NCBI GenBank assembly: GCA_018664075.1
Contig: JABJOY010000009.1
Location: forward strand, 1-38,992
Direction: 5' to 3'
From: Porticoccaceae bacterium
Lineage (GTDB): Bacteria; Pseudomonadota; Gammaproteobacteria; Pseudomonadales; Porticoccaceae
Length of the DNA stretch: 38,992 nt
In this document: one piece after another, positions 1 through 38,992 of the stretch
Layout: every line of letters starts with the position of its first letter
Numbering within the stretch: the first letter of the stretch is position 1
Notes under the pieces: model-generated
Seen by the model: the letters and a program-made list of their open reading frames with translations, nothing else
What the model was told of the DNA's origin: nothing
Database searches by the model: none
Position numbers and translations under genes: made by a program

Positions 1-83
1 GTGACTTTAGCCCCAGAACTGTTCCACTGTTGAGATGGGGATTTCGGTGCGCTGCGCTTGCCGCCCGCTCTGCGCAAGCGAAT

Positions 84-160
84 TGGTAGCTACGGGTGGA
101 CTTGAACCACCGACCCCAGCATTATGAATGCTGTGCTCTAACCAGCTGAGCTACGTAGCC
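84..160 (-). tRNA. tRNA-Met (CAT), elongator
   Basis: A 77-nt cloverleaf reads on the minus strand. The anticodon arm is CAGCA-TTCATAA-TGCTG, giving anticodon CAT. The T arm is GGTGG-TTCAAGT-CCACC and CCA is encoded at 84-86. The start GGCTACGTAGCTCAG is that of elongator tRNA-Met, not the initiator. The first acceptor pair is G1-U72 instead of the usual G-C. In Pseudomonas a tRNA-Met also follows ychF, so this is the conserved end of the block, separated here from ychF by two inserted genes. Confidence 0.95.
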
Positions 161-196
161 ACAATTTGTTGCAGACCCTGTGGGATAGGGGCGCGC

Positions 197-225
197 ATTT
201 TCGCCAGATGGGGCGCTTTTGTCAA
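197..225 (-). promoter_or_regulatory. Promoter of tRNA-Met
   Basis: On the minus strand a perfect -35 TTGACA (220-225) is followed after 17 bp by GAAAAT (197-202), then by a very GC-rich discriminator, GCGCGCCCC. This is the layout of stringently controlled stable-RNA promoters. The predicted start lies about 30 nt before the tRNA. The rest of the 161-392 gap is AT-rich and shows no gene I can support. Confidence 0.6.
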
Positions 226-392
226 GAACTTCACTGCTGAGATTGCCCTGCTAACCGATTTCCAGGGATTCCAACGAAATCTCCTATCTACTGTGACCGA
301 GATCACATTAGTCACAATCTATAGGCACTGCTATACATTACTGTTAGCTTGTTCATCATATTTTTACTGTTGTTTCCCATAATACTACTATG

Positions 393-541
393 CCTCTGGC
401 CGAGGTCTTTTTGGCGCTGTCTGGGCTGGTACCAGGAAAGCTATGTGAAACTGGGTTACCCTGAAGTTCTCTGTTTTTCAAACCAGGTATCAGCGCTACT
501 AACAGGCGGCAGTGTTAAATCGACCTCGGCCAGAGGTTTTT
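393..541 (+). ncRNA. Strongly self-complementary element; possible structured RNA of unknown class
   Basis: A perfect 15-bp inverted repeat (393-407 with 522-536) encloses about 114 nt that contain further nested pairing: GCGCTG 414-419 with CAGCGC 491-496, CTGGT 426-430 with ACCAG 482-486, and an apical AACT-GGG-TTA-CCC-TGA-AGTT hairpin. On the plus strand the closing arm is followed by TTTTT (537-541), as in an intrinsic terminator; the minus strand has no such tract. A -10-like CATAAT lies at 378-383 with no good -35. It sits between tRNA-Met and the sugar dehydrogenase, antisense to the latter's last codon. The rod-like shape recalls 6S RNA, but I see no sequence match. A small inverted-repeat mobile element is the alternative; no target duplication is visible. 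Confidence 0.35.
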
Positions 542-1739
542 ATTGCCCAGCCCCATACTCTACCCGGTATATCTGCCCGCCCAAATCGTCAGTAATATAG
601 AAACGTCCTTGGCGATCCTGGGCGATATCTACAGGCCGTCCCATAATGCCGTCGTCTGCTAAAAATCCGCTGACAAAGTCTCGACTTTCGATGTTGCCCT
701 GATTATCCCAGTGCAGTGAGATGACCTTATAACCGTCCAGTACGGAACGATTCCACGAGCCATGCAACGCTACCAGTGCCATGCGATTAAAGCCCGGAGG
801 TAAGCTTCTATGAGCCTTTACGAAGCGGATACCCAGAGGTGCGTTGTGAGGACGGAACTTAAAGGCAGGAGCTATAGCAGAGCTGGCAAGATCCGGTCGT
901 TTATCGCCAAAATCAGGGTCAGGTATATTGTCCCCGTTAACATAGGGCCAGCCGTAAAATCCATTTTCAACCACCAGGTTGAGTTCGTCTGGGGGGAAGT
1001 TATCACCCAGCAAGTCTCTAGCATTGACTGTGGCATAGAGATCCCCGGACCAAGGTGCCCAATCGAAGCCTACTGAGTTGCGTAATCCGCGCGCATAGAT
1101 TTGCGGATTGCTGCCATCAAGTTCTGATTGCAACATTGCGGCATATCTAGGGTCTTCCGGTTCGCAGACATTGCACGGAGAGCCCACCGCGACATAAAGC
1201 TTGCGATCGGGGGAGATACCAATGGCCTTGGCTTTGTGAATAAGGTCATAGGGCAGATCCTGGAGAACGACTTGGATCTCACCAGCAAGGCTGGCGGTGC
1301 TGTGGTCAAAGGCCACTCGGCTAACGGTGCCACTCTCACTAAAGTACAGCCAGTCACCGTCAAAAAAAATGCCCTGGGGTTCATTGATGCCATCAATTAG
1401 TACTGTTTGAGTCTCAGTTGTACCGTTTTGGTCTCTGTCCTGCAGCAATAGAATCTGACCTCGGTCAGCGATGGTTGCCACCAGATCATCTTGTTCTGTT
1501 ATGGCTAAAAAGCGCACATAGCCAAGGTCTTTAGCGACCAGTTTTAGGCTAAAACCCTCTGCTACCTTTAGAGTTGATTCTTCGGCAGCATGGGCTGAGG
1601 TGTTAAGGCCAGAAACTGTGCTTACCATTAGCCAAAAGCCACTGAGTCCACCTGGGGTGATGGCGGCGATATAGCCAGTGCCAGCTATTATTGTTGCGAG
1701 CAGGCCAATGCTTGCACCTTTTGCGATTTTTTTAAACAT
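540..1739 (-). CDS. PQQ-dependent sugar dehydrogenase family protein (sorbosone dehydrogenase-like)
   Basis: A 399-aa protein with a basic, hydrophobic N-terminus (about residues 5-30) that should act as signal peptide or membrane anchor, placing the enzyme in the periplasm. The rest is a six-bladed beta-propeller of the soluble glucose/L-sorbosone dehydrogenase family. Visible family signatures are GSPCNVCEPED, the RNSVGFDW blade motif, DNFPPDELN, GWPYVNGD, HGSWNRS and GRPVDIAQD near the end. Such enzymes oxidise aldose sugars or related aldehydes with PQQ and pass electrons to the respiratory chain; the substrate cannot be told from sequence. An AGGG ribosome-binding site precedes the ATG. 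It lies 36 bp after the DMT permease on the same strand and may share its transcript. No PQQ biosynthesis genes are in the window. Confidence 0.85.
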   Translation of the reverse strand: MFKKIAKGASIGLLATIIAGTGYIAAITPGGLSGFWLMVSTVSGLNTSAHAAEESTLKVAEGFSLKLVAKDLGYVRFLAITEQDDLVATIADRGQILLLQDRDQNGTTETQTVLIDGINEPQGIFFDGDWLYFSESGTVSRVAFDHSTASLAGEIQVVLQDLPYDLIHKAKAIGISPDRKLYVAVGSPCNVCEPEDPRYAAMLQSELDGSNPQIYARGLRNSVGFDWAPWSGDLYATVNARDLLGDNFPPDELNLVVENGFYGWPYVNGDNIPDPDFGDKRPDLASSAIAPAFKFRPHNAPLGIRFVKAHRSLPPGFNRMALVALHGSWNRSVLDGYKVISLHWDNQGNIESRDFVSGFLADDGIMGRPVDIAQDRQGRFYITDDLGGQIYRVEYGAGQ

Positions 1740-1775
1740 AGATGTACCCTGTATTGCGGATATTTAATTATTATT

Positions 1776-2690
1776 CTAGTGTGGTTTTCTGGCCACGGCT
1801 GTGGTGATTGAGCCAGTTACAACAAGGAGGGCGCCCAACACCGAAACAACTCCTAAGGGTTCTACGGTAACACCGGCCATAGGGATGAATTGCACAATGC
1901 CAACTGTAAGCAAAGGCGTCACCGCGATGGTCGCACTGACTCTGGATGCCTCGATATGCACCAGAGCTTCGGCAAAACATCCGTAAGCAATGATTGTGTT
2001 GAGACCGCAAAATGCCAGAAGGGCCCATTGTGTGCCCGTAAGCTGGCCCAAGGTGGAAAAGTCACAAAAGGGCAAAAATAAAAGAGTGCCAAGCCAATAT
2101 ATAGCCACTGTGGTTTCCTGTGAGGTAAATTCTTGTAGCAGGATTTTTTGCATGATGGCATAGCCAGCCCAGCAGACTGCGGCCAGTGAAACCATCAGCA
2201 GGCCCACGCCATAATCATTGAGATCTATAAAAATATCACCCAGATGATGACTAAAAAATAATGCCAGACCTGAGGCAAAGGCGAAAAACCCAAACCATTG
2301 GGCACTGGAAAAGGACTCTTTAAACACAAATACGCCTGCTAGCAACAGCAGCATTGGTGCAATTTGAATCATTACCTGGGACGCCTCAGGGCCAGTTCGT
2401 TCCAAGCCAAAAATATATAAACCATAGTTACCAGATAGCAACAACCCGGCAGCCAGAAGCTGAAAGAACAGGCGCGGCGAACGCAACTTGCGATGATTGG
2501 GCAGTCGTCTGCGCACCACGAGAAAGGGTGTCATCAGCACCGCTGCCAAAGATAGGCGAAAGAAGGTGGTGGTGATTGGGTCTAATGTCACCATCACACC
2601 CTTGAGCGCGATTGGTAGCGTGCCCCACATAGTAGCAGTGGCTAGGGCAAGTAATGCCCCCAGTCTCCAGCGTCCGGAGACAGCGCTCAC
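1776..2690 (-). CDS. EamA/DMT-family permease
   Basis: A 304-aa integral membrane protein with about ten hydrophobic helices arranged as two EamA repeats. The first repeat holds ATMWGTLPIALKG and a PITTTFFRLSLAA segment; the second holds VCWAGYAIMQK and ALLVVTGS near the end. The drug/metabolite transporter superfamily exports amino acids, nucleotide precursors or other small metabolites, and substrates cannot be predicted here. The start lies only 6 bp after the ychF stop codon, so the two are almost certainly co-transcribed. It is an insertion relative to the usual ychF-tRNA-Met arrangement. Confidence 0.88.
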   Translation of the reverse strand: MSAVSGRWRLGALLALATATMWGTLPIALKGVMVTLDPITTTFFRLSLAAVLMTPFLVVRRRLPNHRKLRSPRLFFQLLAAGLLLSGNYGLYIFGLERTGPEASQVMIQIAPMLLLLAGVFVFKESFSSAQWFGFFAFASGLALFFSHHLGDIFIDLNDYGVGLLMVSLAAVCWAGYAIMQKILLQEFTSQETTVAIYWLGTLLFLPFCDFSTLGQLTGTQWALLAFCGLNTIIAYGCFAEALVHIEASRVSATIAVTPLLTVGIVQFIPMAGVTVEPLGVVSVLGALLVVTGSITTAVARKPH

Positions 2691-2696
2691 CAGCCG

Positions 2697-3788
2697 CTAC
2701 ACATTGAAGCGGAAGTGTATTACATCACCATCCTTAACTATGTAGTCCTTTCCTTCAAGACGCCATTTGCCCGCGTCTTTTGCTCCCTGCTCGCCATTTC
2801 CGGCGATATAGTCGTCATAGCCGATAATCTCGGCGCGAATAAAGCCTTTCTCAAAATCTGTGTGAATCTTGCCCGCTGCATTGGGAGCGGTTGCACCCAC
2901 AGGTATAGTCCAGGCGCGAACTTCTTTTGGCCCGGCGGTAAAGTAGGTTTGCAGACCCAGCAGATTGTAGCCAGCGCGAATCACGCGATTTAGCCCTGGC
3001 TCCTGCATGCCCATTTCCTGCAAAAATTCGATTTTCTCATCGTCTTCTAGTTCCGAAATCTCTGCTTCCAGTTTGTTGCAAATGGGCACAACCACTGAGC
3101 CTTCGGCTTCGGCAATTTTGTTCACTGCATCCAGATAGGGGTTATTGTCAAAACCTTCCTCATCCACATTGGCAATATACATAGTGGGCTTCAGGGTAAG
3201 CAGGCTGAGAGGCTTGAGCAGTTTTAATTCATCATCGGTCAACTCAAAGGAGCGCAGCGGCTTAGCTTCATTGAGATGGGGCAGTACTTTTTCCGCCACC
3301 GCCTTTAGGGCTATAGCATCAGCATCTTTGCCTTTGGCGGCTTTTGAAGCCCGCAGTATGGCTTTTTCGACACTGTCGAGATCTGCCAGGGCAAGTTCGG
3401 TATTGATAACATCAATATCATCTGGCGGGCTGATCTGGCCTTCCACATGAATCACATTTTCGTCATCAAAACAGCGCACCACATGGGCAATGGCATCGGT
3501 TTCACGAATATTGGAGAGAAACTGGTTGCCCAGGCCCTCACCTTTGGATGCACCAGCTACCAGACCTGCAATATCAACAAATTCCATGCTGGTGGGAATC
3601 ATACGTTCAGGGTTAACTATGGCCGAGATTTTGTCCTGACGGGGATCGGGAATAGGTACCACGCCCGTATTGGGCTCGATAGTGCAGAATGGGAAATTTT
3701 CCGCGCCTATCCCTGCTTTGGTCAGTGCATTAAATAAGGTGGACTTGCCAACATTGGGCAATCCAACAATTCCGCAGTTAAAACCCAT
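2697..3788 (-). CDS. ychF: Ribosome-binding ATPase YchF (Obg-like GTPase family)
   Basis: A 363-aa protein of the universally conserved YchF/OLA1 family, cytoplasmic, binding ribosomes and hydrolysing ATP rather than GTP; it has been linked to oxidative stress responses. The G1 loop GLPNVGKST lies at residues 8-16, followed by the switch/G3 region [16 protein letters not shown]. The G4 position reads NVDE instead of NKxD, the family's known cause of relaxed nucleotide specificity. A C-terminal TGS domain starts near residue 277 with the [11 protein letters not shown] segment and ends in VIHFRFNV. Length equals that of E. coli YchF (363 aa). It follows pth at a 38-bp distance, the conserved pth-ychF pair. 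Confidence 0.97.
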
Positions 3789-3826
3789 TTTTTATTTCCT
3801 TTGCTCTGGCTGTAACGAGCCAGGTA

Positions 3827-4408
3827 TTAAAGACTGTGTAAGGCAGTCATCGCCTTTTCCCAATGACCCTCTACCGCAGTGGGCAAGTGACGCAGTGCAT
3901 CATCTATGCTGTTCGCAATCAATTGCTGATCACTGGGTGAGGCTTTTTTAAGTACATAGTCGGCTACCAGATTAGCTTGTCCCGGATGGCCTATGCCAAT
4001 GCGCAGGCGGGCAAATTCTTTGTTATTACCCAAGCTTTTAATGGTGTCACGCAGACCATTGTGGCCACCGTGGCCGCCGCCTTTCTTAAAGCGGACAATA
4101 CCCGGGTCCATATCCAGTTCATCATGCACCACCAGAATATTCTCCGGTGCAATTTGATAGAACCTGACCAGCGCGGCAACAGACTTGCCACTGAGATTCA
4201 TAAAAGTGCTGGGTATCAGCAGGCGCACATCGCGACCAGCTATGCTGACCCTAGCGGTATCACCAAAAAACTTGCTCTCGTGCTTGAGTTCCGTATGCAG
4301 GGATTTTGCCAGCTCCAGAACCAAGTCAGCCCCGACATTATGTCGCGTCCGTTCATAGTTGGGGCCGGGGTTTCCCAGCCCTACTATTAACTCTACGGGC
4401 GCGTCCAA
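3827..4408 (-). CDS. pth: Peptidyl-tRNA hydrolase
   Basis: A 193-aa cytoplasmic esterase that releases tRNA from peptidyl-tRNAs dropped by ribosomes. The family motif GLGNPGPNYERTRHNVG (about residues 10-26) carries the catalytic histidine. The tRNA-binding asparagines (MNLSGKSVA; GGGHGGHNGLRD, with DELDMDPG just before) are intact, and the size matches the usual 190-195 residues. It lies 33 bp after rplY and 38 bp before ychF, an arrangement conserved in many gammaproteobacteria, so it is read as a translation-quality operon. Confidence 0.97.
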   Translation of the reverse strand: MDAPVELIVGLGNPGPNYERTRHNVGADLVLELAKSLHTELKHESKFFGDTARVSIAGRDVRLLIPSTFMNLSGKSVAALVRFYQIAPENILVVHDELDMDPGIVRFKKGGGHGGHNGLRDTIKSLGNNKEFARLRIGIGHPGQANLVADYVLKKASPSDQQLIANSIDDALRHLPTAVEGHWEKAMTALHSL

Positions 4409-4441
4409 TGTCAGGGCCTACTTAGAGGGCAGAGGCGAAGA

Positions 4442-5113
4442 TTACTCTTCGCTTGCTTCCTCGGCGCCGCTGTCTGCTTCACCAGCGCCTGCATCAGCTG
4501 CAGGTGCGGGTTCTTCATCTTCGTCTTTAGCTTTCGACTTGTTGACAGCTGCGATTGGAAGATCGTGGTCATCACCGTGGCTCAGAGCAACGGATTCAAC
4601 GCCTTGTGGCAGTTTGATATCAGAGATATGCAGGGTTTGACCTAGGTCAACCTCGGCCATATCCACTTCGAGGTACTCGGGCAGATCTGCTGGCAGACAC
4701 ATGATTTCCAGCTCGGTCATGCTGTGAGCGATCAGACCGCCACCCAGCTTAACGCCGACACAGATGTCTTCGTTGATAAAGTGCAGTGGTACTCGAGTCT
4801 GCAGCTTGATGTTCTTGCTGACGCGCAAGAAGTCCATATGCAGCACAATGGCTTTTGCAGGATGACGCTGTACGTCTTTCACGATAACGTCTTCAGACTT
4901 GCCGTCGATATCCAGAGCAATAATGTGTGAGTAGAATGCTTCGTTTTCCAGCGCTTTCATCACGTCTTTGTGGATCAGAGCAATACGGGCAGGGTCTTTC
5001 TTTCCGCCATAGACAATTGCTGGTATTTCACCGGCCAGACGACGCAGGCGGCGGCTCGCACCTTTCCCTGTATCCTCGCGACCTTTCGCGTATAACGTAA
5101 AATCAGTAGACAT
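4442..5113 (-). CDS. rplY: 50S ribosomal protein bL25, long form (Ctc-type)
   Basis: A 223-aa 5S rRNA-binding ribosomal protein of the long L25/TL5/Ctc form: an N-terminal L25 domain (about residues 1-95, with KGREDTGKGASRRLRR and IPAIVYGG) plus a C-terminal beta domain. It ends in a low-complexity acidic tail rich in E, D and A. The frame is open to a TTG at 5123-5125, but that TTGGAG is the Shine-Dalgarno element of the ATG at 5111-5113, which I take as the start (MSTDFTLY). It follows prs by about 108 bp; that leader contains a short GCCTC/GAGGC hairpin. The prs-rplY-pth order is conserved in Pseudomonas. Confidence 0.95.
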   Translation of the reverse strand: MSTDFTLYAKGREDTGKGASRRLRRLAGEIPAIVYGGKKDPARIALIHKDVMKALENEAFYSHIIALDIDGKSEDVIVKDVQRHPAKAIVLHMDFLRVSKNIKLQTRVPLHFINEDICVGVKLGGGLIAHSMTELEIMCLPADLPEYLEVDMAEVDLGQTLHISDIKLPQGVESVALSHGDDHDLPIAAVNKSKAKDEDEEPAPAADAGAGEADSGAEEASEE

Positions 5114-5221
5114 AATAGTCTCCAATGTTGTGCCAAAACAGACCGCGACCAGACCTGTAATGGGGTTTTGTGCCTCGATATTGAGGCGATTTAAATAGTG
5201 CTTGCCGTTTAGCCGTTAAGA

Positions 5222-6163
5222 CTAGTCGAACATCGCACTAATAGATTCTTCGTTGCTAATGCGGCGTACCGACTCACCCAGCAGCTTACCCAGCTGCAGA
5301 GTACGGATTTTCTTACACTTCTTAGCTTCTTCACTCAGGGGGATACTGTTGGCAACAACCAACTCGTCCAGTTGAGAGTTATTAATGTTGTCGATTGCGC
5401 CACCGGATAACACTGCGTGGGTAGCATAGGCTACAACTTTGGCGGCACCATTTTTCTTCAACGCTTCAGCGGCTTTACACAAAGTACCTGCAGTGTCGAC
5501 GATATCATCGACCAGCACACAGGTGCGTCCATCAACTTCACCAATCAGATTCATCACTTCACTCTGGTTAGAGGTTGGACGGCGCTTATCAATAATGGCC
5601 AGATCACAGCCCAGCTGCTTGGCCACTGCTCTTGCACGAACCACACCGCCGACATCTGGCGATACAACCTGCAAGTTTTTGTAGTTTTGACGCTCAATAT
5701 CACCCAGTAGTACTGGCGCGCCATAGACGTTATCAACTGTGCAGTTGAAAAAGCCTTGAATCTGTTCTGCGTGGAGGTCGACGGTCAGTACCCGGTCGAC
5801 CCCTGCATTGGACAGCATGTCAGCAACCACTTTGGCGCTGATGGGAACACGCACCGAGCGCACACGGCGATCTTGGCGGGCGTAACCGAAGTAGGGAACT
5901 ACCGCAGTAATGCGGCCAGCAGATGCGCGGCGCAGTGCGTCGATCATCAATACCAGTTCCATCAGGTGTCTGTTAGTTGGAGCACAGGTAGGTTGCACTA
6001 CAAAAACATCGTGACCGCGAACATTTTCGCGAATCTCGATATTTATTTCACCATCTGAAAATAAAGATACCAGCGCATCACCGAGCGGAATCCCCAATGT
6101 GCGAGCGATTTCAGTTGCCAGTTCTGGGTTTGCGTTCCCAGAGAAGACCATTAATCTAGACAC
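5222..6163 (-). CDS. prs: Ribose-phosphate pyrophosphokinase
   Basis: A 313-aa cytoplasmic enzyme that makes PRPP from ribose 5-phosphate and ATP, feeding purine, pyrimidine, histidine, tryptophan and NAD synthesis. Visible signatures are [21 protein letters not shown], the metal-binding [12 protein letters not shown] and the PRPP loop [13 protein letters not shown]. The frame extends to an ATG at 6184, but an AGGA site lies 8 nt before the GTG at 6161-6163, and that start gives [10 protein letters not shown], which aligns with pseudomonad Prs N-termini; I therefore use the GTG. tRNA-Gln lies 31 bp upstream, so prs probably reads through from ispE and the tRNA. Confidence 0.95.
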
Positions 6164-6194
6164 GTCATTTTTCCTGGTATTCATAATAAAGATA

Positions 6195-6269
6195 TGGCTG
6201 GGGCGGGAGGATTCGAACCTCCGATGCCGGGATCAAAACCCGGTGCCTTAACCACTTGGCGACGCCCCA
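6195..6269 (-). tRNA. tRNA-Gln (TTG)
   Basis: A 75-nt cloverleaf on the minus strand. The acceptor is TGGGGCG with CGCCCCA plus an encoded CCA, and the anticodon arm CCGGG-TTTTGAT-CCCGG gives TTG. The T arm is GGAGG-TTCGAAT-CCTCC. It sits between ispE and prs, the same position as in Pseudomonas. Its 5' 22 nt also encode the last codons and stop of ispE. No separate promoter is visible, so it is probably cut from the ispE-prs transcript. Confidence 0.95.
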
Positions 6270-7114
6270 GTAAAAAATTTTCCCAATTGCTGATGCAGGG
6301 AGGAGCGATTTTCGCCCCGCGCTATAAACGCATTCCACTGTTTTGGCACCAGATTCAAAGCCTTTTTGGCTTTTGTCTGACTGTCAAAGCTGCAAAACAC
6401 ACTAGCACCAGTACCAGTCATCAGCGGGTTACTGTAATCCCTTGCCCAATCCAACACCTCTTTCACTGCCGGGTAGAGCTTTTCGACTACAGATTGGCAG
6501 TCATTCCTGTACTGCTCCCCTGAGAGGGCGCGTATTTTGATGGGTGGAGAGTTCCTTGTCAATTGAGGATTTGAAAAAATTTCCGCCGTGGAGATATGCA
6601 CATCTGGCGTGATCACCAAATACCATTGCTCGGGAATATCCAACGGCGTCAAAAGCTCACCAATTCCACCGGCAAAAGCACTGTTTCCATGCACGAAAAC
6701 CGGCACATCTGCACCGAGTGCAGTACCTAATTGGGCCAGAGCGTCGGGCTCCAGGCCGCATTGCCACAGGTAATTCAGTCCAACCAATGCGGTTGCTGCA
6801 TTGCTGCTGCCGCCACCCAGACCCGCACCCATGGGGATTTTTTTCTCCAGGAAAATATCGCAGCCGCTGCTGCAGCCAACCTCTGCCTGTAGCAGCTTGG
6901 CGGCGCGGACAATTAAATTATTTTCTGCAGCGACCCCTTCGATCTGCGGGCTGATGGTAATTTTGCCGCTGGAATTGCTCTTAAAGGTCAGATTGTCGCC
7001 ATAATCCAGCAGTTGAAAGATTGTCTGCAGCTCATGGTAGCCATTGTCACGGCGACCGGTAATGTGCAGAAACAAATTTAACTTTGCCGGTGAGGGCAAT
7101 GTGACAGAAGGCAT
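6248..7114 (-). CDS. ispE: 4-diphosphocytidyl-2-C-methyl-D-erythritol kinase
   Basis: A 288-aa GHMP-family kinase of the MEP isoprenoid pathway; it phosphorylates the 2-hydroxyl of CDP-methylerythritol with ATP in the cytoplasm. The N-terminus LPSPAKLNLFLHITGRR and the ATP-binding PMGAGLGGGSSNAAT (about residues 90-104) are diagnostic, and a C-terminal MTGTGASVFC motif is present. The frame opens at a TTG (7123), but the ATG at 7112-7114 gives the expected start. It follows lolB by 16 bp. The last seven codons and stop are encoded within tRNA-Gln; protein length is still normal, so the gene is intact. Confidence 0.95.
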   Translation of the reverse strand: MPSVTLPSPAKLNLFLHITGRRDNGYHELQTIFQLLDYGDNLTFKSNSSGKITISPQIEGVAAENNLIVRAAKLLQAEVGCSSGCDIFLEKKIPMGAGLGGGSSNAATALVGLNYLWQCGLEPDALAQLGTALGADVPVFVHGNSAFAGGIGELLTPLDIPEQWYLVITPDVHISTAEIFSNPQLTRNSPPIKIRALSGEQYRNDCQSVVEKLYPAVKEVLDWARDYSNPLMTGTGASVFCSFDSQTKAKKALNLVPKQWNAFIARGENRSSLHQQLGKFFTGASPSG

Positions 7115-7130
7115 GGTTGGCAACCGCTGA

Positions 7131-7718
7131 TTACTTTGCTGGTGGATTCCAGTCTGATATTACCAGCTTAAAGCTTTGCGCCCCAAGTTGGCCGCTGATT
7201 TTTCTTGGCAAATGACCATCTTCGGTCATGCGATAGCGGGAAAAGGACAGTTGCCAGCCTTCTTGAATAAAGCTGCTGGCAGTCCCGTCCGGGCTGATAA
7301 TCAGATCCATAGCCGCAGACTTGGAAGGGCTTGGGAGACCTCGCACCCACCAGCTCAGGGCATCCACCGGAATTGGCAGGCCAGTAAAGCGAGCTGCCAG
7401 CAACTCTGGCCTGTCCACATAACGCTGATTACCCTGCTGCATCTGTGCTCTGGTCTGATCCCCCTGGATCAAAACATTGCCGGCGCCCAATGGGCCGCTC
7501 AGGCGCAGTTGGTACTGTTGTTGGTTCTGTGACCATTGCAGATTGGCACTACCCCCTTGTTCGGGGGACTTAAACCCCAGTTTGCCGCGCAGTTGCCACT
7601 GGTCCATTGCTGCGAGCTGAGCCTGATGCTGGCTCCAATCTAAAGGTTGACCGATGGGCGGTTGATGGCTGCAGCCGACTATCAGGGCTGCGCTCAGCAA
7701 TAAAATGGCTGCTCTCAT
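7131..7718 (-). CDS. lolB: Outer-membrane lipoprotein receptor LolB
   Basis: A 195-aa lipoprotein that accepts lipoproteins from LolA and inserts them in the outer membrane. A type II signal peptide ends in the lipobox IVGC (Cys16). The mature protein shows the LolB pattern WQLRGKLGFKSPEQGGSANLQW, an LSGPLGAG segment and the WWVRGLPSP loop. It overlaps the TPR-lipoprotein stop by 4 bp (ATGA) and is followed by ispE after 16 bp. The lolB-ispE linkage is conserved in gammaproteobacteria. Confidence 0.93.
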   Translation of the reverse strand: MRAAILLLSAALIVGCSHQPPIGQPLDWSQHQAQLAAMDQWQLRGKLGFKSPEQGGSANLQWSQNQQQYQLRLSGPLGAGNVLIQGDQTRAQMQQGNQRYVDRPELLAARFTGLPIPVDALSWWVRGLPSPSKSAAMDLIISPDGTASSFIQEGWQLSFSRYRMTEDGHLPRKISGQLGAQSFKLVISDWNPPAK

Positions 7719-9436
7719 GGTGTTGCGCCCAGTCTGTCCATGGCTTCGACAATGATCGGATGGTCGGGAGCCTGCTGCAGGCCCTGTTGCCAGGTTTTAA
7801 GGGCAGCTTCAGGATTGCCCATCACCCATTGCACCTCGCCCAGATGAGCCGCTATTTCTGGATCCGGAAGCATATCCAGTGCTTTTTGTAGATACTCCAA
7901 AGCCTGTGCCAGCTCTCCTAACTTGAAGAGAACCCAGCCCATGCTATCTATAATGGCTGGATCGCCGGGGTTAAGTAGATAGGCGCGTTTGATCAGACTG
8001 TAAGCCTCGTCCTGACGGTCAGTATGCACCACCATGCTGTAGCCCAGCGCATTGAGCGCAGAGGCATTGTTTTCATCCTGAGAAATCAGGGTGCGCAAGT
8101 CTTGCTCTGCTAGAGCAAAGTTATCCTGCCGTTCGGCGACCATGGATCTGGCGTAGAGCAGTTGACTGTCATTGGGGAAGCTGTTGAGGCCATCAGTGAG
8201 AATTGATATAGCCAGCTCTGGTTTTTGCAGACTGACCAGTAGATTAGATTCGATTTGAAACAGGGTCACTGCCTGTTCTGGTTGTTCCGCTCGCAGACGC
8301 CGCAAATTCTGTCGCGCGGCACTGAGGCCATATTGCTGATTGAGCAGTACCGTAAGTCTGGATACCGCAGGCAGATAGTTACGCCCAAACCGCACCTGGG
8401 AATAATGTTTGATGGCACTGGTAATGTCACCTCTGCTCTCGGTAATGCTGCCCATATGGAACTGTGAGTCGGCACTGAGGCTGGGTCGCTGCGAGGCCTG
8501 GGCAAACAGTCCCATGGCTCTGTCGCTCTGGCCCTGATTGTGCAGTAACAGGGCCAGTAAGAAATTAATCTCCTGGTCAGCCGGATCTTCGAGGCGCAGG
8601 GCTTCAAATTCAATAATCGCCTGCTGCAGGTTTGTAATCGTCAGTAGGCGGGCATATTGCAGGCGTAGCTTGCGATCCTCTGGTCGCCGCTGCAAGGCGT
8701 CACCAATAAGGGCTGCTGCTTCATCAATGCGATCCTGTTGGTGGAGCAGCTGGGCCAGCAATAGCAGGCCTGATTGATTGTCCGGTTGTAGCAGCAGAAA
8801 CTCGGTCACGGTCTGCTCTGCAATCTCCAGTTCAGCGATACTGCGATAGAGAATGGCACTGGCCAGCATGACGAATGGCTGTTGTTCTGCACTCAGGTCA
8901 AGGCTCTGGTAGGCCGCGATTAATGCGTTGGTCTGTGCATCAGTCATCTGTATAGATGTGACCGCCAGGAAAGCATCCACATCAGCTTCCTGGGTGTAGA
9001 GCCAGCTGGCATGGAGCAGGGCATTGATAGCATCTCCCTGTATGGCATAGGCTTGTAGCGCAGCCCGGTGTGCCTCTGGATCCTCTGGGGCAACATCAAT
9101 CCACAGCAGGGCGATTTCCAGGCTGGCATTGTTATCGCGCACATAATCAGCGACCCGGGCCGCCAGTTGGATCACACCTAGATCACGGGTTTGGCGAGCC
9201 TGGACCAGATACTTTTCCAGAGCTAGTTCAAATTGGCTGCGATTCAGTGCGATATCGGCCACCAACAGGTCGTAGAGGCTATTTATAGCAAAGGGTTTGG
9301 CTGGCAGCTCGGGCGCTGCTTCCACTGGTTCAGTTTTCACTGGATCGGCATCTGCAACCTGGTTTTGCGGTGCTGTGGCACAGCCGCCAAGGGTCAGCAG
9401 GTAGGGGAAGATCAGGCAGGAAAAAAGTTTATTCAT
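7715..9436 (-). CDS. Tetratricopeptide-repeat lipoprotein
   Basis: A 573-aa protein with a type II signal peptide (lipobox LGGC, Cys19), so probably lipid-anchored at the outer membrane. Nearly the whole mature part is built of TPR helices, clearest in the C-terminal third (ASALNALGYSMV, PAIIDSMGWVLFKLGELAQALEYLQKALDMLPD and the final WQQGLQQAPDHP). Proteins of this type precede lolB in Pseudomonas and relatives. A scaffold role in envelope assembly is plausible but unproven. It is the first gene of the minus-strand block, divergent from hemA, and its stop overlaps the lolB start by 4 bp. Confidence 0.85.
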   Translation of the reverse strand: MNKLFSCLIFPYLLTLGGCATAPQNQVADADPVKTEPVEAAPELPAKPFAINSLYDLLVADIALNRSQFELALEKYLVQARQTRDLGVIQLAARVADYVRDNNASLEIALLWIDVAPEDPEAHRAALQAYAIQGDAINALLHASWLYTQEADVDAFLAVTSIQMTDAQTNALIAAYQSLDLSAEQQPFVMLASAILYRSIAELEIAEQTVTEFLLLQPDNQSGLLLLAQLLHQQDRIDEAAALIGDALQRRPEDRKLRLQYARLLTITNLQQAIIEFEALRLEDPADQEINFLLALLLHNQGQSDRAMGLFAQASQRPSLSADSQFHMGSITESRGDITSAIKHYSQVRFGRNYLPAVSRLTVLLNQQYGLSAARQNLRRLRAEQPEQAVTLFQIESNLLVSLQKPELAISILTDGLNSFPNDSQLLYARSMVAERQDNFALAEQDLRTLISQDENNASALNALGYSMVVHTDRQDEAYSLIKRAYLLNPGDPAIIDSMGWVLFKLGELAQALEYLQKALDMLPDPEIAAHLGEVQWVMGNPEAALKTWQQGLQQAPDHPIIVEAMDRLGATP

Positions 9437-9531
9437 ACTGTTATTTTCTAGGATAGTTCTAGTTAAGACAATTTTTGTGTAGAAAGTTTATAGCCCATAG
9501 GCAGTAGCATAGCTCAGACGGTTGCTATTCT

Positions 9532-9559
9532 GGATAAATGATTTTCTTTTGATTTATCC
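9532..9559. repeat. 8-bp inverted repeat in the hemA/TPR divergent promoter region
   Basis: GGATAAAT (9532-9539) and ATTTATCC (9552-9559) form a perfect inverted repeat around a 12-nt spacer, midway between the TPR-lipoprotein and hemA starts. It could be an operator or a weak hairpin; neither side has a terminator-like T tract. A -10-like TAAAAT at 9590-9595 lies downstream toward hemA, without a well-spaced -35. Confidence 0.35.
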
Positions 9560-9649
9560 CTCAGTCTCCTTTTGCAGGCGAGACTGGTGTAAAATCCGCA
9601 CCTTAATAAAGCGACTCAGCAACATGCGAAAGGCAATTTCCAGACAGTA

Positions 9650-10903
9650 ATGGGCATTTTAGCATTTGGTATAAACCATAAATCAGCCTCGGTAGATCTC
9701 CGCGGGCGGATTGCTTTTGCGCCGGAAATAGTGGTTGAGTCACTGCAGTCTGCCCAGGGCGTTATGGGTGCTGCAGAGATTGCGCTGCTGTCTACCTGCA
9801 ATCGCACTGAGATCTACGTCAGTGGCGACATCAGTGACGAGCAGCTGCTGCGCTGGCTGGCCGAGAGCAAAAACCTTAATATCGAAGAGCTGCAGGACTG
9901 TTTCTACTGCCACCGGGATCAGCAGGCTATCCGTCATATGATCAGCGTTGCCAGCGGCCTGGATTCACTGGTGCTTGGCGAGCCGCAGATTTTTGGCCAG
10001 ATCAAGTCGGCCTATTCGGTGGGTCGCGAAGCGGGCACAGTGGCAACAGAACTGAATCAGGCCTTCCAACAGGCCTTCGCCGCCGCCAAGCGGGTGCGCT
10101 CGGAAACCGCTATTGGCCAAAACCCTGTGTCCGTAGCCTATGCTTCAGTCAGTCTGGCAGAGCAGATTTTTGCTGATCTCAATGCAGCCCATGCGCTGCT
10201 GATAGGGGCGGGTGAGACTATTGAACTGGTTGCCCGGCACCTGCAAGAGAAAAATATCCGTCAAATTACTGTGGCAAATCGCACATTGACCAGAGCTCAG
10301 GAGTTAGCCCAAGACTTTTCTGCTGAAGCTATTCTGTTGTCGGATATTCCCGACTATCTGCACCAGGCCGATATTATTATTTCTTCCACCGCCAGCCAGC
10401 TGCCTATTTTGGGTAAAGGTGCCGTTGAATCGGCCCTTAAAAAGCGCATGCACAAGCCGTTATTTATGGTCGATATTGCCGTACCCCGAGATATTGAGCC
10501 TGAAGTTGAAGAGTTGGCCGATGTGTATCTCTACACCGTGGATGACCTTGAAGAAGTGATTCAGGATAATCTGCGCGCACGTCAGACTGCCGCCGACAAG
10601 GCTCGGGATATTGTTGACCAAGAGGTTGAGAGCTGGTCGACCAAGCAGCGAGCTCTGGCTGTAGTGGATACCATTAAAGCCTTTCGTGACAGTGTAGAAC
10701 TGATTCGCGACAGCGAAGTGGACAAGGCTCTGTCTGCTCTTGAGCGTGGGCAGGATTCGGCGAAAGTAATTAACACATTGGCGCGCAATCTGACCAATAA
10801 GCTGCTGCACAAACCGACTACTCGCCTTAAGCAGGCCGGTGAAGAGGGGCGAGACGATACTATTGATGCCACTCATGAACTCTTTGACCTAAAGAAAAAA
10901 TAA
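9650..10903 (+). CDS. hemA: Glutamyl-tRNA reductase
   Basis: A 417-aa NADPH-dependent enzyme that reduces Glu-tRNA to glutamate-1-semialdehyde, the first committed step of C5 tetrapyrrole synthesis. The catalytic cysteine is in [12 protein letters not shown] (about residue 50), with the substrate-binding [15 protein letters not shown] at the N-terminus. [24 protein letters not shown], the nucleotide-binding [15 protein letters not shown] and the C-terminal dimerisation helix complete the family pattern. It is divergent from the TPR/lolB block and is followed by prfA after 2 bp, the conserved hemA-prfA-prmC operon. Confidence 0.97.
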
Positions 10904-10905
10904 CT

Positions 10906-11988
10906 ATGAAAGCATCCATACTGGCCAAGCTTGACAGCCTCTCCGAACGCTATGAAGAAGTGGGCGCCCTGATGAGTGACCCAGATATTATCGGCGACCA
11001 GAATAAATTCCGCGAGCTGTCCAAGGAATATGCTGAACTTGAGCCAGTTGTGAGGTGTTATCTGAGTTTTCAGGAAGTGGTGAGCAATATCGACGAAGCC
11101 AAGGCCTTGGCCAAAGATTCCGATCCGGATATGCGTGCCATGGCTCAGGACGAACTCAAAGAGGGCGAGCAGCAGTTAGAGATGCTGGAGCTTGATTTGC
11201 AAAAGCTACTGTTGCCCAAAGATCCCAATGATCATAAAAATGTGTTTCTGGAAATCCGTGCTGGCACTGGTGGTGATGAAGCGGCCATTTTCTCCGGGGA
11301 TCTATTCCGCATGTACAGCAAGTTTGCTGAAAATTGCCGTTGGAAGGTTGAAGTGATGAGCGAAAGCTCCGGCGACCATGGTGGCTACAAAGAAATTATT
11401 GCCCGCATTGTCGGCACTGGCGTTTATTCCCAGCTCAAGTTTGAGTCTGGTGCCCATCGCGTGCAGCGAGTGCCGGACACTGAATCACAGGGCAGAATCC
11501 ACACTTCTGCCTGCACCGTGGCTATTATGCCCGAGGCCGATGCCCAGGATGCCATTGAAATTAACAAGGGCGATTTGCGGGTTGATACCTTTCGCGCCTC
11601 TGGTTCTGGCGGGCAGCATGTTAACAAAACCGATTCGGCCATCCGCTTGACCCATTTGCCCACCGGCATGGTGGTGGAATGTCAGGATGAGCGCTCTCAG
11701 CACAAAAACCGTGCCAAGGCCATGGCGGTACTGCAGGCGCGGCTGGATTCGGCCCAGGATGATGCTGCCGCCAAGGAGCAGTCCGAACAGCGCAAGAGTC
11801 TGGTTGGCAGCGGCGATCGCTCCGAGCGTATCCGCACCTACAACTTCCCTCAGGGTAGGGTCACAGATCATCGTATCAACCTGACCCTGTACAAACTTGC
11901 CGAGGTTATGGAAGGTTCTCTGGGGGACCTGGTGCAGCCATTGGTTAATGAATTCCAGGCCGAACAGTTGGCCAGTCTGGCTGACTAA
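10906..11988 (+). CDS. prfA: Peptide chain release factor 1
   Basis: A 360-aa class I release factor for UAA and UAG stops. The GGQ loop reads [16 protein letters not shown] (about residues 226-241), the site methylated by PrmC. The anticodon-mimic region [17 protein letters not shown] just before it contains the P-x-T-type tripeptide context expected for RF1. Length equals that of the E. coli protein (360 aa). It is placed 2 bp after hemA and overlaps the prmC start by one base (TAATG). Confidence 0.97.
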
Positions 11989-12848
11989 TGATCACCGTTA
12001 CAGATCTTCTGGGGCGCAGTGCCGAGCTAAGTCCAGCCAGCGATAGCGCCCAGTTGGACACCGAACTGTTGCTCTGCCACAGCCTCAATGTAGACCGCAC
12101 TTGGTTAAAAACCTGGCCCGACCATCAGCCCCAGCCGGCGGATATTGCCCAGTTTGAACTGCTATTTAAGCGGCGTCTGAATGGTGAGCCTGTGGCTTTT
12201 ATTATTGGTACCCAGGGTTTTTGGAGTCTTGAACTCTGTGTTTCTCCCGATACATTAATCCCCCGCCCAGAGACAGAACTGCTGGTTGAAACCGCTCTGC
12301 AGCTGGATCTTCCCACTAACAGTCAGGTATTGGATCTGGGCACAGGTACAGGAGCCATTGCACTGGCGCTGGCGGCGGAGCAACCTCTCTGGCAGGTTAC
12401 CGGAGTTGATATACAGCCCAAGGCCTTGGCATTGGCGGAGCGCAATCGGCAGCTGCATCAGCTCGATAATCTGAGTATTTATCAGAGTGACTGGTTTTCG
12501 GCTCTAGCCACAGCCAGACCGCAGCCCGAGACCGGATTTGATTTAATACTGAGCAACCCCCCTTATATAGAAGCAGATGACCAACATCTGTTCGAGGGTG
12601 ATGTGCGGTTTGAGCCAGCCTCAGCTCTGGTTTCCGGTGTTGATGGTCTGGATGATTTAAGACTTGTTATTGGGCAGAGCTGCAGTTTTTTGCGGCAGGG
12701 TGGCTGGCTGATGGTAGAGCATGGTCACAACCAGGGGGCCGCAGTGAGAGAGCTGTTTAGCGCGGCTGGCTATCACTCTGTAGAGACCCGTGTCGATTAC
12801 AATCGGCTTGATCGCATCAGTCTCGGCTGTTTGCCAGAATCCTATTGA
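11988..12848 (+). CDS. prmC: Peptide chain release factor N5-glutamine methyltransferase
   Basis: A 286-aa SAM-dependent enzyme that methylates the GGQ glutamine of release factors RF1 and RF2. An N-terminal helical domain (residues 1-75) is followed by the Rossmann fold with the SAM motif VLDLGTGTGAIALALA and the catalytic LILSNPPYIEA. It directly follows its substrate gene prfA with a one-base stop/start overlap. The 3' end overlaps the convergent MATE gene by 7 bp. Confidence 0.96.
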   Translation: MITVTDLLGRSAELSPASDSAQLDTELLLCHSLNVDRTWLKTWPDHQPQPADIAQFELLFKRRLNGEPVAFIIGTQGFWSLELCVSPDTLIPRPETELLVETALQLDLPTNSQVLDLGTGTGAIALALAAEQPLWQVTGVDIQPKALALAERNRQLHQLDNLSIYQSDWFSALATARPQPETGFDLILSNPPYIEADDQHLFEGDVRFEPASALVSGVDGLDDLRLVIGQSCSFLRQGGWLMVEHGHNQGAAVRELFSAAGYHSVETRVDYNRLDRISLGCLPESY

Positions 12849-14218
12849 GAGGCCCTGCGGATCTTGTCTTTAGAGACCAGATTCCAGCGGTAGAGCATCG
12901 CCAGGCTGGCGATGGATGACGCAATTATCAATCCCGCCCAAAATCCAAACACACCCATGGGCTCTCCCCAGTAGTCTGTCAGCGCCAAACTATAGGCGAT
13001 AGGAAATGCGATGACCCAAAATGCGATAACCTGAATAATCAATGGTCCGCGGGCATCTTTATAACCCCGCAGTGCCCCGCTGCAGGACATTTGCAATGAG
13101 TCAAAGCAGCCCAGAGCAGCGGAGAAAAAGAACAGGCTGGCGGCAATAATCTGGACCTCAGCTTCCGGGCTGAACATCTCGGCAAAGTCATAGCGCAAAA
13201 GAATTTTTATACTGCCGAGAAGCATGGCCAGCAAGAACACCAATTTAAAACCAGTGATACAGATTTTTCTTGCCGCTACAGGGTCCAGCCGGCCCTGGGC
13301 ATGGGATACCATAATGGTCAAAGCCTGACCCACCCCCAAAGGAACCATATAGGCCAGTGAATCCAGATTGTTGGTGATGGCATGGGCACCGAGTACATTG
13401 GCCCCCAGATGGGCGATCAGCATAGGGATAATGGCAAAAAATCCCACCTCAGCGGCAATTGTTAAGGAGATGGGAATACCCAGACGCAAGATGTCGCCGA
13501 TAGCCGCAGAGCTTGGTGCTGAAAACTGCCCGTACAGTTGCAGGTGCTTTAGATTATTGGCCCGACGACCATAGATAATCATGGCCAACAATAAAAACAC
13601 CATTACCACAGTGGTTGCCCAGGCGGCCCCTATGCCGCCCATAGGGGTAAAACCGAGTTTGCCGAATACCAGAATATAATCGAGAATGCCATTGAGGACA
13701 AAGGCCAGACAGTTAAACACCATCACCGGCCTTATATCGCCGATCCCTTCAAATGTAGCGCGAAAGGCGAAAAAAGCCGGAAACATAAAACCGGTAATCA
13801 GATAGGGCAGCAGATAGCCCCGGGCAATGCGATAGACCTCTGGAGAAATATCCAGACGGCCAAGCAGAAAGACTCCCAGCAGTATTGCACCACAGACAAT
13901 CACACCCATTGGCAACGCCAGCCACAGGCCCTGCTGAAACTGAAAGCGCACGCGATCAGTTTTTCCCGCGCCCCAGAAATTGCCAATAATCGGACTGTTG
14001 CCAATCATAATGCCGATGACCAGCAGATTGATCATCGCCCAGATACTGCCACCGAGCTGCAGTGCCGCCAGGTCATCGGCGCTGACCTGCCCGGCCATAT
14101 AAATATCGGTCACAGTCATGCCGACCACAGCAATCTGACCAAGCATCAATGGTCCCGCGAGGCGCAAGAGGACGCCAGCGTCTTGCACAAATGTTGGGGG
14201 TTTAGCGGTAGTTGACAT
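12842..14218 (-). CDS. MATE-family multidrug/cation antiporter
   Basis: A 458-aa inner-membrane protein with about twelve hydrophobic helices in two six-helix lobes. The first lobe starts LAGPLMLGQIAVVGMTVTDIYMAGQ and the second ILRLGIPISLTIAAEVGFFA, both typical NorM/MATE boundaries; AHAITNNLDSLAYMVPLGVGQALT and SCSGALRGYKDARGP are also characteristic. Members expel cationic drugs or metabolites in exchange for sodium or protons. It is transcribed toward prmC and divergent from the DoxX gene. No clear Shine-Dalgarno sequence precedes the ATG. Confidence 0.9.
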   Translation of the reverse strand: MSTTAKPPTFVQDAGVLLRLAGPLMLGQIAVVGMTVTDIYMAGQVSADDLAALQLGGSIWAMINLLVIGIMIGNSPIIGNFWGAGKTDRVRFQFQQGLWLALPMGVIVCGAILLGVFLLGRLDISPEVYRIARGYLLPYLITGFMFPAFFAFRATFEGIGDIRPVMVFNCLAFVLNGILDYILVFGKLGFTPMGGIGAAWATTVVMVFLLLAMIIYGRRANNLKHLQLYGQFSAPSSAAIGDILRLGIPISLTIAAEVGFFAIIPMLIAHLGANVLGAHAITNNLDSLAYMVPLGVGQALTIMVSHAQGRLDPVAARKICITGFKLVFLLAMLLGSIKILLRYDFAEMFSPEAEVQIIAASLFFFSAALGCFDSLQMSCSGALRGYKDARGPLIIQVIAFWVIAFPIAYSLALTDYWGEPMGVFGFWAGLIIASSIASLAMLYRWNLVSKDKIRRASQ

Positions 14219-14291
14219 GCTTGGCTACTATTGTTGTGACTCGCCATTTTGGGTTAATGGGATTGGCAAAGAAAGAAAAATTTGCATGCAA

Positions 14292-14320
14292 TTGACAGGG
14301 TCGGGCAGATAGCTTGTTAA
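14292..14320 (+). promoter_or_regulatory. Candidate promoter of the DoxX-like gene
   Basis: TTGACA at 14292-14297 is followed after 17 bp by TGTTAA (14315-14320). The -35 is perfect and the -10 is weak. It lies about 85 bp before the chosen start of the DoxX gene. A CCCGGCACCGGG palindrome downstream has no T tract on its 3' side. Confidence 0.4.
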
Positions 14321-14403
14321 ATCAGGAATTTTTTCCCGGCACCGGGCTCTAACTCGCGGTAAACAGCATCATCAATCAAATTTATTTGCAAAGGGAATTG
14401 TCT

Positions 14404-15057
14404 ATGCAGGCGCTAGTTGGTTTATTTTATCTATTTGTCGAAAAATTAAAATCTATTGAGTGGCTGGGCCCCTTGGCCCTGCGTCTTTATCTGGCACCCA
14501 TATTTATTGGCGTTGGCGCTCACAAGTTTGCTCATTTTGAAGATATGGTGGCCTGGTTTGGCAACCCGGATTGGGGGCTTGGGTTGCCGGCACCAACATT
14601 AATGGTATTTCTCGCTGCCAGTACAGAGCTGCTCGGCGGTTTTGCTTTGCTACTTGGTCTGGCGACTCGCCTTGCGGTGATACCGCTGATAATGACCATG
14701 GTGGTCGCTGCAGGCACAGCTCATTGGGACAATGGCTGGTTTGCTATTGCCCCGGGAGACCCTGAAACCAGTACCGCCTCTGTGTTGGCCGCGGTGGGTA
14801 TTCCCGCCGCCGAGAGCAGTCTGCAAAATAGCTTCGAAGTGGGTCGTCGCGTCAGTGCGGCAAAAAGCATTTTGCGCGAGCATGGCAATTACAGCTGGCT
14901 GACAGAGAAAGGCAGTTTTGTGGTGCTTAACAACGGAATCGAGTTTGCCGCGACCTATTTAATTATGTTGCTGAGTCTGCTGTTTACCGGTGGCGGGCGC
15001 TGGGTCAGTCTGGACTATTGGTTTGCTCGTTATCTGCGCAGATCTTCTGCTAGCTAA
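14404..15057 (+). CDS. DoxX-family membrane protein
   Basis: A 217-aa inner-membrane protein with about four hydrophobic segments. LALRLYLAPIFIGVGAHKFAHF near the N-terminus and the AASTELLGGFALLLGLATRLAV segment are the DoxX pattern (helix with GxxKF, then a glutamate-containing helix). A non-membrane insertion of about 60 residues (from about residue 115) precedes the last helix. The function of most DoxX proteins is unknown; some are quinol oxidase subunits or act in redox complexes. The frame opens at a TTG at 14386, but AGGGA 9 nt before the ATG at 14404 supports the shorter start. It is monocistronic, ended by a strong hairpin terminator. Confidence 0.8.
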   Translation: MQALVGLFYLFVEKLKSIEWLGPLALRLYLAPIFIGVGAHKFAHFEDMVAWFGNPDWGLGLPAPTLMVFLAASTELLGGFALLLGLATRLAVIPLIMTMVVAAGTAHWDNGWFAIAPGDPETSTASVLAAVGIPAAESSLQNSFEVGRRVSAAKSILREHGNYSWLTEKGSFVVLNNGIEFAATYLIMLLSLLFTGGGRWVSLDYWFARYLRRSSAS

Positions 15058-15078
15058 AACCTGTACTGTTTATTTGTA

Positions 15079-15114
15079 ACCAGCGCTGAAGTTCGCTTCA
15101 GCGTGGTGCTTTTT
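15079..15114 (+). terminator. Intrinsic terminator after the DoxX-like gene
   Basis: A perfect 8-bp stem CGCTGAAG/CTTCAGCG is closed by a TTCG tetraloop and extended by ACCA/TGGT across one bulged G. It is followed by GC and TTTTT. It lies 22 bp after the DoxX stop codon. Confidence 0.85.
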
Positions 15115-15262
15115 AGTTGTGCCGTTTAACTATGTTTTAGCTGCCTTCCATTCAGGATATAGCTACATTTATTCTTTGCAGCGATTTTCTATCAATTCTG
15201 CTACACTCCGCGCCCATATTGGTCAGGACTATTTCTTGAAAAATGTCCCTGGGCAGCAAATT

Positions 15263-16780
15263 ATGAACAATACTGTGGCGATTACTTTGACTGAAAATAA
15301 CTCTGTATCTGAGGCTGTATCTCCGACGGCAAACAACGAGCCGGAAAATAATAGCGATAAACCAAAAGCACCCCGCCGCAAACGGGGTTCTGGTCGCGGG
15401 GGCAATAGCTGGGATATTTCTAAGTTTGTGGTTGAGCCTGTTGAAGGTAAAACCAGATTTCATGATTTTGATCTGCCAGCACCGCTAATGCAGGGGATCC
15501 AGAGTACCGGCTTTGAATACTGCACACCGATTCAGGCGGCTTCATTGCCCCACACCTTAAATGGCCATGATATTGTTGGTAAGGCGCAGACCGGAACCGG
15601 TAAAACAGCGGCCTTTCTGATTAATACCATTACCGATCTGATCAAACACCCAATTGAAGACGAGCGCTTTATGGGTGAGGCCCGTGCATTGATTATGGCG
15701 CCGACCCGGGAGCTAGCTATTCAGATTGCCGATGATGCCACCCAGCTGGTTAAATACACGGATCTTAAAGTCCACTGTCTGGTGGGCGGAATGGATTACG
15801 GCAAACAGCTGCAAAGAATGCAAAAGCACCATTGCGATATATTGGTGGGTACCCCTGGTCGCCTGTTGGATTTTGCCAATAATCGCGACCTGTATTTAGA
15901 TCAGGTTGAAGTGCTGGTTATCGATGAAGCTGATCGCATGCTGGATATGGGCTTTATTCCTCAGGTGCGCCGCTTGGTGCGCTTGACGCCAAAGCGGGAA
16001 GAGCGCCAGTCACTGCTGTTTTCTGCCACCTTTACCCCGGAAATATTACGTCTTTCAGAAACCTGGACCGATAATCCAGTGACTGTAGAGATTGGCGCCG
16101 AGCGCGTGGCGACCGACACAGTAGATCAGAAAATCTACATTACTACTGCCAGTGAAAAGTTTGCCCTGTTGAATAATATTCTGATCAATGATGATGTTGA
16201 TAGCGTTATGGTCTTTGCCAACCGCAGAGATATCTGCCGCACATTGCATGAAAAGCTTAAGAAAAAGGGCTTTAAAGCAGGTCTGCTGTCGGGGGATGTA
16301 CCGCAGAATAAGCGCATGCGTGCTCTGGACTCATTTAAGTCCGGCTCGTTGAAAGTGATGGTAGCTACAGATGTGGCTGGTCGCGGTATTCACGTTGACG
16401 GCATTAGTCATGTAATCAATTACACCTTGCCGGAAGAGCCAGAGGACTATGTTCACCGCATTGGCCGCACAGGTCGCGCCGGTAAAACCGGCACCTCAAT
16501 CAGCTTTGCCTGTGAAGACGATGCATTCCTGCTGGAACCTATTGAAAAACTGCTCGATATGAAACTACCTTGCACTATGCCTGAAGAACATCTTCTGGAG
16601 GAAGTACCCGCACTTAAACCTGCACCTGCTGCCAGGAAAAAAGCACCAGCGGCAAGTAGAGCCTCAGCGGATAAAGAGCCCTCAGCCAATAAAGAGCCTT
16701 CAGCCAATAAAGAGCCCTCAGCGGATAAAGAGCCCTCAGCCCCTAGCAATACAGAGCATGAACAAGAGGCTAAGTCTTAA
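15263..16780 (+). CDS. rhlB: DEAD-box ATP-dependent RNA helicase (RhlB type)
   Basis: A 505-aa helicase. After a basic, low-complexity N-terminus of about 55 residues come the Q-motif region (FHDFDLP, YCTPIQ), motif I AQTGTGKT, motif Ia PTRELA, motif II DEAD in [14 protein letters not shown], motif III SAT, and motif [12 protein letters not shown]. The best fit is RhlB, the degradosome-type helicase, by its N-terminal extension and the [16 protein letters not shown] start; a closely related helicase is possible. The tail carries a tandem [12 protein letters not shown] repeat. The frame is open to 15119, but a TACACT -10 box with a GC-rich discriminator (15202-15207) puts the transcript start inside that stretch, so I start at the ATG at 15263. 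Its end overlaps the convergent cysZ by 11 bp. Confidence 0.88.
16662..16741 (+). repeat. 18-bp tandem repeat in the 3' end of the helicase gene
   Basis: Four copies of CCTCAGCGGATAAAGAGC-like units run at 16662-16679, 16680-16697, 16698-16715 and 16716-16733, with a partial fifth to 16741. They differ at only a few positions (CGG/CCA; CCT/CTT). Being 18 bp long, the units keep the frame and encode SADKEP or SANKEP, so copy number can change without breaking the gene. Confidence 0.92.
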
Positions 16781-17531
16781 CCCCGTAATCCCGGCACCAC
16801 AACAATGTCCCGCCAATAACCGCTGCAGGCAATGCCAATAGATTTAGCAGCGGTATGGCCGAGGCCATCAATACCGTAAAGCCAAAGCCCATTCCCTGCC
16901 ATCTTTTGCTGGCCCCAAGTGCAAGTAGCTGTTGGAAAGGAACCTGATCAGCTTCAGCGCCATAATCCAGATATTGAATCGATAGAGACCAGGCAGCCCA
17001 GGCTCCTGCAATCACAGGTGCCAGCAGATTGATCAATGGCATAAAACTAATGATTAAAGTTACCAGAGCAACAGCTATGGTGCGCGGAATAAAGTAACCC
17101 AACAATTGCAGTTGGCGCACAAAGCTCTGCCAGGCAATCTGTAGTAATGATGTGTTCGATGGACTGTATCCTTCACCCCGTTCAATTATTAAAATCCGCT
17201 CCGCCACCACACCGTAAAATGGTGAGCCAATCAGATTGGCAAAAATTGTAAAGCTTAAGGCATAGATCACCAGTGCCAGCCCGGCAAACAGTAGCCAGAT
17301 GACCCATATCAACCAGTGAAGCCATTCCGGCACCTGACTGATCAATTCCTCCAGCCACCCCCCTAACCACTGACCTGCGGCCAATGTAAGCGATGAGAAT
17401 AGCAGGATATTGATTAATAGTGGGCTGAGTATCAGCCAGCGCACTTTGGAGTGCCAGAGTAGCTTTGCGCCCTGAAGCAGCAATGCTGGCCCACTGAGGC
17501 TACCTATGGGATTTTGGTTTGCAGGATTCAT
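16770..17531 (-). CDS. cysZ: CysZ-like membrane protein (EI24 family)
   Basis: A 253-aa inner-membrane protein, the same length as E. coli CysZ, a sulfate importer that feeds cysteine synthesis. About four to six hydrophobic segments are present, with the family's patterns [28 protein letters not shown], the aromatic [11 protein letters not shown] and [19 protein letters not shown], and a final [24 protein letters not shown]. The frame is open to 17579, but the ATG at 17529-17531 (MNPANQ) gives the standard length. No sulfate-assimilation genes adjoin; cysE is about 20 kb away. The 3' end overlaps that of the helicase gene. Confidence 0.82.
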
Positions 17532-17556
17532 AAATGAATGGCATTTGCGCAGTAAT

Positions 17557-17586
17557 TTGTCTTGGGGCAAGAATAGCATCTATGCT
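17557..17586 (+). promoter_or_regulatory. Candidate promoter of the AsmA-like gene
   Basis: TTGTCT (17557-17562) and TATGCT (17581-17586) are separated by 18 bp and lie about 35 bp before the start codon. Both boxes are imperfect, so this is only a plausible site. Confidence 0.35.
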
Positions 17587-17619
17587 TTGGTAATCTGTGA
17601 TTAATTTGAGGATTGATAA

Positions 17620-18339
17620 ATGGTCAAGCTGATAAAAATTGTTTTTGTGCTAGTTGTGGTGTTGGGTATTTTACTGGTGATGAACCTGGGCAGTGGCCTT
17701 AAAACAATGGTAGAGACTCTGGGGCCAGAAATGACCCAGTCCGAGGTTAGTCTCAGGCGCGCGGAGATTTCTTTATTTTCTGGCGAGGGCAGCTTCCATG
17801 ATTTGGTGATTGGCAATCCCCAGGGTTTCGATACTCCCCGAGCGTTCTCTCTGGGCGAGATCAGTTTTAGTCTAAACAACGAGTCTCTGGCAACGGATAT
17901 TATTGTTGTAGAGTCCCTGCGCATTGTGGCGCCAGAGGTGACCATGGAGTCTGCCCGGGGAGGCAGTAATCTAGACAGAATTGAACATAATATTGCCAGT
18001 TTTCTTGGCACTGGCGGTCATGAGTCTACCGAGGCTGGCAAGAAAATTGTGATAAAGGATTTATTGATTACAGATGGCAAGCTGAAATATGCATTGGTAG
18101 GGGACAAAACTCTGGAGTTGCCATTGCCAGAGCTACATTTGACCAATATTGGTGAGCCCGGGCAGGGGCTGTCCATGGCAGAGGCCTCGGCAAAAATTAT
18201 TGCGGCTATCTCCAAGGGCGCCAGCAAAACCGTTCTGAACTCCGGCTCGTTAAAAGATATAGGTGGTGATCTGGAAGGGCAGATCAAAGACAAGGCCAGC
18301 AAAATCAAAGGCCTGTTTAAGGGGCTTAAGACGCCTTAG
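17620..18339 (+). CDS. AsmA-like envelope protein of unknown function
   Basis: A 239-aa protein with one N-terminal membrane helix ([19 protein letters not shown], residues 6-24) and the rest outside the membrane. The segment [36 protein letters not shown], followed by [11 protein letters not shown], has the pattern seen in AsmA/DUF748-like proteins, where beta-rich repeats describe functions as distance from the membrane. AsmA-family proteins act in lipid transport and outer-membrane assembly; this short form has no assigned role. TTGAGGA precedes the ATG. Its stop codon overlaps the convergent smpB by 4 bp. Confidence 0.55.
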
Positions 18340-18809
18340 TTGTGGCGCATCAACCGCTGTTTCTGACGGTTCCAGTCACGCTCTTTATCATCCATTCGCT
18401 TGTCATAGGCCACCTTGCCTTTGGCCAGCGCGATCTCGCATTTAATCAGGTGACCTTTCCAGTAAAGGGCGGTGCAGACACAGGTGTGACCCTTCTGGTT
18501 GACCCCTTCCTCGAGCTTTTGCAGCTCCCGGTGGTTAAGCAGCAATTTTCTGGTGCGGGTGGGGTCGGTAACATAATGGGTTGAGGCAGCGGGCAATGGG
18601 GTAATGTTGGTGCCAATCAAAAAAGCTTCCCCATTTTTGATAAACACATAGGTGTCAGTCAGGTTAACCCTGCTCTCTCTAAGGCTTTTAACTTCCCAGC
18701 CGAGCAGCGACAGGCCGGCCTCAAAGGTCTCTTCGATAAAATAGTCGTGCTTGACCTTGCGGTTAAGGGCAATAGTGTTGGATTGTTGCTTGGGTTTCTT
18801 CTTGCTCAT
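18336..18809 (-). CDS. smpB: SsrA-binding protein SmpB
   Basis: A 157-aa partner of tmRNA in trans-translation; it binds ssrA RNA and positions it in the stalled ribosome's A site. [38 protein letters not shown] (residues 13-50) and [15 protein letters not shown] are diagnostic. The basic C-terminal tail that enters the mRNA channel is present ([17 protein letters not shown]). No ssrA gene is seen nearby. The ATG lies right after a strong -10 box, so the transcript may be leaderless. The cluster with ratA, ratB, bamE and fur is conserved. Confidence 0.97.
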
Positions 18810-18816
18810 GGCCCAG

Positions 18817-18844
18817 ATTATACGTGGGCGCTGGGCATTGTCAT
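18817..18844 (-). promoter_or_regulatory. Promoter of smpB
   Basis: On the minus strand ATGACA (18839-18844) and a perfect TATAAT (18817-18822) are spaced by 16 bp. The expected start of transcription falls at about 18810, one base before the smpB ATG, leaving no room for a Shine-Dalgarno sequence. Confidence 0.65.
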
Positions 18845-18938
18845 AAGGTATTCATAAACAACTGCGCAATTTCTCAAGTTTATTCGCTAGCCAGCTGTTG
18901 TGGGTTACAATTCAATCCATAAATACATGGGGTTTATT

Positions 18939-20312
18939 ATGGCGTTACAACAAAAAGGAATGCATGGCACCTGGGTCAGCCGCTGGACATTTATTATGGC
19001 CGCCACAGGCTCGGCAGTGGGCCTGGGCAATATGTGGAAGTTTCCCTATGTTGCGGGCAGCAACGGAGGCGGCGCCTTCGTGTTGATGTATCTGGCCTGC
19101 ATTCTGCTGATTGGTGTCCCAGTGATGATGGCCGAGGTAATGATTGGCCGCCATGGTCGCAAGAGCCCGATTAATTCGATGCGTGATGCTGTCGATGACA
19201 GTGGGGCAGATCCTCGATGGGGCTATGTCGGCTGGATGGGGGTGGCTGCAGGCATGCTGATCCTGTCGTTTTATGCGGTTATTGCTGGCTGGGCGCTGGA
19301 TTATATTTTTGAAGTGGCATCGGGTAATTTAATTGGCGTCAACGGGGCATCAGCTGGTGCAGTGTTTGATCAGTTGCTCAATGACCCCGGTCGCCTGGTG
19401 CTCTGGCAAACGGTGTTTATGTTGCTCTGTGTCGGCGTTGTGGTCGGCGGTGTAAAGCGGGGCCTGGGTGTTGCGGTAGAGATCCTGATGCCACTGCTGT
19501 TTGTGATGATGTTGATATTGCTGGGCTTTGCTGTTGTAAAAGGTAATTTCAGCGCTGCTTGGGCTTTCCTGTTTAGTTTCAATTTTGAGGCTCTGAGTTG
19601 GCGGGCTGTACTTGAGGCGATGGGTCAGGCGTTCTTTACCCTGAGTATAGGTATGGGCGCCATTATGGCCTACGGTGCCTACATGCCTCAGAATGCCAAT
19701 ATAGGTAAAACTATTCTGGTGGTGGCCTTCTTTGATAGCTCTGTGGCGATTATCTCCGGTCTGATTATCTTCTCCATTGTGTTTGCGACCCAGGGTGTTG
19801 AACCCAGTGCCGGCCCTGGGCTAATGTTTATCAGCCTGCCGGTTGCTTTTGGTGCCATGCCTGGGGGTGTGTTGATTGGCTCGATTTTCTTTGTGCTGGT
19901 GTCTATTGCGGCTTGGAGTTCGGCGATATCGCTGCTTGAACCCTGTGTGGCTTGGTTGATAGAGACAAAGAATATGGGCCGTATTACAGCCAACCTGTTG
20001 CTGGCAGGGTTTGCCTGGCTGCTGGGTCTGGGTTCTGTGTTCTCATTTAATATTTGGTCTGAATACAAGCTGGCTGGTTTTACCTTCTTTGATTTCCTCG
20101 ATTTCCTGACTGCCAATATTATGTTGCCGCTGTCTGGTCTGATGATCGCCCTGTTTGTAGGTTTTGTGATGAAAGAAGAGGCGGTCAACGCTGAGTTAGA
20201 GGGAACCCCCAGCCTGGTAGCTGAATTTTGGCGCACCACGTTGCGTTACATAGCACCTGTTGCCATTGCCGCGGTTTTTGTTATGGGCATTTACGATAAA
20301 TTTTTGTCTTAG
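18939..20312 (+). CDS. Sodium-dependent transporter, neurotransmitter:sodium symporter family
   Basis: A 457-aa inner-membrane protein with eleven or twelve hydrophobic helices. The TM1 signature GSAVGLGNMWKFPYVAGSNGGGAF near residue 23 carries the unwound sodium/substrate site, and TLSIGMGAIMAYGAYMP is the TM6 counterpart. Bacterial members such as LeuT and TnaT import amino acids with sodium; the substrate here is unknown. The frame opens at a GTG at 18900, but GGGG 6 nt before the ATG at 18939 favours MALQQKG as the start. It is inserted between smpB and ratA, which are neighbours in many relatives. Confidence 0.92.
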   Translation: MALQQKGMHGTWVSRWTFIMAATGSAVGLGNMWKFPYVAGSNGGGAFVLMYLACILLIGVPVMMAEVMIGRHGRKSPINSMRDAVDDSGADPRWGYVGWMGVAAGMLILSFYAVIAGWALDYIFEVASGNLIGVNGASAGAVFDQLLNDPGRLVLWQTVFMLLCVGVVVGGVKRGLGVAVEILMPLLFVMMLILLGFAVVKGNFSAAWAFLFSFNFEALSWRAVLEAMGQAFFTLSIGMGAIMAYGAYMPQNANIGKTILVVAFFDSSVAIISGLIIFSIVFATQGVEPSAGPGLMFISLPVAFGAMPGGVLIGSIFFVLVSIAAWSSAISLLEPCVAWLIETKNMGRITANLLLAGFAWLLGLGSVFSFNIWSEYKLAGFTFFDFLDFLTANIMLPLSGLMIALFVGFVMKEEAVNAELEGTPSLVAEFWRTTLRYIAPVAIAAVFVMGIYDKFLS

Positions 20313-20323
20313 GCTGTTTTTGA

Positions 20324-20770
20324 ATGACGGTTATTTCTCGCTCGGCACTGGTCATGCACTCTGCACAGGCTATGTATGATCTGGTCAATGATGTGGCCAG
20401 CTACCCACAATTTATGGATGGCTGTGCGGCGGTTGAGGTGTTTGAGCATACAGAGCAGACTATGCTGGCGCGGCTGGTTTTAAAGAAAGCTGGTGTGCAG
20501 ATCAGTTTAGTGACCCGCAATAGCTTGCAGTCCCCCCGGCAGATTGAGATGCATTTGGAAGACGGGCCATTTAAAAAACTCAAAGGGCTGTGGCTGTTTA
20601 AGCCCCTAACCGAAGAGGCCTGCAAGGTATCTTTGGATCTGGAGTTTGAATTTAGCAGCAGAGGTATGGGGCTGGCGGCCTCTAACCTGTTTTCTGGCGT
20701 GGCTAATAATTTGGTGGACTCGCTGTGTCAGCGAGCCGATAAAGTGTTTTTGGAGCAGAGCAATGACTGA
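20324..20770 (+). CDS. ratA: RatA-type SRPBCC protein (coenzyme Q-binding family)
   Basis: A 148-aa START/polyketide-cyclase fold protein. SRSALVMHSAQAMYDLVNDVASYPQFMDGCAAVEVFEH is the family's N-terminal pattern, and a C-terminal helix (MGLAASNLFSGVANNLVDSLCQRADKVF) closes the lipid cavity. E. coli RatA was described as a toxin blocking 70S assembly, while its relatives (COQ10) bind ubiquinone, so the true role is unsettled. The last 8 bp overlap the start of ratB, the constant partner gene. Confidence 0.9.
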   Translation: MTVISRSALVMHSAQAMYDLVNDVASYPQFMDGCAAVEVFEHTEQTMLARLVLKKAGVQISLVTRNSLQSPRQIEMHLEDGPFKKLKGLWLFKPLTEEACKVSLDLEFEFSSRGMGLAASNLFSGVANNLVDSLCQRADKVFLEQSND

Positions 20771-21086
20771 GTTAATCAATGTGGAAGTGGCCTACGCGCT
20801 GCCTCAAAAACAGGTGTTGAAAGCACTCACCGTGGCTTCTGGCACCACTGCTCTGCAGGCGATAGAACAGTCCGGTATTTTGCAGGATTTCCCGGAGATC
20901 GATACAAATAGCGACAGTATTGGTGTTTTTTCGCAGGTTTTAGGCACAAAGGGCTTGGCTGAGCCTGCTGTTTACCAGCTGCAGCCAATGGATAGAGTAG
21001 AGATTTATCGCCCGCTGATTGCCGACCCCAAAGAAGTGCGTCGCCGCCGTGCCGAGGAGGCCAAAGCGAAGCGCGAGCAGGGCTAG
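20763..21086 (+). CDS. ratB: RnfH/RatB-family ubiquitin-like protein
   Basis: A 107-aa protein with a beta-grasp fold. VEVAYALPQKQVLKALTV, then the GTTALQAIEQSGIL helix, VGVFSQVL-like and DRVEIYRPLIADPKEVRRRRAEEA endings are typical of RnfH (YfjF). The function is unknown; the genes always pair with ratA. The ATG at 20763 lies within the last codons of ratA, so translation is probably coupled. The basic/acidic helical tail is normal for the family. Confidence 0.92.
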   Translation: MTELINVEVAYALPQKQVLKALTVASGTTALQAIEQSGILQDFPEIDTNSDSIGVFSQVLGTKGLAEPAVYQLQPMDRVEIYRPLIADPKEVRRRRAEEAKAKREQG

Positions 21087-21101
21087 ATATTTGCGCCTGG
21101 T

Positions 21102-21455
21102 CTAGCGTTCTTCTGCGATCGCTGAGCTGGGCAGATAATCCCCGGTCATACGTTCCAGATTGCCTTCGCTATCAAAGTAGATGGTGACACGCTCTTCGGT
21201 TTTTCTACCTGCCGAGGTCACTCTGCTGTAAAAATAATCCCAGCGCTTCTGATTGAAGGTATCAATCACCAGTGGAGTGCCCAATACAAATTGTACCTGT
21301 GACATGCTCATGCCTGGGCGCAACTTATCTATCATCTCCTGATCAACAATATTGCCCTGTTGAATGTCGACTTTGTGAACCCCGGGAAACTTCAGCCAGG
21401 AGCAGCCAGTAGACAGTAGAGAAAAGGTAATCAGGCAGATAATTGTTAATCGCAT
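21102..21455 (-). CDS. bamE: Outer-membrane assembly lipoprotein BamE (SmpA/OmlA)
   Basis: A 117-aa lipoprotein of the BAM complex that folds outer-membrane proteins. The type II signal peptide ends in LSTGC (Cys18). The mature domain shows VHKVDIQQGNIVDQEMIDKLRPGMSMSQVQFVLGTPLV and WDYFYSR, the BamE signatures that contact BamD and phosphatidylglycerol. It is divergent from fur with a 70-bp shared promoter region, the usual gammaproteobacterial arrangement, and converges on ratB. Confidence 0.96.
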   Translation of the reverse strand: MRLTIICLITFSLLSTGCSWLKFPGVHKVDIQQGNIVDQEMIDKLRPGMSMSQVQFVLGTPLVIDTFNQKRWDYFYSRVTSAGRKTEERVTIYFDSEGNLERMTGDYLPSSAIAEER

Positions 21456-21525
21456 CGATGGGCTTCCAGTTGGTTGCGCGAACAGGGATAATACCTAATG
21501 ATGACAACATAGAGAAGAGGTAAGC

Positions 21526-21933
21526 ATGACTACGGAAGATCAGGAACTGAAAAAGGCAGGTCTCAAGGTCACATTACCCAGGGTCAAAATCCTGCAGATG
21601 CTGGAAAACAGCCCGGATCGCCATATGACCGCCGAAGATATTTATCAGTTGTTGCGCGATGCTGGTGAGGATGTGGGCATTGCAACTGTGTACCGGGTAC
21701 TCACCCAGTTCGAAGTGGCTGGTCTGATTGAGCGACATAATTTTGATAATGGGCCAGCGGTCTATGAACTGGATCGCGGTGAGCATCACGATCACATGGT
21801 CTGCACAGAGACCGGAGCAGTGATTGAATTCCACGACGCTGAAATTGAAAAAATCCAGGAGCAAATTGCCGAGCAAAAAGGCTATGAGCTGGTTGGACAC
21901 AACCTGGTTTTGTACGTCAAACCAAAAGCCTGA
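21526..21933 (+). CDS. fur: Ferric uptake regulator Fur
   Basis: A 135-aa iron-responsive repressor. The N-terminal winged helix (LKKAGLKVTLPRVKILQML, IATVYRVLTQFEVAGLI) is followed by the metal-binding dimerisation domain with ELDRGEHHDHMVC and HNLVLYV. Only one cysteine of the CxxC pair remains (VCTETG), as I recall it also is in Pseudomonas Fur, so this is not a defect. A GATAAT box at about 21489-21494 could be its -10; its complement reads ATTATC toward bamE. AGAGG precedes the ATG. Confidence 0.96.
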   Translation: MTTEDQELKKAGLKVTLPRVKILQMLENSPDRHMTAEDIYQLLRDAGEDVGIATVYRVLTQFEVAGLIERHNFDNGPAVYELDRGEHHDHMVCTETGAVIEFHDAEIEKIQEQIAEQKGYELVGHNLVLYVKPKA

Positions 21934-21967
21934 TAAACCAGGCACAGAATAATAATAAGAAGACAAT

Positions 21968-23347
21968 ATGACTCTGCAGCAACTCGAAGACTTTTTTAAT
22001 GCCTGGGCCGATATGATGTGGAGTACACCATTGGTGGTACTGCTGGTGGGTGGCGGCCTGTTCTTTATGTTCTATTCCCGCTTTCGCCCCTACAGATATT
22101 TTGGCCATGCCATCAATCTACTCAGGGGCAAGCTCGATGACCCCAATGATCCCGGACGTATCCCCCATGCTCAAGCCCTGTCCACGGCACTCTCGGGTAC
22201 CATTGGTCTGGGTAATATTGCCGGTGTGGCTATTGCCATCAGTATCGGTGGCCCCGGCGCGGTGTTCTGGATGTGGGTGACGGCCATTGTTGGGGTAGCC
22301 ACCAAATTCTACACTGCCTCCCTGGCCGTGATGTATCGCAGTGAGGGCTCCGACGGCACCCTGCACGGCGGCCCTATGTACGTGATTATGGAAGGCATGG
22401 GCAAACGCTGGTATCCATTGGCGGCGCTGTTTGCTGTGGCCTGCCTGATCGGTGCACTGCCTATTTTTCAGGCCAATCAGTTTATCCAGCTGTTGCGGGA
22501 TGTGATTGCCATTCCTGCGGGCTGGGCTACCAGCGAGTCCCATTTTGGCTTTGATCTGGCGGCCAGTTCAGTGGTTGCGCTGCTGGTGGCGATGGTGGTG
22601 ATTGGCCGTATTGAGCGTATCGGTAAACTGACGGTGCGCCTGGTCCCATCCATGGTGCTTTTATATCTGTTTATGACCATTACCGTGATGTTCAATTATG
22701 CGGCGGAGATTCCCGCCACTTTGCTGTTAATCGTTACCGATGCCTTCACTGGTGCGGCTGCTGCCGGAGGCTCAATTGGTGCTGTGATTATGATCGGTGT
22801 GCGCCGCGGTGCATTTTCCAATGAGGCTGGTATAGGCACCGAGTCCATGGCCCATGGTGCGGCAAAAACCGCTGAGCCCATTCGCGAAGGTGTTGTGGCT
22901 ATGGTGGGCCCGGTCATTGATACCTTGCTGGTCTGTACCTGCACGGCATTGATTATTTTGCTGACCGGTGTGTGGCAGACCGAAACTGGTGTGACCGGAG
23001 TGACCTTAACTGCACGGGCCATCGAGCAGGTATTCCCGGTGATGGGTATGTATCTGTTACTGCTAATGGTGGGGCTGCTGAGTTTTAGCACCATGGTTAC
23101 CATGTGGTTCTATGGGGTGAAATGCATGGGCTTTTTGCTCGGTGCTGATCGCCAGTACTGGTACACGCCAATTTATTTGGCACTGCTATTGGCCGGTGCT
23201 GTGGTATCCATGGATATTGTTAATGGGCTGATTCTGGCGACCTACGCCACCATGGCAATTCCAACAATGATCTCGGCGCTGTATCTGGCACCCAAGGTCA
23301 ATCAGGCGGCGAAGACCTATTTTGCCCGGCTGGATAAGGGTAAATAA
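21968..23347 (+). CDS. Alanine or glycine:cation symporter (AGCS family)
   Basis: A 459-aa inner-membrane protein with about eleven helices. The N-terminal ALSTALSGTIGLGNIAGVAIAISIGGPGAVFWMW and the central RRGAFSNEAGIGTESMAHGAAKT are the diagnostic AGCS motifs. Members take up alanine or glycine with sodium. It follows fur by 34 bp and may be read from the same promoter, though a functional link to iron is not evident. It is the second sodium-coupled amino-acid-type carrier within 5 kb. Confidence 0.93.
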   Translation: MTLQQLEDFFNAWADMMWSTPLVVLLVGGGLFFMFYSRFRPYRYFGHAINLLRGKLDDPNDPGRIPHAQALSTALSGTIGLGNIAGVAIAISIGGPGAVFWMWVTAIVGVATKFYTASLAVMYRSEGSDGTLHGGPMYVIMEGMGKRWYPLAALFAVACLIGALPIFQANQFIQLLRDVIAIPAGWATSESHFGFDLAASSVVALLVAMVVIGRIERIGKLTVRLVPSMVLLYLFMTITVMFNYAAEIPATLLLIVTDAFTGAAAAGGSIGAVIMIGVRRGAFSNEAGIGTESMAHGAAKTAEPIREGVVAMVGPVIDTLLVCTCTALIILLTGVWQTETGVTGVTLTARAIEQVFPVMGMYLLLLMVGLLSFSTMVTMWFYGVKCMGFLLGADRQYWYTPIYLALLLAGAVVSMDIVNGLILATYATMAIPTMISALYLAPKVNQAAKTYFARLDKGK

Positions 23348-23394
23348 CCCAGAGAAAACTATTTGTTTTATAGCATTTTGGTCTAGTCTTAAAA

Positions 23395-23448
23395 TCAGGT
23401 TGAAGAAGGTAAGGAAAACCTTCGTAGTTTCAATAACTTACCACCTGA
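23395..23448 (+). other. Self-complementary leader before the DUF2235 gene
   Basis: TCAGGT (23395-23400) pairs with ACCTGA (23443-23448) and GGTAAG (23408-23413) with CTTACC (23437-23442), giving a 12-bp stem with a 7-nt bulge. A competing small hairpin uses GAAGG (23405-23409) and CCTTC. The structure ends 35 bp before the ATG. It could be an mRNA leader structure or a weak terminator for the upstream symporter; no T tract follows. Confidence 0.35.
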
Positions 23449-23483
23449 CAATTGAATGACTAATCAATAACAAGGAAGTTGCT

Positions 23484-24518
23484 ATGAAACGTATTGTGAT
23501 CTGTGCCGACGGCACCTGGAATCGACCTGAGAAAGATCCGCAAGACCATCCTACCAATGTTTTAAAATTAGCCCGTGCGGTCAAACCCGTGGCCAGCGAT
23601 GGCATTGCCCAGCAGGTTTTCTACGACTGGGGTCTGGGCTCCTATCATGATGGAGCAGTGGCTGGCACCACCGGCCGTGGCATCAACAAAAATATTATGG
23701 ATAACTACCGCTACCTGGTGCAGAACTATGCCCCTGGTGATGAAATATATCTGTTTGGTTTTAGCCGCGGATCCTACACTATACGCAGTCTCTGCGGCCT
23801 GATTAACAACTGTGGGATTCTTAAGCGTCCGAACGCCCGGCTGATAGAATCTGCTTTTAGCCATTACAAAAAATCCGGTCCGGCGTTTCGTCCCGGCGGT
23901 GAAAAATCCAAAGCTTTTAGAGTGACCCATTCTCATCCCAATCGCACCATCAAGTTTGTCGGTGTCTGGGATACGGTTGGGGCTCTGGGCATTCCTTTTT
24001 CATTTTTGGGGCTAATGGATCGGGATGATGAATTTTATGACACCAAAATGGGGGACAATATTTCTATTGCCCGCCATGCTCTGGCCATTGACGAGTTGCG
24101 CTCGGATTTTGAGCCCACTATATGGCAGGATCGGGAGCATATGGATCTGCAGCAGGTGTGGTTTGCCGGGGTGCATAGCAATGTAGGTGGCAGTTATGCC
24201 CCGGACGCTGATGGTGGTGTGTTGTCGGATATTCCTATGGACTGGATTAGAAAGGAAGCCAAGGCTGCGGGACTGCACCTTGAAGCCCATATGGTGCAGG
24301 GGTTAAAACCAGTGCCAACGGCTACATTGCATCAGTCGCGCAAGCATATTTTCCGCTCCAAGCGACCCTTTCACCGGCCCATAGACCATGGCCATGGGCC
24401 GGTGTTAATACACAGGTCGGTGAAACAACGCTGGGAGGCGGATGCCAAATACAGGCCGAAGAATCTGCTGAGTTATTTAGCGGACCACAATGGCCAGTGG
24501 CCCGCTCTTATTGGCTAG
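23484..24518 (+). CDS. DUF2235 alpha/beta-hydrolase (phospholipase-like)
   Basis: A 344-aa protein of the DUF2235 family. KRIVICADGTWNRPEKD (N-terminal nucleophile-domain strand), the GFSRGS nucleophile elbow (GxSxG, about residue 94), FVGVWDTVGALGIP and the C-terminal VWFAGVHSNVGGSY are the family signatures, giving a plausible Ser-Asp-His triad. Some relatives are type VI secretion phospholipase effectors (Tle1), but no secretion, VgrG or immunity gene lies nearby and there is no signal peptide, so a housekeeping cytoplasmic hydrolase is as likely. AGGAAG lies 7 nt before the ATG. It converges on the glutathione peroxidase gene with a 3-bp gap. Confidence 0.85.
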   Translation: MKRIVICADGTWNRPEKDPQDHPTNVLKLARAVKPVASDGIAQQVFYDWGLGSYHDGAVAGTTGRGINKNIMDNYRYLVQNYAPGDEIYLFGFSRGSYTIRSLCGLINNCGILKRPNARLIESAFSHYKKSGPAFRPGGEKSKAFRVTHSHPNRTIKFVGVWDTVGALGIPFSFLGLMDRDDEFYDTKMGDNISIARHALAIDELRSDFEPTIWQDREHMDLQQVWFAGVHSNVGGSYAPDADGGVLSDIPMDWIRKEAKAAGLHLEAHMVQGLKPVPTATLHQSRKHIFRSKRPFHRPIDHGHGPVLIHRSVKQRWEADAKYRPKNLLSYLADHNGQWPALIG

Positions 24519-24521
24519 GGT

Positions 24522-25007
24522 TTAAAGCAGCTTCTCTATAGATTTGGCCAGATCCGCTGGTTTGGTGATGGTGGCAAAACGATCTGTCACCTGACCTTCG
24601 CGATCAACCAGAAACTTGGTGAAGTTCCATTTGATATTGTTGTTAAACAGACCGCCGGCCTGCTTGGTCAGATAGCTGTACAACGGGTGTCGCCCGGCAC
24701 CATTGACTTCAATTTTACCCATTACTGGAAAGCTCAGGCCATAGTTCATCTGGCAGAATTCCTGCACCTCTGCATTGGTACCTGGCTCCTGGCCCCGGAA
24801 CTGATTGCAGGGCAGAGCAATAATCACCAGACCGCGCTCGGCATAGGTATCGTGCAATTTCTGCAGTCCTTCATACTGAGGGGTAAAGCCACATTTACTG
24901 GCAGTGTTGACGATCAGCACTACCTTGCCCCTATAGGCGTCCAGTGCCTGCTCATCTCCGCTGCTGGTGGGTACCGAAAAGTCGTAGATGGAATCTGGCT
25001 GAGACAT
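24522..25007 (-). CDS. Glutathione peroxidase (cysteine type)
   Basis: A 161-aa thiol peroxidase that reduces hydroperoxides with thioredoxin or glutathione. The nucleophile is in VNTASKCGFTPQYEGL (Cys about residue 38, in place of selenocysteine). The tetrad partners are present in LPCNQFRGQEPG (Gln) and IKWNFTKFLVD (Trp, Asn). Length fits the short bacterial BtuE-type form. It lies 22 bp after panB on the same strand and is probably co-transcribed, occupying the place where panC stands in Pseudomonas. Confidence 0.95.
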   Translation of the reverse strand: MSQPDSIYDFSVPTSSGDEQALDAYRGKVVLIVNTASKCGFTPQYEGLQKLHDTYAERGLVIIALPCNQFRGQEPGTNAEVQEFCQMNYGLSFPVMGKIEVNGAGRHPLYSYLTKQAGGLFNNNIKWNFTKFLVDREGQVTDRFATITKPADLAKSIEKLL

Positions 25008-25029
25008 ATTTTTACCTTATTGTTATTGG

Positions 25030-25821
25030 TTATTTAAAGCAGTGTTCTGGCGCTGGAAAAGTACCAGAGCGAACCTCATTGCCATAGGCAATAATGGCCT
25101 CCTGAATACTGGCGTTTTGATCGAGGAAATTCTTGGAAAACTTGGGCAGGCGCTGGGAAATGCCGAGCATATCCTGCAGCACCAGTACCTGAGCATCTGT
25201 ATCCGGGCCAGCGCCAATACCTATAACCGGAATATGCAGTGCCTGGGATAATGCCCGGCCAAGCGAGGAGGGCACACATTCAACAACAATCAGGTCAGCA
25301 CCGGCTTCTTCCAATACCTGAGCTTCGGCAATCATCTGCTGGGCCGACTCTTCTTCTTTGCCCTGTACCTTATAGCCACCCAGTTTGTGTACCGACTGGG
25401 GTGTCAGGCCAACATGGCCGCACACGGGGATACCGCGCTCGGTGAGCATATAAATGGTCTCTGCCAGCCATTCTCCACCCTCAAGTTTAACCATCTGGGC
25501 GCCAGCCTGCATCAGGATGGCGGCATTGTCCATGGCCTGGCTTTCGCTGGCGTAGGACATAAATGGCATATCAGTCATCAGCAATGTGCGGCTGTTGCCC
25601 CGTTTAACGATTTCGGTGTGATAGGCCATTTCATCCACAGTTACCGGGATAGTGCTGTCGCGCCCCTGAATCACATTGCCCAGAGAATCCCCCACAAGGG
25701 TCACTTCAATACCTGCGGTTTCTATCATGCGGGAAAAGGTATAGTCGTAGGCAGTGATAACAGCAAATTTTTCGCCCGCCGCTTTTATGGCATTAAGGTT
25801 GCTGATGGTAGTGGTTTTCAT
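25030..25821 (-). CDS. panB: 3-methyl-2-oxobutanoate hydroxymethyltransferase
   Basis: A 263-aa enzyme of pantothenate synthesis that transfers a hydroxymethyl group from methylene-THF to ketoisovalerate. VITAYDYTFSRMIETAGIEVTLVGDSLGNVIQG (metal and substrate site), VKLEGGEW and the VCGHVGLTPQS segment are diagnostic. The frame opens at a TTG (25839), but the ATG at 25819-25821 gives the expected N-terminus. The family normally pairs with panC; panC is not in this window. Confidence 0.96.
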   Translation of the reverse strand: MKTTTISNLNAIKAAGEKFAVITAYDYTFSRMIETAGIEVTLVGDSLGNVIQGRDSTIPVTVDEMAYHTEIVKRGNSRTLLMTDMPFMSYASESQAMDNAAILMQAGAQMVKLEGGEWLAETIYMLTERGIPVCGHVGLTPQSVHKLGGYKVQGKEEESAQQMIAEAQVLEEAGADLIVVECVPSSLGRALSQALHIPVIGIGAGPDTDAQVLVLQDMLGISQRLPKFSKNFLDQNASIQEAIIAYGNEVRSGTFPAPEHCFK

Positions 25822-25903
25822 GGCGTGAACTAGCCTCAATCTGGTGGCAGGGACGCTACGTTACTGGGTTTCGTAGCTGATAACAAGTTGCCTGGTATCA
25901 AGC

Positions 25904-26590
25904 TTATTGGATTGGTTGTGGGTTGTAGTAATGGCGTCCGGTTTTGGTCTGCAGTATATATTTCACCAGATTATGGTAATCCAGATCGCCATCGGCGAGA
26001 TTAATCTCACTGGTATTTACGATCAGTAACGGACTGTCGTCGTAATGGTAGAAAAACTGCGTATAGGCGTCATTGAGCTGTTGCAGGTAGGACTGCTCTA
26101 TAGGGCGCTCAATGATATTGCCACGCCGCTGCACGCGCTCATAGAGGGTCTCGGTCGGAGCCTGCAGGTAGATCACCAGGTCGGGTTTAGGCAGATCTTC
26201 AATAATATTGTCATAGACGGTTTGATAGAGACGATACTCGTCGTTGTCCAGAGTAATGCGGGCAAATAACGGATCTTTTTCAATCAAAAAATCCGAGATG
26301 CGCACCTGCTGAAAAATATCCCCCTGACGCAAATCCTGAAGTTTGCGCATGCGCTGGAATAAAAAATACAGCTGAGTTGGCAGAGCATTGCTGCGCCGAT
26401 CTTGATAAAAGCGCTCCAGAAAAGGGTTTGTCTCAGCCTCTTCGAGCAATGTTTCATAATTAAAGGAGTCAGCCAGACGCTTGGCTAATGTGGTTTTGCC
26501 TATGCCTATAGGGCCTTCTATGGCGATATAACTGGGAATTGTAGCAAGGGATAAATCCAGATTAAGCTCATTGACCAAGGCTGGTTCCAC
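25904..26590 (-). CDS. Deoxynucleoside kinase family protein
   Basis: A 228-aa P-loop kinase. YIAIEGPIGIGKTTLAKRL carries Walker A (about residue 28); ERFYQDRRSNALPTQLYFLFQRM, SDFLIEKDPLFARITL and the LID-like ERVQRRGNIIER follow the dGK/dCK pattern. It should phosphorylate deoxynucleosides for nucleotide salvage. The frame opens at TTG (26602), but this TTGGAG is the Shine-Dalgarno site of the GTG at 26588-26590, which I use. It sits between folK and panB, an insertion relative to Pseudomonas. Confidence 0.85.
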   Translation of the reverse strand: MEPALVNELNLDLSLATIPSYIAIEGPIGIGKTTLAKRLADSFNYETLLEEAETNPFLERFYQDRRSNALPTQLYFLFQRMRKLQDLRQGDIFQQVRISDFLIEKDPLFARITLDNDEYRLYQTVYDNIIEDLPKPDLVIYLQAPTETLYERVQRRGNIIERPIEQSYLQQLNDAYTQFFYHYDDSPLLIVNTSEINLADGDLDYHNLVKYILQTKTGRHYYNPQPIQ

Positions 26591-26644
26591 AGAAGTCTCC
26601 AAACACCAAATTTATTCTCACAGCTGCTCTGGGCGGTGTGAAAG

Positions 26645-27145
26645 TTATAGCTTGACGATACCTTGCATTGAGCAGTTTGCCAATAGCGCGGCGATATTTT
26701 CGCCATTTGGCAGGCTCAGCTGTGGTTCTATCTCGGTCAATGGTGCCAGCACAAAGCCGCGCTCGCGCATACGCGGGTGGGGCAGAGTCAGACGATCACA
26801 ATCTTGCACCAGCTGGTTATACAGCAAAATATCCAAATCCAGAGTTCTGGCTCCCCAGCGGATATTGCGTACCCGGCCCTGCTGCTGCTCAATGGATTGC
26901 AAATAATCCAATAGTTGCAATGGGGTCAGCTGGGTTTCAAGCTTGGCTGCGGCATTAATATAATCCGCCTGCTCCCCAGGGCCTATGGGTGGCGTCTGGT
27001 AGAAGCTGGATACTGTGACAAGGTTTATTTGCCTGTGTGAAGACAGGCTGTTCAGGGCTTTGTTGAGCTGTGCCTGAGGCGCGACTATGTGGCCATCGAC
27101 ATTGTCACTGAGATTGCTACCCAGCCCTATATAAGCCAGAGCCAT
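26645..27145 (-). CDS. folK: HPPK, 6-hydroxymethyl-dihydropterin pyrophosphokinase
   Basis: A 166-aa folate-pathway enzyme that pyrophosphorylates hydroxymethyl-dihydropterin with ATP. AYIGLGSNLSDN at the start, VSSFYQTPPIGPGEQADYINAAAKLET and the signature RNIRWGARTLDLDILLYN followed by LTLPHPRMRERGFVL leave no doubt. The start overlaps the pcnB stop by one base (TAATG), so translation is likely coupled, as in many gammaproteobacteria. Confidence 0.97.
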   Translation of the reverse strand: MALAYIGLGSNLSDNVDGHIVAPQAQLNKALNSLSSHRQINLVTVSSFYQTPPIGPGEQADYINAAAKLETQLTPLQLLDYLQSIEQQQGRVRNIRWGARTLDLDILLYNQLVQDCDRLTLPHPRMRERGFVLAPLTEIEPQLSLPNGENIAALLANCSMQGIVKL

Positions 27146-28494
27146 TAGTCGACTCTGGGTTTTCTTGGTTTTCTGCGCTTGCGATTGCGTCCAGGTTCAC
27201 CGAGCGCTTTGGACATTTGATGTTGTTTTTCTTCGTCGGCATTCTGGTAGGCAGTCCACCAGTCTCCCAGACCGCTGAGTTCCTCTCCAGCCTGTTCCCG
27301 GAGCAGCACAAAGTCATAGGCGGCACGAAAACGTGGATGTTCGACAAGGCGCTTGGCTCTGTGACCGCCGCGGCGGGGCAGCAGCAGCTGTAAATCCCAT
27401 ATCTCACGCATGGGCATGGTAAAGCGTTTGGGAATAGCGGTAATTGGGATCTGTTTGGCGATCACTTCGCCCGCAGCTTTGCTCAGGGCGTAGGCTGGGC
27501 TATTGCCCCGGTCGCGATAGCGAGAGGCCAATTGCTGCACCGATGGCCACAGCAGAGCTGCATAGATAAAGGCTGGAGTAACCCGCTTGTTGCTGCGAAT
27601 GCGCAGGTCAGTATTGGTAAAGGCCTGCTCAATAAGCTTGCCAGTCAGGCTGTTTCGATCTTTCATCATGGCGCTGACCTGGGGGGCAATATAGTCAAAC
27701 AGGCCATATTCGTAGAGCAGCCAGAATGTGGCCAGGCCCTGTCCGCTCATAAACAGTTTTAAGGTTTCATCAAACAGGCGCGGTGGCGATACATGTTCGA
27801 GATTGGCCGCCAGCTTGCGCATTGGCTTTTCAGTGACAGGGTCAATGCTGAATCCCAGTTTAGCGGCAAAGCGGGCTACCCGCAGCAGGCGCACAGGATC
27901 TTCACGGAATCTGGTGGCAGGGTCGCCCATTATGCGGATAATGCGGTCGTCAATATCCTCGAGACCATCAGCGAAATCATGGATGCTATTGTCGCTGGGG
28001 TCGTAGTACAGGGCATTGATAGTCAGATCACGGCGGCTGGCATCATCGCTGATGGAGCCAAATACATTATCCCTGGTGAGCACACCGGAATCAGCTTGCT
28101 GGCGTCTGCTGCCACCTTTTTTATCCGTGCCTTTGCTTTCGTTGGAACGGAAGGTCGTGACCTCAATCAGCTCGCGGCCAAACTGCACATGCACAATTTG
28201 AAAGCGACGACCGATAATTCGTGAGCGCCTGAACAGAGGTTTGATCTCACCAGGCTTGGCATTGGTGGCGACATCGAAATCTTTGGGCTTGAGTCCCAGC
28301 AGCAGGTCGCGAACCGAGCCGCCTACCACATAGGCTTCATAGCCATTCTCCTGCAATACTTCGACGACTTTGCGCGCGTCTCTGCTAATCATTTTCGGCG
28401 ACAGTGAGTGTTGGTCACTGGGCACGACTCTGTGCTCACCAACATTATGCTGGTGAGCGTCTTTGGAGAAAAATCTACTGATACGTTTCAGCAT
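27145..28494 (-). CDS. pcnB: Poly(A) polymerase I
   Basis: A 449-aa nucleotidyltransferase that adds poly(A) tails to RNA 3' ends and so speeds decay. The active site is in YVVGGSVRDLLLGLKPKDFDVATNA (GGS and the DxD pair, about residues 56-80), followed by the class II NTase RNA-binding parts (REDPVRLLRVARFAAKLGF) and a basic C-terminus (RNRKRRKPRKP) that distinguishes it from CCA-adding enzyme. The 95-bp leader (28495-28589) follows the terminator of a small RNA. Promoter boxes there are not clear. Confidence 0.96.
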   Translation of the reverse strand: MLKRISRFFSKDAHQHNVGEHRVVPSDQHSLSPKMISRDARKVVEVLQENGYEAYVVGGSVRDLLLGLKPKDFDVATNAKPGEIKPLFRRSRIIGRRFQIVHVQFGRELIEVTTFRSNESKGTDKKGGSRRQQADSGVLTRDNVFGSISDDASRRDLTINALYYDPSDNSIHDFADGLEDIDDRIIRIMGDPATRFREDPVRLLRVARFAAKLGFSIDPVTEKPMRKLAANLEHVSPPRLFDETLKLFMSGQGLATFWLLYEYGLFDYIAPQVSAMMKDRNSLTGKLIEQAFTNTDLRIRSNKRVTPAFIYAALLWPSVQQLASRYRDRGNSPAYALSKAAGEVIAKQIPITAIPKRFTMPMREIWDLQLLLPRRGGHRAKRLVEHPRFRAAYDFVLLREQAGEELSGLGDWWTAYQNADEEKQHQMSKALGEPGRNRKRRKPRKPRVD

Positions 28495-28589
28495 GAACAG
28501 CTTGCCGGTGGACTGTTGGGAAGGCGCAGTTTAACAGAGGATCACCAATTACGGGAGCATTGGATTGCGGATGCGTATACTTTGGACAA

Positions 28590-28619
28590 TAAAAAAGGGA
28601 TGTCTTTCGACAACCCCCC
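28590..28619 (-). terminator. Intrinsic terminator of the small RNA upstream of pcnB
   Basis: On the minus strand GGGTTGTC (28609-28616) and GACATCCC (28597-28604) form an 8-position stem with one T-T mismatch, closed by a GAAA tetraloop. A run of six T follows (28591-28596), then ATT. Strength and orientation fit termination of a transcript running toward pcnB. Confidence 0.85.
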
Positions 28620-28719
28620 TCAATGGTTCTTCGAGCTTTAGCTCTGGGAACACTTTTCGCAATCCATCCAATTTTTATTATTCTTTATTGTTATTATTAC
28701 TCAGAGACTCTCTCTGGTG
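28590..28719 (-). ncRNA. Candidate CrcZ-like Hfq-binding small RNA
   Basis: A predicted RNA of about 130 nt, read toward pcnB. In order it has: a 5' hairpin CAGAGA-GAG-TCTCTG; an unpaired A-rich stretch with six consecutive ARN triplets (28684-28701: AGU AAU AAU AAC AAU AAA), one G, then four more (28671-28682: AAU AAU AAA AAU); a GTTC/GAGC-TAAA-GCTC/GAAC stem; and the GAAA-loop terminator. Six ARN triplets are what the Hfq hexamer's distal face binds, and the repeats fit the AAnAAnAA 'CA motif' of Pseudomonas Crc/Hfq targets. It lies between cbrB and pcnB, where pseudomonads encode crcZ. No open reading frame with a ribosome-binding site fits here. Homology to CrcZ is by place and motif, not by sequence alignment. 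Confidence 0.7.
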
Positions 28720-28725
28720 CTTTTC

Positions 28726-28753
28726 ATTCTAATCAGAATTTTTTTTGCTTCAA
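28726..28753 (-). promoter_or_regulatory. Sigma-70-type promoter of the small RNA
   Basis: TTGAAG (28748-28753) and TAGAAT (28726-28731) are spaced by 16 bp on the minus strand, with an A tract between them. Transcription should start at about 28719. No sigma-54 signature (GG-N10-GC in the TGGCAC/TTGC context) could be read in the 130 bp upstream, unlike Pseudomonas crcZ. Confidence 0.65.
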
Positions 28754-28783
28754 GCTAAATAACCAAATTTTTTTCTAATTCGT

Positions 28784-28831
28784 AGAAACAGAGTATTTTG
28801 TTACTTTTAGAAACAGCTTTTGGCAGAAACA
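28784..28831 (-). promoter_or_regulatory. Three TGTTTCT repeats upstream of the small-RNA promoter; possible CbrB sites
   Basis: Read on the minus strand, TGTTTCT occurs at 28825-28831, 28809-28815 and 28784-28790. The two proximal copies extend to a nine-base identity CTGTTTCTA with 25-bp period. A GTAACA (28799-28804) lies between them in the opposite sense. CbrB half-sites in Pseudomonas, as I recall, resemble TGTTAC/GTAACA. At about -65 to -110 from the predicted start, they are placed as activator sites. Confidence 0.45.
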
Positions 28832-28849
28832 TATTCATCAGCGCATAAA

Positions 28850-30106
28850 TCAGGCTTTTTTCCGACTGATACCCAGTTTGTTGCGTCGCTCCCACAGGGA
28901 TTTACGGCTGATGCCCAGCTTTTGTGCCAGTGCAGTTTCACTCATATTTTCCTGGTTTTCCAGGACGAAGCTGGTGAAATAGTCTTCCAGAGAGAGTCCG
29001 GCTGGCCCATCAATAGCAGGGTTTGTGGTCATGCTCTTTTCGTCAGCAGATGGTTCATCATGGGTCTGGGGAGCGTCGCCCAGACCCAGCATATCGGGTT
29101 CTAGCAGCTCTCCGGTCTCCGCCAAAATGGCACCTTGATAGATTGTATTTTGCAGTTCCTGAACATTGCCCGGCCAGCTGTAATCCAGCAGAGCCTGCTT
29201 CGCCTCGCTCGACAGATTGATCTCCAGATTTAGTTCGCTACTGTACCTATCGATAAAATGTTCTATTAGAGCAGGTATATCCCCGGCCCGCTCGCGCAGC
29301 GTTGGCACTAGAATCTTGACCACATTGAGGCTGTAAAAGAGATCTTTACGGAAGCGCCCGGTTTGGGTGAGTACTCTGAGATCCTGCTCCACCGATGCAA
29401 CGAAACGAAAATTTGCCTGCTGTATTGCTCTGAGTATCTGAGGCTGCATTGGGCCGGGAAGTTCGCAGATGTTATTCAGGAACAATGTGCCTGAGCCGTC
29501 TTGTTCCAAAATCTGGGATAGTTCAGCACTGCTAACCGAAGCGCAGTTGATAGTGATAAAAGGCTGTCCTGCAAAGCTACTACCCGCATGTATGGTCTCT
29601 GCAACAGTGCGCCTGCCTGTGCCATTTTCACCATGGATCAACACAGGGGCAGAAGTGGGCGCCGCTTTGTGTACAGTACGCAGAATTTTCAGTATCTCCG
29701 GGCTATTGCCCATGAGTAACCTGTTGGGCTCTGGGCGAGCCTGCTTTGATTCCCCCAGTATACGCCGCACTGCATTGAGCATTTCGTCATGGTCAAAGGG
29801 TTTGGATACGTAGTCGGCTGCCCCCTGACGCATGGTATCAACAGCAGAGCGCAGGCTGGCATAGCTGGTCATAATCATTACTGGCACATTGCCCGCGGCC
29901 TTAATCAGGTCGGTGCCGGCGCTGCCCGGCAAGCGTAGATCACTGATGACCAGGTCGAAGTCATTGAGATTATATGACTGCTGTGCCGCTTTGACACTGA
30001 TGGCTTCAGAGATGTTGAAATCGTGACGCTCAAGCAGCTTGCGCAGGGAGGTACGAATAATATCTTCGTCTTCAACAATAAGAATATGATGATTGTTCAT
30101 GCTCAT
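28850..30106 (-). CDS. cbrB: CbrB-type response regulator with degenerate AAA+ domain
   Basis: A 418-aa NtrC-family regulator. The receiver domain (ILIVEDEDIIRTSLRKLLERHDF; phospho-acceptor Asp56 in SDLRLPG; MTSYAS; KPFDHDE) and the C-terminal Fis-type helix-turn-helix (LSLEDYFTSFVLENQ, then TALAQKLGISRKSLWERR) match CbrB closely. The central domain is abnormal: Walker A reads GENGTGRR (lysine lost), the sigma-54-contacting GAFTGA loop is missing with about 20 neighbouring residues, Walker B reads FLNNICELP instead of FLDEIGELP, and the following sensor I stretch is shortened. It should bind DNA but not hydrolyse ATP or open sigma-54 promoters. The start overlaps the cbrA stop (ATGA); a second ATG six bases on is possible. 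Confidence 0.88.
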   Translation of the reverse strand: MSMNNHHILIVEDEDIIRTSLRKLLERHDFNISEAISVKAAQQSYNLNDFDLVISDLRLPGSAGTDLIKAAGNVPVMIMTSYASLRSAVDTMRQGAADYVSKPFDHDEMLNAVRRILGESKQARPEPNRLLMGNSPEILKILRTVHKAAPTSAPVLIHGENGTGRRTVAETIHAGSSFAGQPFITINCASVSSAELSQILEQDGSGTLFLNNICELPGPMQPQILRAIQQANFRFVASVEQDLRVLTQTGRFRKDLFYSLNVVKILVPTLRERAGDIPALIEHFIDRYSSELNLEINLSSEAKQALLDYSWPGNVQELQNTIYQGAILAETGELLEPDMLGLGDAPQTHDEPSADEKSMTTNPAIDGPAGLSLEDYFTSFVLENQENMSETALAQKLGISRKSLWERRNKLGISRKKA

Positions 30107-32976
30107 ACTGCGGATGATAGGGGAAAACTGATGGTTGCAGTAGTGCCACATTGGCTATTTTCTGCAGGACTGCTGATGGAGATTTCAGCACCAAGACTTT
30201 TTACCAGATTAAACACCACCCAAAGCCCCAATCCAGTGCCGCTGCCTGGGTCTTTGCTGGTGACAAAGGGCTCAAAAAGGTGGCTCTGGAGGCTGTCCTC
30301 AATGCCAGTACCCTGATCGCTGACTTTGAGGTGAACATGTTTGTCAGTGCTGTCAGCGGTAATGCTGATAACGCCTCCCTGTGGGGATGCATCCCGGGCA
30401 TTGCTCAACAGATTGAGGAATATTTGCAGCAGCTGGTTGTAATCGCCATCAATGGTTAATTCCGGATCGATGATTGATCTGAAATTGACGGCAATCGGCG
30501 AGGGACTCATGGTGAGCAATCTAATGGCCTCCTCAGCCGCTCTCTGAAGCTCGATCTTTTGTCGGCTTTTACTCAGGGCACTACCGCCTTTGGAAAAGCT
30601 GATCAGTGACTGAACAATGCGATTGATACGCTGGGTCTGGGACAGGATTTGCTCCGCAGACTCGGCGATCTGACCGGTTTCAGTTTCATGCTGCAGATTC
30701 TGCGCGAGACAGGCAATACCAGTGACAGGGTTGCCAATTTCATGGGCAACCCCGGCTGCCAGGCGTCCAACTGAAGCCAGACGTTCATTGTCGATCGCTT
30801 TTTGGATAAGATTTATTGCTTTGGTGTTGTCTTCAATCAGCACAACAATATCTGTGTCCGGGTCAGGGTTAATATGCTGGGCTGATTTTTGCAGGCCGAA
30901 CCATCGCACTTGATCCCCGAATTCCAGGCGCAGTTCATCAAGCACTGTCGAATCACTAGCAATAAAGCTGCTAATGGCGCTGCCCCAGGGCTCTGGTAAG
31001 TCGTTGATAGAACTACCGGTCACAGTTTTGCTGTCCCAGCCGGTGTAGTCAGCCAGAGTTGTATTCCATTTAATAATTTCACCTGACTGGTCCACAGAGA
31101 TAACCCCTATGGGCAGATTGTCGATAATTTCCCGATGATGCATGCGCAGCTTGTTCAGTTCGCTGGCAATACCAGTGAGGCGGTCACCATGGATAGCCAG
31201 TGCAGATTCAATCAGATAGATATCATCTGGCTCATTGGCCGCGGGAATGGTCACAGGCAGGGATTTTTCCATAATCCGGTTTGCAGTCAGCACGCCGAAA
31301 CGCATATTTAATGAGGCATTGATATTGTCGCGCAGCTGCCGCAGGGCAGAGGGTCTGACTTCGGCCTGATCAAATCCCAGATTATCCAGAGCTTTGGCAA
31401 CTTCGCTGTCGGCGGCCTCCCCCAGAGACAGGCGCAGACTGGAGGTAATTTCGGCCACGGATTTCTGCGTGATTTCTACCCGGGCCGGGATATAGACATT
31501 GTCTATCATACACACTGCGGCAAAGGACTTCTGTTCGGCATCCATGGGCCCAAAGACACTGAATATTATGCAGACGGTAATATTGACCAGCAGTGCCTCA
31601 ATGGCCCATATATTCCAGTTCTGCATGCCGAATTGAATGGTAGTGTCTGAAATAGGAAGTTGCCAGCTCCAGTCACCAAACAGCAGGGGCAATGCGATAG
31701 TTATTAGCCACAGGGAAATACCGGCCACCAGACCGCCGATAAATCCACGACGATTAACATTGGGTAGATATATGGCAGCAAGCATGCCCGGAGTTAGCTG
31801 TGCCAGTCCTGAAAATCCTGCCAGATAATAATCGGTGATGCTGCGGCTCTTAACCAACAGGCTCAATGCTGCGCAGAATACAATCAGACAGACTGCGATA
31901 AGGCCTTGTCGCTGCTTGAGCCAGGCGGATAACCGGGGCTGCAGATACAGCTTCTTGCTTGGCAGCAGAAAGCTGTTCATTAATATTTTTGACCAGATCA
32001 ATATCAGGCTACAGGAAAATGACAGGCCCAGTAACATAATGCTGGCTGTTCCCAGACCAGCCACTGAGGGGTGACTGGTCAGCGCAGGCAGGTTGTACAG
32101 GTATTCCTGTAGTGGTGAAAACGACTGCACCGAGATACCAGCCCAGAGCAGAGGGAATACTGGAATACAGGCGAGTAATACCAGCAGTGGGTAGGCCCAG
32201 GAGGTCATCCCGGTCTGTCGCTCGGAAATATTATCTGATACCAGCAGGCTAAAATTAATTGGTGAGGCAAAGCTGGCGATCAGGAAAATAGTAAAAATGC
32301 TGTAGGACAGGTCCATACGCTTAACAATATTGAGCTGCCCGCTATCAGCGATCCAGTTGTTCATTTCTCCCAGGGAGCCAAATATAGTCTCGATTGATGT
32401 CCAGGCAGAGAATCCCAGTGCCGGAAGCAGCAGCAGGCCCGCCGCTGTCATTATCCAGCCCAGATGATTGCTCGTGCCAACCTGAATTGAGCGCAGATTA
32501 ATAGCTACAAGAGCAGCACTGATAAGCAGCAGCACCAGCAGCTGGTAATCGTCGTTTAGCAGATAACTTGCGACTGCCTGAATGGCAGTAATCTGGGCCA
32601 GAATCAGTGGCAAGGTGGCGACTATAAGGCTGACGCAGGTAATCATGGCAACTGACTTGTTGCGAAATCTAAATGTCAGAAAATCCACTGGTGTGGCAAA
32701 GCGGATAATCTCATTGAGCCGGCGAATCGGCGCTAAAATAAGGGGTGATAGAACAAATACCAGACTAAAGCCCACTAGCGCCAGAATGATGCTGAAGCCG
32801 TAGCGCCCAGCCATTTCAATGGAGCCCATCGCCATAAACACTCCGGTGCCGGAAAATAGCCCCAGACTCAGAGCCAGATCTTTACTGCCGCGGCTAGTCC
32901 GTGCCGATAGCCATTTGGCCACCAGTGCGCTCAGCCCCAGCATAGCGGCGGTTATCAGTAGTATTTCAGGATTCAT
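30103..32976 (-). CDS. cbrA: CbrA-type sensor kinase with sodium:solute symporter domain
   Basis: A 957-aa membrane kinase. The N-terminal half is a sodium:solute symporter domain of about thirteen helices (FSGTGVFMAMGSIEMAGRYG; SPINFSLLVSDN; YYLAGFSGLAQLTPGMLAAIYLPNVNRRGFIGG). Then come a linker, a PAS domain (REIIDNLPIGVISVDQSGEIIKWN), HisKA with the H box AGVAHEIGNP (about residue 742), and HATPase with N box FLNLLSNARDAS and G boxes SDQGTGIED and GSGTGLGL. This is the CbrA architecture, sensing or coupling nutrient uptake to phosphorylation of CbrB. GGGGT lies 5-6 nt before the ATG at 32974-32976, inside the last codons of the small upstream gene; cbrB follows with a 4-bp overlap. Confidence 0.92.
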   Translation of the reverse strand: MNPEILLITAAMLGLSALVAKWLSARTSRGSKDLALSLGLFSGTGVFMAMGSIEMAGRYGFSIILALVGFSLVFVLSPLILAPIRRLNEIIRFATPVDFLTFRFRNKSVAMITCVSLIVATLPLILAQITAIQAVASYLLNDDYQLLVLLLISAALVAINLRSIQVGTSNHLGWIMTAAGLLLLPALGFSAWTSIETIFGSLGEMNNWIADSGQLNIVKRMDLSYSIFTIFLIASFASPINFSLLVSDNISERQTGMTSWAYPLLVLLACIPVFPLLWAGISVQSFSPLQEYLYNLPALTSHPSVAGLGTASIMLLGLSFSCSLILIWSKILMNSFLLPSKKLYLQPRLSAWLKQRQGLIAVCLIVFCAALSLLVKSRSITDYYLAGFSGLAQLTPGMLAAIYLPNVNRRGFIGGLVAGISLWLITIALPLLFGDWSWQLPISDTTIQFGMQNWNIWAIEALLVNITVCIIFSVFGPMDAEQKSFAAVCMIDNVYIPARVEITQKSVAEITSSLRLSLGEAADSEVAKALDNLGFDQAEVRPSALRQLRDNINASLNMRFGVLTANRIMEKSLPVTIPAANEPDDIYLIESALAIHGDRLTGIASELNKLRMHHREIIDNLPIGVISVDQSGEIIKWNTTLADYTGWDSKTVTGSSINDLPEPWGSAISSFIASDSTVLDELRLEFGDQVRWFGLQKSAQHINPDPDTDIVVLIEDNTKAINLIQKAIDNERLASVGRLAAGVAHEIGNPVTGIACLAQNLQHETETGQIAESAEQILSQTQRINRIVQSLISFSKGGSALSKSRQKIELQRAAEEAIRLLTMSPSPIAVNFRSIIDPELTIDGDYNQLLQIFLNLLSNARDASPQGGVISITADSTDKHVHLKVSDQGTGIEDSLQSHLFEPFVTSKDPGSGTGLGLWVVFNLVKSLGAEISISSPAENSQCGTTATISFPLSSAV

Positions 32977-33142
32977 CTGGACCCCGGTGCCTGTAGGCAA
33001 CATAGGCGGCAAATACAATCATGGCCCAGACCACAAAAGGTCTAAACCAATTGCCATCCGGCTCGATCGCCCATTGGGTGGCCATGGGGAAAACCACAAT
33101 ACAGAGCAGGAGTAAGGTTGCAACTAGGCGATAATTAAGCAT
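32966..33142 (-). CDS. Small two-helix membrane protein overlapping cbrA (CbrX-like)
   Basis: A 58-codon frame, too short for usual cut-offs. The protein has two hydrophobic helices (RLVATLLLLCIVVFPMA, about 5-21; FVVWAMIVFAAYVAYR, about 36-51) joined by a short WAIEPDGNWFRP loop, and a charged end RHRGPDES. Its stop lies 11 bp inside cbrA, so translation is likely coupled. Pseudomonas has a small gene, cbrX, in this very place. Such small proteins also accompany other symporter-domain carriers. No clear Shine-Dalgarno site precedes the ATG. A codon-by-codon reading shows no interruption. Confidence 0.75.
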   Translation of the reverse strand: MLNYRLVATLLLLCIVVFPMATQWAIEPDGNWFRPFVVWAMIVFAAYVAYRHRGPDES

Positions 33143-33195
33143 GGGTCAACATCATGGGTGTGTTGGCAGCGCCACATATTTTCAATAGGCCATCG

Positions 33196-33224
33196 ATGGT
33201 ATGCGTGCTTAACCTGCAAAGCAA
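33196..33224 (-). promoter_or_regulatory. Candidate promoter of the cbrX-like/cbrA/cbrB operon
   Basis: TTGCTT (33219-33224) and TACCAT (33196-33201) are spaced by 17 bp on the minus strand, just after the gluQ stop codon (33226). Transcription would start about 47 nt before the small gene. Confidence 0.45.
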
Positions 33225-33225
33225 A

Positions 33226-34134
33226 TCAGTAACCCTCGGGAGCAGTGGTATTTTCTGGTCTAACACCCAATTGATGCCCCAGTTTATGGACATCCCAGTG
33301 GCTCAGAGCCCAGGCTAATATCTCGTCCACTGACTGATATTGCAGCTCATGAGGGGGCTCCTGGCGCAGCCAGTTGAGGGCCTGCCACAGGTTGTGTGAC
33401 TCTATGCCCACCTGCAGGCTGGCGGCATGGTTTTGCTTGCTGAGTTTTTGTCCCTCACCGTTTAGAGCCAGAGGTAGATGGGCATATTCAGGCTGCTGGT
33501 AGCCCAGACTTTGCTGTAGATAAATTTGCCGCGGTGTAGAGTCGAGCAGGTCTGCACCGCGCATTACCTGGCTGATGGACTGGAACTGATCATCGACTAC
33601 TACGGCGAGCTGATAGGAAAATAACTTATCCCGGCGCTGCAGTACAAAATCCCCCACCTCGCTGCTGAGCTGCTGCTGGTAATGGCCCATAATCTGGTCA
33701 ACAAAGCTGATTGTTGTATCCCGATCGCGGATAATCAGGCGCATGGCGCTGCCTGCTTTGCCCAGTTGCAGGTTGCGGCAATGGCCGTCATAGATGCCAC
33801 CCAGGGCGCTGATACGTTGGCGATTACACTGGCAATGGTAGATCAGGCCCAGATCAGAGAGAGACTCCAGGGCTTCCCTGTAGCTCTCCAACCTATTGCT
33901 CTGATACAGCACCGAGCTATCCCAGTGCAAACCGTGGTTATCCAGCTGCTGCAGTATCTCGTCGCTGGCACCACTCACTTCACGGGGTGGGTCCAGATCT
34001 TCCATGCGCACTAGCCATTGGCCTTGACCTTGGCGGGTCTGCAGATAGCTGGCGAGGGCACTAGTTAATGAGCCGAAGTGAAGTGGACCTGTGGGGGAGG
34101 GAGCAAAGCGACCGATATTGGTTAGCGCTGACAT
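33226..34134 (-). CDS. gluQ: Glutamyl-Q tRNA(Asp) synthetase
   Basis: A 302-aa paralogue of the GluRS catalytic core that attaches glutamate to the queuosine base of tRNA-Asp. The class I HIGH-like motif is in IGRFAPSPTGPLHFGSLTSALASY, the KMSKS counterpart is KLSKQN in GEGQKLSKQNHA, and the zinc ligands are in YHCQCNRQ and GHCRN. It lacks the anticodon-binding domain, as expected for the family. The frame extends upstream to 34305, but that part runs through dksA's end and is not GluQ-like, so I start at the ATG at 34132-34134. It follows dksA, as in E. coli and Pseudomonas. Confidence 0.94.
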   Translation of the reverse strand: MSALTNIGRFAPSPTGPLHFGSLTSALASYLQTRQGQGQWLVRMEDLDPPREVSGASDEILQQLDNHGLHWDSSVLYQSNRLESYREALESLSDLGLIYHCQCNRQRISALGGIYDGHCRNLQLGKAGSAMRLIIRDRDTTISFVDQIMGHYQQQLSSEVGDFVLQRRDKLFSYQLAVVVDDQFQSISQVMRGADLLDSTPRQIYLQQSLGYQQPEYAHLPLALNGEGQKLSKQNHAASLQVGIESHNLWQALNWLRQEPPHELQYQSVDEILAWALSHWDVHKLGHQLGVRPENTTAPEGY

Positions 34135-34152
34135 GGCTGGTAGTCGATCGTT

Positions 34153-34173
34153 GCGGCCCAGTGGCTGAGCCGC
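34153..34173 (-). other. Stable hairpin between dksA and gluQ
   Basis: GCGGCTCAG (34165-34173) and CTGGGCCGC (34153-34161) form a 9-bp stem with a CCA loop on the minus strand, 20 nt past the dksA stop. No T tract follows, so it is not a classic intrinsic terminator. It could protect the dksA 3' end or reduce read-through into gluQ. In Shigella/E. coli an attenuating terminator between these genes is known. Confidence 0.5.
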
Positions 34174-34193
34174 AGATCTCTGGATGGCTGGGA

Positions 34194-34652
34194 TTAGCCT
34201 CCAGTAATTTGTCTTTCCTTGATTTCGTCGAGGGTCTTGCAGTCCACGCACAGATCGGCGGTAGGACGAGCCTCCAGTCGGCGGATGCCAATTTCGACAC
34301 CGCACTGGTCGCAGAAGCCGTAATCGTCTTCTTCGACACGAACCAATGTTTTATCAATTTTCTTGATTAACTTGCGCTCGCGGTCGCGGGTGCGCAGCTC
34401 GAGACTAAACTCTTCTTCCTGAGTGGCACGATCTGCCGGATCAGGGAAGTTTGCCGCTTCGTCCTTCATATGGCTCACGGTGCGGTCAACTTCTTCCATA
34501 AGCTCACGGCGCCAAGCCTTAAGGATCAGTTTGAAATGATCGCGCTGATTCTCGTTCATATATTCCTCAGATTTTTTCTCCTTGTAGGGAGCTAAACCAT
34601 GAAGAGTGGCTGCGCTAGTAGCAGGTTTTGTCTTTGTTTTTGCTGTTGCCAT
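34194..34652 (-). CDS. dksA: RNA polymerase-binding transcription factor DksA
   Basis: A 152-aa protein that binds the RNA polymerase secondary channel and, with ppGpp, controls rRNA and amino-acid operons. After a variable 30-residue start, the coiled coil runs from about residue 33 to 109, with the tip DPADRA (the functional D-x-x-D-x-A). The zinc finger is CDQCGVEIGIRRLEARP, closing with LCVDCKTLDEI. It is nearly the same length as E. coli DksA (151 aa). It is preceded by a good promoter and followed by gluQ after about 60 bp. Confidence 0.97.
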   Translation of the reverse strand: MATAKTKTKPATSAATLHGLAPYKEKKSEEYMNENQRDHFKLILKAWRRELMEEVDRTVSHMKDEAANFPDPADRATQEEEFSLELRTRDRERKLIKKIDKTLVRVEEDDYGFCDQCGVEIGIRRLEARPTADLCVDCKTLDEIKERQITGG

Positions 34653-34695
34653 GCATAAGATCCGAAATTGATATGGGCCTAAAAACAGAACCCGC

Positions 34696-34724
34696 GTTTA
34701 TAGAGATTTTAACGCCATTTATCA
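34696..34724 (-). promoter_or_regulatory. Promoter of dksA
   Basis: TTGATA (34719-34724) and TATAAA (34696-34701) are spaced by exactly 17 bp on the minus strand, followed by a GC-rich discriminator (CGCGGG). The start would be about 35 nt before the dksA ATG. On the opposite strand TTGACA at 34815-34820 may be the -35 of sfsA, with a poor -10 (TTATGA) close to its ATG. Confidence 0.6.
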
Positions 34725-34852
34725 AGAGAAATTTGCACAAATTGACCCTCTTAATGTATCTCTACTGCAGTTATTTTAGACCATGGTTGCAAAATTTCCC
34801 CATCTACCCATACTTTGACAGGTTAAACATACCATTTTTATGACAGCAGACA

Positions 34853-35581
34853 ATGAAAAATAATCCGCCATTTTATCCAGCGACCTTTATTAAGCGCTAC
34901 AAGCGTTTCTTTGCCGACATACAGAATGAGCAGGGTCAGCTGATGACGCTGCACTGCCCCAACACAGGCTCAATGAAAAATTGTCAGGTTGAGGGCTCTC
35001 CGTGCTGGTATAGCCTGTCGGATAACCCCAAGCGAAAATTGCCCGGCACGTTGGAGATAGTCACGACCAGTCAGGGTAATCTGGCCGGAGTGAATACCGC
35101 AGTGCCAAATCATCTGGTGCGCGAAGCCATTGAGGCTGATCTGGTGCCCGAGTTGCAGGGCTACCAGCAGATTCGCTCTGAGGTGCGTTATGGCGAGGAA
35201 AAAAGCCGTATTGACCTGCTGTTAGAGGACCATAAGCTGGGACTCTGTTATGTGGAGGTTAAAAATGTGACCCTGGATATGGGTGCGGGTCTGGCCATGT
35301 TTCCCGATGCAGTGACCAGCCGTGGCGCCAAGCATCTGCGGGAGCTAATGACAATGGTCGCCGCAGGCCACCGAGCAGTACTGTTTTTTTGTGTCCAATT
35401 GACTGGTGTTGAGCGCGTGGAGGTGGCCGCGGATATAGACCCTGCCTATGCCCAAACTATGGCTCAGGCTATAGCCGTCGGGGTAGAGGTGATGGCCTGG
35501 CGCACCAGTATTAGCGCTGATGAAATTGTACTTGAGCAGGCAATCAGCTGTCTTCAAGATCTGCCAGAGCCTGAGCTCTAA
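34853..35581 (+). CDS. sfsA: SfsA family protein (sugar fermentation stimulation protein)
   Basis: A 242-aa protein with the SfsA pattern: ATFIKRYKRFFADI, MTLHCPNTGSMKNC near residues 25-44, SRIDLLLED and CYVEVKNVTL (PD-(D/E)xK-nuclease-like E-x-K), and FPDAVTSRGAKHLREL. E. coli SfsA binds nucleic acid and affects maltose metabolism; its enzymatic role is uncertain. It is often adjacent to dksA, as here, and divergent from it. Its last 38 bp overlap the convergent Rieske gene. Confidence 0.94.
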   Translation: MKNNPPFYPATFIKRYKRFFADIQNEQGQLMTLHCPNTGSMKNCQVEGSPCWYSLSDNPKRKLPGTLEIVTTSQGNLAGVNTAVPNHLVREAIEADLVPELQGYQQIRSEVRYGEEKSRIDLLLEDHKLGLCYVEVKNVTLDMGAGLAMFPDAVTSRGAKHLRELMTMVAAGHRAVLFFCVQLTGVERVEVAADIDPAYAQTMAQAIAVGVEVMAWRTSISADEIVLEQAISCLQDLPEPEL

Positions 35582-35954
35582 GATTGATTGGTGCTGCGGG
35601 CATAGGCTGATTGGCCGCCACATAGATACTGTCACCATCAATTCTCAGCTCCACCTGTTGCAGATGATCTCCAGTGCAGGGGCCTGCAATACATTCACCG
35701 CTGTCAATTTGAAACAGAGCTCCGTGGGATGAACATTGAATTAATGAGCCATCCAGATCGAGAAATTTCTCCGGCATCCAGTTGAGGGGTATGCCTAGGT
35801 GGGGGCAGGTATTCCAGTAGGCGCGCAGTTGGTTGTCCTGACGGATAGCGAACAGTTTACGCTGCTCAATCTCCAGTTCGATCGCCTGCATCTCTTCCAG
35901 TTCGCTGAGCTGGCACAGCAGTATTTCAGCCTCTACTCTGTTGCTACTATCCAT
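35544..35954 (-). CDS. Rieske 2Fe-2S ferredoxin-like protein
   Basis: A 136-aa cytoplasmic protein (no signal peptide) with one Rieske domain. The cluster ligands are in CPHLGIPLN (C-x-H, about residue 50) and CSSHGALF (C-x-x-H, about residue 74). Such stand-alone Rieske ferredoxins resemble NirD or dioxygenase ferredoxins; no partner oxygenase or reductase is nearby. It overlaps htpX at its start by 8 bp and sfsA at its end by 38 bp; the overlap covers the non-conserved C-terminal tails of both proteins. Confidence 0.88.
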
Positions 35955-36837
35955 ATTTAAGCGCCTGAATGCGTTCTTCCAACGGAGGATGGGTCATAAA
36001 TAATTTGCTGGTATTGCGTTTCCAACCGCTGGAAATACCAAATGCCGCCATGGTGTCTGGCATCTCATTGGCCACATGGGCTTGGGTTTCGGCGCGCAAT
36101 TTTTCCAGTGCCCCTAGCATGGCAGTGCGACCCGCGAGATGTGCGCCAGCAGCATCGGCGCGAAACTCGCGCTGGCGGGAGAACCACATAACGATGGTAG
36201 AGGCTAGAATACCCAGCGCAATCTCTGCAACGATGGTAGTTACCCAGTATCCCAGCCCCAATCCGCGATTGTTTTTCAGCACCACTCGATCGACAAAGAA
36301 TCCAATCACCCGGGCGGCAAACATAACAAAGGTGTTAACCACACCCTGTACCAGGCTTAATGTAATCATATCACCATTGGCCACATGGCCAATTTCATGG
36401 GCCAGCACAGCGCGCACTTCATCGCGACTAAAGCGCTGCAGCAGTCCGGCACTCACTGCCACCAGAGCGTTATTTCTATTCCAGCCAGTGGCAAAAGCAT
36501 TGGATTGCTGAGCCGGGAAAATACCCACTTCAGGCATGCCTATATCGGCTTTTTTAGACAGCTCTGCCACAGTCTGTACCAGCCAGCGCTCCTGTTCGGT
36601 CTGTGGTTGCTCAATAATCTGGGTGCCGCTGGAGCGTTTAGCCATAAATTTCGACAGTAGCAGGGAGACAAATGAACCGGCAAAACCAAATACTGCACAG
36701 AAAATCAGCAGCGCACTTAGGTTCAAATCAACGCCATTGTTGGCCAAAATACTTTCAACACCCAAGAGTCGCAGTGAAATGCTGGCGACAATAATGATGG
36801 CCAGGTTGGTGAGGAGAAATAACCCGATTCTGTACAT
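35947..36837 (-). CDS. htpX: Membrane protease HtpX
   Basis: A 296-aa zinc metalloprotease of the inner membrane that degrades misfolded membrane proteins alongside FtsH. Two N-terminal helices ([40 protein letters not shown]) precede the zinc site [11 protein letters not shown] (HExxH, about residue 145), with two further helices and the downstream glutamate in [14 protein letters not shown]. It ends in [14 protein letters not shown], the family's terminal motif. It is often under heat-shock or Cpx control, which cannot be read from this sequence. The Rieske gene follows with an 8-bp overlap. Confidence 0.96.
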
Positions 36838-36905
36838 GTTTTAGTCCTGTAATTGAAGATTATTGTTAGATGTGGGCAATTGGCGAAATTTCAACGATCG
36901 AATTT

Positions 36906-36934
36906 TTGCTTATTGCCCTGAGCGCGAGTATAAA
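36906..36934 (+). promoter_or_regulatory. Promoter of the M15 peptidase gene
   Basis: TTGCTT (36906-36911) and TATAAA (36929-36934) are spaced by 17 bp. The start falls at about 36941, which lies inside the upstream part of the open frame and supports the ATG at 36975. Confidence 0.6.
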
Positions 36935-36974
36935 TACTGCTATATGTACTGACTCTGAAACCCCCGATAGCAAA

Positions 36975-37667
36975 ATGATTGAAACTGATCTGTTAACCGG
37001 CTCAACCGACAGCCATCTCGTTGATTTGAATGCATCCAGTAGCGATCATGCGGCTATGCTGGTGCACGGTCAAATTGTCGAACCATTATCAGAGCTTCAG
37101 GCCAGCGCTGCAACCGCGGGTTTCGATTTGAAACTCTGCAGTGGTTTTCGCAGTTTTGATCGGCAAGTTCATATCTGGAACAGTAAGCTATCTGGTTTGC
37201 GCCCCGTGCTGGATGAGTCTGGTGAGGCCATTGATCTTGAATTATTGAGTCCATGGCAACAGATCCAGGCGCTGTTGCGCTGGTCGGCACTGCCAGGCAC
37301 GTCCCGCCATCACTGGGGCACAGATATGGATATCTTTGATGCCAATGCCATGCCGGTCGGATATCAGATTCAGCTTATCCCAGAGGAGGTTGAGGGTCAG
37401 GGTATCTTTGCTCCCATGCACGACTGGCTGGATACTGAGCTTGAGCGGTTTGGTTTTTACCGTCCCTATGCCACTGATCTAGGGGGAGTAGCCCCAGAGC
37501 GCTGGCATATAAGTTACCGGCCTCTGGCCGATATCTATGCCGGGCAGCTGACCGCGGAGCTGTTGAGACAGCGGTTAGAGGGTACAGAGCTACTGTTGCT
37601 GGATCATGTAGTTGAGCATCTCGATGAAATTATGCAGCGCTTTGTCAGGGTCGCATCTCAGGATTGA
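36975..37667 (+). CDS. M15-family metallopeptidase (D-alanyl-D-alanine carboxypeptidase-like)
   Basis: A 230-aa protein of the VanY/DacB M15 type. The metal and substrate site motifs are GFRSFDRQVHIWN, SRHHWGTDMDIFD (HxxxxxxD zinc ligands, about residues 115-127) and RWHISY near residue 180. Members cut D-Ala-D-Ala in peptidoglycan precursors. The frame is open to 36870, which would add a hydrophobic N-terminus (IEFLLIALSASINTAIC), but a good promoter lies within that stretch; without it no export signal is visible, so the location is uncertain. It is followed by cysE after 18 bp and is probably co-transcribed. Confidence 0.85.
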   Translation: MIETDLLTGSTDSHLVDLNASSSDHAAMLVHGQIVEPLSELQASAATAGFDLKLCSGFRSFDRQVHIWNSKLSGLRPVLDESGEAIDLELLSPWQQIQALLRWSALPGTSRHHWGTDMDIFDANAMPVGYQIQLIPEEVEGQGIFAPMHDWLDTELERFGFYRPYATDLGGVAPERWHISYRPLADIYAGQLTAELLRQRLEGTELLLLDHVVEHLDEIMQRFVRVASQD

Positions 37668-37685
37668 TTTAAGGAATTTTGGATA

Positions 37686-38483
37686 ATGCAAAAAGATGAC
37701 CCAATCTGGGACATTATTGTTGAAGAAGCCCGGCAGGCCAGCATTGAAGAGCCGGTGCTGGCAGACTTTTTTAAAGCCTCAGTGCTGGATCAGCCTAATC
37801 TGGACGAGGCGCTGAGCTTTAATCTTGCCCGCCAGTTGTCTGGCCCAGCAGTGCCTGCAGCACAGATCGCGGAGGTGATTTTGCAGGCATTGCGGGCTGA
37901 TGCCTCTATTGGCCGAAGTATCCGCCTGGATATCGAGGCGGCTTTTGAGCGGGACGCTGCCTGTGACCGTCATCTGACCCCGATCCTCTATTACAAAGGT
38001 TTTCAGGCATTGCAACTACAGCGGGTTTCCCATTGGCTGTGGCAGCAAGGTCGCGAGGTGCTAGCGCTGTTTTTGCAGAATCAGATCTCAGAGACATTTG
38101 CCGTGGATATACATCCCGGAGCCAAACTGGGCTCGGGTATTATGATCGATCACGCTACTGGTTTGGTTATAGGTGAGACAGCCGTGGTTGGCGATAATGT
38201 GTCTATTTTGCACTCGGTCACTCTGGGTGGCAGCGGTTGTCAGGGCGGCAATCGGCATCCCAAAATTGGCAATGGCGTGATGATATCTGCCGGTGCCAAA
38301 ATTCTTGGCAATATCAGTATTGGTGAGGGGGTTAAGGTGGGTGCCGGCAGTTTGGTACTGGATCCTGTGCCTGCCCATGTCACTGTGGCTGGAGTGCCGG
38401 CAAAAATAGTGGGTACACCGAGAGAGGACAGCCCTGCACTGGAGATGGATCAGCGTCTGGATGCCGGACCTGAAAAGCTATAA
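37686..38483 (+). CDS. cysE: Serine O-acetyltransferase
   Basis: A 265-aa enzyme that acetylates serine, the first step of cysteine synthesis. The N-terminal helical SATase domain (DPIWDIIVEEARQASIEEPVLADFF) is followed by the left-handed beta-helix of hexapeptide repeats (IHPGAKLGSGIMIDHATGLVIGETAVVGDNVSILHSVTLGG), with the catalytic His-Asp pair in MIDHATG. This is the long, cysteine-feedback-inhibited E. coli type, not the short IscR-linked type. AAGGAA precedes the ATG. Confidence 0.95.
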   Translation: MQKDDPIWDIIVEEARQASIEEPVLADFFKASVLDQPNLDEALSFNLARQLSGPAVPAAQIAEVILQALRADASIGRSIRLDIEAAFERDAACDRHLTPILYYKGFQALQLQRVSHWLWQQGREVLALFLQNQISETFAVDIHPGAKLGSGIMIDHATGLVIGETAVVGDNVSILHSVTLGGSGCQGGNRHPKIGNGVMISAGAKILGNISIGEGVKVGAGSLVLDPVPAHVTVAGVPAKIVGTPREDSPALEMDQRLDAGPEKL

Positions 38484-38648
38484 TGGCGCGGCCATCGGCG
38501 ATGTCTTTGATTCTGTTTGAGAACGTCGAGCTGTTTATTCTGTGACTCAGTTGCGGTTGTACTGAGCAAAAGGTTGTAATTCTCCAATAAATGTCCCAAT
38601 ACTTAGATCGTGCTGTAGTTGTAATTTCAGTCAGGGAGATTGAATATC

Positions 38649-38992
38649 ATGGTCGAGGAACAGAATGTTGGGTCTGGCAGCGCCGCGGCGGAAAGAAGCG
38701 TCGTTGCTGACAAATATGATGTGCTGTTTCGTGGCAATCTTCAGGTCGGACAACTCAGTGAGCAGGTAAAACCCCGTGTTGCCGAGCTTTTCAAGCTTGG
38801 CCCCGAGAAGTTGGAGCAATTGTTTGCTGCCCGGTTATCCTATCTCAAGCGCAATATAGATCTGGCGACGGCAAACAAGATTGTTGCCGCTATGGCCTCT
38901 GTTGGTGCCGAGGCGGAGATTCAGCCCGCGGCCCACAACAAACCCTCATTGTCCATGGCGCCACTGGGCTCTGATGTGCTGCCGAAAAAAAA
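38649..38992 (+). CDS. Unrecognised protein, 5' part only (runs off the window)
   Basis: An open frame of 114 codons starts at ATG 38649, with AGGGAG about 11 nt before it, and continues past the window edge. After a polar start of about 20 residues comes a compact domain: YDVLFRGNLQVGQL, VKPRVAELFKLGPEKLEQLF, LSYLKRNIDLATANKIVAAM, VGAEAEI. This strand-helix-helix-helix-strand pattern (RGxLxxG ... LFK ... LKRxxDxxTAxK ... GAE) recurs, as I recall, at the start of various gammaproteobacterial membrane proteins of unknown function. No function can be assigned without the rest. Confidence 0.75.
   Translation, partial: MVEEQNVGSGSAAAERSVVADKYDVLFRGNLQVGQLSEQVKPRVAELFKLGPEKLEQLFAARLSYLKRNIDLATANKIVAAMASVGAEAEIQPAAHNKPSLSMAPLGSDVLPKK

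Follow-up and report, generated by a model that had tools for sequence, protein, structure and literature searches.

What lies between cbrB and pcnB in a gammaproteobacterium outside the Pseudomonadaceae, and how is it related to CrcZ, the RNA encoded in the same gap in Pseudomonas? According to the available text of PMC4063720, CrcZ titrates Hfq through A-rich stretches that are bound at the distal face of the protein. The question is raised by a 38,992-nucleotide stretch of Porticoccaceae DNA (hereafter the window), in which an earlier note had read an unannotated CrcZ-like small RNA gene. The locus was compared with homologous gaps of relatives, fetched via pcnB, and with loci of other families.

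A small RNA gene in the cbrB-pcnB gap

The candidate gene, about 130 nt long, lies on the minus strand at 28591..28719; its start is placed from the -10 box and its end is the T run. Upstream is cbrB (28850..30151), a response regulator gene, together with a cbrA-like sensor kinase gene (30103..33018; PAS, HisKA and HATPase domain matches), and downstream is pcnB, encoding poly(A) polymerase (27145..28494; TIGR01942, 521.5 bits). All are on the minus strand, and the position is that of crcZ. Along the RNA, on the same strand, lie a 5′ hairpin identified by folding and covariation (28699..28718), an A-R-N tract (28671..28701), a box, GGATGGATTGCG (28658..28669), a central hairpin GAGC-TAAA-GCTC (28633..28644) and an intrinsic terminator with a GAAA loop and six T (28591..28620; T run 28596-28591). 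The terminator was absent from the output of a simple terminator scan, though it is readable in the window sequence, and it ends 97 bp short of pcnB. The folding energy of the RNA is -35 kcal/mol (z -3.2). Two tRNA genes are also present on the minus strand of the window (87-160 and 6198-6269).

Covariation was examined in an alignment of 26 genus RNAs of 125-163 nt (A1), on which RNAalifold returned the 5′ hairpin and the terminator. In these helices 94.1% of cells are paired, 53 of them with changes on both sides. The covariation score was 0.464 compared to 0.261 in shuffles and was reached by 0 of 500; related rows can beat such shuffles without structure, and a second control, in which the structures were slid along the alignment and scored far lower, agrees with real helices. 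Both sides have changed in four of five aligned pairs of the 5′ hairpin. The central hairpin was followed in 15 relatives picked for a short central part, where 100% of cells are paired and three of four pairs have changed on both sides; of five whole-structure measures on this set, one (further pair types) did not stand out from shuffles (195/500). The terminator covaries in both sets. The 5′ hairpin, second stem and GAAA-loop terminator listed in the earlier note are therefore all present, and all of them covary in relatives. The element thus carries the sequence marks of an independent intergenic sRNA gene, namely its own promoter, a conserved structure and an intrinsic terminator. As far as sequence can do so, these results confirm a real, conserved sRNA gene in the window gap.

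A conserved sigma-70-like promoter and an upstream palindrome

A promoter scan identified a sigma-70-like promoter, TTGAAG-16-TAGAAT, at 28726..28753 on the minus strand. The hexamers by themselves are at chance level (2 promoter-like sites against 1.9 expected). When the 28 genus loci that carry the RNA box were scanned for their best match, the same type (-35 TTG, -10 (T/G)A(A/G/C)AAT, spacing 16-17 bp) was conserved in 24 and missing from L034, L088, L091 and L092. The promoter, proposed earlier from its hexamers, is accepted because of this conservation across genus loci and not from the hexamer match itself. The RNA would be transcribed by sigma-70 polymerase.

Further upstream, a motif scan located a palindrome, TGTTTC-N5-GTAACA (N5 = TAAAA; 28799..28815, minus strand), with one mismatch to the CbrB subsites TGTTAC and GTAACA given in the available part of PMC6296734; it is predicted to be a likely CbrB site. 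Its centre is 53.5 bp upstream of the -35 box, and 0 of 100 mononucleotide shuffles match as well. With up to two mismatches the palindrome is present in 10 of the 28 genus loci and unrecognisable in 18. It is placed 53.5-54.5 bp before the -35 box in L007, L008, L010, L013, L014, L016 and L086, and not in L012.

Distribution of the RNA

By reading, the element was recognised in 26 of 30 genus loci; L009 and L011 are cut by contig ends, and L027 and L028 have an 89-bp gap and no element. The earlier note had suggested a covariance search of this gap in related genomes. When this was carried out with a model (R1) built from 26 sequences, matches were obtained in 29 of 37 genus genomes, which bears out the claim of a CrcZ-like sRNA gene at this place; the score in the window itself (28585-28720, 131.5 bits) comes from a sequence that is part of the model. 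Twenty-eight of the 29 matching genomes have one copy, and G009 has a second, partial match at a contig end. Among the non-matching genomes, G001, G022, G193 and G236 have the cbrB-pcnB gap but not the RNA, G012 and G034 have no true pcnB, and G028 and G031 end at the locus. Seven genus genomes are without the RNA at the locus (G001, G022, G193, G236, G360, G383 and G387). The gap is 89 bp in five of the RNA-less loci L080-L085 and 166 bp in L080. At these loci and at L027 CbrB is kept and the gap before pcnB is shortened, mostly to 89 bp, with the sRNA gone; they are natural deletions of the RNA. The earlier note would have given up the gene if relatives that keep the gap had lost the A-R-N runs and the terminator; both proved to be conserved.

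At family loci R1 matched 47 of 64 with E up to 0.03; the non-matches are L080-L085, where the RNA is absent, and eleven others, and parts of the RNA are visible by eye in L094, L096, L120, L122 and L123 despite the lack of a match. Order-wide, at E 0.001 with strict filters, 7 of 293 genomes matched; three belong to the own genus, another three to g23 and g24, and the seventh (G061, E 9.7e-4) to a different family. On 39 named loci clear matches were confined to three SAR92/Porticoccaceae loci, and the Pseudomonas loci searched gave none. The closest named loci among the best 80 of at least 592 are Porticoccaceae UBA1989 and two SAR92 clade genomes (L160-L162).

No CbrB adjoins pcnB in 32 of the 64 family loci fetched, and R1 matched 26 of these 32 at E up to 0.01. 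In the 32 genomes concerned the best match to window CbrB was at most 37% identity, except in G350, where a 140-residue stretch reached 41%; G386 had no match at E 1e-20. A very diverged CbrB could escape such a search. For comparison, the true CbrB of G215 shows 54% and 44% identity in its two halves. In genus g122 (L101, L107, L112, L113, L115 and L117), where CbrB is absent, two tandem R1 matches lie upstream of pcnB, a duplicated sRNA.

These data bear on the reading that the element belongs to pcnB, as its 5′ leader or as a cis-regulatory element, or is a processed 3′ UTR of cbrB mRNA. It does lie between the two genes on their strand, and in Pseudomonas basal CrcZ is supplied by read-through from cbrB, as stated in the available part of PMC8871633. 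The covarying terminator 97 bp before pcnB, the conserved promoter of its own and the persistence of the element at most loci with no CbrB upstream argue for an independent sRNA, and we regard the leader or 3′ UTR reading as most improbable.

CbrB without the GAFTGA loop and the loss of the sigma-54 site

The earlier note missed that CbrB itself is altered, a change that fits the change of promoter. Window CbrB has an AAA+ domain with Walker A region GENGTGRR and Walker B region LFLNNI, and its GAFTGA loop is gone. Neither a CbrB GAFTGA nor a gap site TGGCA(C/T)-N6-TGC was found in any of the 36 genus loci (35 genomes, L028 and L084 being from one genome), 28 of which have the RNA. Genera g25 (L096, L111) and g125 (L141-L143) are also without loop and site. 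At family loci outside the genus that have GAFTGA or GSFTGA, the sigma-54 site is present in 13 of 14 and L120 has a near variant; TGTTAC/GTAACA half sites were seen in the gaps examined by reading. In genera g23, g24 and g124, a sigma-54 site and a CbrB of GAFTGA type occur together with R1-matching RNAs that have the GGATGGATTGC box.

In several loci (L021, L024, L025, L026, L030 and L141-L143) the cbrB frame is just 184-200 codons from stop to stop. The short CbrBs examined whole (L258 for L021, and L024, L025, L141 and L143) consist of a receiver and an HTH with no AAA+ domain, a layout that we take to resemble PrrA/RegA. Receiver-HTH CbrBs of about 190 residues (L258 from G018, L024, L025, L141, L143 and L095) occupy four separate places in the PcnB tree.

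The same pairing was examined in the best 80 of at least 592 named loci, where the CbrB C-terminus lies upstream of pcnB in 62. Within this set, all 53 gaps with a GAFTGA or GSFTGA CbrB hold a -24/-12 site TGGCA(C/T)-N6-TGC, for which the shuffle expectation is at most 0.03 per gap. These 53 gaps are 392-978 bp long, have at least one AAYAAYA motif each (median 6) and come from taxa including Halomonas, Marinobacter, Cellvibrio, Microbulbifer, Spongiibacter and Oceanospirillum; those examined by reading contain A-rich runs, CbrB half sites and terminators. Still within the best 80, seven loci without the loop have no sigma-54 site (L160-L162, L183, L195, L211 and L216; the L211 gap has no AAYAAYA motif), and L174 and L224 have the site and no loop, their CbrB frame being cut short. 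Loop and site have been lost together also in Alcanivoracaceae and two further lineages. In L183 and L195 (Alcanivorax and Alloalcanivorax) GAFTGA is degraded (ERDALPGA) or deleted, and a TTGCAA-type sequence replaces the sigma-54 site ahead of an A-rich CrcZ-like stretch. The cbrB-pcnB gap of L205 (Gammaproteobacterium bin.58) has GACCTGGATGGGG followed by two successive hairpins, and motifs like GACCTGGATGGGG precede the terminator at several other loci (L177, L206 and L231).

Mapped on a 90-row PcnB tree, GAFTGA has changed at least five times and the sigma-54 site seven times; two to four independent pairs agree and none oppose, too few for significance (p 0.125-0.5). Left out of this count were 28 redundant rows (26 Pseudomonas/Halomonas-type named loci, L018 and L023), L174 and L224 with cut CbrB, and loci without CbrB. 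L247 was set by hand to present/present since its CbrB (L116) is frameshifted but has GAFTGA, and the site counted for L246 is in truth a chance occurrence within the L111 RNA. Against a strict rule that pairs GAFTGA with the sigma-54 site stand L095/L257 (G141), with a short CbrB yet sigma-54 site and Crc retained, and L045/L159 (G040) and L055, which have GAFTGA or GAFSGA and no site. L052 and L120 have a near-variant site, TGGCAC-N7-GC, with the T missing. Loss of sigma-54 as the cause of the promoter change was ruled out: RpoN scored over its cut-off in 53 of 56 genomes, including the window genome (G000).

NtrC-type regulators without GAFTGA (Rhodobacter capsulatus and Caulobacter NtrC, VpsR) are reported to act at sigma-70 promoters in the available text of PMC10274813, and window CbrB is, like them, an AAA+ regulator without the sigma-54 loop. 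Given these reports and the similar spacing of palindrome to -35 box in several genus loci, CbrB may act from the palindrome with sigma-70 polymerase, and in part of the genus it probably still sets the rate of transcription from there. Unlike those cases, the change in CbrB is paired with a changed promoter of the sRNA downstream of cbrB itself, and the whole AAA+ domain has been lost in some species.

The A-R-N tract, Hfq and Crc

The tract consists of ten triplets, six (AGT AAT AAT AAC AAT AAA, 28701-28684) and four (AAT AAT AAA AAT, 28682-28671), just as the earlier note counted them, and neither strand of the window has another run that reaches six A-R-N triplets. Of 500 dinucleotide-shuffled versions of the RNA, 0.4% contained ten triplets in runs of at least four. 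In columns 31-51 of A1 the A positions are 96-100% A, with one exception at 69%, and in the edge columns 53-57 they are 62-96% A. The AA of the triplets is kept and the third base, between AA pairs, is variable, a pattern consistent with what the Hfq distal face would demand. The suggestion that six triplets suit this face agrees with the A-R-N periodicity, and the tract is a predicted distal-face site.

The genome encodes an Hfq whose core closely resembles the P. aeruginosa protein and in which Phe replaces Tyr25. Crc, which the earlier note asked to be looked for, was searched with a 259-residue query. None of the 38 genus genomes, which are 71-100% complete and include many drafts, scored above 54 bits, and none of the 6 genomes of g25, g125 and g127 above 35 bits. 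Ten other genera of the family gave 207-241 bits in 15 of 15 genomes, and other families 193-530 bits in 17 of 21, with no such score in four. The sole protein of the Crc fold family found in G000 is an ExoIII-like relative. As to the proposed sequestration of Hfq/Crc, Hfq is present, and since Crc was not found here or elsewhere in the genus, the claim does not apply as stated.

The failure to find Crc, a decaying CbrB and the seven genus genomes without the RNA would suit a relic of crcZ, kept mainly as a terminator of cbrB transcription or as a spacer before pcnB. A terminator needs no covarying 5′ and central hairpins, no conserved A positions and no conserved promoter, and 26 of the 32 family loci with no CbrB retain an R1 match; a relic is thus very unlikely.

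A partly conserved box and the base-pairing alternative

The box, a candidate seed or protein site, separates the A-R-N tract from the central hairpin and is partially conserved in the genus RNAs. GATTGC is present in 20 of 26, GGATGGAT in 14 and the full GGATGGATTGC in 9; the GGATGGATTGC-type box is moderately conserved, far less than the tract, and recurs in the RNAs of g23, g24 and g124. Class II Hfq sRNAs such as ChiX and MgrR bind Hfq via an A-R-N tract and a U-rich 3′ end. The window RNA has both of these and differs from ChiX and MgrR in locus and sequence, and the possible target sites inspected (13 of 30) gave no seed target for it.

The main rival to an Hfq decoy is accordingly a base-pairing sRNA of the class II type, in which tract and U tail bind Hfq, the GGATGGATTGC box is the seed and the tract serves only for loading. 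The position and recurrence of the box and the conservation of its GATTGC speak for it, as do the failure to find Crc and the single A-R-N block, which suits Hfq loading more than titration. In nine genomes the complement of the box occurs at 39 sites, nine of which are the RNA itself, against 11 for a reversed control pattern, an excess over the control. Weighing against it, the full box is kept in far fewer genus RNAs than the tract, and among the 13 of 30 non-self sites inspected none close to a start codon is recurrent; the only site that recurs is deep within a coding gene. We therefore regard base pairing as a possible but rather unlikely main function.

Comparison with CrcZ

An Rfam scan of window and gap with E up to 10 returned chance matches only (GibS, 19 bits against a cut-off of 115). 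The CrcZ model RF01675 had no match in the window; its best match in the genome, 11 bits and lying elsewhere, is noise, and noise matches of like kind occurred in 9 of 14 control genomes. Of 18 loci searched with it, three scored above cut-off, and these belong to Pseudomonas or Stutzerimonas. P36 sRNA (RF01679) lies just upstream of crcZ in L170 (2808-2868), L187 (2701-2761) and L201 (2720-2782) and was not matched in the other 15 of these 18 loci.

The window RNA resembles CrcZ (RF01675; Pseudomonas, Azotobacter) in its place in the cbrB-pcnB gap, in its terminator and, in part of the genus, in CbrB-type half sites upstream. It differs in length (about 130 nt compared to 407), in having one A-R-N block of two adjoining runs where the available text of PMC4063720 describes six A-rich stretches, in a sigma-70-like in place of a sigma-54 promoter, in the Crc that was not found in its genome and in the lack of an Rfam match. 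With CrcY and CrcX it shares the predicted nature of an A-rich, Hfq-titrating RNA; unlike those extra copies, it gives one R1 match per genome in 28 of 29 matching genus genomes. It is CrcZ-like by position and by its presumed action, and not a CrcZ member by Rfam model, promoter, size and partner protein.

Discussion

We consider that the window RNA probably derives from CrcZ and binds Hfq independently of Crc, most likely as a decoy. It would be encoded by a stand-alone sRNA gene that descends, by position, from crcZ and has shrunk to about 130 nt, and its A-R-N tract would bind and titrate Hfq without Crc. A minimal Hfq-binding RNA of this kind is suggested because CrcZ titrates Hfq by A-rich stretches and the Hfq core is near that of P. 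aeruginosa. Since R1 finds nothing in Pseudomonas, RF01675 nothing in the window, and R1 just 7 of 293 genomes in the order, the proposed descent draws on position, promoter context and the intermediate genera. There are points against a decoy: a single block, set against the six stretches described for CrcZ in the part of PMC4063720 available, would make a weak one unless the RNA is abundant, and a pure decoy would have no use for the box next to the tract. The RNA is moreover missing in seven genus genomes, the palindrome is found in 10 of 28 loci, and 4 of 21 other-family genomes also gave no Crc-level score.

It is quite possible, if short of probable, that the circuit has been rewired more than once, the crcZ-type RNA outliving its partners as Crc was lost and CbrB, promoter and RNA changed. 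In such a series CbrB would have passed from a sigma-54 enhancer-binding protein through a GAFTGA-less form to a two-domain receiver-HTH regulator; the promoter of the RNA would have gone from sigma-54 to sigma-70, and the RNA would have shrunk to a minimal Crc-independent Hfq decoy.

The earlier note took a CrcZ-type decoy outside the Pseudomonadaceae, much shorter and with a sigma-70 promoter, to be new. Conservation in the genus supports a short sRNA with a sigma-70-like promoter in the crcZ position there; the locus is not isolated, A-rich gaps with sigma-54 promoters being found in many families. A literature search in a restricted collection returned no report of CrcZ in genera or orders outside the Pseudomonadaceae, and none on SAR92 small RNAs and Hfq. 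Because many genomes of other families have long A-rich gaps with a sigma-54 promoter and CbrB half sites, CrcZ-type loci, as judged from these predicted features, are not confined to the Pseudomonadaceae.

CrcZ-like gaps thus appear in many other families of the order, compared to Pseudomonas and Azotobacter only for the cbrA-cbrB-crcZ arrangement in the available part of a 2022 review (PMC8871633). The loci form a series in evolution along which the separation of the RNA from its activator, promoter and partner protein can be traced, and they suggest a route from an NtrC-type regulator to a sigma-70 regulator. As a minimal candidate Hfq-binding RNA, the product of this gene would allow titration of Hfq without Crc to be tested directly in a marine clade.
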